The translations under genes and the position numbers were made by a program. The notes under the pieces were generated by a model. That model was given only the letters and a program-made list of their open reading frames with translations. It had not been told where the DNA came from and made no database searches. From contig NZ_SIJK02000029.1 in NCBI RefSeq assembly GCF_004762035.2, forward strand, positions 1 through 64,000: a stretch of DNA of 64,000 bases, in the 5' to 3' direction. The stretch comes from Candidatus Chloroploca mongolica. Its GTDB lineage: Bacteria; Chloroflexota; Chloroflexia; Chloroflexales; Chloroflexaceae. Below are positions 1 to 64,000 of this stretch, piece after piece; within the stretch, counting starts at the first letter, position 1, and each line of letters starts with the position of its first letter.

Positions 1-16
1 CCGGTTGGTTGCGCAT
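1..16 (-). CDS. 5' end of an unidentified gene, probably the next integron cassette
   Basis: Only the first five codons (M-R-N-Q-P) lie inside the window, so the product cannot be named. The start is supported by an AGGTGA Shine-Dalgarno at 26-31 with 9 bp spacing, and by a promoter further upstream (70-98). The gene runs in the same direction as the hydrolase at 324-1358 and sits beyond the attC-like site. That is where a second cassette gene would be expected. Confidence 0.35.
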
Positions 17-69
17 TTGTCCGAATCACCTCAAGAAATAAGCGAACGGTAAGTACAACGATATACGTG

Positions 70-98
70 ATCATATCAGATTGCACAAGGAAATGCAA
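70..98 (-). promoter_or_regulatory. Sigma-70-type promoter of the left-edge gene
   Basis: On the minus strand a TTGCAT -35 box (93-98) is separated by exactly 17 bp from a TATGAT -10 box (70-75). Transcription would start near 63 and run toward the ATG at 16. The pairing of good boxes, spacing, Shine-Dalgarno and start supports it. It was found by eye and is not verified. Confidence 0.5.
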
Positions 99-148
99 GC
101 ACACATGTGTTGTTTCGATGCTTGGCATTGGTGCTCGGGTTGAGGGGG

Positions 149-267
149 GGCCAACGACCATGCATCAGGCGCCGGCGGAACAACTTTCTGGAGTGGTACA
201 GTGTTGGTGTGCTCCTGGTTTCCAAAATCGCCCCGCTTCCGCCGGTCGCCTGCATGCGGTGTTAGGC
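149..267 (-). other. attC-like integron recombination site
   Basis: A 119-bp imperfect palindrome. The arms 150-180 and 237-267 can form 27 base pairs, interrupted by small bulges (g156, t165-a167, t246, g256-c257, a264), as in folded attC sites. Read on the minus strand, the outer boxes are GCCTAAC (267-261, perfect RYYYAAC) and GTTGGCC (155-149, GTTRRRY with one mismatch). The site begins 57 bp after the hydrolase stop codon, the usual place for attC in a gene cassette. The central 56 bp would be the variable loop. Orientation is inferred from the neighbouring genes, because GTTAGGC on the plus strand is also a perfect core heptamer. Confidence 0.55.
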
Positions 268-323
268 GCAGGCGCGGAGCAACTCTCGTTACGCTCGGTT
301 GCGTCAGGCGGTATTGCTATTCC

Positions 324-1358
324 TTACTTTGCTAAATGAGAAAGAATCCTTGCATGTATGCTGCCCATATTCGGATACGGAAACACATGCCCCACGCCTT
401 CAAGCCACAGCGCTTCTGCTCCCGGTATCAGTTCGGCCACCCTTTTACCGTGATCGATAGGAAATACCTTGTCGTCCGTTCCGTGAATGACAAGCGTCGG
501 CACCTCAAGCATTCTCAAACTCTCGTAGCGTGAGCCGCTGACATCGCTCGCCGCCCGGTGTTGCAATAAGGCCTTGATGTTAAATCCTTTTCTCTTTCGC
601 AGTTCGTATAAGACGACTTCCGCTGTCTCTTGTATATCTACTTCGATTCCAGCCATGACCATTTTCGCGATTCGTTCCTTGATAAGATTCTTCTCTCCTC
701 CCATGAGGCGGTACTTTAAGATCGGCAAGCCCTGCGCAATCGACATGAAGAAATGCCGCGATGAGAGAATCGGGAACTGCGGGTCTCCCGCGTATCCGGA
801 TGTTGACATAAGCGTGAGCGAGGAAACCCGTTCGGGATTATGGACGGCGATTTCCTGGGCGACCATGCCGCCGAGCGACAAGCCGACCAGGTGTGCTTGA
901 TCCACATTGAGCGCATCAAGCACCGCGACAGCATCTTTCGCCATATCCGCAAGCGAGTACGGATGCTTGCTGTTCCAATGCTCCACCCAATCGGACATGC
1001 CCGTTCCGCGAAAGTCATAGCGGATGACACGATATCCGGCATCCACAAAAGCTCGCACGAACATGGGAGGCCACGCGATCGCATCGCCCGCCATCCCCGT
1101 GTTGAGGAGAACCACTCCTTGAGGTTCACCCGCGGGAGCAATACATTCATACCAAATCTGCAATCCGTCTGACGTAACAAAGCCTGCCTCGCCCCGGATA
1201 ACCTGCGGCAATTCACTTTTCAAAACATTCTCAATGATCGCATCCGTATCGGACGGCAGTTTCGGCCCACCAAGAACGAGATATGTCGCAAGGGCAAGTA
1301 ACAAAACGAGAAAAAATATAAGAAAATACATCACGATCCCTTTGGGACTTTTCAACAT
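324..1358 (-). CDS. Membrane-anchored alpha/beta hydrolase (cassette gene)
   Basis: This is a 344-residue alpha/beta-hydrolase-fold enzyme whose substrate cannot be told. An N-terminal hydrophobic stretch (about residues 10-30) is a signal anchor. The catalytic triad is visible: Ser161 in GLSLGG, Asp295 in HGTDDK and His324 in GVGHVFP. An oxyanion-type segment (LLNTGMAGD) lies near 84-92 and DFRGTGMS near 115-122. An alternative ATG at 1331 has a better ribosome-binding site (AAAGGGA) and would start the protein right at the membrane segment. The gene stands alone between an attC-like site and a core-site heptamer next to an integrase fragment, so it reads as an integron cassette gene. Its composition looks more A/T-rich than the downstream genes. 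The family call is firm. Confidence 0.85.
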   Translation of the reverse strand: MLKSPKGIVMYFLIFFLVLLLALATYLVLGGPKLPSDTDAIIENVLKSELPQVIRGEAGFVTSDGLQIWYECIAPAGEPQGVVLLNTGMAGDAIAWPPMFVRAFVDAGYRVIRYDFRGTGMSDWVEHWNSKHPYSLADMAKDAVAVLDALNVDQAHLVGLSLGGMVAQEIAVHNPERVSSLTLMSTSGYAGDPQFPILSSRHFFMSIAQGLPILKYRLMGGEKNLIKERIAKMVMAGIEVDIQETAEVVLYELRKRKGFNIKALLQHRAASDVSGSRYESLRMLEVPTLVIHGTDDKVFPIDHGKRVAELIPGAEALWLEGVGHVFPYPNMGSIHARILSHLAK

Positions 1359-1407
1359 GTTCGCGGCCTATCCACGATCCTGGTCGGTGCTACGCCGCTT
1401 CTCCGCA

Positions 1408-1539
1408 GTCTAGACCCAATACCTTGCAAAGTAAGGCGGTTGTTTTGACCCAACGGCGCAACGTTTTTCGCGTAGGTGCGCAACCCTTCGCGCCTTCGCG
1501 CCTTCGCGTGAGCTTCTTTGAAACGTATTGAGTCTAGAC
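1408..1539. repeat. 132-bp segment bounded by 15-bp inverted repeats
   Basis: The segment starts with GTCTAGACCCAATAC (1408-1422) and ends with its reverse complement bearing one mismatch (1525-1539). Inside are the core-site heptamer at 1448-1454 and a run of TTCGCGCC-type short repeats (about 1488-1510) resembling the GCGCCTTTGCG repeats at 25763-25839. Its right end is 3 bp from the start of the recognisable integrase fragment, so it may have replaced the integrase N-terminus. It is either a small non-autonomous insertion or part of an attI region. Confidence 0.4.
1448..1454 (-). other. attI-like core site GTTGGGT
   Basis: On the minus strand this heptamer matches the integron core consensus GTTRRRY exactly. 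It lies 90 bp upstream of the hydrolase start and on the integrase-proximal side, the expected position for the attI crossover point. A 7-bp match alone occurs by chance. The support comes from its position relative to the attC-like site and the integrase fragment. Confidence 0.35.
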
Positions 1540-1542
1540 CCT

Positions 1543-1614
1543 TTTCACCAGGTGCGCCACCCCCGCGGGATGGACGCGACTGAGGTGAGCGCCTTCTTTA
1601 CGCACCTTGGCGGA
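1543..1614 (+). pseudogene. Fragment of an integron-type tyrosine recombinase (IntI-like), N-terminal SAM-like domain
   Basis: The plus-strand frame reads FHQVRHPRGM followed by DATEVSAFFTHL and then a TGA at 1615-1617. IntI-type integrases carry a segment of the form FHxxRHPxxM...EVxAFLTHLA in the N-terminal DNA-binding domain, so about 15 of 24 positions agree with the usual pattern. The preceding conserved residues (a WIxRF-type stretch) are missing and nothing downstream resembles the catalytic domain. This is a decayed remnant, not a functional gene. Its direction, divergent from the hydrolase, matches the standard integron layout. Confidence 0.55.
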
Positions 1615-2024
1615 TGAGTGGGTAGGTGGATACGCGCACAGTGTGCGGCGGTGGGAAGCCACCTACGATGATCAATAATGAAGATTCACGGAGGCGGTTG
1701 CTATGTCTCTCAATCTTTCCCAGTGGTTTGAGCTTGTTGGGAGTGCGGGTGCATTCATCGTTGAGGAAGCAAGGTAACTGGCCAATGACCACATTCGCAT
1801 ACACGAAAATGAGGTAGCGCTGATCAACAGCGAAGCACCGAAGGACTTTAGGGTTCCAGGTGTAGCATAATCTTGAGTCACCGTCGAGGTTCTCCTTCCG
1901 TACCGGTACCATCCTGGCCGATATTGCTGAACGTGTCGGTTATAAAGTTCAGAGCATTGATCTCTTTAGAACGCGCCTCGCCACCGTCACCAAAGAATGG
2001 ATCAGAGAAGAGGTAGTTGTCCTT
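1615..2024. other. Gene-poor degenerate stretch
   Basis: No convincing gene is present. There is a structured spot at 1622-1666: arms GTAGGTGG and CCACCTAC enclose a smaller palindrome CGCACA-G-TGTGCG. A well-spaced GGAGG precedes an ATG at 1702 that opens an 18-codon frame beginning MSLNLSQWFELVGSAGAF and stopping at TAA. Near 1925-1980 another short open stretch looks coding-like. These may be pieces of one broken gene, which I could not identify. Confidence 0.35.
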
Positions 2025-3008
2025 TCACCCCTCATCCCCACGCACAACCTCACTCTCCTTCACCTTCCCGCTCACTAGCGGGACGCGCAGTGAGAAGAGG
2101 AAGCCCACCAGGATGTGCTGTAGGTTGAGCAGCAGAAAAAGCCCCGAGAGCGTCAGGGCTTGTTCGGCGGTGTAGCCGTACGGGAGCAGGATGGCGATCA
2201 GGACGGCGTCGCGGACGCCGACGCCCGCAATTGAGATTGGGAGCACTTGCAAGACGGCGACGAGGGCGGAAGCGCCGACGACGACGTAGAGGGGAACACG
2301 ATCAAGGCCAAGCGCGAGAAAAAGCAACCAGAGCCGGATAAAGGTGAAGGTCGCTGAGATGAGGCTGGCGATGGTGACGGCGACGATCAGTTGTGGGCTC
2401 AGTGAGAGGTGCTGTAATTGGTCGTTCCAGCGTTCGAGGCTGGCCGTGAAACGCGGTGCAATGCGCGGCAAGACGCTTGTCAAGACCCATTCGCGTGGTT
2501 TGCGGGCCAGCAGGAAGATCGTTAGGGTGACGAGCCCGAGGCCCATCAGGATGACGAGCGCTAGTTGCAGTTCGCGACTCGGCAGCAGTTGCCCCAGGGC
2601 AAAGATGCCGAGTGTGGCGAGTGCGGCCATGATCAGCAGGTCAAAGAGGCGATCCAGCACAACACTCAGCATTGCCGGGGCGACCGGTTGCCCGCGCTCG
2701 CCGAGATAGACTGCCTTGAGCAGATCGCCTGCTTGCCCTGGCGTTGTTGCGCCATAAAAGAGGCCGACGGTGTAGACCAGGCATGCCTCGGAGAGCTTGA
2801 GCGTCAGCCCCATCTCGCGCAAGAGCCGTACCCATCGCCACGATTTGATGATGACAAAGGGTGGCATCAGGGCAAGCGAGAGCAGGATCGGCCAGAGTTG
2901 CGCTTCACGTAGGGTCAACCAGAGCTTGCCAAGGTCCGCGTTGATCAGAAAGATGATCAGCAGGGTCGGTCCGAGCAAGCGGAGGAGCAATGATAGGTTT
3001 TTTTTCAT
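2025..3008 (-). CDS. Lysylphosphatidylglycerol synthase-type membrane protein (UPF0104 / flippase-like)
   Basis: A 327-residue polytopic inner-membrane protein with about eight hydrophobic helices. It carries the features of the LPG_synthase_TM / UPF0104 family: an early KSWRW segment, a GxxxGATTPGQAGD motif (the usual form is GxxxPGxxGE) near residue 90, and IAGVGVRD near 275. Members are often encoded beside dolichol-phosphate-mannose-type glycosyltransferases and are thought to act in lipid or lipid-linked sugar transfer; the reaction is unknown here. The start was placed at the ATG at 3008 (MKKNLSLLLRLLG), 13 bp after the GT2 stop, rather than at an upstream in-frame start inside that gene. 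Probably the last gene of a three-gene run. Confidence 0.8.
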   Translation of the reverse strand: MKKNLSLLLRLLGPTLLIIFLINADLGKLWLTLREAQLWPILLSLALMPPFVIIKSWRWVRLLREMGLTLKLSEACLVYTVGLFYGATTPGQAGDLLKAVYLGERGQPVAPAMLSVVLDRLFDLLIMAALATLGIFALGQLLPSRELQLALVILMGLGLVTLTIFLLARKPREWVLTSVLPRIAPRFTASLERWNDQLQHLSLSPQLIVAVTIASLISATFTFIRLWLLFLALGLDRVPLYVVVGASALVAVLQVLPISIAGVGVRDAVLIAILLPYGYTAEQALTLSGLFLLLNLQHILVGFLFSLRVPLVSGKVKESEVVRGDEG

Positions 3009-3021
3009 ATGTGTATGAAGG

Positions 3022-3933
3022 TTACCGTTCGTGACGTTGAAAACGCAAAGCAGCAAGTTGTTCTGCTAACAGGCCAAAGAGAAAGATGATGATGCTGCCG
3101 ACAAAGAGCAACAGGGCTGAGTTGGGAATGTAGAGACCCCGCGCTGGCTCCAACAGAAACATGTTGAGCAGCCACGAAAGAAGGCCAAGACTAAACATGA
3201 GCACGGCCACCGGAAAGTAGACTCGCAAGGGGGCAAAGAGCGAGATGATGCGCAGGATGATGAGGCCAAAACGGATGCCGTTGCGCATGAGTTTTTGCCC
3301 GCTCTGGCCGCCGCCACGTCGTTTGCCTTCGATGGTGACGAAGCCGACCCCGTGCCCGCCTTTGAGCAAAGCGAGGGTGCTTGTCGTGGGATACGAGTAG
3401 CGATTGGGCAAGAGGTGGATGTATTCCATGATGATTTCGCGGCGCATGGCTCGATAGCCGCTGGTCAGGTCGCGCACTTCGGTCTCAACGAGATAGCCAC
3501 CAAGCGCATCAAGCGCCCGGTTGCCCAGTCGCCGCGGCAGGCTGTCGCCCTGCGTGTCGCGGGTACGTGCGCCGACAACCATATCGTAGCCATCGGCAAT
3601 GCCGTCGAGGATCGCCGGGATATAGCGCGGGTCCATCTGACCGTCGGCATCCATCAAGAGCACAACGTCGCCGGTGGCTCGCCGGATGCCTGTTTTCACC
3701 GCCGCGCCGTTGCCCCGGTTGGCCGGGTGCCGCTCGACCCGGGCACCCGCCGCTGCCGCCGCCGCGCCGGTCGCATCAGTGGAAGCGTCGTCTACCACCA
3801 GGATTTCGGCGTCGGGCAACGCATCACGTACGCGCTCGACGACCGCCGCGATGCCATGCGCTTCGTTATAAGCCGGCATTACGACCGTCACCGTAAAGGG
3901 GTAGCTTTGCCCCGTGCTATTCAAGACCTGCAT
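3022..3933 (-). CDS. Family 2 glycosyltransferase, dolichol-phosphate-mannose synthase-like, with C-terminal membrane helices
   Basis: A 303-residue enzyme predicted to transfer a sugar from a nucleotide sugar to polyprenyl phosphate at the cytoplasmic membrane face. The GT-A fold is clear: VVMPAYNEAHGIA near 18-30, ILVVDDASTDATG near 45-56, NRGNGAAVKTG near 72, and the metal-binding LLMDADGQMDP near 92-102. The second half carries SGYRAMRREI and two membrane helices near 235-290, as in GtrB/DPMS type II enzymes. The start used is the ATG at 3933, and a GTG one codon upstream is equally possible. It overlaps the preceding GT39-like gene (17 bp), so the two are probably co-translated. The donor and acceptor are unknown. 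Confidence 0.85.
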   Translation of the reverse strand: MQVLNSTGQSYPFTVTVVMPAYNEAHGIAAVVERVRDALPDAEILVVDDASTDATGAAAAAAGARVERHPANRGNGAAVKTGIRRATGDVVLLMDADGQMDPRYIPAILDGIADGYDMVVGARTRDTQGDSLPRRLGNRALDALGGYLVETEVRDLTSGYRAMRREIIMEYIHLLPNRYSYPTTSTLALLKGGHGVGFVTIEGKRRGGGQSGQKLMRNGIRFGLIILRIISLFAPLRVYFPVAVLMFSLGLLSWLLNMFLLEPARGLYIPNSALLLFVGSIIIFLFGLLAEQLAALRFQRHER

Positions 3934-6154
3934 CACTCACCTTCACACTCAGTCGGCGGGCATCGTAGCTCGTTGGGTTTACCTGGAGCGGAATAAAGGT
4001 CGGGGCTGAGAGACGGATTTCAAGCTCGTGCGCGCCATGCAGTTCGGCGGGCACGGCCAGGCGATAGACACGCCATGCCCCGGCCTCGACCGGGATGGTC
4101 ACCTCGGTACTGCCAAGTTGCACGCGCAGTGGCGTAACCCCCTCGATGCCTCCAGCCATCCGCAGGTGGACGACATCACTCTCTTGCAACGGCTCAGGTA
4201 GGGGCAGGATAAGGCGTCCCTCGGCTTCAAGCCAGCGATAGGTCTGGGGCGGGCTTGTGTCGGTCGAAGGGAGGGTTTCGCCAAACGAAAAGCCTTCGAG
4301 ATAGCCGATGTCAAGCCCGTTCCCCAGGCGCAGACTGGTCAAGGGGGCCGGTTCTAGCCATGCCAGGCCGAGTTTTTGCACATCCTCGCCGGCACGTACT
4401 TCTGCATCTGTAAAGAGTTCCGCCGCCAATTCAAGGTCGCCCCGCGCCCGCGCCAGCGCCGCACGGACAACGTCGCCGCGATGGGTGTGGCGCTCACTCA
4501 AGACGTTCCACCCTTGCTCGTAGTCGCCCAGCGCAAGATAGAGCCGCGCTAACTCGAGGCGTCCATCCACAAAATTCGGGTCAGTTGCCATCATCTGCTC
4601 GTAGGCCGCAATTGCTCTGGCATAATCGCCGTCTGCCTGGGCGCGCACCGCAGACGCCCGATGGCGTTCACGCTCGAGCCCACGACTGATAATCTGCGGA
4701 TAGTCGCGATAGGTCACCACGAGCACGACAAAGCTCAGGCAGAGCAAGGCGCCTGCACCAAACCAGGGTGTACGCAGGTAGGCACGCGCTTCGGTGCGCG
4801 CCGCGGGCGCATCACGCCGGAGCCGTGCGAACCACAGGGCGAGCGTGCCCAGCGCCGCCGCTCCATACAACGCCATAAAGAGCCAGAGCGGCAAGAGGTA
4901 ACGCGGTTCAACGTGGATCAGCATGACAGTTAGGCAGGAGTAGGCGGCCCATCCCAGCGCAATCAAGCGAAAGCCGCCTTCGTGTGGGCGACTCGTGACG
5001 GCAAAGAGGCTCGCCGCACAAAACGTCAACCAGATGAGGTCGCCGACCAGGCCAAGCAGCGCCATTTCACGGACAGGGCGCGAGAAGAAGCTGACCTTGA
5101 CAAAAAAATCCTCAACAAACTGCGCCTTCCAGATATGGGTGAAATGGGGCCAGGCATTGCGCACCAGGCGCAGCGGATCATCGCGCAAGATCTCCCTGAT
5201 CTCTGCGCTGGCAAAGGGCTGCCGTTCGCCCTGCGCCATACCGGCCAGGACGCTCTTGCCGCCATCAATGCGTTCGTCTTGCAACGAGAGCCACAGATTG
5301 ATCGGCCCAGTCGTATCAATCATGATCATCTGCCCATAGGTCAGATAGTTTCTCGCCGTCCACGGGATAATCAGACTCGCAAAGGGAATGAGCAGCGCCA
5401 GGGCTGTCACCGCCAGCCGACCTGCCCAGAGAGACAACGGACCTCCCTTGCCCCGCCAGATTTCGACGGCAAGAAAGAGCAGGCTAAAGACAACGCTGTA
5501 AAGCGCAGGCGAACGGGTCAGCGCACAATAGCCAAGCACCAATCCCGCACCCACCAGCCAGAACCAGGCTCGCCGCGCACCTGCATGATACGCGTCGCGC
5601 CAGCGCACCAGCATCCAGCAGTGCATCGTCAGGGTAAAGAAAAAGAGCGGCTCGCTCTGGATCAGTGAGGGAAGTTCGACCAGGGGCCACCAGATCGTCA
5701 AGATGCCGGCAAAGATGAGACCGGCCGGACGGTGAAAGAGTCGGCGCGCCAGATCGTAGCCCAGGGGAATCAAGAGCAACGAGAAGCCGACGTGAACCAC
5801 GCGAATCAATTGCGTTGTCAGAGCAAGATCGCCCATCCAGAGCGACAGCTTCATGACTGCCGCAAAAAAGAAAATATGCCCCGGCGGGCGGATCAGCCAT
5901 GAATTATCCAGATACTCGCCGGTTGTGGCGAGGCGCAAGGCCCGTTGGTAATAGTCGCCATCGTCCGAGGCCGAAAAGCGGGGATCGAGCGGACTGAGAT
6001 TGATAAACCAGATCCGCAAGGCTAGCCCGATCAAGACCATCACGATCAAAGCGATCGTCACCGGTTCAATGCGAGGAATCGTCAGACCACGCGCACGCGC
6101 TTGCTGGGTAGACCGGGGGCTTTCTGATGAAACTGTTGTCGACGAACTCTGCAT
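3917..6154 (-). CDS. GT39-type membrane glycosyltransferase with TPR and beta-sandwich C-terminus
   Basis: A 745-residue protein. After a short basic, Ser/Thr-rich N-terminus comes a hydrophobic helix, then a periplasmic loop with FSASDDGDYYQRA (acidic residues as in ArnT/PMT-like GT39 enzymes) and LIRPPGHIFFF. About ten further helices reach to residue 490. TPR-like repeats follow (ADGDYARAIAAYEQMM, LARLYLALGDYEQG), and then a C-terminal beta-rich domain of some 130 residues. GT39-like enzymes use polyprenyl-phosphate sugars as donors. The GT2 gene immediately downstream could supply such a donor, which is an inference from order. The combination of a GT39 core with TPR and a possible glycan-binding domain is uncommon. 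Confidence 0.75.
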   Translation of the reverse strand: MQSSSTTVSSESPRSTQQARARGLTIPRIEPVTIALIVMVLIGLALRIWFINLSPLDPRFSASDDGDYYQRALRLATTGEYLDNSWLIRPPGHIFFFAAVMKLSLWMGDLALTTQLIRVVHVGFSLLLIPLGYDLARRLFHRPAGLIFAGILTIWWPLVELPSLIQSEPLFFFTLTMHCWMLVRWRDAYHAGARRAWFWLVGAGLVLGYCALTRSPALYSVVFSLLFLAVEIWRGKGGPLSLWAGRLAVTALALLIPFASLIIPWTARNYLTYGQMIMIDTTGPINLWLSLQDERIDGGKSVLAGMAQGERQPFASAEIREILRDDPLRLVRNAWPHFTHIWKAQFVEDFFVKVSFFSRPVREMALLGLVGDLIWLTFCAASLFAVTSRPHEGGFRLIALGWAAYSCLTVMLIHVEPRYLLPLWLFMALYGAAALGTLALWFARLRRDAPAARTEARAYLRTPWFGAGALLCLSFVVLVVTYRDYPQIISRGLERERHRASAVRAQADGDYARAIAAYEQMMATDPNFVDGRLELARLYLALGDYEQGWNVLSERHTHRGDVVRAALARARGDLELAAELFTDAEVRAGEDVQKLGLAWLEPAPLTSLRLGNGLDIGYLEGFSFGETLPSTDTSPPQTYRWLEAEGRLILPLPEPLQESDVVHLRMAGGIEGVTPLRVQLGSTEVTIPVEAGAWRVYRLAVPAELHGAHELEIRLSAPTFIPLQVNPTSYDARRLSVKVSDAGLE

Positions 6155-6240
6155 ATCTCTCTGAACCCTGACCCTTGACGAAAGCGCACATGTTTACACT
6201 CTGAAGCCCAGGTGCTTATGGTTTTCAAGAATGAAATCAG

Positions 6241-6292
6241 GTAGTGCCGACTTCAGTCGGCTGAGCCGGAAGCCGACTGAAGTCGGCACTAC
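6241..6292. repeat. 22-bp perfect inverted repeat with nested palindromes
   Basis: Arms 6241-6262 and 6271-6292 are exact reverse complements around an 8-bp loop. Each arm contains its own smaller palindrome (CCGACT-TC-AGTCGG and CCGACT-GA-AGTCGG), so the sequence can fold in alternative ways. It lies between two minus-strand glycosyltransferase genes, 21 bp downstream of one stop and 87 bp upstream of the next start. It could be a dispersed repeat or act as a terminator; there is no T-run on the minus strand. Confidence 0.6.
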
Positions 6293-6312
6293 ACCATTCA
6301 CCCTGGCAGCCG

Positions 6313-8724
6313 TCACAACCGATAGAGACGATAGCGTTCGGTCTGTGCAATCAGGGCGGCTTCCGGGTTATCTAAGGGCGGGGGACCCTGTGCGGCATCC
6401 CAGAGCAAATAGGTTGCACCGGCAGCACGCGCCGCGTCAAGTTCTGCGGCAGTAATGCCGGTCTGGATGGCCTCTGCCGACGGCCATTCTATCACCTGAT
6501 GCGCGATCGCCGAATACTTGGCTATTGGCAAACGCGCTGGCACATTGCCCGCCAACATCGCATCAGCAGGGACGTGAGCCTGCACCATCTGGATCGCTGC
6601 GATCTCATCGGCAGGCTGAAGATCCAGCACATAACGCACGCCGGCTCCATACCCTCCCCATAGTACCATACTCAGGAAGAGCGCTGCACCAACGAGGAGG
6701 CGACCGTTGCCAACCACACGCCCGAGCAACCATCCGGCGGCGACGGCATAGAGTGCGGTCAGTGGCAGAAAGAAGCGCGGCAAGAGAAAACCCGTACTGA
6801 CTGTGACGACATAGAGCCCAATCAGCGTCAGGAGGCCCCCAACTTTTCCCCCACCCTGAGGCACATCAGGTGAGGCCGACACACCAGTAATCCGGTACCA
6901 GACAGGAGTGAGGAACTGACAGAGAGCGCCCGCGACCAGAGCAAGCCAGACGAGCAGGCCGCTGAGCGCAAGCCAATTGGCGGGAAAGCCGAGCAGGCGC
7001 AACTGGATCGCACGGCCAAACTCGCTCGTATCCTCGGCCCCACTGCCCAGATAACCGACGATATTGTTGGCCCAGTTGCCAAAAAAGCGTGGTGGATCGC
7101 GCAAAATCAACTCGGCCAACCCAATCTCATTCGGCGCTTCGTCCCAACGGCCCCAGTCAATATTGCCATAGACGGCCAACCAGACATTCTTGGCCTGCTG
7201 ATTGTAGAGCGGTTGGCCGGTCTGGATGGTGTTGATGAGGATCTGAGGACTGATGGTAATGAGGAACGCAATAAGAAAAACGATCAGACCACGGAAGCGC
7301 CGGGTTTGTTTGGGGTTGGTTAGGGCCACAGTTCCCAGCAGCAGCAAGCCCCAGGGCAAGAGGAGCAACCCCGGATGGCGCATGAGAAAGGCGAGACCGC
7401 CCGCAACCCCCGCCAGCACAAGCAGCAACGTGGCCTGCCGCGGAGGGCGCAACTCCTGCAGACCGGCGATCAGCGCCGCGACACAGAGCACGAAGCACGC
7501 CGCAAAAGGCATATCCGTACCGATATAGAGTCCATACTGCGCCACGGTGCCGCTGAGCGCGAGCATCATCAGGGCGACCAGTGCCGGCCCTGATGCAAGC
7601 ATGCTTCGTGCAAGCCAGTAGCCAGCGCTCAACAGCATTGCCCCGCTGGCCGCACTGATCAGGCGACCGGCAAGAAATGCATTGTCGAAGGTCAACGGAC
7701 GCACCAGCCAGAGCAGAAGCGGATAGCCCAGATTGTAAAAACCATCGGCACGAAAAACCTGTTCGAGCGTCTCACGGGTCGCAAACGAACGAAAATCGTT
7801 TTCGACGCCGGGCCGCGAGAGCGTAAGATGCTGTTGCGCAGCCAGCAGGGTTGCGCCTGTCCAGATGGCGATCACCAGCGTGGGGGCAGCGACTGTGAGC
7901 ACCCACGGCCAGCGTTGGACGAGCGTCGGGCCATCGCGGATCACCAACACCGCACCGAGCACACCAATGATCACCAGCGGCAACTCGCGCAGAGGAAAGG
8001 GATAGAAAGGTGGTTGAAGGCGGGTGAAGAAGAGCCAGAGCAACCCGTAGCCAATGATGCCGACAGCAACTAGCCGGGAACGATGGTGCCACCAGCGTTG
8101 CCCCATCGGTTGTGTTGGCGGCGCACAAACCCTGGTCACCAGCACGAGCAGCGCCCCAACGATCGCGCCATAGAGCACCTGGGCCGGATAGGGCATGATT
8201 GGGGGCGGGCCGACCTCGTAGTGGGCCGTATCAACGAGCACGCCAACCTCGCGCCCATCGGGCAAGCGAGTAACCGGTGCACGCAACTCGACAAAAAAAT
8301 CGGTTGCCTTGAGCAAGCCACCAGCAACCGGAAGGGTCGCCTCTTGCCAGGTTTCGCCTGCAAAATATTGCACTGGTTCACCGCCACCATTGAGCCAGAG
8401 TTCCAGCGGAACTTCGCGCCCCGGTGGGCCACGAAAACGGATGGTCACTGTAGAAGGCAAGCCAGCCTGAGGAAAGCGCAGTGCCGACGAAGCACGAGAC
8501 CAGCGGGCCGCGCCACTGCTACCATCAAGGTATGCTGGCACATCAGGGGTATCGGTCACCCGTTGCGCCTCGTGGAAACCCTGGACATAGGCAGCATCAA
8601 AGCCACCCACATCAACCAGATGGCGAACGGGAAACTGGCTCAACCCAGCGATCAGCAACGCACCAGCAAGCGCCGCGAGCAACACTGCACGCGCAACGCA
8701 AAGCCACATCTCAGGGATTCGCAT
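6313..8724 (-). CDS. Large polytopic membrane protein, GT39/PMT-like glycosyltransferase
   Basis: An 803-residue protein. One N-terminal membrane helix is followed by a roughly 150-residue beta-rich extracytoplasmic domain (SALRFPQAGLPSTVTIRF, then a WLNGGGEPVQYF stretch). Eleven or more hydrophobic helices follow, with FYNLGYPLLLWLVRP and LMRHPGLLLLPWGLL, typical of GT39/ArnT-like enzymes. A short soluble tail ends it. The start ATG at 8724 overlaps the end of the upstream HEAT/SH3 gene by 14 bp; the longer frame reading into that gene was rejected. Its architecture mirrors the neighbour at 3917-6154, with the beta-domain at the other end. Function beyond membrane glycosyl transfer is inferred. 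Confidence 0.7.
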   Translation of the reverse strand: MRIPEMWLCVARAVLLAALAGALLIAGLSQFPVRHLVDVGGFDAAYVQGFHEAQRVTDTPDVPAYLDGSSGAARWSRASSALRFPQAGLPSTVTIRFRGPPGREVPLELWLNGGGEPVQYFAGETWQEATLPVAGGLLKATDFFVELRAPVTRLPDGREVGVLVDTAHYEVGPPPIMPYPAQVLYGAIVGALLVLVTRVCAPPTQPMGQRWWHHRSRLVAVGIIGYGLLWLFFTRLQPPFYPFPLRELPLVIIGVLGAVLVIRDGPTLVQRWPWVLTVAAPTLVIAIWTGATLLAAQQHLTLSRPGVENDFRSFATRETLEQVFRADGFYNLGYPLLLWLVRPLTFDNAFLAGRLISAASGAMLLSAGYWLARSMLASGPALVALMMLALSGTVAQYGLYIGTDMPFAACFVLCVAALIAGLQELRPPRQATLLLVLAGVAGGLAFLMRHPGLLLLPWGLLLLGTVALTNPKQTRRFRGLIVFLIAFLITISPQILINTIQTGQPLYNQQAKNVWLAVYGNIDWGRWDEAPNEIGLAELILRDPPRFFGNWANNIVGYLGSGAEDTSEFGRAIQLRLLGFPANWLALSGLLVWLALVAGALCQFLTPVWYRITGVSASPDVPQGGGKVGGLLTLIGLYVVTVSTGFLLPRFFLPLTALYAVAAGWLLGRVVGNGRLLVGAALFLSMVLWGGYGAGVRYVLDLQPADEIAAIQMVQAHVPADAMLAGNVPARLPIAKYSAIAHQVIEWPSAEAIQTGITAAELDAARAAGATYLLWDAAQGPPPLDNPEAALIAQTERYRLYRL

Positions 8725-9859
8725 CAGGTATTGGCGCTGACAGATCCACCTGGCGCACTTCCAGATCACCGGTGGGCGCAGAAACAAGGGCCTGGCTAAT
8801 CCAGCCCGTGCCATCTAGGCTATTGATCGTCGAGCCCGACACAGCATCGTCAGCGAGGCGGATCAAATACCACTGACTATTGGCTGTGCGGGCAAGAAAA
8901 ATGATCTCATCGCCAGGACTGACCCGCCCGATAGGCTGATTATCGGTATTCGGCACCGGGCGCACATTTGCTTCTTGCAGCACCGTACCGGTCAGTTCCG
9001 TGGCAAGATTGGGGAGAGCCGTAGGGCCAAGCACCGGCTCGACAGTTGGTTGGGCAAGCGTCGTCGGTTGGGGCACCACATACCCCGAGCCCGCAGCGGT
9101 ACTATCTGTGGTGGTGGTAGGCAGAGCCGTCGGCAACGTAAACTGGGGAAACTCCGTCTCACCGGGAATAAACCGCCCGAAGCGTTCCAACTCAGCGCGC
9201 AGCGACGTGATCACACTGAAGCTAAGAATCAGTGCGACAATCATCAGGCCGGCGACGACCGCCGTCTTGATCAATTCAAGACCCTGGCCCCAAACGCTGC
9301 GGCGTCCCAGTTCATCGAGCACACTCTGGGCGGTTTCGGCGACCGACTCACCCCAGGTAGTACGCCCCTGATCGGTACGAGCCACCCGACGCAACTCGAG
9401 CATCGCGCGCATATCACTGACCTGCCCAAGCGCCTGCACAATGCTCCACCGTACATTGCTATTGGGATGCTGGAGGGCCTGGATCAGCGGGCCGCTGGTA
9501 CGACCATCCCCAAGACGACCGGCGGCCTCGGCGGCACGATAGACAGTCAGCCAGGACTTATTAGGGCCAAGGGCATCGCAGATGGCGGGAACCGCAACGG
9601 GCCCGAGGGCGACCAGATCATTGACGGCACTGGCGTGACGCGGATGACTCGTATCGCCGAGCGCCACAATGAGATCGGCAAGTTCTTCACGAGGCACGGT
9701 AGAACGACCATCGTGCGAGGCACGTTGCTTGGCGCTGGTCGGCGCTGGTGAGCGGCGAGTCGTGCGCTCAGGGGGTTCCTTTGCAGCGGAAGCTTTTGGG
9801 GATCGGCCAGGATCACGCTGCACAGGCTTCTCTGTCGGCTCTTCACGCTCACTGGTCAT
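8711..9859 (-). CDS. HEAT-repeat protein with membrane helix and extracytoplasmic SH3 domain
   Basis: 382 residues. Residues 1-50 are polar and low-complexity (Pro, Ser, Thr, Lys, Glu). HEAT/PBS-lyase-like repeats follow (about 60-165; RAAEAAGRLGDGRTSGPLIQ, then WSIVQALGQVSDMRA). A single membrane helix lies near 197-217, then a Pro/Thr-rich linker, and a bacterial SH3-like domain (about 285-360; ANVRPVPNTDNQPIGRV, FLARTANSQWYLIRL, GWISQALV). Cytoplasmic repeats joined to an outside SH3 domain suggest a scaffold linking the cytoplasm to the wall. The start overlaps coaBC by 4 bp (ATGA) and the stop overlaps the next gene, so all three are coupled. No named family recognised. Confidence 0.75.
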   Translation of the reverse strand: MTSEREEPTEKPVQRDPGRSPKASAAKEPPERTTRRSPAPTSAKQRASHDGRSTVPREELADLIVALGDTSHPRHASAVNDLVALGPVAVPAICDALGPNKSWLTVYRAAEAAGRLGDGRTSGPLIQALQHPNSNVRWSIVQALGQVSDMRAMLELRRVARTDQGRTTWGESVAETAQSVLDELGRRSVWGQGLELIKTAVVAGLMIVALILSFSVITSLRAELERFGRFIPGETEFPQFTLPTALPTTTTDSTAAGSGYVVPQPTTLAQPTVEPVLGPTALPNLATELTGTVLQEANVRPVPNTDNQPIGRVSPGDEIIFLARTANSQWYLIRLADDAVSGSTINSLDGTGWISQALVSAPTGDLEVRQVDLSAPIPDANP

Positions 9860-11076
9860 AGTGAAGTTTTATCCTTTACCCAACATTCATAACGAGGAAC
9901 GATAGCCGCGAGCAACTCGGCTGCGGCCTCATGCTTGGGGCGACGCTCAAGCGCGACCATCCCAAGATGATCAATCAACGTCAAAGCGATCGTCTCTTGT
10001 CCAATGCTCGTCACCGCATCATTGGCAACAATGAGGTCAAGGCGTTTGCGTTCAAGCTTGCTCTGGGCATTGGTCAGGAGGTCATCCGTCTCGGCGGCAA
10101 ACCCAACCTTAAAGACGTGGTGTTGCTCGGCGAGACCGGCAAGCAAATCAGGGTTGGTGACGAGATCAAGGTGCATCCCGGTTGTATCGGGTTGCTTTTT
10201 GAGTTTATGCTCAGCTGCGACGGAGGGACGAAAATCAGCAACGGCAGCATTCATGATTAGGATATCGGCCTGGCCGATGACCTCGTGGAGCGCGGCCTGC
10301 ATTTCGAGGGCCGTTTCAATCTGGACAGTCGTTAGAGCGGCAGGGGCTGGCAGCGCCGTCGGGCCACTGATCAGCGTAACGGTTGCCCCGAGATCGCGTG
10401 CATGGATAGCGAGGGCATAGCCCATCTGTCCCGAAGCGCGATTCGCCAGGTAGCGCACCGGATCAATTGGCTCACGAGTGCCTCCAGCGGTAACAACCAC
10501 GTGTCGGCCACGGAGGGGGCCATTCTGTTGACCAAGGGTAGCACGAATCGTGCCTTCGAGGGTAGCCGGTTCAGGCAAACGGCCTTTGCCACTGACATCC
10601 TCGGCCATCCGCCCGACTTCAGGCTCAATCACGAGCACACCCCGCGCCCGCAGCGTCGCGAGATTCGCTTGGGTAGCTGGGTTGGCAAGCATCAACGGAT
10701 TCATCGCGGGCGCAAGCAAGATGGGTGCGCTCGTTGCGAGCACCGTTGTGGTTAACAAATCATCACTCAAGCCGACAGCAAGACGAGCGATCGTATGAGC
10801 CGTAGCCGGAGCAATCACAACCAGATCAGCCTGAGCACCGAGGGCGATATGGCCGATCACACCATCTTCAGGCAAGGCCCACATATCAGTCAACACAGGA
10901 TGGCCTGTCAAGGCCTGAAACGTCGCTGTACCAACAAAACGCTGTGCGGCGGGAGTCATGATTACATGAACATGAGCCCCGGCAAGGGTCAGATCACGGG
11001 CAAGTTGCACCACCTTGTAGGCCGCAATACTGCCACAGACCCCCAGAATAATGTTTTTGTTTTGCAAGACATCCAT
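9856..11076 (-). CDS. coaBC: Bifunctional phosphopantothenoylcysteine decarboxylase / phosphopantothenate-cysteine ligase
   Basis: 406 residues. It makes 4'-phosphopantetheine from phosphopantothenate and cysteine, two steps of coenzyme A synthesis in the cytosol. The N-terminal CoaC flavoprotein half shows GSIAAYK (15-21), the catalytic His76 in IGHIALG, and the PAMNPLM substrate motif (123-129). The CoaB half shows VVTAGGTREPIDPVR, RASGQMGYALA and KLKKQ, the lysine motif of the ligase. The start ATG at 11076 directly follows an in-frame TTG and has GAGG upstream. It is full length for the family. It heads a coupled run with the HEAT/SH3 and GT39-like genes, with no obvious metabolic link. 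Confidence 0.95.
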   Translation of the reverse strand: MDVLQNKNIILGVCGSIAAYKVVQLARDLTLAGAHVHVIMTPAAQRFVGTATFQALTGHPVLTDMWALPEDGVIGHIALGAQADLVVIAPATAHTIARLAVGLSDDLLTTTVLATSAPILLAPAMNPLMLANPATQANLATLRARGVLVIEPEVGRMAEDVSGKGRLPEPATLEGTIRATLGQQNGPLRGRHVVVTAGGTREPIDPVRYLANRASGQMGYALAIHARDLGATVTLISGPTALPAPAALTTVQIETALEMQAALHEVIGQADILIMNAAVADFRPSVAAEHKLKKQPDTTGMHLDLVTNPDLLAGLAEQHHVFKVGFAAETDDLLTNAQSKLERKRLDLIVANDAVTSIGQETIALTLIDHLGMVALERRPKHEAAAELLAAIVPRYECWVKDKTSL

Positions 11077-11149
11077 CAAAGCGCCTCATATGGCATACCA
11101 ATGCATTGTATCATCAAGCTGTTGTGACGTAAAGTTTCGGCTTTCCCTC

Positions 11150-11178
11150 TTGAAACAGGACGCACACCGTAGTACAAT
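11150..11178 (+). promoter_or_regulatory. Sigma-70-type promoter of the hibernation factor gene
   Basis: TTGAAA (11150-11155), 17 bp, TACAAT (11173-11178). Transcription would start near 11185, giving a leader of about 245 nt before the ATG at 11429. This is one of the cleanest promoter matches in the window. Confidence 0.65.
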
Positions 11179-11230
11179 GCTTTATAACAGCATCTTTGAA
11201 CAACAGTGGTTTGGTTGTTCACCGTGCTGT

Positions 11231-11387
11231 CACACCACAATGGTGTGGTGTGTATTTTCAGGAAGTGACGAGCGATGATCGTCAATCGCAACAACAGCCC
11301 ATTTCCCATTATCCTCTAATGTGTGACCGAGTCCCTGGGTACCATGGTATGGTACCGGGGGCTTTTCTGTTCGCACCCTGCGAACAG
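11231..11387 (+). promoter_or_regulatory. Structured 5' leader of the hibernation factor mRNA
   Basis: Three hairpins lie in the leader. The first is at 11231-11252, with arms CACACCAC and GTGGTGTG. The second is at 11338-11356, a perfect 8-bp stem GGTACCAT/ATGGTACC with a GGT loop. The third is at 11367-11387, a perfect 9-bp stem CTGTTCGCA/TGCGAACAG with a CCC loop. A short T-run (CTTTTCT) follows the second hairpin, so an attenuator-like role is possible. No known riboswitch class was recognised. Confidence 0.45.
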
Positions 11388-11428
11388 GCTGGAATTGTTC
11401 GCCCCCTTGAGTTAGGATGGAGGCCCCG

Positions 11429-12010
11429 ATGGAACTGACAGTCAAGAGTCGCAGCGGCAAGATCACCGAGCGCCAGCACAGACACATCGAAGAGAAACTA
11501 TCCAAACTGGGACGCTATATGGGCGCAATTACGAGCGCCACGGTTGAGGTTCATACTGAACAACACCGCAATGCCGGCGAAGTCAGTCGGGTGCAGGTAA
11601 CACTCGTAGGTGAGCACGGGGTTATCCTGCGGGCCGAAGAAGAGGCGAGTGATCTCTACACCGCCGTGGATAAGGTTCAACAGGTATTGCAACGTCAGAT
11701 CAAACGGTATAAAGAGAAATACTGGAGGCGTGAACGTACACGTCAACCCAGTGTCTTTCCATCCGAACTTGAGGCTGACATCCTGGTGGCTGAACTCGAT
11801 ACCGATCAAGACGATGTTCCGCCGCAACACGAAGTGATCCGCACGAAACAACTCACGCTTCGTCCAATGTTTACGGACGACGCGATTGAACAGATGGAGT
11901 TGCTGGGCCACAATTTCTTTGTCTTCCACGACGCCGATTCGCAGCGACTGAGTGTGCTGTATCGTCGGCGTGATGGTAACTATGGCATGATCGTACCTGA
12001 TCCTGTCTAA
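11429..12010 (+). CDS. hpf: Ribosome hibernation promoting factor, long form
   Basis: 193 residues. It binds the 30S subunit and promotes 100S ribosome dimers in resting cells. The N-terminal S30AE/RaiA domain runs to about residue 100 (MELTVKSRSGKITERQHRHI, then ATVEVHTEQHRNAGE). A linker is followed by the C-terminal dimerisation domain (TKQLTLRPMFTDDAIEQMEL, GHNFFVFHDADSQRLSVLYR), which defines the long form. The start is the ATG at 11429, with GGAGG at 11419-11423; the in-frame ATG at 11417 overlaps that ribosome-binding site. Monocistronic: own promoter upstream and a strong hairpin downstream. The structured leader suggests post-transcriptional control. Confidence 0.93.
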   Translation: MELTVKSRSGKITERQHRHIEEKLSKLGRYMGAITSATVEVHTEQHRNAGEVSRVQVTLVGEHGVILRAEEEASDLYTAVDKVQQVLQRQIKRYKEKYWRRERTRQPSVFPSELEADILVAELDTDQDDVPPQHEVIRTKQLTLRPMFTDDAIEQMELLGHNFFVFHDADSQRLSVLYRRRDGNYGMIVPDPV

Positions 12011-12020
12011 GCTTTCAGGT

Positions 12021-12073
12021 GGTTGAAGATGACAAAACGGCCAGCAGAGCTGGCCGTTTTGTCATCTTCAACC
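12021..12073. terminator. Bidirectional hairpin terminator, 25-bp perfect stem
   Basis: Arms 12021-12045 and 12049-12073 are perfect complements around an AGA loop. The tip is CCAGC-AGA-GCTGG. It sits between the convergent stops of hpf and the zinc-ribbon gene, and both arms contain AAAAC/GTTTT steps, so it could stop transcripts from both sides. Confidence 0.7.
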
Positions 12074-12076
12074 TAG

Positions 12077-12547
12077 CTACGCGACAGCGACGATCAAGGC
12101 CATAAAGGCGCAAAAACCAAGGACGAGAATGATTAACTGGGCATAGCCAAGCACCAGGCCAACCACGGCTAGCCCGTCGCCACCAATACGCCCGCCCGAC
12201 TGACGGATCTCGCTGCGGCCTAGATGCCCAAAGATGATCGCGGCAATCGAGCCAATCACCGGCAAGATGATCCAACTGATCACCCCCATGATGACACTGA
12301 TCACGGCTAACTGGCTATTGGGAATGACCGCAGGCGCATACCCCTCAGAAACCTGGGGTTGATATGGTGCAGGTGGTTGTTGTTGATATGTATATGGATC
12401 AGGCTGAGTCGGCTGGTATGGCGTTGTTATCGGGGTGACCCGCGAAGGCTGATCCACCTGCAGTTGTTGCTGGGTCAACTGTGCGCCACAGTTATAACAA
12501 AAGCGCTGGCCCTCGGCACTTTCTGCTCCACACTGTGAACAAATCAT
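12077..12547 (-). CDS. Zinc-ribbon membrane protein (DUF4190-type)
   Basis: 156 residues. The N-terminal zinc ribbon MICSQCGAESAEGQRFCYNC has paired CxxC knuckles at residues 3-6 and 17-20. A Gln/Pro/Tyr-rich linker follows (about 25-75), then a DUF4190-like unit with two membrane helices (VISVIMGVISWIILPVIGSI and a GLVLGYAQLIILVLGFC stretch) around a short loop with FGHLGRSEIR. The ribosome-binding site GGAG precedes the ATG. The function of such proteins is unknown; they are presumed membrane-associated sensors or scaffolds. The gene is 76 bp downstream of trpC in the same direction and may be separately transcribed. Confidence 0.8.
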   Translation of the reverse strand: MICSQCGAESAEGQRFCYNCGAQLTQQQLQVDQPSRVTPITTPYQPTQPDPYTYQQQPPAPYQPQVSEGYAPAVIPNSQLAVISVIMGVISWIILPVIGSIAAIIFGHLGRSEIRQSGGRIGGDGLAVVGLVLGYAQLIILVLGFCAFMALIVAVA

Positions 12548-12623
12548 CGCATTCTCCAGAACATCTTCAGCAATTGTGCTACGGATTATACGCTACGCTG
12601 GGGGCAACAGTTGCACGAGACCC

Positions 12624-13424
12624 CTACGCATTGACGAGGGTACGCGTCAGCAAGCCAATATCGGCGGCGGTCACGAGTGCTTCGCCGACGAGAACGGCAT
12701 CAACCCCGTAGCTCTGCACCTGGCGAACATGTTCGGGGGTAAAGATGCCGCTTTCACTGACGAGGATTGGGCGGTCAGGGCCCCCGGGCAGATGCTGGGC
12801 TAGGCTTTCAGTCGTGCCTAGGTCGATGACAAAGGTGTGCAGGTTCCGGTTGTTGACCCCGATCACCCTTGCTCCGACGGCCAGCGCACGCTTGAGTTCT
12901 TGCTCGGTGTGAACTTCAACCAGCGCCGTCATGCCAAGGATCGTCGTCAGAGCGTGGAGCTCAAGCAGCATGGCATCGTCGAGCGCCCCGGCGATCAAAA
13001 GCAACGCATCGGCCCCATATGCGCGTGCCTCGTAGATCTGGTAGGGGTCAATGATGAAGTCTTTGCGCAAGAGGGGTGGGATGCCAGGGAGTTTACGGAT
13101 ACCCTCAAGGAATTTCAGGCTCCCTTGAAAAAAACGATTATCCGTTAGCACCGAAATCGCGGCTGCGCCCGCATCACGGTAGATCTGCGCCAGCGCAAGG
13201 TGATCAAACGGTTCAAGCAAGACACCCCGACTAGGCGAGGCTTTTTTAACCTCGGCGATCAAGGCCGTCCCATGGGCACGACGCAACGCCAGCGCAAAGT
13301 CGCGTGGTTTCGGCGCACGGGCAATGCGTGCGCCCAGTGCGGTCATCGATACTTTGGCCTGCTGGCGGGCCACTTCGACGGCTTTATGCGCCAGGATCGT
13401 ATCTAGAATCGTCTCTTGGGCCAT
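12624..13424 (-). CDS. trpC: Indole-3-glycerol phosphate synthase
   Basis: 266 residues. It converts 1-(2-carboxyphenylamino)-1-deoxyribulose 5-phosphate to indole-3-glycerol phosphate in tryptophan synthesis. TIM-barrel landmarks of the family are present: EVKKASPSRGVL near 57-68, the catalytic-lysine strand LLRKDFIIDPYQIYEARA near 117-134, GVNNRNLHTFVIDL near 187, and VSESGIFTPEHV near 218. The length is normal. It starts 3 bp after the stop of the double-RCK gene, with AGGAAAGGG upstream, and trpD lies two genes upstream, so trpD and trpC are probably on one message. Confidence 0.95.
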   Translation of the reverse strand: MAQETILDTILAHKAVEVARQQAKVSMTALGARIARAPKPRDFALALRRAHGTALIAEVKKASPSRGVLLEPFDHLALAQIYRDAGAAAISVLTDNRFFQGSLKFLEGIRKLPGIPPLLRKDFIIDPYQIYEARAYGADALLLIAGALDDAMLLELHALTTILGMTALVEVHTEQELKRALAVGARVIGVNNRNLHTFVIDLGTTESLAQHLPGGPDRPILVSESGIFTPEHVRQVQSYGVDAVLVGEALVTAADIGLLTRTLVNA

Positions 13425-13427
13425 ACC

Positions 13428-15287
13428 TTACCCTTTCCTCTTCTTGTCAGTATGCAGCCTGTGCAAGGCCTTCAGATCGGCGAGCACCATGATTTCGTCA
13501 CCAGGAACGACCGATCGTTCTGGGGTGGGAAGTTGCGTCAGCTGTCCATTGTGTTGCAGCGCAATCACGAGCAGGTTGTCTTGCTCGCGAATTGCTCCGA
13601 TGGTACGTTGTCCCAGTGTGCTGTCAGCATCGATCACAATGGTCTGACTGGCAAAGATGCGTTCGCCAAGATCAACCGCATGATCAATCTCGCGTGAAAT
13701 GGCAGCGGCAGCAAGCGTTGGTGCCGCCAGGGCCGAGGTGCTATAGACCGTATTGATCCCAAAGAGTCCTGAGAGTCGTTCGGCGAGCACATCACTAAAG
13801 ACCCGTAAGACCAGATGCACCTCAGGTCGGAGCGAACGGGCGACCATGCCAATCTGCAGATTGGCGAGGTCGTCACCAACAACAGCAGCGACCGCATAGG
13901 CATCAGCAATGCCAGCCTTTTCGAGGACGGCTGCCTCACGTGCATCGCCACGTAGAACGCGTACGCCACCTGCTTCAAGATCCTCGATCTGCCAACGTGG
14001 CGTATCGGGCTTGCAGATCGCCACGAGATTTGGCCGAGGTTTCATCGGCAAAAGCAACCGAATGATTGCCGAGCCAACTTTTCCCATCCCGCACACAATG
14101 ACGGTATTGGGGCGCGGTTCATCATGGACAGGTTGCATCTGGGCACTCAGAAAGCTCAACTTGCTATCAGTCCGGTTGGCGAGACGTACTCGTTCAAGGG
14201 CATCCAGGCTGCCTAGCAGCAAGATGCGATCATTGCCTTCGATCCGGGTCATAAATGTGCAGCGCCGCTCGTATCGCTTGGCGTCACGTAGCCGCAAGAC
14301 TCGTACCCCGTAAGCTTGCTCAATCGCGCCAACAAAACCGGTCAGATCACTCTCGCCCGCCACCGTCACTTCCGAGAGGGCAAGGGGTCCTCCTGGTAGA
14401 TGAAAGACATGCATGATTGCCTCGCTGACGGCGGCCGCAGCCAGGGTCGGTGCTGCCAGCGCTGATGAACTAAAAGCAGTATTGCGTCCAATTGTCAGCT
14501 CAAGATGCTGATCGAGTTGACGATTGAAGATCCGCATGACTGTCTGCAAGCCGGGGCATTTGCGGCGAGCAGCGAGCGCGATTTCAACATTCAGCAGGTC
14601 ATCATTGATTGCTGCGATCAGGCTGTGTGCGCGAGCGAGCCCGGCCTGCGTCAATACCTCTGGCTCACGTGCGTCACCCACGATCAACGGTACTTTCAGT
14701 CGGCTCATAGTAATGGCAAATTCGCTGCCCATGTCATGATCAATCGCAACCACATCGTAGCCAACATCAAGGAGTTGCAACACCGTGCGATAACCGACTC
14801 GCCCGATACCACAGACAATCACGTGACCACTGAAGGTACTGGCGAGGGCTGTCTGCCATCCTTCGCGTCGCAGCCCCTTGTCAAAGAGCCGCTGGGCAAA
14901 ATCGACCACACTCTGCAGTAGGAAGAAGAGCCCGAAGAGAGGAACGCCAAAGAAGATGAGCCTCCCGCCCAGATCGTTTGGAAAGTCGGTTGGAGCTTCA
15001 AACACAAGCAGCAGCAGCGTCGCATAGAGCGACGTCGCAAAGTCGCCATCTACCCCGCAGAATGCGCCAGATTCTACACACAGGCGAGGAAAATAGTCAA
15101 GCCGCAGATACAACGCACTCGCAAGCAACAGAACAACGAGGCTTGCCAGCGGCACCCACGCTTGCCGTAGCAGCATCCGCAGATCGTAAAAATTGGCACG
15201 CAAAAGTCGCCAGAGCGAATAGCTTCGTCGCCGCTGGCGTAGGCGCTCAAGCCGAATCTCGTCTTCCGACGCGTTGAGTGTGCTCAT
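13428..15287 (-). CDS. Double-RCK ion-channel-like protein with atypical selectivity filter
   Basis: 619 residues. A basic cytoplasmic N-terminus is followed by a membrane helix (about 43-62), a re-entrant region (about 85-105) and a second helix (about 107-128), the layout of a two-helix potassium channel. Two RCK/TrkA-N Rossmann domains follow, with HVIVCGIGRVGY near 155-166 and TVIVCGMGKVGS near 400, each with a TrkA-C-like region. Where K+ channels have TVGYG, this protein has VFEAPTD (95-101), so potassium selectivity cannot be assumed. CASTOR/POLLUX-type channels also combine tandem RCK domains with odd filters. It lies between trpD and trpC, 18 bp after one and 3 bp before the other. 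Confidence 0.8.
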   Translation of the reverse strand: MSTLNASEDEIRLERLRQRRRSYSLWRLLRANFYDLRMLLRQAWVPLASLVVLLLASALYLRLDYFPRLCVESGAFCGVDGDFATSLYATLLLLVFEAPTDFPNDLGGRLIFFGVPLFGLFFLLQSVVDFAQRLFDKGLRREGWQTALASTFSGHVIVCGIGRVGYRTVLQLLDVGYDVVAIDHDMGSEFAITMSRLKVPLIVGDAREPEVLTQAGLARAHSLIAAINDDLLNVEIALAARRKCPGLQTVMRIFNRQLDQHLELTIGRNTAFSSSALAAPTLAAAAVSEAIMHVFHLPGGPLALSEVTVAGESDLTGFVGAIEQAYGVRVLRLRDAKRYERRCTFMTRIEGNDRILLLGSLDALERVRLANRTDSKLSFLSAQMQPVHDEPRPNTVIVCGMGKVGSAIIRLLLPMKPRPNLVAICKPDTPRWQIEDLEAGGVRVLRGDAREAAVLEKAGIADAYAVAAVVGDDLANLQIGMVARSLRPEVHLVLRVFSDVLAERLSGLFGINTVYSTSALAAPTLAAAAISREIDHAVDLGERIFASQTIVIDADSTLGQRTIGAIREQDNLLVIALQHNGQLTQLPTPERSVVPGDEIMVLADLKALHRLHTDKKRKG

Positions 15288-15305
15288 TGTGCAAACTCAC
15301 ACGAG

Positions 15306-16334
15306 TCAGTCGTGAAGCGTTGCATGGCTTACCGCAATGAGTCGTTCAAGGCGTTCGAGAGCGTAGCCCTCGTCAATACTGGCACGCGCCAGAGCGATCC
15401 CCTCTTTGAGCGAGGTAGCTTTATCGCCTGCGATCAAGGCTGCCGCTGCGTTGAGCAAGACCACATCGCGTCGCGGACCGGTATCGCTGCCCTCCAGAAT
15501 GCCGCGTACAATCGCCGTATTGACCAGGACATCACCCCCACGCAGAGCCGCCTGGGGCGCACGGGCAAGACCTACATCTTCGGGTGTAAACTCGTATGAA
15601 CTGATTGGATGCCCATGGCGGACTTCGACAATCAGATTGGTTCCGCTGAGGGTCAATTCGTCCATGCCGCCATCGCCATGCACAACAAGAGCATGGACGG
15701 TGTCAAGCCGGTCGAGGGTACGCGCCAATTTCTCGGCGAGGGGAACCGAAGCTGCGCCCAGCACCTGATGGCGGGCCTGAGCCGGGTTTGTCAACGGGCC
15801 AAGAATGTTAAAGGCCGTCCGAATTCCGATCTCGCGGCGGACTGGACCGGCAAAGCGCATTGCGGGATGAAAGGATGGCGCAAACATAAAGCCAATGCCT
15901 GCTTCACGCAAACAACGTGCGACTGCCGACGCATTCATCTCAATCCGCACCCCCAGAGCCTCCAGCACATCAGCGCTCCCACAGACGCTCGACATTGCCC
16001 GGTTGCCATGCTTGGCAACAGTCAACCCGGCACCAGCCACGACAAACGCAGCTGTTGTACTGATATTGAAACTGAGCGACCCATCACCGCCGGTGCCGCA
16101 CGTATCAACCACAGGGCCGTCGGCAATCACTACCGTCGCCTTCCGCCGCATCACCTCCGCCATGCCCGCCAATTCCGCATCGGTTTCACCCTTCAAATGA
16201 AGGGCTGTCAACAGCGCCCCAATTTGCGCTGGGGTCGCCGAGCCAGCCATGATCGTCTCCATCACTTCAGCCGCCTGATGCTGACTCAAATCCCGGCCCG
16301 CAACGACCGCCACAATCGCCTCACGAATCTCCAA
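15306..16334 (-). CDS. trpD: Anthranilate phosphoribosyltransferase
   Basis: 342 residues. It joins anthranilate and PRPP in the second committed step of tryptophan synthesis. Family motifs are intact: DTCGTGGDGSLSFNIST (about 78-94), the PRPP/Mg loop; AKHGNRAMSS (about 107-116); and RREIGIRTAFNILGPLTNPA (about 168-187). The first codon is TTG (16334), with GGGAGA upstream and no better start nearby; the family N-terminus fits. It begins 12 bp after the Sir2 stop. The glutamine amidotransferase and other trp genes are not in the window. Confidence 0.95.
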   Translation of the reverse strand: MEIREAIVAVVAGRDLSQHQAAEVMETIMAGSATPAQIGALLTALHLKGETDAELAGMAEVMRRKATVVIADGPVVDTCGTGGDGSLSFNISTTAAFVVAGAGLTVAKHGNRAMSSVCGSADVLEALGVRIEMNASAVARCLREAGIGFMFAPSFHPAMRFAGPVRREIGIRTAFNILGPLTNPAQARHQVLGAASVPLAEKLARTLDRLDTVHALVVHGDGGMDELTLSGTNLIVEVRHGHPISSYEFTPEDVGLARAPQAALRGGDVLVNTAIVRGILEGSDTGPRRDVVLLNAAAALIAGDKATSLKEGIALARASIDEGYALERLERLIAVSHATLHD

Positions 16335-16346
16335 GATCTTCTCCCT

Positions 16347-17102
16347 CTACCCACCAATTACTCTTGACACCTGGTTGGCCAGGATGGGCATAATTGTTGC
16401 TACATCGCTGTGCAGCACAGCATCAGCCATGCCATCAAGATACGTGGCCTCAAGATTCACTATCACCAGACGGGCCTTGCGTCGCAGGGCAATCAAAGGT
16501 AGATCGCACGCAGGTGCGACCTCAAGCGATGTTCCGGCGACCAGGACAAGATCGCATTCTTCCAGTGCTTTCTGGGCCAACCAGAAGATACCCTGCGGCA
16601 GTGGCTCATCAAAGAGCACCACATTGGGCTTGAAAGCCCCCCCGCAACCGCATCGCGGGGCAACGCCGCGCCTGATCTCGCCAAGCAAAGAAGTCATCGG
16701 CACCTGGCGATCACAGTCCTGACACGTCGCCTGACGCAGATGGCCGTGCAATTCATAGACCTTGCGCGAGCCACCTGCCTGGTGCAGGCCATCAATATTC
16801 TGGGTGATCACCGCATGAATCTTGCCAACACGTTCGAGTTCGGCAAGCGCAAGATGGGCAGGATTCGGCTGAGCCGCAAGCATTGGCTCAAGCAAGTTTT
16901 GGAGCCACGCGTAAAAGCGATCGGGATTACGCCGAAACGCTCGTAGCGACGCAACTTCCACAGGATCATACGAGGCCCACACCCCATCGTCACTGCGAAA
17001 ATCAGGAATCCCGGAAGGGCGACTGTACCCGGCCCCGGTCAACACAACAATTCGTTGCGCCTGGGCAACCAGTTCGCACGCCCGCTCAAGCATCTGGTTC
17101 AT
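16347..17102 (-). CDS. cobB: NAD-dependent protein deacylase, Sir2 family
   Basis: 251 residues. It removes acyl groups from lysines using NAD+. Visible are the NAD motif GAGYSRPSGIPDFRS (about 23-37), TQNIDGLHQAGG, the catalytic His in YELHGHLR, a zinc module with CQDC and CGCG, and GTSLEV and NLE near the C-terminus. The first motif usually reads GAGxSxxSGIPDFR; the Arg-Pro after the second Ser is a small variation. The ATG at 17102 was chosen because AGGAGGAAGGGG lies just before it; the in-frame ATG at 17120 lies upstream of that site. It leads a probable four-gene run with trpD and trpC. Confidence 0.9.
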   Translation of the reverse strand: MNQMLERACELVAQAQRIVVLTGAGYSRPSGIPDFRSDDGVWASYDPVEVASLRAFRRNPDRFYAWLQNLLEPMLAAQPNPAHLALAELERVGKIHAVITQNIDGLHQAGGSRKVYELHGHLRQATCQDCDRQVPMTSLLGEIRRGVAPRCGCGGAFKPNVVLFDEPLPQGIFWLAQKALEECDLVLVAGTSLEVAPACDLPLIALRRKARLVIVNLEATYLDGMADAVLHSDVATIMPILANQVSRVIGG

Positions 17103-17184
17103 CCCCTTCCTCCTCTCCATAACTTTCTACAGTATACAGCGCCCCTCATGATGCTGCAATGAACTCAATACCTTCCTGGAAGCG

Positions 17185-18729
17185 TTAGCGCCTGAGCACA
17201 AAATAACTACTCACCTCATCGCGAAAACGCAATTCCCAAGCTGGCTGTTCCTCGGCCCACTCAACCAGGGCTGCCTGCTGTTCGTTACTGAGCAACAGAC
17301 CGTCAATCTGGTACGCTTCAATCAAGGGCTCGACCTTCGTTCCAGCGGTAAGACGTTGATAGTCAAGCCATTGCTCAAGAGGGTACAGTTCGATCCGTGG
17401 ATCGGCCCACACTTTCTGTTCGGGTGCAGCCCAGATCAGGTAGCTCCCATAGCCCATATCATGAAAAAGCCGCTCAGGACTCTGGGGATCCTGGCGGAGG
17501 AAAGCAACTGCATCAACTGGTGTCTCAGGCGCAAGCAATGAGCCCACTTCGGGAGGAAGGTCAAGCCAGGGTTTGACCCAAGGCAAAGCAAGCACGAGCA
17601 AGAGACTGATCAAACCAACGAGCATGGCATTGACCATCGGCAGCCCTTGATACGGCGGACGCGGCGGCACCTCGGCGGAACGCCAGGCCGCCAGTTGCCG
17701 TGCCAACAAGGGGCTCACAACGGCGACAAACCAGATATTATTGCGCCCCGCCCCCAGCGCTAGCCAGAGAAAGGCACCCGCGAGCAGCATATCCACCGGA
17801 TCAGGCCGAGTATGCGCATACGCAAGAATGACAATGCCCGCCATCACAAAGAGAAAAAAGATCGCCCCATTAAGATCGCGTGTTGTGGGTGGTGCCCATT
17901 CAGTGACCAGTTGCGTCACCTGCGAACTGCTCAGCAGATTGCCTACATACCCGAGCACCTGGAAGCCGCCAGGATTGATCAGCCAACTCAGCCCGGTCAA
18001 GCTGCCGATGATGATCAGTTGCACGAGGGGTGGACGCAAAGGTGCGGTACTATCCCGCCGCCGTGCCTGCCGTCGCTCGATCCAACGGCGCAAAACCTCT
18101 CCCACAAAAATGAGCCCGATCAATGCACCACCAAGCACAAATGAACCGTGGATATTCACCCAGATGATCCCCAGTAGGGGCAACAGCAGGAGCGGCGGCC
18201 AGAGCCATTGTTGTCGTCGTGGCTCGTGAGGGTCACGCCAGACCGTCAACACATAGAGATAGATGATAAAGATGACCAGGGCATAACTCTGCGGACGTAC
18301 CAGCCAGTTGTCAAATGAAGCAGGCAACGTACCAAGCAAAAGCACCCCCACACTCAAGCGAAGGTGCCCGCTCTGCCTGATCGCAAGACGCAGCAAGAGC
18401 CCGTAGGCAAACGCAAGCAGGAGCGCCTGCACGAAAATGATCAGCGGAGCGCCCCCGACCGAAAAGAGCAGATACATCCCAACTTGAGCCAGCCAGCTCT
18501 GATTATAAAAAGGTTGCCCAGCCTGGGTATACGAAAAACTATCGACCGTTGGAATCGTCCCAGTGGCAACAATCACGCGCCCGGTCGCCATATGCCACCA
18601 GAAATCGTGGGGTTGGATTGGCGTCAACAGAACTCTGAGCGCAATAAACGCGACGCCGGCAAAAAGCCAGACGTGATCAAGGCTCACGCCACGCTGACCA
18701 GGTTGTCCTCTCTGCATGCTCTTCACCAT
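17185..18729 (-). CDS. Polytopic membrane protein (paralog of the next gene), possible GT39/PMT-like
   Basis: 514 residues with about eleven hydrophobic helices. The first outside loop carries PHDFWWHMATGRVIV and YNQSWLAQ, and a soluble tail carries MGYGSYLIWAAPEQKVWADP and IELYPLEQW. The adjacent gene has the same landmarks, so the two are tandem duplicates. The start is placed at the ATG at 18729: this leaves 16 residues before LDHVW, exactly as in the paralog before LDHLW. The TTG at 18759 directly abuts the previous stop but has no ribosome-binding site. These proteins resemble bacterial membrane mannosyltransferase-like families, but I recognise no characterised member. Confidence 0.75.
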   Translation of the reverse strand: MVKSMQRGQPGQRGVSLDHVWLFAGVAFIALRVLLTPIQPHDFWWHMATGRVIVATGTIPTVDSFSYTQAGQPFYNQSWLAQVGMYLLFSVGGAPLIIFVQALLLAFAYGLLLRLAIRQSGHLRLSVGVLLLGTLPASFDNWLVRPQSYALVIFIIYLYVLTVWRDPHEPRRQQWLWPPLLLLPLLGIIWVNIHGSFVLGGALIGLIFVGEVLRRWIERRQARRRDSTAPLRPPLVQLIIIGSLTGLSWLINPGGFQVLGYVGNLLSSSQVTQLVTEWAPPTTRDLNGAIFFLFVMAGIVILAYAHTRPDPVDMLLAGAFLWLALGAGRNNIWFVAVVSPLLARQLAAWRSAEVPPRPPYQGLPMVNAMLVGLISLLLVLALPWVKPWLDLPPEVGSLLAPETPVDAVAFLRQDPQSPERLFHDMGYGSYLIWAAPEQKVWADPRIELYPLEQWLDYQRLTAGTKVEPLIEAYQIDGLLLSNEQQAALVEWAEEQPAWELRFRDEVSSYFVLRR

Positions 18730-18759
18730 ATCCACCACTACATCAACCACCCTGATCAA

Positions 18760-20301
18760 TCAACGGCGGCGCCAGACTTCACTTGTGTCATCCTGAAAAC
18801 TGCGTTCCCATGTCGGCAACGTCGCAAGCGTTGCGGCCAGCCCTGCCTGGCGGGTCTGATGAAGGAGCACACACCTAACGTCGTGGTCATCAAGAAACGC
18901 CGCCACGCCACGCCCGGCACTCACCTCGATATAGGTTTGCCAGAGCTCAAAGGGAAAAAGCTCAATCCGGGGATCGATAAAATGGAGATCCTGGGGATAG
19001 TGTGCCCAGGCCAAATATGAACCATAGCCCATTTCGTTGAAAAGCCGCCCATCGCACGGCTCGGTGCGCAGGTGTTCAGTTGCGGCCACGGGCGTATCGA
19101 TGGTAAAGAGGAGGGGCGCGCCGGGTAGATCAACAAAAAGCGCTTGATAAGGCGCAGGCAACCCCAGATATGGTTTTGTCCAGGGTTGAACGGCAAGCAC
19201 TGCGATCAACAAAAAGAGTACCACCGCCAGATTCGCGACCGAACCACCACCGCGTTCTTTGCGTGCTGGCAACCCGATGGTTCCAACAGTTGGCCTTATG
19301 GCCGCCAGACTCTGCGCCATAATCGGCATAGCGGCAAACCCGAACCAGACAACATAGCGTACCCCAAGAAAGCTCTGCCAGGCAAGGCCACACACCAGAA
19401 GCACCTCGGTGATGGTCGGGCGACGGCGTCCAAGCCCAAACGCGGCAAACAAGGCGAGCACACCGAGGTAAAAAGCGGCTCCGGCGAGATTCCGTGGTGT
19501 AGGCGATTGCCACTCAATGATCAACTCCTGACTGGCGGGATCATTCAACAAGGTCTGCACATACCTGAAAATGCCGAAGCCCAGCGGATTGATCAGCGTG
19601 GCAAGTAGCATTGCGCCAGTAACCAGATAGAGGGGACGAAGGCGATACCAGGCCAGCGCACGAGGTTGCCGCAAGAGGCGGCGCAACGTTTCGCCAACCA
19701 CAAAAGCCCCGGCGAGCAACAGACCCATCACAAACGCACCGTGCGCATTTACCCAGAAGATCATCACCAGGGGCAGACTAATCAACCAGCGTGGCCCCAT
19801 GCGGCCATCAACATAGCGTCCCAGTACAAACAAAGTAACGAGAAACGGCACCCATGACCAGTTCTGGGTTCGCGTGGTCAAATTATTGATCGTCATCGCC
19901 GCAGCAAAGAGGGCGGCCAAGGCGGCCAGACGCCACGACCCACTACGGGCATGGGTTTCATACGCGACCAGCGTATAGGCGGTTATGCCCAGCAGATTGC
20001 GCACAAAGATCACGAGCGGAAAGCCACCAAACGTATAGATTTGAAAAAAGAGCCACTCGCCGAGCCAACTCTGATAGATATACGGGGTTTCGGGAGGTAC
20101 CCCCCAGGCAAAAAGATTCGTCGTGGGCAAGCCAGAGGTCGCGGTCAATTCACCAGCTTTGAGGTGCCACCAGAAATCGTTGGGGCTCGTCGGGGCAAGG
20201 CTGATAAAGACCGCAATCACACTGAGCGCCAACAGCACCCAGAGGTGATCCAGCCGCACGAGGGGCAACTGCCGTGTATGATCAGATGACGTAGGGGACA
20301 C
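18760..20301 (-). CDS. Polytopic membrane protein (paralog of the downstream gene)
   Basis: 513 residues, about eleven membrane helices, GTG start. Conserved points shared with the next gene are NDFWWHLKAGEL near 43-54, YQSWLGEWLFF near 77, WVNAHGAFVMGLLLAG near 190, and the C-terminal MGYGSYLAWAHYPQDLHFID block. The FWWH motif in the first outside loop and the acidic residue after it are where GT39-like enzymes keep catalytic residues, so glycosyl transfer from a lipid donor is a reasonable guess. The gene is transcribed divergently from the mannosyltransferase at 20440, with 138 bp between them. Confidence 0.75.
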   Translation of the reverse strand: MSPTSSDHTRQLPLVRLDHLWVLLALSVIAVFISLAPTSPNDFWWHLKAGELTATSGLPTTNLFAWGVPPETPYIYQSWLGEWLFFQIYTFGGFPLVIFVRNLLGITAYTLVAYETHARSGSWRLAALAALFAAAMTINNLTTRTQNWSWVPFLVTLFVLGRYVDGRMGPRWLISLPLVMIFWVNAHGAFVMGLLLAGAFVVGETLRRLLRQPRALAWYRLRPLYLVTGAMLLATLINPLGFGIFRYVQTLLNDPASQELIIEWQSPTPRNLAGAAFYLGVLALFAAFGLGRRRPTITEVLLVCGLAWQSFLGVRYVVWFGFAAMPIMAQSLAAIRPTVGTIGLPARKERGGGSVANLAVVLFLLIAVLAVQPWTKPYLGLPAPYQALFVDLPGAPLLFTIDTPVAATEHLRTEPCDGRLFNEMGYGSYLAWAHYPQDLHFIDPRIELFPFELWQTYIEVSAGRGVAAFLDDHDVRCVLLHQTRQAGLAATLATLPTWERSFQDDTSEVWRRR

Positions 20302-20439
20302 GAGGGTGATCCAGTCAGGTAAGAAACCAATACTCTCAGGCTATCGCTATTGGTTCGCTCAATCGTTATAATACCATTAGACGATAACGGGCGCATAGCC
20401 AGCGCACGTTGAACCGATACATAGAGGGATGGGCCTGTT

Positions 20440-21198
20440 ATGCTCACCACAATTTCACCCACAAAACCAGTTGTCCTGCCTCATTTTGTGCTTGTCACCG
20501 ACTGTACGGTCATTGTGCCAACCTACAATGAAGCCGAGAATATTGGGCAACTCATTCCACGCATTCTCGAGCATGACCGCTTCCGTGTGCTCGTGGTCGA
20601 TGATGGTTCACCAGATGGCACCGGTGAACTGGTTGCAGAGATGGCGCACAACGAACCACGCATCGGGCTCTTGAGGCGCCCTGGCAAACTTGGCCTCGGC
20701 AGTGCGTACATTGCGGGTTTCCAACGGGCACTCGCTGAAGGTGCCGAGTTCATCTTTGAGATGGACGCCGATTTTTCACATGATCCCGGGTATTTGCCAG
20801 GCCTACTGGCGGCAGCCGAAGCAGGAGCTGATCTGGTGCTTGGTTCGCGCTATGTTGCCGGGGGTGGCACAACCGATTGGGGGCCTGGACGCCAACTGAT
20901 CAGCCGTGGGGGCAACCTCTACGCTGGTTTGATTCTCGGCTTGCCGGTTGCTGACGCGACTGGGGGTTTTCGCTGTTACCGGCGTCAGGTACTCGAGCGC
21001 CTTGATCTGAGCCGCATCCGCTCGAATGGTTATGGCTTCCAAGTTGAAATGGTCTACCGTGTCTTGCAGGCCGGTTTCACCATCCGCGAAGTGCCGATCA
21101 TCTTCCCCGACCGCAGGGTCGGGCGATCCAAAATGTCCCGCCGCATCGTCCTCGAAGCGTTGATCAATGTCTGGAAGTTGCGCTTTGGGCGCATCTAA
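20440..21198 (+). CDS. Polyprenol-phosphate mannosyltransferase-like family 2 glycosyltransferase
   Basis: 252 residues with no C-terminal membrane helices, the type III DPMS form. It is predicted to make polyprenyl-phosphate mannose from GDP-mannose. Motifs are TVIVPTYNEAENIGQLIP near 27-44, VVDDGSPDGTGEL near 57, GLGSAYIAGFQRAL near 88, the metal-binding FEMDADFSHDP near 107-117, GSRYVAGG and DATGGFRCYRR. It is the best candidate in the window for donor supply to the GT39-like proteins encoded divergently next door; this is an inference. GAGGGATGGG precedes the ATG. A TATAAT box lies at 20367-20372 but lacks a good -35. The stop is 9 bp before the histidine kinase gene. Confidence 0.88.
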   Translation: MLTTISPTKPVVLPHFVLVTDCTVIVPTYNEAENIGQLIPRILEHDRFRVLVVDDGSPDGTGELVAEMAHNEPRIGLLRRPGKLGLGSAYIAGFQRALAEGAEFIFEMDADFSHDPGYLPGLLAAAEAGADLVLGSRYVAGGGTTDWGPGRQLISRGGNLYAGLILGLPVADATGGFRCYRRQVLERLDLSRIRSNGYGFQVEMVYRVLQAGFTIREVPIIFPDRRVGRSKMSRRIVLEALINVWKLRFGRI

Positions 21199-21207
21199 GG
21201 AAGATCT

Positions 21208-22281
21208 ATGTCAATCGAAGAGCTTATTCAGAAACTCGAAGGCACGCTGACAACTTATCGCGAAGACCAGGAACGCTCGCGGCGCGAACTCAGCGAAGTC
21301 GAGGTTCTGGTACGCCAGAGCACGATTGAGGTCGAAAAACTTGCCCAGCGCGAGTTGTCAGTCTCCAATCGCGTACGTGATCTCGAAGTCAACCTTGAAC
21401 GTTACAGCAAAGACGAGATCAAGAACTTTTACACCACCTCCCAGGAAGTGCAGATGCGTTTGCAGATCATGCGGGGGCAACTGGAACAGATCCAGAGTCG
21501 GCGTGATATGCTACGGACGCAACAGGGTCAAATCGCAAATGTGGTTGGATTGCTCAGCGATCTCCTCGAAGCCATGCAGACCGGAGGCTTCTCGGCTGAC
21601 GCACAGAACCAGAACGGTCTGGACACCGAAGCGATGATTGCCAATATCATTCAATCACAAGAGAGTGAACGGCTACGCCTTTCCCTTCAGATGCACGATG
21701 GGCCAGCCCAATCAATGAGCAACCTGGTACTGCGCGCTGAAATTTGCTATCGCCTGATTGATCATGATCTCGAACAGGCTCGTTCTGAACTCAACGCACT
21801 CAAGAACGCGATCAATACAACGCTGCAAGATACCCGGAAGCTCATCTTTGATTTGCGCCCAATGACCCTCGATGACCTTGGCCTGGTACCGACGGTGCGG
21901 CGTTATACAACGCAGTTCAGTGAAAAGAATAAGCTCGAGGTAAATCTGATGATCCAGAACCTTGAACAACGCTTGCCGAATCACTATGAAGTAATGATCT
22001 TTCGCTTCATCCAGGAGGCCCTCAATAATGTGGCTCGTCACGCCAATGCCAATCAGGTGCGCGTCTTGCTCGATGGCTCTGGGCATACGTTGCAGATCAT
22101 CATCGAAGATGATGGTCAGGGCTTTCACGTGAGTGATACGCTGGAACATGCCCGTGCACGTCGCTGCATGGGCATTGCCAATATGCGCCAACAGGCCGAA
22201 GTGTTGCTGCGCGGCGAGTTTGGCATTGAGAGCGCGATAAACCGGGGAACTAGAGTGGCGGCTAATATACCCTTACCCTGA
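21208..22281 (+). CDS. Soluble sensor histidine kinase (HisKA_3 / DegS-NarX type) with long coiled coil
   Basis: 357 residues with no membrane helix or recognised sensor domain. Residues 1-120 are almost entirely charged heptad coiled coil. The dimerisation/phosphoacceptor helix has His163 in LQMHDGPAQSMSNLVLR, and the ATPase domain shows EALNNVARHANANQVRVLL, EDDGQGF, and GIANMRQQAE. HisKA_3 kinases normally pair with NarL-type regulators; none is adjacent. It may sense through its coiled coil or a partner protein. It starts 9 bp after the glycosyltransferase with AAGGAAG upstream, so the two are likely co-transcribed. A hairpin follows the stop. Confidence 0.9.
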   Translation: MSIEELIQKLEGTLTTYREDQERSRRELSEVEVLVRQSTIEVEKLAQRELSVSNRVRDLEVNLERYSKDEIKNFYTTSQEVQMRLQIMRGQLEQIQSRRDMLRTQQGQIANVVGLLSDLLEAMQTGGFSADAQNQNGLDTEAMIANIIQSQESERLRLSLQMHDGPAQSMSNLVLRAEICYRLIDHDLEQARSELNALKNAINTTLQDTRKLIFDLRPMTLDDLGLVPTVRRYTTQFSEKNKLEVNLMIQNLEQRLPNHYEVMIFRFIQEALNNVARHANANQVRVLLDGSGHTLQIIIEDDGQGFHVSDTLEHARARRCMGIANMRQQAEVLLRGEFGIESAINRGTRVAANIPLP

Positions 22282-22285
22282 CTGA

Positions 22286-22316
22286 TGATGACGTAGTCTA
22301 TTAGACTACGTCATCA
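22286..22316 (+). terminator. Hairpin after the histidine kinase gene
   Basis: A perfect 13-bp stem (TGATGACGTAGTC at 22286-22298 with its complement at 22304-22316) and a TATTA loop, 4 bp after the stop codon. The T-run that follows is weak (CTTCT), so it may be Rho-assisted or only stabilise the 3' end. Confidence 0.6.
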
Positions 22317-22355
22317 CTTCTGGCAGTACCCTGAGTTGACAGGACTTTCAGACTA

Positions 22356-22384
22356 TTGCAGATGAGCCCGGGTAAACTTATACT
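22356..22384 (+). promoter_or_regulatory. Promoter of the Flp pilin gene
   Basis: TTGCAG (22356-22361), exactly 17 bp, TATACT (22379-22384). The start site would be near 22391, 50 nt before the ATG. Confidence 0.6.
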
Positions 22385-22440
22385 AAGTATGTGATGACAA
22401 CCCGCAAGGGAATACTTCAAACAGGGGGGAGGTGACAGAC

Positions 22441-22602
22441 ATGCTACGCAGCTTTTTCGCGAAAGAAGAGGGCCAGGGCCTCGTTGAGTACGCACTTATT
22501 CTTGTGCTTATTGCTATTGTTGTTATTGGTATCCTGACAGTGCTCGGCGGAAGGGTTAATCAGGTTTTCTCAGAAATCAATAGTGGCCTCGCGCCTAAGT
22601 AG
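22441..22602 (+). CDS. Flp/Fap-type (type IVb) pilin
   Basis: A 53-residue pilin precursor. It has a short basic leader (MLRSFFAKEEG), then the type IVb cleavage motif G/QGLVEY after Gly11 (pattern G/XXXXEY), then a hydrophobic helix (about 18-36) that anchors the subunit and packs in the pilus core, and a short polar tail. Leader removal would need a TadV-type peptidase. The other tad genes (tadA, tadB, tadC, cpaB and so on) are not in the window, so this is an orphan locus. GGAGGTG sits 6 bp before the ATG, and the gene has its own promoter and terminator, suggesting strong, separate expression. Confidence 0.9.
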   Translation: MLRSFFAKEEGQGLVEYALILVLIAIVVIGILTVLGGRVNQVFSEINSGLAPK

Positions 22603-22663
22603 GTAGGTGATGGCCTACACAGTGCCAAAGGGTTAAAGCTCTTTGGTGGGTATGTATCGTGAT

Positions 22664-22691
22664 ACGCCCCTCGGTTCTCGAGGGGCGTTTT
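22664..22691 (+). terminator. Intrinsic terminator of the Flp pilin gene
   Basis: A perfect stem of ten pairs (22664-22673 with 22679-22688; core CGCCCCTCG) with a GTTCT loop, ending in TTTT. It lies 62 bp after the stop codon and has the classic form. Confidence 0.85.
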
Positions 22692-22699
22692 GCGTATTC

Positions 22700-22754
22700 G
22701 CTTGAGGGACGGTTCATCAACCAGCTTCGCTGGTTGATGAACCGTCCCTCAAGC
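22700..22754. repeat. Long perfect hairpin, 26-bp stem, tip CCAGC-TTC-GCTGG
   Basis: Arms 22700-22725 and 22729-22754 are exact reverse complements. It follows the pilin terminator by 8 bp and has no T-run, so a second terminator is not needed here. It belongs with the other long hairpins that share an AGC-NNN-GCT tip. Confidence 0.7.
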
Positions 22755-22871
22755 AATGTTGAGAGCTGTGTGCATAAGGTGAGCGCAAGATCTTTGCAAA
22801 AGGTGTATAATTCGCACTGCCCGTTATTTGATTAGTACAACAATTGCTCACGTGTGCAGGAACTCGATGGT

Positions 22872-24515
22872 ATGATAACGCTGATCCTCTACAATGGCCC
22901 GATTTACACGCTTGACCCGGCTGTGCCAGTGGCTCAGGCACTCGCGGTGCGTGACGGACGGATCGTTGCGCTTGGCACCGAACGTCAGGTTCAGGAGATG
23001 GTGGCGACAGCTGGCGGGACCCACGAATTACTTGACCTCGCCGGTCGGGCGGTTGTGCCTGGACTCACCGATGCCCATGTCCATATTACCTGGCAGGGCT
23101 TTACCAGTCGTGAAGCCAATCTGGCCGGTATTGCTACGCTTGAGATGGCCTTGGAGGTGGTGGCTCAGCGGGATGCTCGGTTGCCTCAGGGGGCCTGGCT
23201 GCGCGGCGGTGGGTGGGATCACGTGCTCTGGGGGGAGCGTTGGCCAACCCGAGAGGATCTCGACCGGGTTTGCCCACACCGCCCGGTGATCCTGCTGCGC
23301 AAAGATTGCCATTCGGCCTGGGTCAATCGTCGCGCGCTCGAACTCGCAGGCGTTACCGCCGCAACGCCAGATCCTGCGGGCGGCCAGATTATGCGTGACC
23401 GCGATGGTGAACCAACCGGTATTCTGGTTGACACAGCGATGGATCTCGTACGTGCGGTTGAGCCGCCCCTCAGTGAGCAAGACCGGCTCACTGCGCTGCA
23501 AGCGGCTTTCGATGAAGCCGTGAGCTATGGGATCACCAGCATCCATGTGCCTCCGGGCACTGATCCTACTGATGCATCGACCACCTTACGTGATCTGCAG
23601 ACGATGCGCCAGCGGGGCAAGTTGAGTGTGCGTTGTCTGGTTTATATGGCTCAGCCCGATCTCGACGCCGCGATTGCCCTCGGGTTGCGCAGTGGCTTTG
23701 GCGATGCCTGGCTCCGCCTTGGCGGACTCAAGCTCTTTGCCGATGGTTCACTTGGCTCGCAGAGTGCTGAGATGCTGAGGCCGTATGAGGGCACGAGCAG
23801 TACGGGCCTGGCGATGATGCCACCCGAGGTGCTTGAGGCAACGATCAGGCGGGCAAATGCCCACGGGATCAGCGTTGCTGTGCATGCAATTGGTGATGCC
23901 GCCAATCGTAAGGTGCTTGATGCTATCGAACGGGCGATGCACGACCGCCAGGCCCAGCCTGCGGCCTTCCCAGCCATGACGTTGCCGAACCGGATTGAGC
24001 ATGTCCAGGTGCTGCATCCCGCTGATGTACCTCGGCTCGGGCAACTCGGGATCATTGCCTCGATGCAGCCGATCCACTGTACCAGCGATATCACCGCTGC
24101 CTCGCGGCTCTGGGGGGGCGAGCGCTCTCGCTTTGCGTATGCCTGGCGCAGTATCCAGGCCAGTGGCGCAACGCTCGCCTTTGGCTCCGATGCGCCCGTT
24201 GAGACGATGAATCCGTGGTCGGGCATCCACGCTGCGGTGACGCGGCAGCGCCCCGATGGTACCCCGGCAGACGGTTGGTATGCCGAGCAATGCCTGACGG
24301 TCGAAGAAGCCCTGCGTGCCTATTGTTATGGGCCAGCGGTGGCAAGTGCGGAAACTGCATTGAAAGGGTCACTGACCCCCGGTAAACTGGCCGATCTTGT
24401 TGTGTTGACCGGTGATCCCTTGCAGTGCCGTGCTGATGAACTTGGAGCGATAACGGCAGCGATGACGCTTGTTGATGGACAGGTGGTGTTTGAGCGTTCG
24501 TCATCAGGTGTATGA
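22872..24515 (+). CDS. Metal-dependent amidohydrolase, YtcJ type
   Basis: 547 residues. It belongs to the amidohydrolase superfamily, YtcJ-like group, whose substrates are mostly unknown amides or cyclic ureas. It has the N-terminal beta-domain start ITLILYNGPIYTLDP, the metal-binding TDAHVHITWQGF near 65-76, DGSLGSQSAEM near 300, HAIGDAANRKVLDAI near 340, RIEHVQVLHPADVPRL near 377, and FGSDAPVETMNPWSGIHAA near 443. The ATG at 22872 was preferred to an upstream in-frame start at 22854 because it coincides with the conserved N-terminus. A TATAAT (22806-22811) lies upstream. The MFS gene follows after 39 bp and could import or export the substrate. Confidence 0.88.
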   Translation: MITLILYNGPIYTLDPAVPVAQALAVRDGRIVALGTERQVQEMVATAGGTHELLDLAGRAVVPGLTDAHVHITWQGFTSREANLAGIATLEMALEVVAQRDARLPQGAWLRGGGWDHVLWGERWPTREDLDRVCPHRPVILLRKDCHSAWVNRRALELAGVTAATPDPAGGQIMRDRDGEPTGILVDTAMDLVRAVEPPLSEQDRLTALQAAFDEAVSYGITSIHVPPGTDPTDASTTLRDLQTMRQRGKLSVRCLVYMAQPDLDAAIALGLRSGFGDAWLRLGGLKLFADGSLGSQSAEMLRPYEGTSSTGLAMMPPEVLEATIRRANAHGISVAVHAIGDAANRKVLDAIERAMHDRQAQPAAFPAMTLPNRIEHVQVLHPADVPRLGQLGIIASMQPIHCTSDITAASRLWGGERSRFAYAWRSIQASGATLAFGSDAPVETMNPWSGIHAAVTRQRPDGTPADGWYAEQCLTVEEALRAYCYGPAVASAETALKGSLTPGKLADLVVLTGDPLQCRADELGAITAAMTLVDGQVVFERSSSGV

Positions 24516-24554
24516 GGAAAGGAGCAGGCGAAGGCTTGATCTTCGTCGGTAGGT

Positions 24555-25757
24555 ATGTACAAGAATAAAGCCTTTATCGCTGTTTCAAGTGGACACTTTG
24601 TGGTTGATGTACTCAATAGTACGGGTGCCGTGTTGCTCGCTGTGCTCAAAGAGCCACTCGGGTTGAGTTATGCGCAGATCGGAACAGCTCTGGCGATCTA
24701 TCTGCTCATTGGTTCACTGTCACAGCCATTGTTTGGCTGGCTTTCCGACAAGGCCCCGGGCCATACGATGCTGCTCGCGGCCGTCAGTGTCGCCTGGATG
24801 GCTTTCTTCTTTACGCTGGTCGCCCTTGCCCCAACCTGGACATGGCTTCTGCCCGTTTTTCTCCTTGCTGCCCTTGGGAGTGGCCTCTTTCATCCGATTG
24901 GTACCGCAGCTTCGTCAGTGGCGGTGCCTGACCGTGCGGCTAGTGCAACGTCGATCTTCTTCTTTTCAGGCCAGGTCGGCCTCGCAGTGGGGCCTTTTCT
25001 CGCCGGTATTCTCGCCGGTCGCTTTGGCGCGATCGGGTTGCTCCCGTTGACCGCAATTGCCGTTATCCCCATCGGCCTCTTGCTCGCTTCGGCCCGTACG
25101 CAAACCAAGGGAGAACCACGCCACAAGCCGAAAGCATCTGCTCACCAGACGGCACGTACCTGGACATTGCTTGGGGTTGTGTTGATTGCAGCCTTTGTCT
25201 TGCTGGTCGCAGTGCGCTCGTCGATCCAGGCAGTCTATCAGGCTTATCTGCCGCAACTCTTCCAGGGGCGCGGTTGGGAACCAGCCCTCTTTGGGTTGCT
25301 GGCCGGTGTTTTTATGGCTGCCGGGGCCGTCGGGCAGATCCTCAACGGGATGCTCGCGGATCGTCACGGGATGCGCGTGGCGATTGTCGGCCCGTTGCTT
25401 TTGAGTGTGCCGGTTGGTCTGCTCTGTCTCTTGACCCCGTCGATTGCGGTTGCGTTTATCGCGTGTGCAGGCGCAGGTTTGCTGATTGGTGGCCAGCATA
25501 GTGTGCTCGTGGTGCATGCCCAGCGGATGTTGCCCGTCCAACGAGGTTTTGCTGCCGGGCTGATCCTTGGGTTTACCTTTGCCAGCGGGGCCATCGGCAC
25601 CTGGGTGGCGGGGCAACTCGCAAACCAGGTTGGCATGCAGACGGTGATGGTATGGGCGACGTTGCTGGGCTTGCCAGCGGCCCTGCTTGCGCTGGCAATG
25701 CCTGGGACACCGCGTGTCGTCAGGGAAGTGGCAGCACCTGCATCAGCAGCCGATTAG
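24555..25757 (+). CDS. MFS transporter, fosmidomycin-resistance (Fsr)-like
   Basis: 400 residues, about twelve membrane helices with a short basic cytoplasmic loop in the middle (KGEPRHKPKASAHQ). The N-terminus HFVVDVLNSTGAVLLAVLKE and the loop GWLSDKAPGH (the MFS signature between helices 2 and 3) are typical of the Fsr branch, as is FHPIGTAASSVAVPDRAASA. Members export drugs such as fosmidomycin, but the substrate here is unknown. Probably co-transcribed with the amidohydrolase. Confidence 0.85.
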   Translation: MYKNKAFIAVSSGHFVVDVLNSTGAVLLAVLKEPLGLSYAQIGTALAIYLLIGSLSQPLFGWLSDKAPGHTMLLAAVSVAWMAFFFTLVALAPTWTWLLPVFLLAALGSGLFHPIGTAASSVAVPDRAASATSIFFFSGQVGLAVGPFLAGILAGRFGAIGLLPLTAIAVIPIGLLLASARTQTKGEPRHKPKASAHQTARTWTLLGVVLIAAFVLLVAVRSSIQAVYQAYLPQLFQGRGWEPALFGLLAGVFMAAGAVGQILNGMLADRHGMRVAIVGPLLLSVPVGLLCLLTPSIAVAFIACAGAGLLIGGQHSVLVVHAQRMLPVQRGFAAGLILGFTFASGAIGTWVAGQLANQVGMQTVMVWATLLGLPAALLALAMPGTPRVVREVAAPASAAD

Positions 25758-25762
25758 TCTGT

Positions 25763-25839
25763 TTGACGCAAAGGCGCAGAGGCGCGAAGGTTTGAGGGAG
25801 CTGCATGTGCAGCTTTGCGCCTTTGCGCCTTTGCGTCAA
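25763..25839. repeat. Imperfect long inverted repeat of GCAAAGGCGC units
   Basis: The left arm (25763-25790) and right arm (about 25813-25839) pair with two mismatches. They enclose a second palindrome AGCTGCA-TG-TGCAGCT (25799-25814). The arms are built of a repeated GCAAAGGCGC-type unit. It lies between the convergent MFS and tricorn genes, where it could terminate both. Confidence 0.6.
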
Positions 25840-25878
25840 CACGAGTCAACCTTCTGTGCAAGGTATTGGCCCTAAGTC

Positions 25879-28800
25879 TCACCAGTTCTCCCCAAGCAAG
25901 ACCGCCACGGCAGCGTCAAGCTGACGGTCACGCCCGAGCGCCCATTCACCAAGGGGACGCGTGACATCAACATCGACCGGGCGCCCGTGACCTTCGAGGA
26001 GCTCACCTTCTGGCGTCAGCACAGCAAAACTCGGGAGCCTAAAGAAGGCCCCGTCGAGCAGGCGGATATTGTGCGTCCAGATGACTGCTCCGGCGGTCGG
26101 GCGTCCGACTATCTTGCCCAGCCCAAGCCGACGATAGCTCTCGCTCAGCATTTCGGTATTGCTGGCCGAATGTTCGTTGGTGACGAGCACGGTTGGTTTG
26201 TTGAGGATGCGATTGCCCGCCATATGGGTCGAGTCGATGGCGGCTTGCTGACGGAAGCTGCTGAGCACAACGGTACGCCGGGTCAGGAGATCAAGGATAA
26301 AGGTCGCTGTGTGCCCACCAGAGTTGTAGCGTACATCAATAACAACGCCCTCTTTGCCGTGTGCTTCAGCATCAAGATCGGCCAGGAATTGCTGGTACGC
26401 ATCGTAACTCATGCGCTCGATATGGACATACCCTAGCCGTCCATCACTGATACGGTGGACGTAGGCTTCATTGCTTATGACCCAGTCACGATAGCGCAGG
26501 TAGGCGTAGTCGTGTCCATTCAGGGGGCGCAGATCAACCTCACGAGTTGGCCCATCATGGTCAGGATTTTCGGCGAGAGTCAGACGAATACGACGGCCAA
26601 CACTGCGGCGCATCAGGCGATCCAGGCTCGTCTCGGTTGTCAAGGCGGTACCATTAATCGCGACGAGATATTCGCCGGGGCGCGGTGGCTGAGGCCCCAT
26701 GGCGACCGGACTATCAGGGATCAGGCGCTGCACCCGCAGGCGTCCGCTTGTGGTGAGTTCAACCGGATCAAAGAGCACCCCGATATACCCATCACTGCCC
26801 ATCCAGCTGCCAGGGCGGCTGCCCAGATGCGAGGCACGCAATTCGCCAGTCATCAAATTGATCAACGTGTGCAACTCATCGGTCGTCTGGGCACCTTCGA
26901 TCAAGGGGGCGAAACGCTCCCGCAATAAGGCCCAATCCTGACCGCGAAAGGTAGGATCATAGAAGTTGTCACGAAGCGCACGCCAGGCTTCATGAAAGAT
27001 CTGCTGTTTGTCACAGTGGAAGTCGACCGTTACGTCGCCACGGACATGCACTTTGACCGGTTCATTGCCGGCAGGAAATTTGCGAATCGTGATCGTACCA
27101 TCTTCGAGGGCAAAAAAGGCTCGGCCATCAGGTGTGAACTGCACAGCCGCTTTGGAACTTTCGCTTGCTGTCAACTGACGTGGCGGATGCCCACGACGTG
27201 GTTCATCGAGTGGCATACTCCAAATATTGACCTTATCGGCGACGACGGCAAGCAGCAGCAGATCGCGGCTATCAGGGCTGATCGCGGCAGCACTGGCATC
27301 CATCTGGATAGGTGTAAGAAAGTGGAGGCGGCGCTCAATGCCTTCAAAAACAATCATTGGGCTGACTTCAGGCTGTTCAGGGGATGATGTGCTCGTCGCC
27401 TGCGCTGCCGCCTCAGTTCGGGTGACAGGATCACGATCCGCGGGAAGCTGCGATGGTGCCGTTGCATCGGGCGTTTCATCGGGATCTTCTGGCTCGGTTG
27501 GTGGATCAAACTCAACCGCAATTTTTTCGATTGGCCGCTTATACTCTTCTTTCGATGGCTCTTTGTCCTTCTCTTCAAAGAGTTTCTCAAATTCAGCTTC
27601 ACGAAAGAGCGGGTTCTGAGGGCGCAGATCGACACAGACAATCTGTGCCTCGGCGCGGTACTGTCTGGTGGTAAAGATCAGGTGCTGCCCGTTCGGTGAC
27701 CAGAGCAGATTACTGCCCCCAAGGTTACTCAAAAAGGTAATCTGGCGTGGCTCGCCTCCTTCCAGCGGCACCACATAGCTGTTGCTAAAAAAGTGCTCGT
27801 CCTGAGCCAGATAGGCGAGCCAGCGCGAGTCGGGAGACCAGCAGAGATCAGCAGAGACAACAAAACGCGCCCGACACAGTTCACGGGCCTCTTCACCGTT
27901 CAGACTGACCAGACGCACAGCTTCGGTCTGACTGAGATACGCGATCCACTTGCCATCGGGTGAAATCCGCGGCATCGCTTTGGGGGTAAGATCGGTGGTG
28001 AGCCGAGTCTCTTTGCGCGCAACCACATCGTAGCGATAGATCTCATCTTCACCGTGACGATCCGAGAGATAGATCAGACTACGGCTATCAGGCGTCCAGG
28101 CGACCTGGCGTTCACGAGCGCGGGTATCGGTGACGCGGAAGGAAGGCCCCTGGCGCACGTCACGTTCCGTCTCTTTATCGGCAAAATCAACAAAGACCTG
28201 ACCACGGGCAATAAAAGCAATCTTTTTGCCATCGGGGCTGAGGCGTAATTCACTAAAATGGCGCGGCCAACTCTCTTCGCGCACCGGTGTGACCTTGCTA
28301 TCACCACGGGCAGTAATGGATAGCGGAGCGGCTTCACGCGTGGCAAGATCAAGCTGCCAGATCTGGAAGTTGCGTTCAAAGACGATCAAGCCAGCGTTGA
28401 GCGCGATCTGGGGAAAAAGCAACCGCCCATCTTCAAAGGTCGTCAAGCGTTGTGGCTCGGTGCCATCCAGGGCCAGATACCAGAGATTTTCGATCCCATC
28501 GCGGTCACTGACAAAGTAGATCCCCGCCCCATCAGGTGCCCACAACGGCCAGGCATTGCGGCCAGCATAGGCCCCGGGGATAGAGGTCACAGGCTGGGAT
28601 GCGGGACTCGTCGGCTGTGGACCGGCAAGCAATTGCAAGGCCGTATAATTCCCAGTTTTCCATGCATCAGTTTCAGCGCTCGGGCCAAGCCAGATCTCAC
28701 CGGGTGAGAAGGGATCTGGCCCACACCGCCACCAGTGATCACGGATATTGCAGAAGGCCAGACGGGTGCCGGTCGGATCGATGCTCACCGCACCGAGGTC

Positions 28801-29205
28801 TTCGTAGGGTTCACTATAGATGAGCGCCGGAGTACCGCCAGTGAGATGAACGCGATAGATACTATCACCAATCTGCTCGCGGTTCGCCGTAAAATAGATC
28901 GCCTGACCATCACGCGCCCAGGCTTCGACGGTGGAACGACCATCGTGAAACGTCAACTGGCGGACCGCGCCACCGTCAAGGGGCAACACATAGATTTCAC
29001 CATTGCCATTGCGATCAGCAGTAAAAGCGAGGCTAGCACCATCGGGGCTAAACCGGGGGCTCTTATGGCTGGCCGCGTGGGCCGTCAAGCGTTCGGCCCT
29101 GCCACCTGAGGCTGCCACAAGCCAGATATCACCGGCATAGACAAAGGCAATCTGGGTGCCATCGGGATCGATGCTAGGAGTCCGAAAATAGGGGTGTGTG
29201 CTCAT
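25879..29205 (-). CDS. Tricorn protease homolog (S41 family)
   Basis: 1108 residues. Tricorn cuts peptides released by other proteases; bacterial homologs are presumed cytoplasmic. Residues 1-300 and 310-700 form two TolB/PD40-type beta-propellers (repeats such as PSIDPDGTQIAFVYAG, ISPDGKWIAYLS). The second propeller holds a long acidic, Pro-rich insert (about 550-650). A helical segment (HEAWRALRDNFYDPTFRGQDW) precedes a PDZ domain (about 810-900). The tail-specific protease core shows GVVIDVRYNSGGHTATF and the nucleophile near Ser1013 in NEHSASNTEML. The length fits tricorn, and there is no signal peptide. The start overlaps the SDR stop by 4 bp. Confidence 0.9.
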   Translation of the reverse strand: MSTHPYFRTPSIDPDGTQIAFVYAGDIWLVAASGGRAERLTAHAASHKSPRFSPDGASLAFTADRNGNGEIYVLPLDGGAVRQLTFHDGRSTVEAWARDGQAIYFTANREQIGDSIYRVHLTGGTPALIYSEPYEDLGAVSIDPTGTRLAFCNIRDHWWRCGPDPFSPGEIWLGPSAETDAWKTGNYTALQLLAGPQPTSPASQPVTSIPGAYAGRNAWPLWAPDGAGIYFVSDRDGIENLWYLALDGTEPQRLTTFEDGRLLFPQIALNAGLIVFERNFQIWQLDLATREAAPLSITARGDSKVTPVREESWPRHFSELRLSPDGKKIAFIARGQVFVDFADKETERDVRQGPSFRVTDTRARERQVAWTPDSRSLIYLSDRHGEDEIYRYDVVARKETRLTTDLTPKAMPRISPDGKWIAYLSQTEAVRLVSLNGEEARELCRARFVVSADLCWSPDSRWLAYLAQDEHFFSNSYVVPLEGGEPRQITFLSNLGGSNLLWSPNGQHLIFTTRQYRAEAQIVCVDLRPQNPLFREAEFEKLFEEKDKEPSKEEYKRPIEKIAVEFDPPTEPEDPDETPDATAPSQLPADRDPVTRTEAAAQATSTSSPEQPEVSPMIVFEGIERRLHFLTPIQMDASAAAISPDSRDLLLLAVVADKVNIWSMPLDEPRRGHPPRQLTASESSKAAVQFTPDGRAFFALEDGTITIRKFPAGNEPVKVHVRGDVTVDFHCDKQQIFHEAWRALRDNFYDPTFRGQDWALLRERFAPLIEGAQTTDELHTLINLMTGELRASHLGSRPGSWMGSDGYIGVLFDPVELTTSGRLRVQRLIPDSPVAMGPQPPRPGEYLVAINGTALTTETSLDRLMRRSVGRRIRLTLAENPDHDGPTREVDLRPLNGHDYAYLRYRDWVISNEAYVHRISDGRLGYVHIERMSYDAYQQFLADLDAEAHGKEGVVIDVRYNSGGHTATFILDLLTRRTVVLSSFRQQAAIDSTHMAGNRILNKPTVLVTNEHSASNTEMLSESYRRLGLGKIVGRPTAGAVIWTHNIRLLDGAFFRLPSFAVLTPEGELLEGHGRPVDVDVTRPLGEWALGRDRQLDAAVAVLLGENW

Positions 29206-29993
29206 GCTTCTTTCCAGCCAATCGCTTTGCCAAGGATGCGTTCGATCAAGCCCGGGAAGAGCGCCGCAGCGATGACCCCGATGCGGTCGCCAACAGTGAC
29301 ATAGGTAACCCGTGTCGGGCGACGGGCCACCCGCAGAATGGTACGGGCCACCACCTCAGGGCCTACGCCGGGGGGTGAAAAGCGCCGTTGTTCCCCCCCT
29401 TTGCCCAGACGATTCTGGCTGAAACCAGTGCGCGTTGTGCCTGGACGTACGACCGAGACATTGATACCGCTGTCATGTAATTCCATGCGGAGTGCATCGC
29501 TCAGGCGTTCAAGGCCAGCTTTGGCAGCAGCGTAGCCACCCAGATAGGGCAGGGGTTGCACCGCGAGCACCGTTGAAACATTGATGATATGCCCACGACC
29601 GCGGGCTCGCATCACCGGAAGCACCGCCTGCATCAGAGCGAGGGGGCCAAAGAGATCGACGGCGAGGGCACGGGTGAGATCATCGTGATCGAGGCTGCTG
29701 ACAGGGCCAGACAGACCAACGCCAGCATTATTGATCAACAGATCAACCGTGCCATATCGGTTGACCGCCTGACTGATCAGGTTGTGACAGGCCACCGGAT
29801 CAGCCACATCGGTTGGCACAACCAGATGGTTGCCAGGCAGACTCGTGGACAGGCGGGCGAGGGGTTCAGGTGAACGGGCGGCAAGCACCAGGTGTGCGCC
29901 AGCATGCGCAAAAGCCTGTGCAGTCGCGGCCCCAATGCCCGCAGAAGCCCCGGTCACAACCACAACATTTCCTGCAAGTGTACGCATACTCAT
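29202..29993 (-). CDS. Short-chain dehydrogenase/reductase
   Basis: 263 residues, classical SDR with a NAD(P) Rossmann fold: VVTGASAGIGAATA (12-25), NNAGVGLSG near 86, the active-site Tyr and Lys in GGYAAAKAG near 152, and a C-terminal hydrophobic stretch (IGVIAAALFPGLIERIL) as in DltE/YqjQ-like members that associate with membranes. The substrate is not evident. It overlaps the HMG-CoA-lyase-like gene upstream and the tricorn gene downstream by 4 bp each (ATGA), so the three are translationally coupled. Confidence 0.9.
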   Translation of the reverse strand: MSMRTLAGNVVVVTGASAGIGAATAQAFAHAGAHLVLAARSPEPLARLSTSLPGNHLVVPTDVADPVACHNLISQAVNRYGTVDLLINNAGVGLSGPVSSLDHDDLTRALAVDLFGPLALMQAVLPVMRARGRGHIINVSTVLAVQPLPYLGGYAAAKAGLERLSDALRMELHDSGINVSVVRPGTTRTGFSQNRLGKGGEQRRFSPPGVGPEVVARTILRVARRPTRVTYVTVGDRIGVIAAALFPGLIERILGKAIGWKEA

Positions 29994-30922
29994 CCTGTCA
30001 AATGTTTACAGATCCCGGCCTTGATCGTCTGACCTGGCACTTCATGGCCCAGCAAGCATTCAAGGAGGCGGGCCGCACGCATTAACGCGGGCAGATCAAG
30101 CCCGGTTGTCACTCCCAATTCGTGCAACATATGCGTCAGATCCTCGGTACAGAGATTGCCCGGAGCGCCGGGGGCAAATGGGCACCCGCCGATACCCCCG
30201 ATGCTGCTATCAAAGGTCGTAATACCAAGTTGCAACGCTGCGAGCACATTGGCAAGCCCGGCCCCGCGAGCGCTATGCAAATGGAGCCGCAGCGACTGAC
30301 GGGGAAAGCGCTCACGGAAGGCAAGAACGATCTGTTGCACCAGCAGCGGATGGGCCATGCCCGTCGTGTCACCGAGGGTCACCTCGCCAACGCCAAGATC
30401 GAGCAACTGACCACAAAGATCGAGCACCCGTTCAACCCGTACATGGCCCTCAAACGGGCACCCAAAAGCCACCGAGAGCACAGCATCAAAAGCGATTCCG
30501 GCCTGACGCACCAACAGACTCATCTCGGCAACCTGATCAAGCGATTGCGCAACCCCCATGTTGACATTGCTCTGATTGTGACTTTCCGTTGCACTGAGAA
30601 AGACCTGAACGAGATCGACGCGAGACGCAACCGCGCGTTGTGCCCCCACCAAATTAGGAGCAATGGCACAATACATCACCTCGGGAGGGCGCGGCAACTG
30701 GGCAAACACCTCGGCAGTATTCGCCATCTGGGGAACCTGTTGAGGACGCACAAAAGCCCCGACCTCGATCTGGCGCAGACCGGCGTCACGAAGTGCGGCA
30801 ATCAGTTCAAGTTTCTCGGCAGTGGTGAGCACCACCGACTCATTTTGGAGCCCATCACGTGGTCCGACTTCGCGAATCGCGGCATACGAAGGCAGGGCCA
30901 TGGGGCTAGCAATGCTTGTCAT
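29990..30922 (-). CDS. Hydroxymethylglutaryl-CoA lyase-like enzyme
   Basis: 310 residues of the HMGL/DRE-TIM family. HMG-CoA lyase splits HMG-CoA into acetyl-CoA and acetoacetate in leucine breakdown. Present are the catalytic REVGPRDGLQNE (14-25), GEVTLGDTTGMAHP, and the signature GGCPFAPGAPGNLCTED with its Cys and the metal-ligand Asn. The second metal motif reads LHLHSARGAG instead of the usual HxHDTYG: both His ligands are kept, but the three residues after them differ. It may therefore act on a different acyl-CoA. The start at 30922 has AGAGGT upstream; a longer frame to 31051 would run through a hairpin and was rejected. Confidence 0.85.
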   Translation of the reverse strand: MTSIASPMALPSYAAIREVGPRDGLQNESVVLTTAEKLELIAALRDAGLRQIEVGAFVRPQQVPQMANTAEVFAQLPRPPEVMYCAIAPNLVGAQRAVASRVDLVQVFLSATESHNQSNVNMGVAQSLDQVAEMSLLVRQAGIAFDAVLSVAFGCPFEGHVRVERVLDLCGQLLDLGVGEVTLGDTTGMAHPLLVQQIVLAFRERFPRQSLRLHLHSARGAGLANVLAALQLGITTFDSSIGGIGGCPFAPGAPGNLCTEDLTHMLHELGVTTGLDLPALMRAARLLECLLGHEVPGQTIKAGICKHLTG

Positions 30923-30995
30923 CAACGACCTCTTGGTACTGTATGCAGCGGCTCTGCTGCGAGGGCAAGCCGAGATTCCTGAGCACTGCGCCCCA

Positions 30996-31050
30996 TGCTT
31001 GGATTGGCGACAACGGCAAGCTTTGCTTGCCGTTGTCGCCAACCCAAGCA
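30996..31050. repeat. Long hairpin, 25-bp stem with one mismatch, tip AAGC-TTT-GCTT
   Basis: The inner 18-bp arms (31004-31021 and 31025-31042) are perfect. Beyond a single A/C mismatch, another 7 bp pair (30996-31002 with 31044-31050). It is flanked by ATTCCTG-containing sequences, and the one on the right continues GGAGGCCGCAGGCCCCC, which is like the flank of the hairpin at 33930. It lies upstream of both divergent genes, so it is not a terminator for either. Confidence 0.7.
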
Positions 31051-31200
31051 AAATTCCTGGAGGCCGCAGGCCCCCAAACGCTGGTCAAAAACGCTCTTCC
31101 ATATGCATGGTAGATGAGCGTAGGATGCTTGTCAAACATCAGAGTGTCAAATAAATTGCAAGCAGAAAAAGCTTGATCTGGTATTTCACCATCCTGGTGG

Positions 31201-31229
31201 TTGCGAAGTGCATAATCTGTGGTTATAAT
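31201..31229 (+). promoter_or_regulatory. Promoter of the phasin-like gene
   Basis: TTGCGA (31201-31206), 17 bp, a perfect TATAAT (31224-31229). The predicted start is near 31236, with a leader of about 118 nt. Confidence 0.6.
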
Positions 31230-31353
31230 CTTTCTTGTTACTACGTAACTCATCTGTAACCATTCCTGGTACGCTCAAAACATACATAAGCTATGTATTG
31301 ACGCAAAGGTTTTAAGAACAGCACACCGAGTGCAATATACAAGGAGGGTCGGC

Positions 31354-31926
31354 ATGGACTGGACGAAGCAGGCGAATGATATGCTCAAGACCTTTACAAC
31401 CACACAGCAGAAGGTCTGGGAGAGTTGGGTCTCCTCAATGCAAATGATGGCAACACCACAGAGCCCAGAAGCCTGGCAGAAGACCGTTGATACCTGGCGT
31501 GGTACCGTAAAGTATGCTCTTGAGCAGCAGCTTGAACTGACCAAGTTGTGGGCCGAGAGCGTGGCCGCTTCTTCCGTGAGCATGCCAAACATGCCTGGCA
31601 TGCCGAACATGCCTATCATGCCTGGTATGCCAACCATCCCTGGCATGCCAACCATCCCTGGTATGCCGGCGACTTCGGTTGAGTGGACACGCCAGATGCT
31701 CGAGATGACACGGACATGGACTGATACGCAGGTTCGTTTTTCCGAGAACTGGTTTGAGATGTTGAAGAAGGCCGAGCCGAGCATGATGGCGCAGACTTTT
31801 GATATGGTGCAGGCCCAGAAGATCATGGCGATGTGGCAGGATGCCGCCCAGAAGGCGGTTGAGGCGCAGACGCAGTTCAGCCAGATGATGGTAAAAGCAG
31901 CCTCAGGCGATGGCTCCAAAAAGTAA
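31354..31926 (+). CDS. Phasin / PhaE-like granule protein with MPGMP repeats
   Basis: 190 residues. The N-terminus MDWTKQANDMLKTFTTTQQK, with a following WESW, matches the style of PhaE subunits and phasins that coat polyhydroxyalkanoate granules. The body is amphipathic helix, rich in Met, Gln, Trp and Thr. In the middle (about 75-104) is a collagen-like run of short repeats of the types MPNMPGMP and MPTIPG, and then another long helix (WTRQMLEMTRTWTDTQVRFS). AGGAGGG precedes the ATG at 31354. It is monocistronic with its own promoter and terminator, which fits an abundant structural protein. Classification rests on pattern; no PHA synthase gene is nearby. Confidence 0.65.
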   Translation: MDWTKQANDMLKTFTTTQQKVWESWVSSMQMMATPQSPEAWQKTVDTWRGTVKYALEQQLELTKLWAESVAASSVSMPNMPGMPNMPIMPGMPTIPGMPTIPGMPATSVEWTRQMLEMTRTWTDTQVRFSENWFEMLKKAEPSMMAQTFDMVQAQKIMAMWQDAAQKAVEAQTQFSQMMVKAASGDGSKK

Positions 31927-31954
31927 GCACGCCTAAGCAGAAGCTTGCACGTGA

Positions 31955-31989
31955 CACGACCACCAAATAACGGTGGTCGTGCCTGTTTT
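31955..31989. terminator. Terminator of the phasin-like gene (probably bidirectional)
   Basis: A perfect 10-bp stem CACGACCACC/GGTGGTCGTG (31955-31964, 31972-31981) with a 7-nt loop, followed by CCTGTTTT on the plus strand. It sits between convergent stops. Confidence 0.75.
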
Positions 31990-33877
31990 AACGGTAGCCT
32001 TCAGCCTGCAGGTTGAAGAGGTGGGCATAGGTACCGTCGAGCAGGATAAGTTCGCGGTGGGTACCATATTCCGTAATCGTGCCCTCTTCAATGACGGCAA
32101 TGCGGTCGGCCATACGCACCGTTGAAAACCGGTGACTGATCAAAAAGGCGATCCGCCCGGCAGTCAATTCACGAAAACGCTGAAAGATTTCGTATTCACG
32201 TTGTGCATCGAGGGCCGCCGTTGGTTCATCGAGCACCAGCACTTCGCTCTTCCGCATAAACGCCCTACCCAGGGCAATCTTCTGCCATTGCCCCCCCGAG
32301 AGTTCGGCCCCCCCGGCAAACCAGCGCCCCAGAATCGTATCATAGCCCTGAGGTAACGGTTCAATCACCTCATCAGCACCGCCGCGCTCAGCAGCAAGAC
32401 GGATGCGTGACTCGTTGGCAAGTTCTTCGATCTGACCAAACCCGATATTGTCCCGCGCCGAGGCTTGATAGCGCACAAAATCCTGGAAAATGACCCCAAT
32501 TGAGGCGCGTAGCTCTTCAAGATTGTAGGCACGGAGATCGACGCCATCCAGGAGAATCTGACCCTCGGTTGGATCATAGAGGCGCGTCAACAACTTAATC
32601 AGGGTTGTTTTGCCTGCGCCATTGGCCCCGACAAGCGCGATCTTTTCACCGGGCTTGACATGCAGATTGATCCCGCGCAACGCCCATTCGGTGCGATCAG
32701 GGTACTGAAAACCAACATTGCGAAACTCGATACCCTGGCTGATCGGGTGCGGCATTGGTTGCCCTTCGCCAGTGATCATCTGCGGACGCAATTCAAGAAA
32801 ACCAAAGAGATTCTCAAGAAAGAGACCGCTCTCAAAGAGTTGATTCACATTGTAAAAGAGACCCTGAAACGTGCCCTGACTCTGACGAAAGAGGGTGAGG
32901 TAGAAGGTCAGGCTGCCAATCGTAATCGCCCCCACAAACGTTTGCCAGACAATCCAGGCATAGGCCCCGTAATAACTGATGCTTGCCAGCAACCCCCAGA
33001 GCGTACTGATCAGTGAGCGCCGCCGGGCCAGATACTCATCCTCATGCATAATCTTCAAGAACATCTCCTGATACCGTGCCAGCAATGGTTCCCCGAGCGC
33101 AAAGAGCTTGATCTCCTTCGCACTCTGATCAACGGTTAACAGATGTTCGAGGTAGGTCATGCGGCGTGATTCCGGCGCACGCCAGGTAAGCAACCGAAAA
33201 GACAGGTGGCTATACCGCGTCTGGACAACAAAGGAGGGCAGGGTTGCCCCAAACAGGATCAAGGCTACCAGGGGGCTAAAGGCAAGAATGCCAGCAGCAA
33301 ACGAACTGAGCGTGATCGTATTCTGGATCAGGCTGAAGGTGGTCGTAATAATACTGATCGCACGCCAGTTGGACTCGCGGCGAGCATTCTGGAGCTTGTC
33401 GTAAAACTCGGCATCTTCAAAATAGTGGAGATCGAGGCTCAGTGATTTACGGATGATCGCCGTATTGATCGCATTGCCCAGGCGCGCATTGAGAATATGC
33501 TCAGCCAGCGCACGCAACTGCCCGAGAATTGTGCCCGTTGTCAGCAAAAGAAACTCCATTACCAGGAAGGGGACAGTCGCACGCAAACCGGCCTCGGCGC
33601 TGATATCGGTAGTGACAATCAGCACAACTTCATCAATGATCAACTTGCCGACCCAGGCCTGGGCAATGGGCAGCAGACCACTGATCAAGGTCACGACGGC
33701 CATCGTGATGGTTGCCCCTTTGTGCGCCTGCCAGACCAGGGCAAAGACCCTGGGAATGTTGCGGAGGGCCGAGCGTAGAATCTGCCAGCGCTCGGCGATG
33801 GTTTTACGTGGTTCATCAGGAAGAGAACCTTGTGTACTGGCAGAGCCTCGTCGGCGTGAGGAAGATGTTTGACTCAT
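31988..33877 (-). CDS. ABC exporter half-transporter (fused membrane and ATPase domains)
   Basis: 629 residues. An N-terminal polar tail (1-45) precedes six membrane helices (about 55-330), then a nucleotide-binding domain. Walker A is VGANGAGKTTLIKLLTRLYD (about 418-437), the signature is ELSGGQWQKIALGRAF, Walker B is LVLDEPTAALD, and the switch His lies in ISHRFSTVRMADRI. It should work as a homodimer, exporting a lipid, peptide or drug. The substrate is unknown and no partner gene is adjacent. AGAGGAG lies 16 bp upstream of the ATG. Confidence 0.9.
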   Translation of the reverse strand: MSQTSSSRRRGSASTQGSLPDEPRKTIAERWQILRSALRNIPRVFALVWQAHKGATITMAVVTLISGLLPIAQAWVGKLIIDEVVLIVTTDISAEAGLRATVPFLVMEFLLLTTGTILGQLRALAEHILNARLGNAINTAIIRKSLSLDLHYFEDAEFYDKLQNARRESNWRAISIITTTFSLIQNTITLSSFAAGILAFSPLVALILFGATLPSFVVQTRYSHLSFRLLTWRAPESRRMTYLEHLLTVDQSAKEIKLFALGEPLLARYQEMFLKIMHEDEYLARRRSLISTLWGLLASISYYGAYAWIVWQTFVGAITIGSLTFYLTLFRQSQGTFQGLFYNVNQLFESGLFLENLFGFLELRPQMITGEGQPMPHPISQGIEFRNVGFQYPDRTEWALRGINLHVKPGEKIALVGANGAGKTTLIKLLTRLYDPTEGQILLDGVDLRAYNLEELRASIGVIFQDFVRYQASARDNIGFGQIEELANESRIRLAAERGGADEVIEPLPQGYDTILGRWFAGGAELSGGQWQKIALGRAFMRKSEVLVLDEPTAALDAQREYEIFQRFRELTAGRIAFLISHRFSTVRMADRIAVIEEGTITEYGTHRELILLDGTYAHLFNLQAEGYR

Positions 33878-33929
33878 CGTGATTTGATCTGGCTCCTCTT
33901 TAGGGCTATCGCCCTAACAAACCATACGT

Positions 33930-33972
33930 GTGCTGGGGCCAAGACCAGCTTTGCTGGTCTTGGCCCCAGCAC
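33930..33972. repeat. Long perfect hairpin, 20-bp stem, tip CCAGC-TTT-GCTGG
   Basis: Arms 33930-33949 and 33953-33972 are exact complements. Just to the left, a smaller hairpin TTAGGGC-TATC-GCCCTAA (33900-33917) is also present. On the right is ATTCCTGGGGGC...GCCCC, as at the 31004 hairpin. The element is located upstream of both divergent genes (ABC exporter and DUF4126-type). Confidence 0.7.
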
Positions 33973-34129
33973 CCCAAGATTCCTGGGGGCTACGTGCCCC
34001 ATTCTATTATACCCCTAGTGGGTATCATACACCCCCTGCATACGCAGAGGAACCACCTGAACAAAAGTGGAGGAGGCGTGCAACCTTTTGCAGCACTTCA
34101 CCGTCTTGTAGGTACGGGACGTCAACCGA

Positions 34130-34177
34130 CAGCGGAGTGACTCGTGGCGGGCTGCGCCGTCAGGAGTTACTCCGCTG
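34130..34177 (+). promoter_or_regulatory. Structured leader upstream of the DUF4126-type gene
   Basis: A 14-bp stem (34130-34143 with 34164-34177, one G-U pair in RNA) encloses a smaller GGCG/CGCC stem (34146-34149 with 34155-34158). It ends 12 bp before AAAAGGGG (34189-34196), the likely ribosome-binding region, and the ATG is at 34202. A translational switch is conceivable; no known riboswitch class was recognised. Possible -10 elements (TATTAT or TATCAT) lie around 34006-34030. Confidence 0.4.
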
Positions 34178-34201
34178 ACACTATGGCAAAAGGGGTAACG
34201 T

Positions 34202-34789
34202 ATGGAGTGGATCATTGCCCTGGCAACGGGCCTGGGTCTGGCGACAGCTTCGGGGTTGAACGCATATCTTCCGTTGTTGACAATTGGTATTTTTGCGCGC
34301 CTGGGGATGATTCAACTGGCCGAGCCATTTGATCTCCTTTCGAATGTGTTTGTCTTGCTGGTGATCGCAGTGCTAGCCGTGCTTGATTTTGCTGGCGACA
34401 AGCTTCCGGCTATTGATAGTTTTCTGCACGCAGCCGGGATGGTGATCAATCCTATTGCCGGAGCGATTCTTGCCCTGGCGAGCCAGGGTGATCTTGCTAC
34501 CGTCAGCCCAATTCTTGTTGGCGCGGCTGGCCTGATTGCTGCGGGTAGCACCCACGCGGCCCGGGCCTCGGTTCGTCCTGTCGTGACCGCTGCAACCGGG
34601 GGGACTGGCAATCCTATCATCAGTACCATTGAGGATGTGACCGCGTTAGTCTTGAGTATCTTGGCAATTCTTGTGCCAATTCTCGCGGTGGTTCTCGCGA
34701 TTGTGCTGGCGTTTGTAGCTTATCGGGTCTTCCGTCGGGCGGCCAAAATCTGGCGGAAAGAAGATGCCGTGACGAATGGGAAAATATAG
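34202..34789 (+). CDS. DUF4126-type integral membrane protein
   Basis: 195 residues, mostly hydrophobic, with about five helices and the family start WIIALATGLGLATASGLNAY. Short loops hold DKLPAIDSFLHAAGM and GSTHAARASVRP, a small-residue-rich stretch. The tail is basic (VFRRAAKIWRKEDAV). The family has no assigned function. The gene is alone on its strand until the cyclase/STAND gene 73 bp downstream, which has its own -10-like box. Confidence 0.75.
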   Translation: MEWIIALATGLGLATASGLNAYLPLLTIGIFARLGMIQLAEPFDLLSNVFVLLVIAVLAVLDFAGDKLPAIDSFLHAAGMVINPIAGAILALASQGDLATVSPILVGAAGLIAAGSTHAARASVRPVVTAATGGTGNPIISTIEDVTALVLSILAILVPILAVVLAIVLAFVAYRVFRRAAKIWRKEDAVTNGKI

Positions 34790-34862
34790 CGCCCCGAGAT
34801 AGTTGGCAGGTAGGCTATAATACCCATGTGGTGTTTGATTGCATGGCGTCAGGAGCCTGAAG

Positions 34863-37634
34863 ATGCCAACTGGCCCCTCAGGGACAGTCACGTTTCTTTT
34901 TACTGATATTGAGGGCAGCACACGCCTCTGGGAACAATACCAGGAGGCTATGGCCAGTGCCCTGGCTCGTCACGACCTTCTTCTGCGCGATGCAATTACG
35001 ACCAATGGTGGTACCGTCTTTAAGACCGTTGGTGATGCGTTTTGTGCCGCCTTTGTGCGCCCCGAGGATGCTCTGCAAGCGGCCCTGGACGCACAGCGTA
35101 GCCTGGTCACTGAGGCGTGGGGCGTAACCGGGAGCCTACGCGTACGTATGGCGTTGCATTCAGGCGACAGCGTTGTGCGTGATGGCGACTATTTTGGCCC
35201 CACCCTTAACCGGGTTGCCCGTCTGATGGCTACCGGGCATGGGGGGCAAATTTTGCTTTCGAAGGCGACCACATCGGCACTGTTGCCTGCGCTGCCTGCC
35301 GATGTAACGCTGCTTGATCTTGGGGAACGCCAACTCAAGGATCTCAGTCGTCCCGAGCATATTTTCCAGGTTGTTGTCCCCGATCTCCCCAGTTCTTTTC
35401 CGCCCCTCAGGACGGTTGATACCCGTCCGAATAACTTACCCGCGCAGACGACAGCCTTGATCGGACGTGAACGCGAGCTTGCTGCTGTCTGTGCCTTGTT
35501 ACGGCAACCTGAGTTGCGGCTTGTATCGCTTACCGGGCCGGGTGGTACCGGCAAGACCCGTCTGGCGATCCAGGTTGCCGCCGAATTGCTCGATTTTTTT
35601 GCGGGCGGGGTCTTCTTTGTGCCCCTTGATAGTATACGCAATCCCGATGATGTCTTGCCGGCGATTATGCATAGTGTCGGGATCAAAGAGCGCAATAGTC
35701 AGACGAGTCTCGCAGACCTGAAGGAAGGATTGTCGGCGTCCCCAACCTTGATTGTGCTCGATAATCTTGAGCAGGTTATCGCTGCCGTGCCACTGGTTGG
35801 TGAATTGTTGCAAGCGATCCCCTCGCTCAAGTTGCTGGTGAGCAGTCGTACGGTCTTGCAAGTCTATGGCGAAAACGAGTATCCGGTGCCACCCCTCAAG
35901 TTGCCACCGCTCAAACCACCCCCGCCTGTCCCTGAATTGGCAACCTATCCTTCGGTCACCCTCTTTGTTGAGCGCACCCAAGCGGTCAAACCATCCTTTG
36001 TTCTGACTGACACCAATGCGCGTGCGGTCGCCGAGATCTGTCATCGGCTTGATGGCTTGCCCCTGGCGATTGAGCTTGCCGCAGCGCGAAGCAAGCTCTT
36101 TGCCCCGCAAGCGCTCCTTGACCGTTTGAGCAACCAGTTTGAGTTACTGACGACAGGTGGGCGTGATCGCCCGGTGCGCCAACAAACGCTACGCGCAGCG
36201 ATTGCATGGGGCTACGATTTGTTGCCGCCGCTTGAACAACGTCTCTTTCAACGTCTCGCCGTCTTTGCCGATGGTTTCACGCTTGAGGCTGCTGAAGCGA
36301 TCTGCTTTGACCCCGAATTGCCGGATCTCTTCACCGGAATTGAGTCGCTGTTGAGCAAAAGCCTGCTGCGCCAGGATCTCGATTGTGAAGATACGTTGCG
36401 TTGCGATATGCTCGGAACCATCCGTGCGTATGCCCTTGAACAACTCGTTGCGACAGGGGAGTTTCCTATGATGCAAAGACACCATATTTCGTACTATGCC
36501 ACCTTTGTGCAAGAGGCTGAGCCTGAACTGCGCAGTGCCGATAATAACCATTGCCTTGAGTTATTTGACCGGGAGCATGACAACTTGCGGGCGGCACTGT
36601 CTTATTGTGTGGAGCACAACGAAAAGCTCCGCTCTTTGCAACTGGGGGGTGTGCTCTGGCGATACTGGTGGGCGCGGGGCTATTTGCAGGAAGGACGGCG
36701 CTGGTTAGAGACGCTGATACAGTTCAGCGGGGATGAGCCTGTGGAAGAACGAGTGCAGGTCATCAGTGGGGCAGGGGTGCTTGCTAATGCCCAGGGGGAT
36801 CACGAGCGCGCTGCACACCTGCTCGAAGAGGCGCTGCACATACAGCGCAGCCTTGACGATCCCGCAACCATGGCATTTGTGGCGACCAATCTTGGCATTG
36901 CTGTGCTGCAACAGGGTGACTACCTTCGTGCGATTGCCCTTTTTGAAGAGAGTCTTGCCTTGCGGCGCACGCTTGGTGATCCGGTGAGCATTGCAAGCTC
37001 CCTGAATAACCTGGGCCTCTTGACGCTCTATCAGGGTGATTACGAACGCGCCGAACGCTTTTTCGAAGAGACGATCCTTTTGCGTCGGAGCCTCGGCGAT
37101 ACCTGGGGCATTAGCAATTCGCTCAATAATCTTGGCCTCGCCGCGTATTACCAGGGCAATTATGAAGAAGCGTTGAACTTTTGCAGCGAGAGTTACGGCA
37201 TTGCGATTGGTTTGCGTGACACCCATAGTCAAGGCTTAGCCCTGATCAACCTCGGACGCATTCTCGTTGCCCTTGGGCGCTATCAGGATGCCGTGAGTCA
37301 TCTCATTCAGGCCGTTGACCTCTGGTTTGAGCTTGGCAATCACGAATACATTCCCGAGTGCCTTGATGGCATTGCCGACATTCTTGCCCAGATGGGGGTG
37401 AGTGCGTCGGCGGCCCAGATCTATGGGGCCACGGCGGCGCTGCGGGCCACGTTAAAGGTTGCCTTCCCGCATAGTGAACAAATCCGCCGTGATGCGGCTA
37501 TGGCCGCGCTTGCCGCCGATCTGGGTGAGCAGTACGAGGCTTGTGTGCGGCAAGGAGCAGGGTTGTCGCTTGAGAAAGCGATTGCGTATGCCCATACGGT
37601 CATCGCTGAACATGTATCGGAAGATGATGACTAG
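34863..37634 (+). CDS. Class III nucleotide cyclase fused to STAND ATPase and TPR repeats
   Basis: 923 residues, soluble. Residues 5-170 are a class III adenylate/guanylate cyclase domain with metal-binding FLFTDIEGSTRLW and GDAFCAAFVRPEDAL. Whether the catalytic set is complete was not checked. A STAND/NB-ARC ATPase follows, with Walker A TGPGGTGKTRLAIQVA near 223, Walker B LIVLDNLEQV, and RLDGLPLAIELAAARSKLF. The last 350 residues are TPR units (e.g. HERAAHLLEEALHIQR, DYLRAIALFEESLALRRTLG). Such proteins probably couple a protein-interaction signal to cNMP or gene control. A cNMP-binding protein is encoded at 48400. The start at 34863 has AGGAG upstream; TATAAT lies at 34816-34821. Confidence 0.85.
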   Translation: MPTGPSGTVTFLFTDIEGSTRLWEQYQEAMASALARHDLLLRDAITTNGGTVFKTVGDAFCAAFVRPEDALQAALDAQRSLVTEAWGVTGSLRVRMALHSGDSVVRDGDYFGPTLNRVARLMATGHGGQILLSKATTSALLPALPADVTLLDLGERQLKDLSRPEHIFQVVVPDLPSSFPPLRTVDTRPNNLPAQTTALIGRERELAAVCALLRQPELRLVSLTGPGGTGKTRLAIQVAAELLDFFAGGVFFVPLDSIRNPDDVLPAIMHSVGIKERNSQTSLADLKEGLSASPTLIVLDNLEQVIAAVPLVGELLQAIPSLKLLVSSRTVLQVYGENEYPVPPLKLPPLKPPPPVPELATYPSVTLFVERTQAVKPSFVLTDTNARAVAEICHRLDGLPLAIELAAARSKLFAPQALLDRLSNQFELLTTGGRDRPVRQQTLRAAIAWGYDLLPPLEQRLFQRLAVFADGFTLEAAEAICFDPELPDLFTGIESLLSKSLLRQDLDCEDTLRCDMLGTIRAYALEQLVATGEFPMMQRHHISYYATFVQEAEPELRSADNNHCLELFDREHDNLRAALSYCVEHNEKLRSLQLGGVLWRYWWARGYLQEGRRWLETLIQFSGDEPVEERVQVISGAGVLANAQGDHERAAHLLEEALHIQRSLDDPATMAFVATNLGIAVLQQGDYLRAIALFEESLALRRTLGDPVSIASSLNNLGLLTLYQGDYERAERFFEETILLRRSLGDTWGISNSLNNLGLAAYYQGNYEEALNFCSESYGIAIGLRDTHSQGLALINLGRILVALGRYQDAVSHLIQAVDLWFELGNHEYIPECLDGIADILAQMGVSASAAQIYGATAALRATLKVAFPHSEQIRRDAAMAALAADLGEQYEACVRQGAGLSLEKAIAYAHTVIAEHVSEDDD

Positions 37635-37663
37635 CGTGTGCGGTCTTTCGTTTGAGAACGAGA

Positions 37664-37706
37664 TGACGCGACGTGGTGGCAGCAAAGCCGTCGCCACGTC
37701 GCGTCA
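37664..37706. terminator. Bidirectional hairpin between convergent genes
   Basis: A perfect 13-bp stem (TGACGCGACGTGG at 37664-37676; complement at 37694-37706) with a 17-nt loop, followed by CGTTGTTTG on the plus strand. It lies 30 bp after one stop and 11 bp before the other. Confidence 0.6.
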
Positions 37707-37716
37707 CGTTGTTTGA

Positions 37717-40700
37717 TTAGCGCCGCATAAGCGGCAGGTAGACGCGATCCGTCACATTGGTTGTGCGCGGTGCCAGCACCACGAGGCGGCCCACATTTGA
37801 CTCGGTTGAGGCGGTACGCACAACATAGTAGACCGAGCCAGGCGGGGTGCCTTTGGGTAGCGACAACTCGGCCTCGAAGTTGCCGCTTGCATCGCTGGTC
37901 GCCTGGGTTACTTCCGTATTAATCGCCTCTTGATTGAGCCCACGGAAGATCGTCACCGTTGTGCCAGGCGCAAATCCTGATCCCGATACATAATACCGGG
38001 CGTTATTGCCTGGTTCGAGATAGGGTGGCTTGATCTCCATGCGAGCCTGGATATCGGCAGCGGTCACTTTGCCCCACGAAGGCAGATAGCTATAACCATT
38101 GCCGGTGATCAAGAAGCCACGGTCATCCTCGAAGTTGTCATCCACCGCATTCAAAAAGAGCCCGATATCGTAGGTGTATCCGCCATCAACTGTATACGAT
38201 GCGGTGAGACCGCCGCTCTCGTCGGGCTTCCACGCCGGACGGAAGTTGACGCCTTCGCCGGTTTCTGGCGAGACAAATGGCCAGATGGGGTACTCCATGT
38301 CGTAGAAATAGCCAGTATCTTGCTTGGAGAAGCTCAACCGCCCGAGGTCGTAGCTGCCACTAAAGGGATTCTCAGCGACAAACGGATCTGGGGCCGGGCG
38401 CGGGTCAAGCCCCTGCATCACCCACGGATCGCCGACCCGCGTATAGAGGAAGGCCATCTCGTCGGTACCTGGGCGCCACGACGGGTAGTTGGTCCACAGG
38501 TAATCGCCCTCATACACTTCGTCGGTTGTGTGCAAGACGAGGTAGACAAGCCTTGGTGAACTGCCCATATAGTCAATAAAGCCAATCTGATTATAGATCA
38601 GATTGAATTCGACAGGATTGACGGTACTCTCATCTTCGAGCATCGTATAGCGGAACATGAGATATCTACCGTTGTAGTCGGCATTCTCATAGTAGACATT
38701 GTAATAGCGCTCCTCCACCGTGTTGTAAAAACCTGCACCCGGTCCAAGGATCATAATGTCGAAGTCGGTTTGTCCGGGTTGCTTGCTCAGGTTAAGATAG
38801 TGGATTGCCTGGCTGATCTCCCAGTCAAGCGGATCACTGCTACTGAGATCAAAGCGCAATTTGGTATAGAAAATGCCCCTCCGCAGCCCAGGGGCAGGTG
38901 TGGCGACAAAATCCCATGAGGGATCGTACGACTGTTCAATCGTGCAGGGCAGATCGTTGCCTGGCCCGTTCGGGCAATTGACGGTGCCAAAGGTGAGTTG
39001 CTGCGGTCCGCTGGCATTGCCAGGGCCAGTGCCGTCAGCGTCAACGAGGAAGAGATTCAGATTGAGGCTGGTGGCTTCGCTCGGCGTGGCATGGCGGTTT
39101 GAGACATAAACGACCTGTTGGCCGTCGGGCGACCAACGTGGATAACTATTGGCAAATCCATCACTGAGCAACGGGAAGGTTTCCGCAGTCTCTTCAGCCG
39201 AAGCGGTCGACTGAATACGGTAGAGGTCGCGTTGTTCAGTATTGACAACCCGCGCATAGACAAGATCGCTGAACGAGGCGGCTGCTGGCGGCGGGGGCGG
39301 TGGAAGCGTAGGATCGGGCTCTGGGTTCTGGACATTGGGCCACTCGCCGAGGTACTGCGCCCGGGCCAGGGTATACCAGGGCGTTCCCTGGATCGCAATC
39401 TGGCTATAGTTGATCGGACTCCGCGGATCAAAGCCACCAGCGCGTGGGTCAAAGCCCCCCGGCCGTCCAGCTGGCAACGGCATATGCACACTCAGCCCGA
39501 AGCTTTGTGGTGAGCGGGTACCATTATCTTCGGCAATGATCACATTGTTTTGGCCTGGAGTAAAGGCATTGATCAGAGCCTCGGCAGGGGTGGTGACACC
39601 CGTCAGATTGAGTGTGCGCACATTCTGGGCATAGTGGTAGAGATCGCGGAAGTCGCGGTCATGATAAAACTGGGTCTGTTCACCAGCAAGCAGCAGATCA
39701 CCGGCTGCACTAGAACCGACATTCAAGATGGCATTGGCGAAGTTATTGACCCGCTGGATCAGTTCATCGAAGGGCTGATCAAGATTGACCGCACTCACGG
39801 TAAACTCCTGGCGGGCTAGGCCACCGTCGTTGCCGCGATAGAAATTGGCATAGGCCGCAACAATCTGCGCTGCCCAGACCTTTGGATCAATCGTGGGATT
39901 CTGCAGCACCGGCCTGAGGAAGGTATGGTACGGGAAGCCCGGCCCCGGCACCACCTCCTCGGAGGCGACCATCAAGCTGACATAATCTTTGATTTCGTAG
40001 GCAACTTCGTACTGGCCCATCAGACAGGCGTCGAAGATGAGCAGATCGAACTGGCTCTTGCCGAGTGCAGCGAGGCCCTGTTGCAGCGCCTGCCGGAGCT
40101 CGAGCATATTCCAGAAGTTACTGCTCACATCATCTGTCTCGATGGCTTTCCAGCCACCTCCGTGATTCCAGATGACTACTGCATACTGGTTTGCAGGATA
40201 GTTTTGCTTGACAAAATTCATAAAACGCACAAACGTCGCGGGATCACCAGTATCAAGATTGCCACTGAAATCAGAATTGCCAGTCACATTGATCACCTTG
40301 TTGCTCTGCACTTCATAGAGGGTGGTAGGACGATTCGACTCATCACTGAGCACGACAATATTGACGTCGTTGGTTGTACCGCCAGACGCGATCATCTGAT
40401 CGATGTTGAACTGGGCATAGTTCGAGAGATCATTGTCGCCCGCAATATAAACTGCTACCGTCCACTGTTTGGTGGTAGGCTGACCAATCTGGGCGAGTTC
40501 GGGTGAAGGATCGAGCACGGGGAACGTGACCGAAGGCGGCCCAAGGGGTGGCAAGACGCTCCCCTGGGGGAGGCCACCAACCACGGTGAAGGCGGCACTG
40601 CTCTGGGTGAGTTGCGGATGCGTCGCGGCCTGCATCGCCCCGCTGAGCGTCGCCTCGATGGCGGTGAGCGTATGCACTCCATTCGTCATCGGCTCGGGAA

Positions 40701-41190
40701 TAATGAACGACGTACGGAAGGTGCCGTCAAAATCAGGCAAAATGAGGCGGCGTTCGGTGACATTGACCCCATTCCACAAGAGCTTGACGCGCTGATGGGG
40801 GGCATATCCAAAGCCCTGCACCTCGATCATGCTGCCTGGTTCGCCGCTCGCGTTGTTGAGCAACAGACGGCGCACATCTTTGGTCATCGAGCGATCAGCG
40901 AGACTGAGCAACGGCACGCCGCCAGCACGATCTGGGCTGCGCGCCGGACCTTCCATCGCAAAGATAGGCTTCTGGGCACTACTACGTGCCATTGCGCCAC
41001 TATCGCCTGATGGCATTGCCGCGCTCGCCTGGAGGGTCGTCGCAACGGATAGACGGGCCAGAGGATTATCGGTGGCTGGTTGGGCCTGTAGGGGCAGGAC
41101 AGCGAGGATCAACGCAAGGATACCAAGCATCGCAAAGATGCCGCCTAAACGAACACGACCATGTCTGCTACTCGAAGATAGGGTACGCAT
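37717..41190 (-). CDS. Secreted clostripain-family (C11) cysteine protease with beta-propeller and C-terminal tail motif
   Basis: 1157 residues with an N-terminal signal/anchor (basic, then GIFAMLGILALILAVLPL). Residues about 110-215 are an IPT/Ig-like domain. The C11 peptidase follows (about 245-620), with the catalytic His in VIWNHGGGWK and Cys in LIFDACLMGQYEVAYE. A TolB/PD40-type beta-propeller (about 650-1050; FANSYPRWSPDGQQVVYVSN) comes next, then a second Ig-like domain. The protein ends RVYLPLMRR, resembling the YLPL-type tails seen on many secreted Chloroflexota proteins. Clostripain enzymes cut after Arg or Lys. Monocistronic, divergent from the gene at 41391. Confidence 0.85.
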   Translation of the reverse strand: MRTLSSSSRHGRVRLGGIFAMLGILALILAVLPLQAQPATDNPLARLSVATTLQASAAMPSGDSGAMARSSAQKPIFAMEGPARSPDRAGGVPLLSLADRSMTKDVRRLLLNNASGEPGSMIEVQGFGYAPHQRVKLLWNGVNVTERRLILPDFDGTFRTSFIIPEPMTNGVHTLTAIEATLSGAMQAATHPQLTQSSAAFTVVGGLPQGSVLPPLGPPSVTFPVLDPSPELAQIGQPTTKQWTVAVYIAGDNDLSNYAQFNIDQMIASGGTTNDVNIVVLSDESNRPTTLYEVQSNKVINVTGNSDFSGNLDTGDPATFVRFMNFVKQNYPANQYAVVIWNHGGGWKAIETDDVSSNFWNMLELRQALQQGLAALGKSQFDLLIFDACLMGQYEVAYEIKDYVSLMVASEEVVPGPGFPYHTFLRPVLQNPTIDPKVWAAQIVAAYANFYRGNDGGLARQEFTVSAVNLDQPFDELIQRVNNFANAILNVGSSAAGDLLLAGEQTQFYHDRDFRDLYHYAQNVRTLNLTGVTTPAEALINAFTPGQNNVIIAEDNGTRSPQSFGLSVHMPLPAGRPGGFDPRAGGFDPRSPINYSQIAIQGTPWYTLARAQYLGEWPNVQNPEPDPTLPPPPPPAAASFSDLVYARVVNTEQRDLYRIQSTASAEETAETFPLLSDGFANSYPRWSPDGQQVVYVSNRHATPSEATSLNLNLFLVDADGTGPGNASGPQQLTFGTVNCPNGPGNDLPCTIEQSYDPSWDFVATPAPGLRRGIFYTKLRFDLSSSDPLDWEISQAIHYLNLSKQPGQTDFDIMILGPGAGFYNTVEERYYNVYYENADYNGRYLMFRYTMLEDESTVNPVEFNLIYNQIGFIDYMGSSPRLVYLVLHTTDEVYEGDYLWTNYPSWRPGTDEMAFLYTRVGDPWVMQGLDPRPAPDPFVAENPFSGSYDLGRLSFSKQDTGYFYDMEYPIWPFVSPETGEGVNFRPAWKPDESGGLTASYTVDGGYTYDIGLFLNAVDDNFEDDRGFLITGNGYSYLPSWGKVTAADIQARMEIKPPYLEPGNNARYYVSGSGFAPGTTVTIFRGLNQEAINTEVTQATSDASGNFEAELSLPKGTPPGSVYYVVRTASTESNVGRLVVLAPRTTNVTDRVYLPLMRR

Positions 41191-41329
41191 CGAACCCTCC
41201 CTTTGCTAAGCGTGCCGATGGTAGATTGACAGTTGTTGCGCATGCACCTGGGTTGTATATATGACAAGTATAGCACTCTCACCTTATGCTTTCTAGAGCC
41301 ATACCCAGCAACGGGAGGGGAAGCTTCCC

Positions 41330-41376
41330 AAACACTCTTGATGCGCAGGGCGACGCCCCGTGTATCAAGAGTGTTT
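41330..41376. promoter_or_regulatory. Hairpin in a divergent promoter region, abutting a TATAAT box
   Basis: A perfect 13-bp stem (AAACACTCTTGAT at 41330-41342 with its complement at 41364-41376); the 21-nt loop itself contains GGGC-GAC-GCCC. The right arm touches TATAAT (41377-41382), 8 bp before the ATG at 41391. The rest of the 200-bp divergent region holds a TATACT-type box near 41270 on the minus strand. A regulator-binding site overlapping the promoter is one reading. Confidence 0.4.
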
Positions 41377-41390
41377 TATAATATGTCATC

Positions 41391-44300
41391 ATGAAGATTC
41401 ACCACTCCTTCAGGCTCGTCGCGTTGCTGCTGCTGAATGGCTTGCTGCTTGTTAGTTTTGCTGGCTTTGTCTGGGCTGATAATGCGCTTCATCGGGGCGT
41501 TGTCTTTACCCCTGACCCTGAGCCTATCCCACAGGCTGATGGCCCAACCCTGGGCATCAATCTGTTTAATGTTCATCTCGAACCAGACCCTGTGGCGGTG
41601 CAGCGTTCCTTTGAACTCTCGGCTGAACTCGGGGCGCGTTTTGTGCGGATGCAGGTACCCTGGGACGATCTTGAGATCCACGGGCGGGGTGATTTTGAGG
41701 ATCGGCGCAATGTTGAGGCCATCGGCGTAGTTTCGTCGTGGGCCAAATATGATCGGATTGCCCATGCCGCTCGTGCCGCCGGGATAGAGTTGATCTGGCG
41801 CCTCGAAAGGCCTCCCGTATGGGCACGTCGTCAGTTCGAGGCTGATCCGGTCTTTCAGGCCGGGTTGCTGGTGGATGGCAATTCGACCGGCCCTCCCGAC
41901 GATCTTGCGGATTATGCGGCTTTTGTGCGGGCTGTGGTCGAGCGTTATAACGGTAATGGGGTGGATGACGCCCCCGGTAGCCCGGTGGTGCGCTATTTCC
42001 AGATCTGGAATGAACCAAATCTCCGCAATGAGTGGAACTGGCACGATCCGCGGCCCGAGGATTTTGTTGAACTCTTGCGTGTCGGGGCCACTGCCGTGCG
42101 TGAGACAAATCCCGATGCGGTCGTCATCTTCCCCGGTCTTGCCCCGACCGATGGGCTCGATTTTCGTGCGCCAATGACCGAACTCGAGTACCTCGACCGG
42201 GTCTATCGAGCGGGCGGCGCGGCCTATTTTGATGTGATGGCAGCGCAGGGGTATGGTCTCGGTCAGTCGCCAGATGAGCATCGGTATGTCTTTTTGCGCG
42301 GTCGTGGCAACTGGAACTGGCAACGCCCGATTGATACTCGCAACGACGTGAGCCGGGTGGTGCTCTTGCGCGAGGTGATGGAGCGACACGGCGATCATGC
42401 GACGCCGATCTGGATCACCGAGTTTGGCTGGAATAGCGCCCCCGATCACATCCCGCCCGAGCGCCGTATGACCTGGGGGCCGCCGGTGAGCGAAACAACC
42501 AAGGGCGAATATCTGGTCGGCCAGATGGAACGCGCCCGCGACGAGTGGCCCTGGATCGGCGTGATGAATGTCTGGATGCTGCGCTACGGCGGCTATGCCG
42601 AGCCAGATCCCGCTGATCCAACGCCCTATTTTGCCCTGGTTAGCCGTGATTGGCAGATCCAGCCGTCGTTCGACATTCTGCAAGCCTTTGCGACCGCCCC
42701 CGCAATTGCCGGCGTCGGGGCGCATTCGTGGAACCATGCCGCCGTTGCCCCCCTGGCTGATGGATGGCGCTTGCAGTTCGCTGGGACACGCATTGCCCTC
42801 GTGGTTGATCAGGCCAACCCTGTGGCAGTGACGATCAATGGCGACCCGGTTGCGTTGCGTCACGCTGAGTCGGACGGGCGATCGCTGCTGGTCAGTGACG
42901 AATTGCCCGATAGCGTGCATGTGCTTGAGTTGCAAGGGCCGCGTGCGCCGGTGAGTTTCATTGTTGAGCGGAGTCGTCGGTGGGCTTTCTGGTGGGACTA
43001 TGGGGCGTTGGGTTTGCTTGCCCTGATGGCGGTCAGTGGCGCGGCGACGATGTTGGCAGCACCGCCTGTGCTTGTGCTGATGAGTCAGCGTGTTCGTCGT
43101 CTGCGTGGGCAGATGCTTGCACGCGGCGGATGGCTGGCCTACCTTGTGCAGACCGACACGCTTGTTGCGAGTGGCATGCTTTTCGCGGTGATCATTGCCT
43201 ACCGGGCTTCGCCCCAGGTACCGCTAACCCTCGCTGGCCTGTTGCTCTTCGCGATCCTGGCGGTGATGCGGCCCAGGGTGGCGCTGCTCTTTGTTCCCTT
43301 GACGTTGCCGCTCTACTTTATCCCCAAGTTGATCTTTGATAGCCGCTTTGGGTTGCGCGAGAGTGGCCTGGCGTTGCCGCTGCACGAACTCTTGCTGGTG
43401 ATCGCGCTTTTTGCGGCTGGCGTGCGCCTGGTCATTGAGGTGATGGCGCACTGGCTCAAGCGCCCGCTCCGCGAGCCGCAGGTGCTTGCCTTGCCTGGCA
43501 ACGCTATGTGTGCCTTGCGCGATCGTCGCCAGACCTGGTCGTTCTGGCTGCCGATCCTGCTTGTTGGGTTGGCAGCAGTCTGGGGCGTCGTCATTGCCGA
43601 GCAGCGCGGGCCTGCGTTGCGCGAATTGCGCTGGATGTTTGTTGGCCCAATGGTCTTTGTGGGGGTCGCCGCACTCTTTGGTCAGGCGTATCAACGCCCA
43701 GTGGTGCTTGCCTGGCTCACGGGTGGGGCACTCGCCGGGTTGGTTGGCTTGCTCCAGTTTGGTGGGCTCAATCTGGTGCCCCTCTTTGGCACCAAGGCAG
43801 GTTTTGGCGATGATAGCTTCTTTGTTGAGGGCGTAAGGCGCGTCGCGAGTCTCTATGGGCATCCGAATAATCTGGGCCTCGCAATGGGGCGCTATTGGCC
43901 CGTGGCGGCGGCGTTGACGTTTGTGGCGCTGCGTGCGGGTGGTGTACGCAGGGCATGGCCCTATGCACTGGTGACTCTGCTTACCCTGGGGGGCTTGCTC
44001 GTCTCGTTTTCGCGGGGGGCCTATCTGGGGATGTTGGTAGCGAGTGGTGTTTTGGCGCTCGCCCTGGTACCAGCAAAACTGTGGCGCACGCGGCGGGTGC
44101 TGGTGCCCCTCGCGATAGTCGCGGGAATCGGCGTGGTTGGGGTGATCCTGGTGATCATCCTCGATATCGAGCGGCTCAATCCATTTGGGGCAAGCAGCGG
44201 CGTGCGCGTGCAGACCTGGCTTTCGGCGCTGGCAATGTGGCGCGATCACCCGCTGGGCATCGGCCTCGACCAGTTTGGCCGCCTCTATCCAGCCTATATC

Positions 44301-44621
44301 AACCCGGCCCTGGCCGCGACCAACGAGATCAATACGGCGCATCCGCACAATCTGTTGCTTGATCTCGCCCTGCGGATGGGGCCGCTCGGTCTGCTTGCCT
44401 TCGGGTGGTTGCTCTTTAATTTCGCACGCGGGGCCTGGCAAACGCTTGCTCGCACTGGTGCGGCGCGGCACGCTGGCGCATACGGCCCCGTGCTAGTCGC
44501 TGGAGTCAGTGCCGCGATGGCGGGCGGACTTCTCCATGGCATGGTTGACCAGTTCTACTTCTGGCCAGATCTGGCGTTTGCCTTCTGGCTTATGGTGTGG
44601 GTGGAGTATGTTCATCGTTGA
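41391..44621 (+). CDS. Fusion of a glycoside-hydrolase-like domain and an O-antigen ligase (Wzy/WaaL) membrane domain
   Basis: 1076 residues. After a signal anchor (about 5-28), residues 50-430 form a TIM-barrel glycoside-hydrolase-like domain: ARFVRMQVPWDDLE, the acid/base glutamate in FQIWNEPN, and the nucleophile-type glutamate in PIWITEFGWN. A beta-rich linker is followed by about twelve membrane helices with O-antigen-ligase marks: RVASLYGHPNNLGLAM, SFSRGAYLGML and AHPHNLLLDLALRMGPLGLL. Ligases of this family move or polymerise lipid-linked glycans outside the membrane. A fused hydrolase could trim or remodel the same glycan. The predicted message may be nearly leaderless. Both catalytic halves look intact; activity is inferred. 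Confidence 0.82.
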   Translation: MKIHHSFRLVALLLLNGLLLVSFAGFVWADNALHRGVVFTPDPEPIPQADGPTLGINLFNVHLEPDPVAVQRSFELSAELGARFVRMQVPWDDLEIHGRGDFEDRRNVEAIGVVSSWAKYDRIAHAARAAGIELIWRLERPPVWARRQFEADPVFQAGLLVDGNSTGPPDDLADYAAFVRAVVERYNGNGVDDAPGSPVVRYFQIWNEPNLRNEWNWHDPRPEDFVELLRVGATAVRETNPDAVVIFPGLAPTDGLDFRAPMTELEYLDRVYRAGGAAYFDVMAAQGYGLGQSPDEHRYVFLRGRGNWNWQRPIDTRNDVSRVVLLREVMERHGDHATPIWITEFGWNSAPDHIPPERRMTWGPPVSETTKGEYLVGQMERARDEWPWIGVMNVWMLRYGGYAEPDPADPTPYFALVSRDWQIQPSFDILQAFATAPAIAGVGAHSWNHAAVAPLADGWRLQFAGTRIALVVDQANPVAVTINGDPVALRHAESDGRSLLVSDELPDSVHVLELQGPRAPVSFIVERSRRWAFWWDYGALGLLALMAVSGAATMLAAPPVLVLMSQRVRRLRGQMLARGGWLAYLVQTDTLVASGMLFAVIIAYRASPQVPLTLAGLLLFAILAVMRPRVALLFVPLTLPLYFIPKLIFDSRFGLRESGLALPLHELLLVIALFAAGVRLVIEVMAHWLKRPLREPQVLALPGNAMCALRDRRQTWSFWLPILLVGLAAVWGVVIAEQRGPALRELRWMFVGPMVFVGVAALFGQAYQRPVVLAWLTGGALAGLVGLLQFGGLNLVPLFGTKAGFGDDSFFVEGVRRVASLYGHPNNLGLAMGRYWPVAAALTFVALRAGGVRRAWPYALVTLLTLGGLLVSFSRGAYLGMLVASGVLALALVPAKLWRTRRVLVPLAIVAGIGVVGVILVIILDIERLNPFGASSGVRVQTWLSALAMWRDHPLGIGLDQFGRLYPAYINPALAATNEINTAHPHNLLLDLALRMGPLGLLAFGWLLFNFARGAWQTLARTGAARHAGAYGPVLVAGVSAAMAGGLLHGMVDQFYFWPDLAFAFWLMVWVEYVHR

Positions 44622-44646
44622 CAAAAGCGCTCAAGTGTACTACCAT
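44618..44646 (+). promoter_or_regulatory. Promoter upstream of the DUF3224-type gene
   Basis: A consensus TTGACA (44618-44623) overlaps the stop codon of the previous gene, with 17 bp to TACCAT (44641-44646). Transcription from near 44653 would give a short leader to the ATG at 44689. Confidence 0.55.
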
Positions 44647-44688
44647 GGCACGACCAATAGATCCCATCCATTTTGTGAGGAGCACACG

Positions 44689-45105
44689 ATGACCCTGCAT
44701 GCCCACGGCACGTTCACGGTTCAACTCACCCCTCAGCCCCTTGCCGACCCCACTGCCGACAGCCTACTCGGCCGTCTCGCTATCGCCAAGGAGTTTCAGG
44801 GCGACATCACTGGCATAAGCCATGGTGAGATGCTCAGCGCCCGCAGCGCGGTCGATGGCTCAGCCGGCTATGTCGCCATCGAAAGATTCACCGGCACGCT
44901 CCACGGTCGCCGTGGCAGTTTCGTCCTCCAGCACAGTGGCACGATGACCCGCGGGGCCCAGCAACTCACCATCAGCGTCGTACCAGACTCAGGCACCGAC
45001 GAGCTAGAGGGCCTCACCGGGACGATGAATTTGCAGATCGCCGATGGTGTCCACGCCTACGACTTCATCTTTACCCAAGCAACCTCCCATGACACACCGG
45101 CTTGA
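44689..45105 (+). CDS. DUF3224-type protein
   Basis: 138 residues, a small soluble beta-barrel-like protein of the DUF3224 family (similar in shape to allene-oxide-cyclase-like barrels). It has alternating strands with HAHGTFTVQLTPQPLAD, KEFQGDITGISHGEML, YVAIERFTGTLHGRRGSFVL and GTDELEGLTGTMNL. No signal peptide. Function unknown. GAGGAG precedes the ATG, which was chosen over a longer in-frame extension inside the previous gene. The end overlaps the next glycosyltransferase by 17 bp, so it probably heads that operon. Confidence 0.85.
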   Translation: MTLHAHGTFTVQLTPQPLADPTADSLLGRLAIAKEFQGDITGISHGEMLSARSAVDGSAGYVAIERFTGTLHGRRGSFVLQHSGTMTRGAQQLTISVVPDSGTDELEGLTGTMNLQIADGVHAYDFIFTQATSHDTPA

Positions 45106-46270
45106 TCGTCTTGCCCAGGTACTCGGTTTGCTCTATCTACTTGACCGGCTCTGGAAGATCCTGGCTGTCGTCGCTTTTTTTCGGCGACCTCCGCCACCAG
45201 TGCCTACGCAATGGCCATCACTGACCTTGCTCTGCCCGATGACTCGGTCGCCCAATGATCTGCGATCAGTGCTGATCGCCAGAGCGCACCTCGTCTATCC
45301 TGGTCAGCACGAGTGTCTCTTGATCTGCGACCGTGAAGATGTTGCAACGCAGGCGATCTGTACGGAGGTAATGGAGCGTTATCCAACGTGGCCGGCGCGC
45401 ATCGTGCTGGCTGAGCCGGAGCATGGAACGCTGGCCTCGAAGATTGCTAAACTGCGCACCGCGTTGCCCGAGGCGCATGGCGAGGTGCTCTGTTTTGTTG
45501 ATGACGATATTCTCCTGCGACCCGATACCTTGCGCATTCTGGTGCCGTATGTGATGCAGCCCACTACGGGGGCAGCCTTTGGGTTGGCCTGTTATACACG
45601 CTGGCAGACGCTTGCCGAAAGCCTGATGAGCGGCTTTGTCAATACTAATGCGCTGCTTAGTTATGTGCCGGTGACCTATCTGGTCGAGCCATTCACAATC
45701 ACCGGCCACTGTTTTGCCTTGCGCCGTGAGGTTTTTACCGCAATAGGTGGACTAGAGGGCATGGAAGAACGGATCGACGATGACCACGAGCTTGCGCGGC
45801 GGGTGCGCAGATACGGCCTGCGTAACGTGCAGACCCCGTTGGTCTATGATGTAGACAACCGGCTTGCCCGTCTGCGCGATTATCACTTGCAGATGCGACG
45901 CTGGTTGGTGATCCCGCGCCAGGCAATGTTGCCGCACCTGAACCTTCGTGAGCGCAGCGCGATGCTGTTTGGGAGCCTCGGGAACCTGTTGCCGCCACTG
46001 CTGCTGCTGCTCGCCCTGGTGACGCGCCGACGTGTGCCGTGGCTGAGCCTCGGGTCGAGTCTGGGCTATGTTGCGACAACCCAGGCGCTGATCGAACGCA
46101 TCTATCTGGGCCAGGCGATGCCACTACGCCAGATGCTGTTGCTCCCGATCCTCAACTGGCTCACCCCCCTCTATGTCAGCGTGATCAGCCTCGGCAGCAA
46201 TACCATTGTCTGGCGTGGGCAACGCCTACGGGTTGAACGCGGAGGGACATATGCCGTCATCGAAGAATGA
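45089..46270 (+). CDS. Ceramide-glucosyltransferase-like family 2/21 glycosyltransferase
   Basis: 393 residues. An N-terminal hydrophobic helix (about 8-33) precedes the GT-A domain: LCPMTRSPNDLRSVL, HECLLICDREDVATQ, the DxD in VLCFVDDDILL, the EERIDDDHELARRVR acidic motif and QMRRW (QxxRW type) needed for catalysis. Three or more C-terminal helices complete the ceramide glucosyltransferase/HpnI topology. It should glycosylate a membrane lipid. The ATG at 45089 overlaps the DUF3224 gene. The following gene is its homolog (similar length and motif order, with slightly different residues), hinting at successive sugar additions. Confidence 0.82.
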   Translation: MTHRLDRLAQVLGLLYLLDRLWKILAVVAFFRRPPPPVPTQWPSLTLLCPMTRSPNDLRSVLIARAHLVYPGQHECLLICDREDVATQAICTEVMERYPTWPARIVLAEPEHGTLASKIAKLRTALPEAHGEVLCFVDDDILLRPDTLRILVPYVMQPTTGAAFGLACYTRWQTLAESLMSGFVNTNALLSYVPVTYLVEPFTITGHCFALRREVFTAIGGLEGMEERIDDDHELARRVRRYGLRNVQTPLVYDVDNRLARLRDYHLQMRRWLVIPRQAMLPHLNLRERSAMLFGSLGNLLPPLLLLLALVTRRRVPWLSLGSSLGYVATTQALIERIYLGQAMPLRQMLLLPILNWLTPLYVSVISLGSNTIVWRGQRLRVERGGTYAVIEE

Positions 46271-46297
46271 CGTTATGTATCAAGCAAAGGAAGCCGT

Positions 46298-47476
46298 ATG
46301 CGCTGGCTCTGGCGGTTGCTGATCATCCTGCTCTGTGGCGAGCGGTTGCTGAAACACCTGGCTGTGGTGCGGTTTTTTCGTCGTGCTCAGCCACCAGTCG
46401 AGGCTGACCCAGGGCTGGTCAGCATCATGCAACCGATCCTCAGCGGTGATCTGGCGCTGGCAGCATGTCTGGAGACCAATCTCGTAGCGCATTCAGGGTA
46501 TCAACGTGAATTTCTCTGGCTCATTGACGATGATGATGAGCCAGCGCGGCAGATCTGCACTGACCTGATGGGCCGCTATCCCTCGGTGGCAATTACGCTG
46601 GTGGCCTTGCCTGCCCCGCCGCCTGAGCACAACCCGAAGCTTGTCAAGCTGATCGCTGGAAGTGCCCGCGCACGTGGCACGGTCATCTGTGTGCTCGACG
46701 ACGATACCATGTTGCCCGACCATGGTCTAGAGCAGTGCCTGCCCTATCTGGCGCAGCCTGGGGCCGGGCTTGTCTTTGGCCTGCCCTACTATGTCAGTTA
46801 CGACAATGTATGGTCAGGTCTGGTAGCGACGTTTGTCAACAGCAGCAGCTTGATGACCTACATTCCGTTCAGCCTACTTCACGAGCCCGTGACGATCAAT
46901 GGCATGTTTTATGCCATCCGACGCACCACGCTTGAGGCTGTCGGTGGGTTCGCTGGTCTGGAACAACTTGTCGCCGACGACTTTGCCGTCGCCGATCGGT
47001 TGCGAAAACACGGCTATCGTCTGGTGCAGACCCCGGTGCGTCACGCGATCCGCACGACGGTCGCAGGGCCACGTCACTATCTGCGTTTGATGCAACGCTG
47101 GCTCATCTTCCCCCGCGAGTCGCTGATGCGTCATCTGCCACCGCACGAACTGGTACTGATCTATAGCCTGGTGGGGCTACCGACGTTTTTGCCGTGGATG
47201 GCACTCGCCGTGTCAGTGGGAAGACCGGGGCAGGCCACACGGGGGCTCTTTCTCGCCTATGCTGGCCTGAGCTACCTGATCTTTGCCTATCACAACAGGA
47301 GCTACCTCAACAGCGCAACCCCCTGGCGCTGGAGTTGGATGGTGCCCCTGGTGCAAATCCTGCTGCCTGCGCAATTCGTGAGCGCGTTGCTGGCCCCCCG
47401 GAGGATCAACTGGCGTGGACATACGATGCAGATCGAACGTGGCGGTACGCTCCGCCTCGTGCACCGGCGCGACTAA
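46298..47476 (+). CDS. Second ceramide-glucosyltransferase-like family 2/21 glycosyltransferase
   Basis: 392 residues with the same plan as its upstream neighbour: an N-terminal helix; SIMQPILSGDLALAACLETN; FLWLIDDDDEPARQ; the metal motif VICVLDDDTMLPDHGLEQC; VADDFAVADRLRKHGYRLVQ; LMQRW (QxxRW type); and C-terminal helices from LVLIYSLVGLPTFLPWMALA. It starts 27 bp after the previous stop. The stop TAA shares its last A with the next ATG (TAATG), a sign of coupling. The lipid acceptor and sugar are unknown. Confidence 0.82.
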   Translation: MRWLWRLLIILLCGERLLKHLAVVRFFRRAQPPVEADPGLVSIMQPILSGDLALAACLETNLVAHSGYQREFLWLIDDDDEPARQICTDLMGRYPSVAITLVALPAPPPEHNPKLVKLIAGSARARGTVICVLDDDTMLPDHGLEQCLPYLAQPGAGLVFGLPYYVSYDNVWSGLVATFVNSSSLMTYIPFSLLHEPVTINGMFYAIRRTTLEAVGGFAGLEQLVADDFAVADRLRKHGYRLVQTPVRHAIRTTVAGPRHYLRLMQRWLIFPRESLMRHLPPHELVLIYSLVGLPTFLPWMALAVSVGRPGQATRGLFLAYAGLSYLIFAYHNRSYLNSATPWRWSWMVPLVQILLPAQFVSALLAPRRINWRGHTMQIERGGTLRLVHRRD

Positions 47477-48324
47477 TGAAGCTTGGCGAAACATACGAGA
47501 ATGTGTTGGCGGCGTACCCACCCGTGCAACGCATGATCGCGGGTGAACGATGGACAGTCATACAGGCTGGCACAGGCCCGACGGTCGTGCTCTTGCCGGG
47601 CGGCTTTGGCCTGGCGGCAACCTCATTTCAATACATTGCCGCACTTGCATCTGACTATCATGTGATCGCGTTGAGCTACCCGCCCCGGCTCAACCAGGTT
47701 GCGCAGCTTACCTCCGGGGTAGTTGCGATACTCGACGCTTGTGGGGTCGGTGCAGCGCACATCGTCGGCGGCTCCGCCAGTGGCGGCGTTGCCCAGGTAC
47801 TCGTGCGGCACCACCCGCAGCGCATCGCGACGCTCATCCTTGCGCAGACGGGGGCACCGCGTCGTGAGCGGGCGTGGCTCGATCGGTTAATTGCCAGAGC
47901 ATGTGAAGAGTTGCCCGCCGCATTGATCCTGGGCTGCTTACGGCTGGCCGTCCATGCCTTTTTACCAGGCCGTAGCGAAGAGATGATCTTCTGGCGTTGG
48001 CACTTTGCTGGGGTCATTGGCGAGCAAACACGCGCCAGTCTGGCTGCGCGTTTCCAAACCCTGGCTGACTACGACCACAACTATCGCTTCACCCCCGAGG
48101 ATCTTCAGGCATGGCCTGGCCGTATCGCGATCATCGAAGCACCCCAGGATCGTATGCTGCCTGCGAATGAGCAAGCCGCGCTGCGCAGCCTCTACCCCCA
48201 AGCCACCGTCTACCGCCTGGCTGGTACAGCCCACCGCGACAGCGTTACCAACCCGCTACCGCAGATCGAACTGGTGCGCACCATCATCAAGGGAAGACCG
48301 CCTATCGCGACGATGGTTCATTAA
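47476..48324 (+). CDS. Alpha/beta hydrolase coupled to the glycosyltransferase pair
   Basis: 282 residues. The nucleophile Ser lies in IVGGSASGGVAQ (G-x-S-x-G) near residue 98, an acid candidate in IEAPQDRMLP near 220, and a His in AGTAHRDSV near 250. VVLLPGGFGLAATSFQY gives the oxyanion region. There is a cap domain of about 80 residues between (AWLDRLIARACEELPAALIL). No signal peptide. The start overlaps the GT stop by 1 bp, so it is translated with the pair. It might deacylate or hydrolyse the glycolipid or its precursor, which is inference from order only. Confidence 0.82.
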   Translation: MKLGETYENVLAAYPPVQRMIAGERWTVIQAGTGPTVVLLPGGFGLAATSFQYIAALASDYHVIALSYPPRLNQVAQLTSGVVAILDACGVGAAHIVGGSASGGVAQVLVRHHPQRIATLILAQTGAPRRERAWLDRLIARACEELPAALILGCLRLAVHAFLPGRSEEMIFWRWHFAGVIGEQTRASLAARFQTLADYDHNYRFTPEDLQAWPGRIAIIEAPQDRMLPANEQAALRSLYPQATVYRLAGTAHRDSVTNPLPQIELVRTIIKGRPPIATMVH

Positions 48325-48399
48325 CAACCGTCTCGGGAAGAGCGAAGGCGAGAGTCATCACAGGCACGCTCCTCCGCTCCTCCCTACACGGGCTTGCTG

Positions 48400-49200
48400 C
48401 TAGCTCTCAGGCGTTGATTTATCCCCGGTCTTATTCTCGCCTACACTGGCGCGCATCGCTCTGGCCTGTTGCTGCAGGCGCCGGAAATAGTCATTCTCGG
48501 TAATCTCGGCGACCTGGTTTTGCTGGCGTGTACGATCAATTTCGATCCGCAGTTCCTGTACCTCACGGCGCAGGTTCTGCTCACGGGCAATGACTTCGTC
48601 GGCCATCTGCTGAAAGGTGCGGGCCAGTTGCCCCAGAGCATCATCGCGGCGCCCAACATCAGCCAGACTCGCGGGGGTATAACGGCCATCATTGATCGCC
48701 TGTGCGGCTTCGGTAATAATGCGTACCTGACTGATATACGCATAGTCTTCGATCACGTCGCGCACCCGACTTCGCAAATGTCGCGTCAGCACATGAATAA
48801 TGCCACGCGCCACGCCGCTATGATTCTCGATTAAATCATAGAGAACGGCTTGACGCAGACAGAGCAACTCGGTGGCTTGCGTCGCCGTCACCGAAGCACT
48901 GCGCGGCTCGGCATCGAGCACCGCCATTTCGCCGACAACCTCACCCGGCCCCAGTTCATTGAAGATCAGAGCGTCATCATGAATCCGCACCCCTCCCGAA
49001 ATAATGACATAGAGGCTATCACCTACATCACCCTTCTGGAAGAGCAGTTGACCTTCGCCAAGGCGCACCGACTCTAGCGCCGCTGCTATCGTTGGAAGCG
49101 CATCCTCATAGGCACCATCAAAAAAGCGCACGGCCTCTAACAACCTGATCCGTTGGCTAAGAGCGTCCAAGGTTGATTTATCTCCAGGTGTGTTGTCCAT
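48400..49200 (-). CDS. Cyclic-nucleotide-binding protein with HAMP-like and coiled-coil tail
   Basis: 266 residues with no membrane helix and no DNA-binding domain. Residues 15-140 form a CRP-type cNMP-binding domain (FFDGAYEDALPTIAAALESV, LLFQKGDVGDSLYVIISGGV, and the phosphate cassette GEVVGEMAVLDAEPRSASV). The next part resembles a cytosolic HAMP (ITEAAQAINDGRYTPASLAD, then a DALGQLARTFQQMADEVI stretch), followed by a coiled coil. Such a protein could pass a cAMP or cGMP signal to a coiled-coil partner. The cyclase fusion at 34863 and the coiled-coil kinase at 21208 are possible partners. Divergent from the MBL gene. Confidence 0.8.
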   Translation of the reverse strand: MDNTPGDKSTLDALSQRIRLLEAVRFFDGAYEDALPTIAAALESVRLGEGQLLFQKGDVGDSLYVIISGGVRIHDDALIFNELGPGEVVGEMAVLDAEPRSASVTATQATELLCLRQAVLYDLIENHSGVARGIIHVLTRHLRSRVRDVIEDYAYISQVRIITEAAQAINDGRYTPASLADVGRRDDALGQLARTFQQMADEVIAREQNLRREVQELRIEIDRTRQQNQVAEITENDYFRRLQQQARAMRASVGENKTGDKSTPES

Positions 49201-49213
49201 AAACTGACCAGCA

Positions 49214-49242
49214 TTGACATCTATCGAGCGGCACTATAGCAT
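49214..49242 (+). promoter_or_regulatory. Promoter of the metallo-beta-lactamase-fold gene
   Basis: A consensus TTGACA (49214-49219), 17 bp, TAGCAT (49237-49242) in the 102-bp divergent gap. Confidence 0.5.
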
Positions 49243-49302
49243 AGCACGATAGATAACCCGTTGGCAAGCGTATGCCGCAACGTTGATCCAGGAGTTTCAG
49301 CC

Positions 49303-50142
49303 ATGAACCAAACCGTCGTTCGTCTCTATCTGTTCGATACCGGCTCGTGCCGTGCCTCACTGCAGCAGGCCTTACGCGGTGCCCCTTCAGAACCCATCGC
49401 ATTTCACGCCCTTGTGGCCCTGATCGAGCACCCCCGGTATGGTTGGATCCTCTGGGATACCGGCTATGCACCACGTCTCTTTGAGGCGTTGCGTCGCTGG
49501 CCTTTTCTGCTCTACCCGCTCCTCATGCCGTTGGCGATTGAACCACACCTGGCCCTTGTGACCCAGTTGCAACGACGGGGCATTGATCCCGCCGAGATTC
49601 GCTATGTGCTGGTGTCGCACTTTCACTTTGATCATATCAGTGGCCTGCGTGATTTCCCACGGGCGACCATTGTCGCTGACGTTGAGGCACTCGATAGTGT
49701 GATCGGGCTGGATGGCTTCGCGGCGCTGCGCCGGGCGTTTGCCCCATCCCTCTTGCCTGATGATTTTGGGCAACGCGTGCAGCCGGTGTACCACTTCAAT
49801 GATGCGCCGCTGCCCCCCTTCGGGGCGACCCACGACCTCTTTGGTGACCATACGCTGCGTCTGGTACGCTTGCCAGGCCATGCTCGTGGGCAGATGGGCC
49901 TCTTGCTGCAAACCGACACTGGCCCCGTCTTCCTCATTGCTGACGGCGCATGGCTGACCCGTTCGATTGAAGAACAACGCGGCCCTGGACTCTTTGGCTA
50001 TCTCATTGCCGACGACGCGCACCAGGTTGATCAAACTCTGGCGAACCTGCACACCTTTGCCCGCGCCAACCCCTCTGTAACCCTGATCCCAACCCATTGC
50101 CCTACCAGCTATGCCCGCATTCAGCCTGATGCTTCGGGTTGA
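49303..50142 (+). CDS. Metallo-beta-lactamase-fold hydrolase (N-acyl homoserine lactonase-like)
   Basis: 279 residues. The zinc-binding motif is LVSHFHFDHISGLRDF (HxHxDH) near 105-120. There is a further His in RLPGHARGQMGLLLQ near 191, an Asp in FLIADGAWL and a His in LIPTHCPTSY. The pattern FDTGSC...WILWDTGYAPR and the spacing fit the AiiA-like lactonase branch, though lactonase activity is not proven by sequence. No signal peptide. The ATG at 49303 has GGAG upstream; an in-frame start 14 codons earlier lacks one. Monocistronic. Confidence 0.85.
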   Translation: MNQTVVRLYLFDTGSCRASLQQALRGAPSEPIAFHALVALIEHPRYGWILWDTGYAPRLFEALRRWPFLLYPLLMPLAIEPHLALVTQLQRRGIDPAEIRYVLVSHFHFDHISGLRDFPRATIVADVEALDSVIGLDGFAALRRAFAPSLLPDDFGQRVQPVYHFNDAPLPPFGATHDLFGDHTLRLVRLPGHARGQMGLLLQTDTGPVFLIADGAWLTRSIEEQRGPGLFGYLIADDAHQVDQTLANLHTFARANPSVTLIPTHCPTSYARIQPDASG

Positions 50143-50168
50143 CCCACGCCCCTGCACCATGCTATACT
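50139..50168 (+). promoter_or_regulatory. Promoter of the ANTAR regulator gene
   Basis: TTGACC (50139-50144), 18 bp, TATACT (50163-50168). The -35 overlaps the stop codon of the previous gene. The leader to the ATG at 50227 would be about 50 nt. Confidence 0.5.
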
Positions 50169-50226
50169 AGCCCTTGTCTTGATGATTGCTTTTGTATCCT
50201 TGTTCTAACAATAAAGAAGGTGCCGT

Positions 50227-50802
50227 ATGGCCCAGACACGTCTGGTCATTGCCGATGATGAGTCAATCATTCGCATGAACCTGAAAGAGACTCTCGTGGG
50301 TCTTGGCTATCTTGTCGTCGGAGAGGCTGGTGATGGTGGCAGTGTCGTCCATCTTGCCCGTGAGTTGCAGCCTGACCTGGTGCTCATGGATATTAAGATG
50401 CCCAAGCTGGATGGCATCCAAGCTGCCAAGATTTTGACCGAAGAAAAAATCGCTCCAGTCCTGCTCTTGACTGCCTATTCTGATCGCGATCTGGTCGAAC
50501 GCGCGAAAGAGGCCGGCGTGGTCAATTATGTGGTCAAGCCCTTCCGCGAGGCTGAGTTGCTGCCGGCAATTGAGATCGCTATGGCTCGCTATCAAGAGTT
50601 TCTTGAGATGGATCGCGAAATTTCCGATCTGAAGGAGACCCTTGATACGCGGAAGCTGGTCGAACGAGCCAAGGGGATTCTTATGGATTCCCAGGGGCTC
50701 AAAGAGGCTGAAGCGTTTCGCAAGATCCAGCAACTCTCGATGAATACGCGCAAGTCGATGAAAGAGATCGCGCAGGCCATTATTCTGGCCAACGAGATCT
50801 AG
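50227..50802 (+). CDS. Response regulator with ANTAR RNA-binding output domain
   Basis: 191 residues. The receiver domain has acidic Asp10/Asp11, the phosphoacceptor Asp55 in LVLMDIKMPKLDG, Thr81 in LLTAYSD and Lys103 in VVKPFRE. A linker coiled coil is followed by the ANTAR domain (about 135-190): VERAKGILMDSQGLKEAEAF and a RKIQQLSMNTRKSMKEIAQA stretch. Phosphorylated ANTAR regulators bind paired hairpins in nascent mRNA and prevent termination. The usual partners are HisKA_2-type kinases; none is adjacent. GAAGGTG precedes the ATG. The 199-residue membrane protein gene follows after 7 bp. Confidence 0.93.
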   Translation: MAQTRLVIADDESIIRMNLKETLVGLGYLVVGEAGDGGSVVHLARELQPDLVLMDIKMPKLDGIQAAKILTEEKIAPVLLLTAYSDRDLVERAKEAGVVNYVVKPFREAELLPAIEIAMARYQEFLEMDREISDLKETLDTRKLVERAKGILMDSQGLKEAEAFRKIQQLSMNTRKSMKEIAQAIILANEI

Positions 50803-50809
50803 GTCTTCT

Positions 50810-51409
50810 GTGTCCGAAGAGCCTCAGCCCTCTGCGGATTCATCAGCACCGCCAGAATCTGCTGCGCGGTCGTGGATCAGGGCTGCATTGCCGTTTGTTG
50901 TAACGGCAATCGCAGCCGTTTTTGTCAGCCTTGCGTTTCAGGCATGGTTCTTCTCGCCAACGTCAGTGACGCCTCCCTCTGTTGCGCAACCTGCAACTGA
51001 GGTGCAGCCTACGCCAGTAACCACACCGTTGCCAACGCCTGTGCCTCCAGCAACGCCTCCCCCGACTATGGTTGACGAGAGTGCCCTACGCCTCGATATT
51101 CTTGATCTCCAGGCTGAACAACGACGCCTCTGGAGCGTGATCTATCTCCTGCGCGCAGTCGCGCAGATTGATGATGTGCTTGCCGCATTGCAGGCGAATG
51201 ATCTCGATGAAGCAGACCGCACCCTGATGCTGGTCTATCGTTCGCTTGATCGCGCCTATGCCTTCAGCGCCGAGCAGGACAAAGGCCCGATCGACTCGTT
51301 CCGCCTGCAGATCAGCCAACTCCGCGACGAACTCCGCCTCCGCCCCGAAGGGAGTGACCGGCGCCTCCGCCAGATCCGACGCCTCATCCTCAGTCTCGTC
51401 GAAGCCTGA
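50810..51409 (+). CDS. Membrane-anchored protein of unknown function
   Basis: 199 residues, GTG start. A polar N-terminus (1-22) is followed by one membrane helix (AALPFVVTAIAAVFVSLAFQ), an extracytoplasmic Pro/Thr/Val linker (about 50-85), and a helical domain of about 110 residues with LDILDLQAEQRRLWSVIYLL and LDEADRTLMLVYRSLDRAYA. The helical part has alternating charged residues and may dimerise. I recognise no family. It is only 7 bp after the ANTAR regulator, so it is likely co-expressed. Confidence 0.7.
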   Translation: MSEEPQPSADSSAPPESAARSWIRAALPFVVTAIAAVFVSLAFQAWFFSPTSVTPPSVAQPATEVQPTPVTTPLPTPVPPATPPPTMVDESALRLDILDLQAEQRRLWSVIYLLRAVAQIDDVLAALQANDLDEADRTLMLVYRSLDRAYAFSAEQDKGPIDSFRLQISQLRDELRLRPEGSDRRLRQIRRLILSLVEA

Positions 51410-51414
51410 AACCC

Positions 51415-52143
51415 TTACCCCGTCGCTTTTTCGGATGCCTCATCAAAAGCAACAAAACGATACCCGACGCCACGCTCGGTGAGGATATAGCGCGGATTGG
51501 CCGGATCTTTTTCCAGTTTCTGCCGCAAATAGGTAATGTAAAGGCGCAGATAGTGGTTCTCGTCGCGGTATTCTGGTCCCCAGACTTTCGACAACAACAT
51601 CTCGTGCGTCTGAACATAACCAGCATGTTGCACCAGATGGTAGAGCAGGCGATATTCAGTGGGCCGCAAATTGACCCGTTCACCTTCGACAAGCACCTCA
51701 CGACGGGCAAAGTCAATGCTCAGGCGTTCGTCAACCTGTACCAGTGTCTGTGGCACCGGAGGTGCAGCATAGTGACGGCGCAGCACGGCCCGAATCCGGC
51801 TCACGAGTTCACGATGGCTGAAAGGTTTGCCCACATAATCATCAGCCCCCAGCTCTAGCCCGCGAATACGATCTTCTTCCTCGTCCTTGGCCGTCAGGAC
51901 AATGACAGGTACCTGCGTGAATTGACGAATCCGGCGCAATGCCTCGAAGCCATCGAGTACCGGCATCATAATATCGAGCAGGATAATATCTGGCATTGTC
52001 TCACGAACCTGATCAACGGCCTCGCGGCCATTCGAGGCAGTCGCCACACGCATCCCCTCGAGTTCAAGATTCATCCGCATAAAACTGACCATACGCGGCT
52101 CATCATCAACGACTAACACCAGTTTGTCTTTGAGCTCTGACAT
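51415..52143 (-). CDS. OmpR-family response regulator
   Basis: 242 residues. The receiver has Asp13/Asp14, the phosphoacceptor Asp57 in [13 protein letters not shown], Thr in [11 protein letters not shown] and Lys in [11 protein letters not shown]. The C-terminal winged-helix DNA-binding domain spans about 135-235 ([20 protein letters not shown] and an [17 protein letters not shown] stretch). It is most like the KdpE/RegX branch. No kinase gene is adjacent. It faces the previous gene tail to tail with 5 bp between stops, and diverges from the small membrane protein at 52206. Confidence 0.93.
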
Positions 52144-52170
52144 ACAACGATCCTGTCCTTATAGCCGACG

Positions 52171-52199
52171 TTCACACCAGGTACAAGCTATGCTATCAT
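52171..52199 (+). promoter_or_regulatory. Promoter giving a probably leaderless transcript
   Basis: TTCACA (52171-52176), 17 bp, TATCAT (52194-52199). The ATG at 52206 is where transcription itself should begin. Confidence 0.5.
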
Positions 52200-52205
52200 A
52201 GAGCA

Positions 52206-52487
52206 ATGCAAGTTCTGATCACTAACCTTCTTCTCCTCACAATCGCGGGCGGTATTGGGTATCTGGTTGCTCAGGGGCGACCAGAGTGGTTCGGGCCAGA
52301 GTCTCGTCAGCGCCTCTTCTTTATGGGCTGGATTATTGCCCTGTTGCTCGCCGGTGCCCTCCGCGCAGCAGCAATCGTCTATGGACCAGCGTCAATGTTT
52401 GCCCTGTTGAGCATCGGCGGTGGGTTTGCCCTCGGTATCTGGCTCGGCCTCCGCGGATTGACTTCCGAGCGCCCCCGTGGGCGCTGA
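52206..52487 (+). CDS. Small integral membrane protein, unknown
   Basis: 93 residues with three hydrophobic helices (LITNLLLLTIAGGIGYLVA; a RLFFMGWIIALLLAGALRAA stretch; and MFALLSIGGGFALGIWLGL) and a short basic tail. There is no recognisable family or motif. There is no Shine-Dalgarno upstream, but a promoter is placed so that the message would begin at the ATG. Convergent with MsrQ, 6 bp apart. Confidence 0.65.
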   Translation: MQVLITNLLLLTIAGGIGYLVAQGRPEWFGPESRQRLFFMGWIIALLLAGALRAAAIVYGPASMFALLSIGGGFALGIWLGLRGLTSERPRGR

Positions 52488-52493
52488 GCTCGC

Positions 52494-53045
52494 TTACGTG
52501 CGCCGTAGCAACGTGCGCCGAATGATGGGAAGCCGGAGGGCAAGCAAGGCGAGTAAGATGACCCCGTAGATAACAGGTTCACGGATGACCTTCGCTAGCC
52601 ACAGATAGTGCAAGACGGCAAGGATGGCCGCCAGGTAGACGAGGCGGTGTAAACGCCGCCACCAGCGCCCGAGTTTCCGCATCGCTGCCCCGTTGGACGT
52701 CAGGGCAAGCGGAACCAGGAGCAAGAAAGCAGCCATCCCTGCCAAAACGTACCGTTTTTCACGTACCGCCTGGCTGATCAAGCCAAGATCCAGGCTGTAA
52801 TCCACCACCACAAACAGGAAGAGATGCAGCACGATATAGCCAAAGCTGTAGAGACCGAGGGGCTTGCGTGCTGCCATGATCCATTTCCACCCAAAGAGTA
52901 CGTTGAGTGGCGTACAGGCTAGCGAGGCGATCAGCAGCACGAGGGCCGGCTTGCCTGTGCGCAGGATGAGTTCCTGGATCGGGTTGACACTCAACCGCCC
53001 CGTCATAGCATCAAAAAAGATGAGCCCCAGCGGCAAGAGTGCCAC
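52494..53045 (-). CDS. msrQ: Heme-binding membrane subunit of a methionine-sulfoxide reductase system
   Basis: 183 residues from the GTG at 53045. MsrQ (YedZ, ferric-reductase-like) carries electrons through heme b to periplasmic MsrP. Family marks are present: NPIQELILRTGKPALVLLIA, GLYSFGYIVLHLFLFVVVDY with its heme His, and WRRLHRLVYLAAILAVLHYL with two more His. The frame stays open, with plausible basic residues and a first helix ([19 protein letters not shown]), up to an ATT at 53102 that overlaps the msrP stop, so the true start may be non-standard and upstream. It lies directly after msrP. Confidence 0.88.
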   Translation of the reverse strand: MALLPLGLIFFDAMTGRLSVNPIQELILRTGKPALVLLIASLACTPLNVLFGWKWIMAARKPLGLYSFGYIVLHLFLFVVVDYSLDLGLISQAVREKRYVLAGMAAFLLLVPLALTSNGAAMRKLGRWWRRLHRLVYLAAILAVLHYLWLAKVIREPVIYGVILLALLALRLPIIRRTLLRRT

Positions 53046-53097
53046 GATCGTTACGATAAGATCAAGGATCTGGCGCTTGATGAATGTACGTTCTCGC

Positions 53098-54027
53098 TTA
53101 ATAATTCACCCGCAAATCAAGATCTTGATATAACGCTGCAACCTGATCTTCATAGCCATTGAACATCAAGGTCGGGCGGCGTCCTTGCTCACCAATGCGT
53201 CGTTCACTGGCCTGAGACCAACGCGGGTGAGCCACGTCGGGATTGACATTGGCGTAAAAACCGTACTCATTGGGGGCCAGCGCCATCCAGAGCGAGGTTG
53301 GCATCGTGTCGACCAGTTCGATCTTGACGATCGCCTTGATACTCTTGAAGCCATATTTCCAGGGTACCACAAGCCGCACTGGGGCACCACTCTGGGCCGT
53401 CAGGGTCTGACCATACAACCCGGTGGCAAGGAGGGTCAAATCGTGCATCGCTTCATCAAGGCGCAGCCCTTCCACATACGGCCACGGATAAAAGCGATCC
53501 TTCTGTCCTGGCATCTCTTCCGGGCGATAGACGGTCTCGAAGCGCACATACGTTGCCTCGGGGCGTGGTTCAACAAGCTTGAGCAAACGATGCAGGGGAA
53601 ACCCGAGCCACGGAATCACCATTGACCAGGCCTCTACGCAACGTAACCGATAGATGCGTTCTTCTTGCTCAAACGCAAGCAGATCCTCCAGCGCAAAGAT
53701 ACGCGGCTTGTTGACCAGGCCACTAACTTCCAGTTCCCACGGTGACGTCTGAAAGTTAGCGGCTAACCGGGCAACGCCCTGTTTATCCGTCGTAAACTCA
53801 TAATAGTTATTGTAGGTTGTGATGGCTTGAAAACTATTCAAGGGAGCGCCCAGTTCATCCGTTAGTCCAGCAGCCTCTTGCTCAAGAACTTCAGGTGAAA
53901 CATACGTGTCGCTACCGCACGCCGCCAGCAAGGCTGCCGCACTCAACGTGCCGGCAGCCCCGAGCAACGCCCGGCGCGACAGATACAAACCCTCGGACGT
54001 GATCTCCGAGGACGGAATTTTCTGCAC
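53098..54027 (-). CDS. msrP: Molybdopterin-dependent methionine sulfoxide reductase catalytic subunit
   Basis: 309 residues. It repairs oxidised methionine in envelope proteins, with a molybdenum-molybdopterin cofactor. The N-terminus has a twin-arginine motif ([11 protein letters not shown], 17-27) and then LLAAC near 33-37, a lipobox, so it may be exported folded and lipid-anchored. The molybdenum ligand Cys lies in [18 protein letters not shown] near 144-161, as in the E. coli enzyme. Also visible are [35 protein letters not shown] and the C-terminal [11 protein letters not shown]. Length and motifs fit MsrP; the lipobox is an addition. Confidence 0.93.
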
Positions 54028-54049
54028 ACCCCCTCCATCTCCAGATAGT

Positions 54050-55117
54050 TTAGAGCACTCCCACGGTACTATTATCGCCGATCAGCAACCGATACGCCTT
54101 CGGCTTGAGTGGACTACGTGTCACCGTCACATTACGCCCGATCAGGCTATCCTCAATGCGTGCAGGCATACCACGGATCGTGCTATGTTCCAGCACGATG
54201 CTATGTTCGACCTCACTATCTTCGATCAGACAGTGATGATAAATGGACGTAAAAGGCCCGACATAGGCATTCAAAATCCGGGTCTGTTCACCAATAATGG
54301 CCGGACCACGGATGGTTGAATTAATAATCTCGGCCCCAGCCTCGACAATCACCTTGCCAATCAGATTCGAGTCGCGGTCAACATACCCATGGACAACTGG
54401 CTGCATCTCCTCGAGCACGAGGCGATTGGCTTCAAGCATATCGTCTTTCTTCCCGGTATCGATCCACCAGCCATCGTGGATATAGGGGAAGACCTGATAG
54501 CCCGACGTAATGAGCCACTGAATGGCATCAGTAATCTCGAGTTCGCCACGCAGCGAGGGCGTAATGCTATGCACAGCCTCAAAAATGTGGTGGTCAAACA
54601 TATAGACCCCGACCAGGGCCAGATCGCTTTGGGGATCACGGGGCTTTTCGACCAGGCGCTCGATCCGTCCATTTTCGTCCAGTTCAGCGACGCCAAACGA
54701 CCGAGGATCAGCGACCTGTTTGAGCACCACCTGGGCATTGAAATCGCTATGTCCAAATTGTTGGATCAAGGGACTGATGCCGCCCTGGATACAATTATCA
54801 CCGAGGAACATCACAAAACGGTCATCGCCAATAAAATCGTGACTAATCTTGACCGCGTGGGCCAGACCGAGGGGCGCATCCTGCTCGATATAGGTAATCT
54901 GCACCCCCCAGCGGCGTCCATTGCCAACAGCCGCCCTGATCTCGTCGCCGGTGTCACCAATCACGATCCCAATATCCCCGATCCCGGCATCCCTGATCGC
55001 TTCAATCACACGAAAGAGAACCGGTTTATTGCCAACAGGAACGAGCTGCTTGGCACTCGTATAGGTAATCGGGCGAAGGCGTGTTCCTTTGCCTCCACTC
55101 AGCACGAGCCCTTTCAT
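54050..55117 (-). CDS. Glucose-1-phosphate thymidylyltransferase-like nucleotidyltransferase, long form
   Basis: 355 residues. The N-terminal nucleotidyltransferase domain has [15 protein letters not shown] (3-17), [29 protein letters not shown] and [20 protein letters not shown]. The C-terminal third is a left-handed beta-helix ([32 protein letters not shown]). This long form is usual in archaea and Chloroflexota; it activates a sugar phosphate, probably dTTP plus glucose-1-P for dTDP-rhamnose, though other nucleotides or acetyl transfer are possible. The ATG at 55117 replaces a TTG five codons upstream. No rml genes adjoin it. Confidence 0.85.
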
Positions 55118-55236
55118 GCAACAACCTTTCAATAACCACGGCCATAACCCATGCTTCTATTGTACCAGTATCCGCGTGTTGCATGTACACAATGCGTTGC
55201 AACCGCATGGCACTTGCCAGGTAAACTGTTGATGGA

Positions 55237-55271
55237 TGCAGAAGAGGCCAGCAATGCTGGCCTCTTCTGCA
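55237..55271. repeat. Perfect hairpin, 16-bp stem, tip CCAGC-AAT-GCTGG
   Basis: Arms 55237-55252 and 55256-55271 are exact complements. It lies 38 bp downstream of the SH3/NlpC stop on the minus strand and 120 bp upstream of the nucleotidyltransferase start. It could terminate the former, although no T-run follows. Confidence 0.65.
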
Positions 55272-55309
55272 CCCATCAGGATGTTCAGGGCGGTAGCCCG
55301 CGCCATCAT

Positions 55310-56926
55310 CTAACGATACGGACGAATAGCACCGACAAACGTATTCTGCCAGTAGCTACTCCAGATACTTGAAGCCTGCACGCCATAGCTGGGGGTCATC
55401 GCGTGAACCATCCGGCCACCGCCAAGATAGATCGCCACGTGGCTGATGCCACGACGCCCACCGGTATTAGCAAAGAACATCAAGTCACCGGGGGCAAGGC
55501 TGCCCATACTGCCAATCATCGCACCATAGCGTGTGCTGTACTGACCGGCAGCACTATGAGGCAGATTAACCCCAAACTGACGATAGACATAGCTGGTCAA
55601 GCCACTGCAATCAAAGCCCCGGGGGCTGCTGCCACCCCAGACATACCGTGAACCAATAAACTGCACCGCATAGCTTGCGACATCGCCACTCGCAGGCACA
55701 CTAACGGCAGCACCGCCGCCGCCACTGCTCCGTGTCTGCGCCACCGCAGTACGCACAGGCAGCGCAGGGATATCATTGGTAACGGGCACACGGCGGGCCG
55801 CCATTGGCGACACCCGCAGCAGATCCGAGAAGATCCAGGCACGGGTTCCATTTTCGAGTTCAACCCGGTACCAATCTTTATGGCGGGCAAGCAACTTCAC
55901 GTTATTATCTGCGTTGACCGAACCAACCCGGTCATAAGCAGAACCCGGACCACGGCGCAGGTTGACTCGGTTTTCCAGTACCATGCCCACCAGGGGAGGA
56001 TTGGGATCAGGAATGGAGGCGGCAATTGGAATGCGCTCGATGACACCATCAACAATATTCAGAAACTCTGACGTGACCCAGCCATACTGAGAGCCATACT
56101 CGACCAGGAACCACTCCTCGTACCGTTGGATGAGGGTCAGTTCCTGACCGGCAGTCATTTTGGCCATACTCACATAGTTGACCCCGGGGCCATCACGCAG
56201 GTTCAGGCTTTCTTCGCGCACCACGCCAATTTTGGGCGGCGGGGGCGGCGGAATAACGTCAGCAGAAACCTGATTGAGCGTATAGACAACGGCCTCAGGA
56301 ATATTGACCAGTTCAGCCGAGACCCAGTACAGTGTCCCTTCGCCGACACGACGAATCTGGAGCCACTCTTCAAACCGGGCGACAACCTCAATTTCGGTAC
56401 CAACCTGAACACGTTCAACATCATCATAGGCAAGGCCAGGACCATTCCGCAGCCGCACACTATCACCTGCAATGGTAGCGGGAACAATCAATGGTGCAAG
56501 CAATTCAGTGCGCGAAGAGAGCGAAATAGGAACCGGCAGCGCGTCGTGCTCATCAAGCGGAGGATCACCGACCAGCGGCACACCATCTTCGATCTGCAAC
56601 GCGACCGAACCAAAAGCAGACTCTCCCGGCAAAATGAGCGCACTCGCTTCGGGAGCAGGAGCAATGGGAACTGTGGTTGGCAACTGACTCAGCAGCAATG
56701 CCAGAGGGATCATCAACGCAATGATCGCGTGGAGAATAAAGCGTGTCGGAAGATACGAAACCCAGGTTCGGGGATGGAGAAAGGCAATGATGCCCTTGGA
56801 ACCAAGGCCGGCGAAAGGGTGACTCTGCTGACGGTAGCGATCATGGCGTCTTGACGCTTGTTGTTGCAGATGTTCAGTGCTACTGCGCAGGTCTGAAGAA
56901 GGCTGATTGCGATTAAGCTCGATCAT
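55310..56926 (-). CDS. SH3-domain NlpC/P60 peptidoglycan hydrolase
   Basis: 538 residues. A cytoplasmic Gln/Arg-rich N-terminus (1-58) is followed by a signal-anchor helix (FILHAIIALMIPLALLLSQL). Three bacterial SH3 domains follow (about 155-215, 230-295, 310-375; e.g. VRLRNGPGLAYDDVERVQVG, VNLRRGPGSAYDRVG), then a Ser/Pro/Gly linker, and a NlpC/P60 endopeptidase with catalytic Cys in GFDCSGLTSYVYRQFG and His in GISHVAIYLGGGRMVHA. It should cut peptide cross-links of peptidoglycan outside the membrane. Monocistronic, with a 650-bp gene-poor region upstream. Confidence 0.92.
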   Translation of the reverse strand: MIELNRNQPSSDLRSSTEHLQQQASRRHDRYRQQSHPFAGLGSKGIIAFLHPRTWVSYLPTRFILHAIIALMIPLALLLSQLPTTVPIAPAPEASALILPGESAFGSVALQIEDGVPLVGDPPLDEHDALPVPISLSSRTELLAPLIVPATIAGDSVRLRNGPGLAYDDVERVQVGTEIEVVARFEEWLQIRRVGEGTLYWVSAELVNIPEAVVYTLNQVSADVIPPPPPPKIGVVREESLNLRDGPGVNYVSMAKMTAGQELTLIQRYEEWFLVEYGSQYGWVTSEFLNIVDGVIERIPIAASIPDPNPPLVGMVLENRVNLRRGPGSAYDRVGSVNADNNVKLLARHKDWYRVELENGTRAWIFSDLLRVSPMAARRVPVTNDIPALPVRTAVAQTRSSGGGGAAVSVPASGDVASYAVQFIGSRYVWGGSSPRGFDCSGLTSYVYRQFGVNLPHSAAGQYSTRYGAMIGSMGSLAPGDLMFFANTGGRRGISHVAIYLGGGRMVHAMTPSYGVQASSIWSSYWQNTFVGAIRPYR

Positions 56927-57582
56927 GGAGCAATGTACCTCACTTGTAATCCATACGGCGCATATGCGCAGGTCTTATGCCCACAACACAATCGGGGTGC
57001 CTTTGCGCCTTCACTGGCTATCAGGAACGAGGAACCTGAATATAACACAGGTCTGCACACCCTGCAATTCTCAGAGCCGTATCAGGTGTTAAGTGGGTTG
57101 TTACCGTGCTGGGAAAGTGACCGACTTTGAGTTTGCTGCCCCACATCCGCTTTCATCGCACGTGCAAGCGTTAGTTATGTGGGGAGGCTACACAATCACT
57201 GTGCGCCAAAATGGTAAATCTAAGTTTAAGATATGTCACGCATTCTGTCAATAGTACCTGTGATCCAGTCGTTTTTGTGCATTAGAATGCCAAATAGTCT
57301 ACGTAGCCTCTTGCGCGAGCCAGGATTAGTGTCAAGACTTTTTCGACTACACATCAATTGCCCGGGTCTACAGGTAGCTGCAATGAGCCGTTCTCAGTCA
57401 CATGGCGCTGGTCTGAACGATGGCTGATATGATGCTGCGTAAGCTGATAATCATTGTCAGTTGCTAGCTGACGGTTTGAGGTCTACGGACTATGACTATA
57501 GTACTATCTCAACGAAGCGCCGGGTGTCGAATTGATGCCGTAAACACCATGCGCTGGGGCCTGCAGCCTCAGACCTCACTTA
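56927..57582. other. 656-bp region without a convincing gene
   Basis: It is richer in A/T than its surroundings. Short frames occur but none has a ribosome-binding site with protein-like content. A hairpin is visible at 57139-57184 (CCCCACAT/ATGTGGGG enclosing CGCTT/AAGCG and GCACGTGC). Near the right end, GGGGCCTGCAGCCTC resembles the flank of the hairpin at 31050-31075 in reverse. The left 100 bp should contain the promoter of the SH3/NlpC gene. A small RNA is possible, but I found no known class. Confidence 0.4.
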
Positions 57583-57927
57583 TTACCAGACAATCAACAT
57601 CATCGGGACGATCAGCACTGCAGCAATCATAAGCAAAAAGACGAGCAATTTGAGTTGTTCAGCGGTACGACGGTTGCCTAATTCCTGACGGACAGCGGGG
57701 TCATAGGGAACATTTGGCAACTCGCCCAGCAAAACCTCACCAAGCGCCCCAGGATTCGTGAAGAGGGTCTGAACAAAGGTTGTGATCAACTGACGGGTGG
57801 TGATGAGGGGTGGTGCCCAGTACGCGTGCTCAGGGCCAATTGATTTACCAGTTAAGGCACAATGAAGTTCACCCTTGATGACGGTGGTTGAAGGGCCAGA
57901 TGATGAGGTGGTAACCGGTACAGACAT
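57583..57927 (-). CDS. Small tail-anchored membrane protein, unknown
   Basis: 114 residues. A Ser/Thr-rich N-terminus, then ELHCALTGKSIGPEHAYWAP with a lone Cys and His, LITTRQLITTFVQTLFTNPG, a polar stretch with AVRQELGNRRTAEQLK, and a C-terminal membrane helix (LLVFLLMIAAVLIVPMMLIV). No family recognised. The ATG at 57927 has AGGAGG 9 bp upstream. The gene starts 50 bp after the aminotransferase stop and is probably on the same message. Confidence 0.7.
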   Translation of the reverse strand: MSVPVTTSSSGPSTTVIKGELHCALTGKSIGPEHAYWAPPLITTRQLITTFVQTLFTNPGALGEVLLGELPNVPYDPAVRQELGNRRTAEQLKLLVFLLMIAAVLIVPMMLIVW

Positions 57928-57977
57928 TGTCTTGTTCCTCCTGCGCATCGGATGAGATGCAAGCGGTTCTGCGGGCG

Positions 57978-59138
57978 CTACGCAATGCGCCGCACAAAAC
58001 GCTCGATCCTTTCAAGCGCAACTTCGATCTTTTCCATGGACGTTGCATAACATGCACGAACATACCCCGCCCCACTGGGGCCAAAGGCATCGCCAGGGAT
58101 GACCGCGACATGCTCTTCTGCGAGCAGTCGATCACAAAATTGCTCACTCGTCATCCCAAGGTGTCCGATAAAGGGGAACGCATAAAAGGCGCCCTGTGGT
58201 TCAAAGGTCTTGAGACCAATCGTATTCAACCCGTCCACAATCACGCGGCGACGCCGATCATATTCAGCGACCATTGCCTGCACACTTGCTTCCCCATGGC
58301 GCAGCGCTTCGATCCCTGCATACTGGCTCATCGTCGGGGCCGACATGATGGCATACTGATGCACTTTGCGTACAGCAGCCGTGATTTCTTCGGGGGCGGC
58401 CATCCAACCCAGGCGCCAACCCGTCATTGCATAGGCTTTCGAGAAACCACCGAACAAGACGGTGCGGTCACGCATCCCTGGCAAGGAAGCAAAGCAGGTA
58501 TGCTCGACACCATAGACAAGTCGGTCATAGATCTCGTCCGAAAGGACAAGCAGATCGTGGCGTCTCGCAACCTCGGCAATTTCATGCATCCGTTCCGGCG
58601 AGAGGACCGCCCCGGTCGGGTTGTTGGGATAGCCAATCATAATGGCCTTGGTACGCGGGGTGATCGCTGCTTCGAGCGCCGCCCCGGTTACCTGGAAACG
58701 TTCTTCGACCTGGGTGGGCACATAGACTGGACGCGCATCGGCCAGTTGCACACTGGCCATATAGGCCACAAAACATGGCTCGGGCATCAAGACTTCATCG
58801 CCAGGGTCAAAGAGAGCGAGCGCAGTCGCCGCCATTGCTTCGCTCACGCCAACGGTCATGAGGACGTCGTGTTCAGCATCATACATGACGTTGTAGCGCT
58901 GCTTCAGATGCTCGACAACGGCTTCACGGAGTTCGTACAGCCCCGAGTTTGATGTGTAGGCGGTTGTCTGATCAATTGACCGTTGTCCTGCCTGACGAAT
59001 CGCCGCGGGCGTCATAAAATCTGGTTCACCAACCCCCAATGAGATCACATCGGGCATGGTGGCTGCAATATCAAAAAAGCGTCGAATACCAGAGGGAGGA
59101 ATGCCGCGGACACGACGCGAGATACGCTCGGAGGACAT
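57978..59138 (-). CDS. Class I/II pyridoxal-phosphate aminotransferase
   Basis: 386 residues, fold type I aspartate/aromatic aminotransferase subgroup. SLGVGEPDFMTPAAIRQAG is near the N-terminus, TAYTSNSGLYELREA near 64, MIGYPNNPTGAVLSPE near 165, LVLSDEIYDRLVYG near 195, and the PLP lysine in GFSKAYAMTGWRLGW near 233-247. YVRACYATSMEKIEVALERI is near the C-terminus. The amino acid cannot be fixed; aspartate or aromatic substrates are likely. AGGAG precedes the ATG at 59138; a longer frame to 59216 lacks such a site. It lies 96 bp downstream of the helicase gene. Confidence 0.9.
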   Translation of the reverse strand: MSSERISRRVRGIPPSGIRRFFDIAATMPDVISLGVGEPDFMTPAAIRQAGQRSIDQTTAYTSNSGLYELREAVVEHLKQRYNVMYDAEHDVLMTVGVSEAMAATALALFDPGDEVLMPEPCFVAYMASVQLADARPVYVPTQVEERFQVTGAALEAAITPRTKAIMIGYPNNPTGAVLSPERMHEIAEVARRHDLLVLSDEIYDRLVYGVEHTCFASLPGMRDRTVLFGGFSKAYAMTGWRLGWMAAPEEITAAVRKVHQYAIMSAPTMSQYAGIEALRHGEASVQAMVAEYDRRRRVIVDGLNTIGLKTFEPQGAFYAFPFIGHLGMTSEQFCDRLLAEEHVAVIPGDAFGPSGAGYVRACYATSMEKIEVALERIERFVRRIA

Positions 59139-59234
59139 GGAAAACTCCTGACACTTGGCTGCACCATCAATTACATCCTGGTGCAAACTTATCTTACCAC
59201 GCTGATCGATCCACACTAATACCAGGGTCTCGCC

Positions 59235-61175
59235 CTAGCGATGCCCACGTTCACGCCCATACGCGATGATTTCATCCAGGAAACGCGAGGGTTTCAGTTG
59301 TTGTCCTCGATTCCGCCCCGGCGCCCACGAAAGATAGAGGCGCTCACCAGCACGAGTCAGGGCTACATAACAGAGCCGGCGCTCCTCTTCGATCCCTTCG
59401 CTACTCCCCATACTCCGCTCGTGGGGGAGGGTCTTCTCTTCGAGGCCGGTGACAAAGACAAAGGGCCATTCGAGGCCTTTAGCCGCATGAATCGTGAGCA
59501 ACTGAACTTGATCGCGAGCTTCGTCGCCAGTATCGGCTGAGGTGAGCAGGGCGATCTCTTGCAGCAGCGAACGCAGATCGGTATGCTCTTCGGCGGCCAG
59601 CATCAGTTCTTGCAGGTGCGCACGCGCCTCGGGTAGTTCTTCGGGACTGAACCGTTGTTCCAGGGCCGTCATATAGCCGCTCTGCTCGAGTACATCAGCC
59701 AGGAGATGATCCGGTGGGGTTGTCCCCTCGGCCATACGTTGCCAGCGGGCAAAGAGACTCGCGAGACGGCGCGCCCCCTCGGCCGCTTTGGGTGACAGGC
59801 TCTTCTGCGCTTCAGGATGGCTCAAACTTGCAACCAGACTCAGTCCTGCATGCCTGGCAACGTCAGTTAACCGTGCCAGCGCCTGTGCGCCAAGCCCTCG
59901 CGGGGGGACATTGGCGATCCGATTGAAACTGAGGTTGTCAGCCGGATTATTGATGACCCGCAAGAAGGCCAGCGCATCACGAATAACGGCCCGATCATAG
60001 AAGCCGACGCTGCCCCGCACCGCGTAAGACAGGCGGGCATGGCGCAAGGCGGTTTCAAGCGGACGACTCATATGGCGCGTCCGATAGAGAATCGCCATCT
60101 CACGGAGCGGACGGCCCTGCTGCTGCAACTCGCTGATTGTCCGTGCAATCTGTTCGGCCTCTTCACGGCCATTCTTTGCCTCGTTGATCAAGAGGCAACG
60201 ATCCCCAGGCAGCACCTTGCGGGCCGCCTGGAGGTTCATCGGGGCCACGCTGCGGCTATGCCGAATGACGGCATAGGCGGCATCAAGGATCGGCTGACGC
60301 GAACGATAATTGGTCTGAAGTTCGATCACCTGCGCTTCAGGGAAGTCGTGCGCAAAGCGGGTGATGATGCTATGATCAGCATTGCGGAAACCGTAGATGC
60401 TCTGCATTCCATCGCCCACCACAAAGAGCGAGCGCGTCTGCCCATTGGCATCCCCAGGCCGCGTGAGCAACTCAACGAGCGCATGTTGACTTGGGTCAGT
60501 ATCCTGATATTCATCAACCAGCACATGGCGCCAGCGGGCCTGGCATGCTTCAAGTACATCGTGGTGTTCGTGCCATAGCCGATGGGTCAGCAGAATAAGA
60601 TCGTCAAAATCAAGGGCATTAGCCTGTTCAAGAGCACGCTGATAGCGGCGATAGCATCCAGCGACAAAACGGTCAACCGGGTCGGGGCTCAGGCGTGCCA
60701 TCAAGCGCGGTGAAAGCATCCGGCTCTTGGCCCGTGAAATGCGCCGCAGGACCTCATCGGCTTCAATCAACACGGGAGGGCGTTCGGTTGTGTTGGCGAG
60801 GGCATCGGTGGCGAGTTGAAGTTGTTCATCGGCAGCATAAATCGAGAAGGCCCCGGTATAACTCCCAATACGTCCATCGATCTCCTCGCGCAGCAACCGC
60901 GCACAGACGGCGTGAAAGGTTCCGGTCACCAGACCACGTACCCCTCGCCCGATCTGCTGGCGCAGGCGCTCACGCATCTCTTTCGCCGCTTTATTGGTAA
61001 AGGTCAGCGCCAGAATCGCGTCGGGCTTCACACGGTGCTGTTCGATCAGATACGCAATCCGCAAGGTCAACACGCGGGTCTTACCGCTCCCTGCCCCTGC
61101 CCGCACCAGCACCGGGCCAATGGGGGCCGTAATCGCCGCTCGTTGCGCCTCATTTACGTTACTCAGAGCATCCAT
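59235..61175 (-). CDS. UvrD/PcrA-type superfamily 1 DNA helicase
   Basis: 646 residues. A 3'-5' helicase for repair or replication-fork clearance. Motifs are in order: AQRAAITAPIGPVLVRAGAG with SGKTR (motif I), ALTFTNKAAKEMRERL (Ia), LVDEYQDTDPSQ (II), VVGDGMQSIYGFRNAD (III), ELQTNYRS (IV), TIHAAKGLEWPFVFVTGLEE (V) and EEERRLCYVALTRAGERLYL (VI). It is about 70-80 residues shorter than PcrA and lacks the long C-terminal tail that contacts RNA polymerase. The UvrD-like class is firm; the exact subfamily is not. Confidence 0.9.
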   Translation of the reverse strand: MDALSNVNEAQRAAITAPIGPVLVRAGAGSGKTRVLTLRIAYLIEQHRVKPDAILALTFTNKAAKEMRERLRQQIGRGVRGLVTGTFHAVCARLLREEIDGRIGSYTGAFSIYAADEQLQLATDALANTTERPPVLIEADEVLRRISRAKSRMLSPRLMARLSPDPVDRFVAGCYRRYQRALEQANALDFDDLILLTHRLWHEHHDVLEACQARWRHVLVDEYQDTDPSQHALVELLTRPGDANGQTRSLFVVGDGMQSIYGFRNADHSIITRFAHDFPEAQVIELQTNYRSRQPILDAAYAVIRHSRSVAPMNLQAARKVLPGDRCLLINEAKNGREEAEQIARTISELQQQGRPLREMAILYRTRHMSRPLETALRHARLSYAVRGSVGFYDRAVIRDALAFLRVINNPADNLSFNRIANVPPRGLGAQALARLTDVARHAGLSLVASLSHPEAQKSLSPKAAEGARRLASLFARWQRMAEGTTPPDHLLADVLEQSGYMTALEQRFSPEELPEARAHLQELMLAAEEHTDLRSLLQEIALLTSADTGDEARDQVQLLTIHAAKGLEWPFVFVTGLEEKTLPHERSMGSSEGIEEERRLCYVALTRAGERLYLSWAPGRNRGQQLKPSRFLDEIIAYGRERGHR

Positions 61176-61358
61176 AGAAATATGTTACGTTTGCCGCCGG
61201 ATCGCTTGTTCAGCAGCCTCTGTTTTCCTCATCAGGTGTCAGTTTGGCGAACAACTGATAAGCTTGCATCTTACCACACCTCGCCCATGTACACGAGGGT
61301 GGTATACTTGTCCTGCGCCCACCGCAGGACGTGAAGGAAGACCGCTGGCAGGAAGCTT

Positions 61359-61952
61359 ATGATCGCATCATTGCGGGGAACCCTCACTCAACTGGGGGCT
61401 GATCACCTGGTACTTGAGACAGGAGGGGTTGGCTATCTCGTCTATGTGCCACGTACGGTGCTGAGCAACGTGGGATCGCCTGGCGATGCGCTGTTTCTCT
61501 ATACTTTGCTGCTGGTGCGCGAAGATAGTATGACCCTGTATGGGTTTGTGACGGTCGAACAGCGCCAGCTTTTCGAGTTATTCCTGACCGTGGCCGGGGT
61601 CGGGCCAAAGGTAGCCTTGAATCTCTTGTCAACCGGGGATCTTGATGCGCTTCGGGTCGCGATTGTTCAGGGCGATATCACCACGCTGGCACGCGTGCCG
61701 GGGATTGGCAAGAAGACAGCCGAGCGCATTTCGCTCGAACTCAAGGGCAAAATTGAGCTCAAAGGGTTGCCGACAGCACCTGGTGTGCCGCCAGCAGTCA
61801 CCGCGCTCAATACGGAACTAGCCGAACTCCTCACGAGTCTCGGCTATACGCAGGCCGAGGCGGTCGCAGCCCTGGCCGCCATCCCGGCTGATGCACCTAC
61901 TGAGCTTGAAGAGCGGCTACGCCTGGCTCTGCGTTATTTTGGTAGTGCCTGA
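61359..61952 (+). CDS. ruvA: Holliday junction branch migration protein RuvA
   Basis: 197 residues. A RuvA tetramer binds four-way junctions and recruits the RuvB motor. The N-terminal OB fold ([20 protein letters not shown]) is followed by two helix-hairpin-helix motifs ([15 protein letters not shown] near 72, [20 protein letters not shown] near 107), and a flexible linker leads to domain III ([20 protein letters not shown]), which contacts RuvB. Length is normal. AGGAAG lies 4 bp before the ATG. ruvB and ruvC are not adjacent within the window. The gene is convergent with prmA, 20 bp apart. Confidence 0.96.
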
Positions 61953-61972
61953 CGAGACGTGAGAACGGTTGC

Positions 61973-62947
61973 TCAGACCTGATGCACGAGGGCAACCCAT
62001 TCACCTTCACTGTGGCGTTCGCGCAGGTGTAGGCCCGCTGCGGCGAGCGCGGACGTGACCTCTGCTTCGCGGGTATTGATAATGCCACTGCTGATCAAGA
62101 TGCCGCCGGGTTCCAGGTTCGCTGCAAGATCATCTGCAAGCGTGATCAGAACCCGGGCGATCAGGTTGGCGACAATTAATGCAAAGCCAGGCGAGGCCTC
62201 GCTGGTCTCAACAGGTTGCACCGGCACCTCCTCACCAAAGTCGCCACTCAGCCAGTGACCCATCCGCCGTCCCGCCCCAAGACTGCCCTCAGCCACCTCA
62301 ACAACCGTATGAACCCCGTTGTGGGCTACATTTTCAGCGGCAACCTGGACGGCAACAGGATCATTATCAAGCGCAAATACTGGCCGGGCACCGAGTTTGG
62401 CTGCGGCAATCGCCAGAATCCCCGAACCGGTACCCAGATCGAGGGTTCGCATCCCCGGTTGCACATACTGCTCGAGGAGGCTCAGGCAAAGGCGCGTTGT
62501 CGGATGAAGGCCCGTGCCAAACGCCATGCCAGGGTCGAGGCGCAGAACAACCTCCTCGGGGCGGGCTTCATGTTCTAACCACGAAGGCACAATCACGGTA
62601 CGCGCACCAATATGCATGACCGTGTAGTGCTCTTTCCACGCATTAGCCCAGTCCTCTTCAGCGAGCGTACGCACCTGGAGTGGGCCAACCGGGCGCATAT
62701 GACCCAGATACCAGAGGGCCTGCTCGATGCGTTGCCGCACCTCTTCGGACTGTGCATCGAGGGGTAGATAGGTACGCAAAATAGCCGGGCGGCTCGGATC
62801 GTAGCGAAATTCCGGCCCCTCGTCGCCTGGTGTCCAGGCTGGTTCAACCACCACCCCGCCATTGTAGCCATAACGAGCCAGCACTTCGGCAACTGACTCG
62901 ACCGCCTCTTGATCAACCTCAACCGAACACTCCAACCATGCCGTCAT
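61973..62947 (-). CDS. prmA: Ribosomal protein L11 methyltransferase
   Basis: 324 residues. It trimethylates ribosomal protein L11 using SAM. An N-terminal substrate-recognition domain (1-110; [20 protein letters not shown]) joins the Rossmann methyltransferase: [20 protein letters not shown] near 148-167, [20 protein letters not shown] (SAM site) near 174-193, [16 protein letters not shown], and [16 protein letters not shown]. Length is slightly above the usual because of an insert around 225-250. The ATG at 62947 is 5 bp after the cysS stop; a GTG start at 62968 would overlap cysS. Co-transcribed with cysS. Confidence 0.92.
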
Positions 62948-62952
62948 ACAGG

Positions 62953-64000
62953 CTACCCTATCTTCCACCGTGTCCCCTGGGGGCCATCTTCGAGTGTAAT
63001 GCCAAGTTCGGCGAGCCGTATGCGCACATGATCGGCCAGAGCGTACTGCTTCGATATGCGCAACTCGGCCCGCAACTCGATCAGCAACTGAATAAACGGA
63101 GCGATATCCTGGTTACGTTCACGTTGCGACGGATCGAGGCGCAGGCCTAGAACCCCACCAAGTTCGCGCAGCGCAGCCTGGGCATCAGCAAATGGTGGGC
63201 CACCTACGCCCGTATCACGGGCGCTATTGATCGCCCGTACCAGATCAAAGAGCGAAGCAACTGCCCCTGAGGTATTGAAGTCCTGATCCATCGCCCTGGT
63301 GAAGCTTTCACGCGTCGTAGTTACGGCGCTGGCGAGATCCGCCACAGCCTCTCCGGTCTCCACTGAACCTACAGGCGGTTGCAAGGCCGTCAACAAACGT
63401 TCGAGTTTACGGGCGTTATCACCTGCAACTGCGGCATTGTAGGTTAGGGGGCTACGATAGGAACTACCGAGCACAATGAGGCGCAGCACATCCGCGTCAT
63501 ACTGATCGAGGAAACTCGCAATCGTCACCACATTGCCGAGTGACTTAGACATCTTCTCGACCTGGCGCGTCACTGGATTGACAAGTTGCAGCATGCCATT
63601 ATGCACCCAGAAGCGTGCAAACTGCTTATCAGTCAGACTCTCGCTCTGCGCAATTTCATTCTCGTGATGAGGAAAGACGAGATCGCTGCCGCCGCCGTGA
63701 AGATCCATTTGCTCACCGAGATGCTTCATGCACATCGCCGAGCATTCGATATGCCAACCCGGGCGGCCTTCGCCCCACGGACTCTGCCATGCCGGTTCAC
63801 CGGGGCGAGCCGCTTTCCAAAGGGCAAAATCAGCGGGTGACTCTTTGCGTGGATCAACCTCAAAGCGGGTTCCGGTGAACATATCATCAAGCGAGCGCCC
63901 CGAGAGTTTGCCGTAATCTTCGTCCTTGTGAACCCGAAAATAGACATCCCCCTCGGCAGGATAGGCATACCCCTTGTCGATCAAGCCCTCGACAAACGCA
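62953..64000 (-). CDS. cysS: Cysteinyl-tRNA synthetase, 3' part (5' end outside the window)
   Basis: The C-terminal 349 or so residues are present, and the HIGH-motif N-terminus lies beyond the right edge. It charges tRNA-Cys. Visible are [40 protein letters not shown] (with the zinc-binding Cys and His), [19 protein letters not shown], the KMSKS loop in EKMSKSLGN, and the DALR helical domain with a C-terminal [20 protein letters not shown]. The reading frame is intact to the window edge. Confidence 0.95.

Follow-up and report, generated by a model that had tools for sequence, protein, structure and literature searches.

The window, a 64,000-nucleotide stretch of a contig of the green filamentous bacterium Candidatus Chloroploca mongolica (genome G000, an assembly of 160 contigs totalling 6.3 Mb), carries at positions 41391..44621 of the forward strand a gene whose predicted product joins a glycosidase-like barrel to a membrane domain of the Wzy/WaaL type. 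The list of open reading frames of the window gives it as one open frame with an ATG start, no internal stop and 1076 codons followed by a stop codon; this single frame is kept in relatives, with dN/dS below 1 in all its parts. Inspection of the sequence revealed a near-perfect palindrome directly upstream (41330..41376). Antisense frames within the gene, e.g., 41376-42935 on the reverse strand, were treated as shadows. On the 3' side lie a DUF3224 gene, two GT21-like genes, and an alpha/beta-hydrolase-like frame, the last seen so far only in Chloroploca loci; this neighbourhood may have come about by chance.

A hydropathy scan of the protein placed a hydrophobic stretch at residues 5-30, a predicted signal anchor (41391..41480, forward strand, as for all parts of the gene below), ahead of a 506-residue soluble part, a second membrane helix (residues 537-565), and a multi-helix C-terminal domain. 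The first helix spans residues 5-34 in the predicted model. The soluble part consists of the barrel, at about residues 46-440 (41526..42710), and a beta-sandwich of nine predicted strands encoded 3' of it (residues 443-526; 42717..42968), which has the highest dN/dS of the four parts. The second helix continues into an 18-residue linker (566-583) with five Lys or Arg and no Asp or Glu, helix and linker together occupying 42999..43139. The membrane domain follows at residues 584-1076 (43140..44618). Positively charged loops stay on the cytoplasmic side of membranes (the positive-inside rule). This rule and the topology (anchor, barrel, helix, positive loop, multi-helix domain) would place the soluble barrel outside, on the face that carries the active site of WaaL and Wzy proteins. 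The AlphaFold model of the full-length protein, made from 14 sequences, is of modest confidence (mean pLDDT 66); that of the membrane half alone is better (pLDDT 73, pTM 0.77).

Identity of the two halves

The barrel matched the Pfam GH39 model (PF01229) below its cut-off (21.2 versus 26 bits), and 42 related barrels were split between models at E up to 0.01, 12 of them matching PF01229 and 27 the GH5 model PF00150; for these two reasons we did not file it as GH39. A search of the PDB with the single sequence gave weak matches to GH39 xylosidases (E = 1.9e-5) and to PslG (E = 1.5e-3). With a profile of the 42 related barrels, PslG became the top match (E = 1.1e-21), ahead of another GH39 enzyme (E = 5.2e-16), and the glutamates of the PslG motifs NEPN and TEWGW aligned with E208 and E344. 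The top three Foldseek matches of the full-length model were likewise all PslG (E = 3.3e-10 to 3.7e-10). In VIA-align comparisons with the same modest-confidence model, GH5_18 entries reached Z scores of up to 22.1, versus 20.0-20.3 for PslG; only the PslG alignments extended to residues 506-512 and thus covered most of the beta-domain, at 18-19% identity. Within the limits of that model, both structure searches recognised the TIM-barrel fold of a clan GH-A, PslG-like glycosidase, the aligned barrel spanning residues 46-440. We call the barrel PslG-like, of clan GH-A, with no CAZy family assigned.

The barrel has a glutamate in an NEP motif, as expected of a general acid/base, and another near strand 7, as expected of a nucleophile. 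The former is E208 (codon 42012..42014, in WNEPN), a Glu in 93 of 93 barrel domains from the fetched loci, and the latter E344 (codon 42420..42422, in TEFGW), a Glu in 91 of 93; both barrels that lack it are solo copies, from genomes G159 and G268. Aromatic residues around the predicted active site are also conserved. Sequence and model together suggest a retaining-type glycosidase. Such an enzyme might act mainly as an endo-transglycosylase that cleaves the polymer and hands it on to an acceptor, one protein then both polymerising and grafting. GH39 enzymes are described as retaining in the accessible text of PMC11912335, the joined transferase would profit from such an activity, and the conserved aromatic residues would suit it; against this stand the hydrolytic activity of PslG itself (same source) and the absence of any sequence feature, among those seen here, that separates transglycosylases from hydrolases. 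We regard this alternative as improbable.

The membrane half scored above the cut-off of the Pfam Wzy_C model (PF04932) at residues 861-1004 (E = 3.4e-19; 69.6 versus 31.7 bits), and all 27 of 27 related membrane halves matched it at E up to 0.001. A profile of these 27 had WaaL (7tpg/7tpj) as its sole significant match in the PDB (E = 2.6e-14), and WaaL was also the top Foldseek match (E = 3.4e-5). In VIA-align, the model of this half superimposed on WaaL with Z = 20.5 over 370 residues (rmsd 4.9). The SEDS peptidoglycan polymerases FtsW and RodA were the next-best fold, clearly below WaaL (Z = 9.6-12.1), and did not appear in the profile search. Two arginines, R817 and R939, are kept in 63 of 63 membrane halves, and three histidines, H984, H986, and H1049, in 97-98% of the 63; in the profile search, the conserved Arg and His of WaaL align with those of the membrane half. 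Conserved Arg and His of the outer-face loops are presumably catalytic in the Wzy_C/WaaL family, to which PslJ probably also belongs. Sequence and model thus point to a Wzy/WaaL-type domain with a GT-C-like fold, and the family fits a ligase or a polymerase alike.

The same half also matches NCBIfam TIGR00947, a model of the putative bicarbonate transporter IctB (E = 2.3e-19), which would make it a transporter of the IctB kind and no glycan transferase. At 69.7 bits, the match falls far short of the equivalog cut-off of 366.4; moreover, WaaL is the best match by both fold and profile, and the Arg/His pattern is kept. We consider a transporter highly improbable. The preliminary description had called the domain an O-antigen ligase. 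Taken strictly, that term probably does not apply, since lipopolysaccharide (LPS) and key LPS genes are reported to be absent in Chloroflexales (accessible text of PMC7332563). The structural claim of the preliminary description, a barrel with both glutamates (NEP and TEFGW) joined to a complete Wzy/WaaL-like domain, is borne out by the one intact frame and by the Pfam, profile, and fold matches.

Fused, tandem, and solo forms in Chloroflexota

Genome searches for the fusion, confined to the phylum of the window, covered 150 related genomes, of which 135 matched the query either as a fusion or otherwise, and a set of 400 genomes taken from the phylum, of which 155 matched. The same join occurs in three Chloroploca genomes, including Candidatus Chloroploca asiatica (L038) and Chloroploca sp. 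Khr17 (L041) with 96% and 93% protein identity, and it recurs in three members of the same family whose genomes are single contigs (G029, G033, and G038). Fusion frames were present in Chloroploca, Viridilinea (Ca. Viridilinea mediisalina, L049), and Chloroflexus records, and 12 loci in records other than that of the window support the join as non-local. Fusions were also found beyond the host family, in families f2, f6, f8, f24, f26, f34, f36, f63, and f83. The join in other genomes, which the preliminary description had proposed to look for, is thus real, and the fusion is more general in Chloroflexota than is visible from the window.

Separate neighbouring genes encode the two halves in f3, f4, f13, f29, f53, and part of f1. 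The barrel stop codon overlaps the ligase start (ATGA) in loci L054 and L069 and lies within about 20 bases of it in L053. Among the 93 barrels of the fetched loci, 47 are fused, 15 are tandem (same-strand neighbours), and 31 are solo; these loci were picked from genome-search matches with a bias to long frames, so the counts are not frequencies. The fused count takes in L064 (from G028, ligase frame broken) and L031, L033, and L048, whose frames are cut by contig ends. For two barrels counted as solo, L034 and L065, a ligase match lies on a different contig; L036 was left out as a copy of L047. G064 was scored as not fused, its fetched stretch holding two frames (553 and 490 amino acids) versus the one 1182-residue frame of the genome search. 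Since 31 of 93 barrels lack an adjacent ligase partner, the barrel would seem able to work without one.

Among the three Chloroploca genomes, dN/dS is 0.08-0.11 for the barrel, 0.11-0.16 for the membrane half, and 0.24-0.32 for the beta-domain. Both halves are under purifying selection. The separate halves in some relatives and the broken frame in G028 could raise the suspicion that the gene is decaying or that the fusion is a local artefact of annotation or assembly. However, the join recurs in the three Chloroploca genomes, in the single-contig genomes, and in other families of the phylum, and dN/dS values of 0.08-0.32 argue against decay; this explanation is hardly credible. The preliminary description had been prepared to give up the fusion if orthologues proved to be two separate genes and the join a local error. 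Separate genes do exist in part of the relatives, but they are mostly direct same-strand neighbours, and the fusion is intact and conserved, so it is no local error.

The tree of barrels (93 rows, quick method) calls for no fewer than 8 changes in the fused state, and well-supported branches impose 5 of these; being unrooted, the tree does not separate gains from losses of fusion. In the ligase tree (78 rows), a branch with SH-aLRT support of 98 separates the partner ligases, fused and tandem, from the second ligases of the operons described below and three other Wzy_C proteins of G000. Four rows of this tree bear labels at odds with their position: L102_4078, L105_3696, and L080_10318 are labelled tandem but are second ligases, whereas L079_x17 is labelled second but is the partner ligase.

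A search of plasmids outside the phylum returned 11 records that match the barrel only, none over 80% of the query, and no fusion was found. Nine of the 11 neighbourhoods were viewed (H3 and H11 were left out). An annotated O-antigen-ligase gene lies near the plasmid glycoside hydrolase in two of the nine (Paracoccus H2 and Deinococcus H8), which is slight support at best; H10 is unannotated.

Genes around the fusion

In f6, f26, f63, and f83, the fusion lies in an operon with a second Wzy_C gene, an LPG_synthase_TM gene, an SDR epimerase gene, and often a GT4 glycosyltransferase gene; the tandem pair has the same setting in f13 and f29. The SDR epimerase was not found in the f63 operon. A solo barrel, soluble or singly anchored, directly precedes the fusion in several operons. 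For the 57 loci that were 9 kb or longer (27 fused, 14 tandem, and 16 solo), neighbours were counted within 6 kb. A second Wzy_C was present in 10 fused, 3 tandem, and 1 solo locus, LPG_synthase_TM in 9, 3, and 0, SDR in 10, 3, and 0, and GT4 in 6, 2, and 2, respectively. The second Wzy_C and LPG_synthase_TM occur together nearby on the same strand in 9 of the 27 fused loci, usually with the SDR epimerase.

In Chloroflexaceae and Roseiflexaceae, the fusion or pair is mostly outside any glycan operon. No operon genes were found within 6 kb of the fused Chloroflexus-type loci L050-L052, and the Roseiflexaceae tandem pairs of L053 and L060 are followed by phosphomannomutase and sugar nucleotidyltransferase-like genes. 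G000 itself has the operon on another contig (C149). It starts with a polyprenyl-phosphate sugar-1-phosphate transferase (Bac_transf + CoA_binding_3), which points to lipid-linked assembly, and further contains SDR, the second Wzy_C, and LPG_synthase_TM. The second ligase is present in 129 of the 400 phylum genomes. Counting a genome as positive for the query when it matched either half at E up to 1e-20, and ignoring kinship, 125 of the 400 have both query and second ligase, 30 the query only, 4 the second ligase only, and 241 neither.

We also considered the barrel as a substitute for an absent Wzz; this idea was rejected, as Wzz matches are present in 61 of 61 genomes examined. G000 has them at three places, two listed places being on contigs other than that of the fusion. 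LytR-CpsA-Psr ligases (4 places) and Wzx-type flippases (7 places) are present too.

Possible role and likeness to known systems

On balance, we favour a bifunctional, outward-facing glycan polymerase or ligase with its own endoglycosidase, probably acting in the assembly of a lipid-linked surface glycan. By sequence and predicted structure, two anchored membrane passes hold the PslG-like barrel beside the WaaL/Wzy-type domain in one polypeptide. The membrane half would take an undecaprenyl-diphosphate-linked glycan and polymerise it or transfer it to a cell-surface acceptor; the operon's sugar-phosphate transferase and the biology of WaaL and Wzy suggest such a lipid-linked substrate. The barrel, held at the same site, would endo-cleave nascent or mis-handled chains during assembly, trimming or releasing them, and fusion or gene adjacency would keep hydrolase and transferase at one to one. 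That fused or adjacent halves are kept across Chloroflexota suggests that cutting is part of building the surface glycan. By analogy, the barrel may cut during assembly as PslG does in the inner membrane for Psl.

The barrel could instead be a turnover or release enzyme, acting on stalled or finished chains or in wall remodelling and merely tethered to the transferase, with no role in synthesis or chain length. PslG also degrades Psl when periplasmic or added externally (accessible text of PMC6813494), and a family with wider clean-up roles would be expected to include paralogues such as the soluble or single-anchor barrels that several operons encode next to the fusion. The repeated pairing of this barrel clade with this ligase clade, however, argues that both work on one substrate as transfer takes place, and we think a turnover-only role rather unlikely, although it deserves to be kept in mind.

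The favoured polymerase or ligase with a built-in endoglycosidase could be taken further: the WaaL/Wzy half and the retaining barrel might take turns on a single undecaprenyl-linked chain, which the barrel would cut or transglycosylate during synthesis. One polypeptide would then set the size of a phylum-wide surface glycan of Chloroflexota, or its release. This is speculative and, in our judgement, unlikely in so complete a form; if true, WaaL/Wzy would have here a counterpart that works without LPS and has editing built in. The earlier proposal that one protein could cut and join the same extracellular glycan is plausible in outline, and the sheath, the example it gave, may be one option among several for the envelope glycan served. 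Cryo-tomography has revealed an outer layer or external density in Roseiflexus castenholzii, Chloroflexus aggregans, and Ca. Viridilinea mediisalina (accessible text of PMC7332563).

Polysaccharide operons often include hydrolases; whether these aid synthesis or only clean up is disputed, and two studies of PslG disagree (PMC6813494, accessible part, also for what follows on Psl). PslG works in the Psl exopolysaccharide pathway and is located for the most part in the inner membrane. Without it, Psl fell by as much as 80%, and a double Glu mutant failed to restore production. Baker et al. (2015), as cited there, found PslG not needed for synthesis in an over-expressing strain. The natural joining of a PslG-like barrel to a transferase, gained or lost several times, is genetic evidence for cutting at the assembly site, and it offers a single protein in which a hydrolase role in synthesis versus clean-up can be tested. 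It also provides a first entry point to the surface glycan in a phylum from which LPS has not been reported. We found no paper describing the fusion in the open-licence PMC literature, which does not prove it undescribed.

Compared with known systems, the barrel is closest to PslG (PDB 5bx9, 4zn2, and 9g17), a GH39 enzyme characterised as a retaining endo-beta-glucosidase (PMC11912335, accessible part). They share the fold including the beta-domain, with an alignment over model residues 32-512, the same two glutamates, and an N-terminal membrane anchor. PslG, in contrast, is a separate protein with no fused membrane transferase and about 18% identity to the barrel, and Psl is not implied as the substrate here. 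The Psl pathway also has PslJ, a membrane protein of unclear function (PMC10569066, accessible part). PslG, PelA, PgaB, BcsZ, and PssZ resemble the present case in that a hydrolase is encoded with synthesis genes and is sometimes needed for output (PMC6813494, accessible part). The fusion protein shares with WaaL (cryo-EM structures 7tpg/7tpj) and Wzy_C proteins the fold, the Pfam match, and the aligned Arg and His, but differs by its extra anchored glycosidase; as the host order reportedly lacks LPS, its acceptor would not be the usual lipid A-core. To our knowledge, the hydrolases of the five systems named above are separate or fused to a modifying domain, not to a Wzy/WaaL-type transferase. 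The fusion is a new combination of known families, and that both parts are known limits the surprise.

Upstream region and start of the fusion gene

The stretch immediately 5' of the fusion gene (window 41330-41390) contains a palindrome of two 23-nt arms that are 87% complementary and separated by a 1-nt spacer; it ends 15 nt before the start codon. This palindrome occurs once in the window's genome and is also present in two further Chloroploca genomes, at the loci of Candidatus Chloroploca asiatica (L038) and Chloroploca sp. Khr17 (L041). A TATAAT upstream of the fusion in the window ends 8 nt before the ATG. Among 12 upstream regions examined, a promoter-like site of the form TTGACA-17-TAnnnT, ending 8-9 nt before the ATG, was found in L040, L043, L044, and the fused Chloroflexus-type locus L052; judged by eye, the remaining regions carry no such site. 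Because the promoter-like site ends so close to the ATG, the sequence suggests that the fusion gene may be leaderless.

Neighboring genes

In the window, two genes (34839-41190), one adenylate-cyclase/TPR-like with a 931-aa product and the other of the clostripain family, separate a short membrane-protein gene (34202-34786) from the fusion. The same two genes are present in L041; L038 lacks both, and there the short membrane-protein gene lies directly upstream of the fusion. Directly 3' of the fusion are two tandem GT21-like glycosyltransferase genes (window 45044-47476), a pair conserved only in L038 and L041. Elsewhere in the window's genome, an operon on contig C149 (L110:5337-10526) encodes a polyprenyl-phosphate sugar-1-phosphate transferase, an SDR epimerase, a second Wzy_C protein, and an LPG_synthase_TM protein.

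Variant barrel and ligase arrangements

The fusion of genome G028 (L064:7307-10647) has a frame break inside its membrane half: one frame comprises the barrel and residues 1-96 of this half, the other residues 145-494. The break is either real or a sequencing error. In solo barrels of genomes G159 and G268 (L091:16035-17291 and L093:989-2242), the predicted nucleophile Glu is replaced by Ala and the acid/base Glu is retained. In the barrel tree, long branches lead to two long solo barrels that have different partners (L104:7042-10071 and L106:7581-9956; frames of 1010 and 792 aa). Outside the phylum, on Deinococcus aetherius plasmid pDAETH-4 (L123:7647-12177), an O-antigen-ligase-family gene adjoins a 1049-aa glycosyl hydrolase gene, with a phage tape-measure gene nearby, strange surroundings for a ligase.
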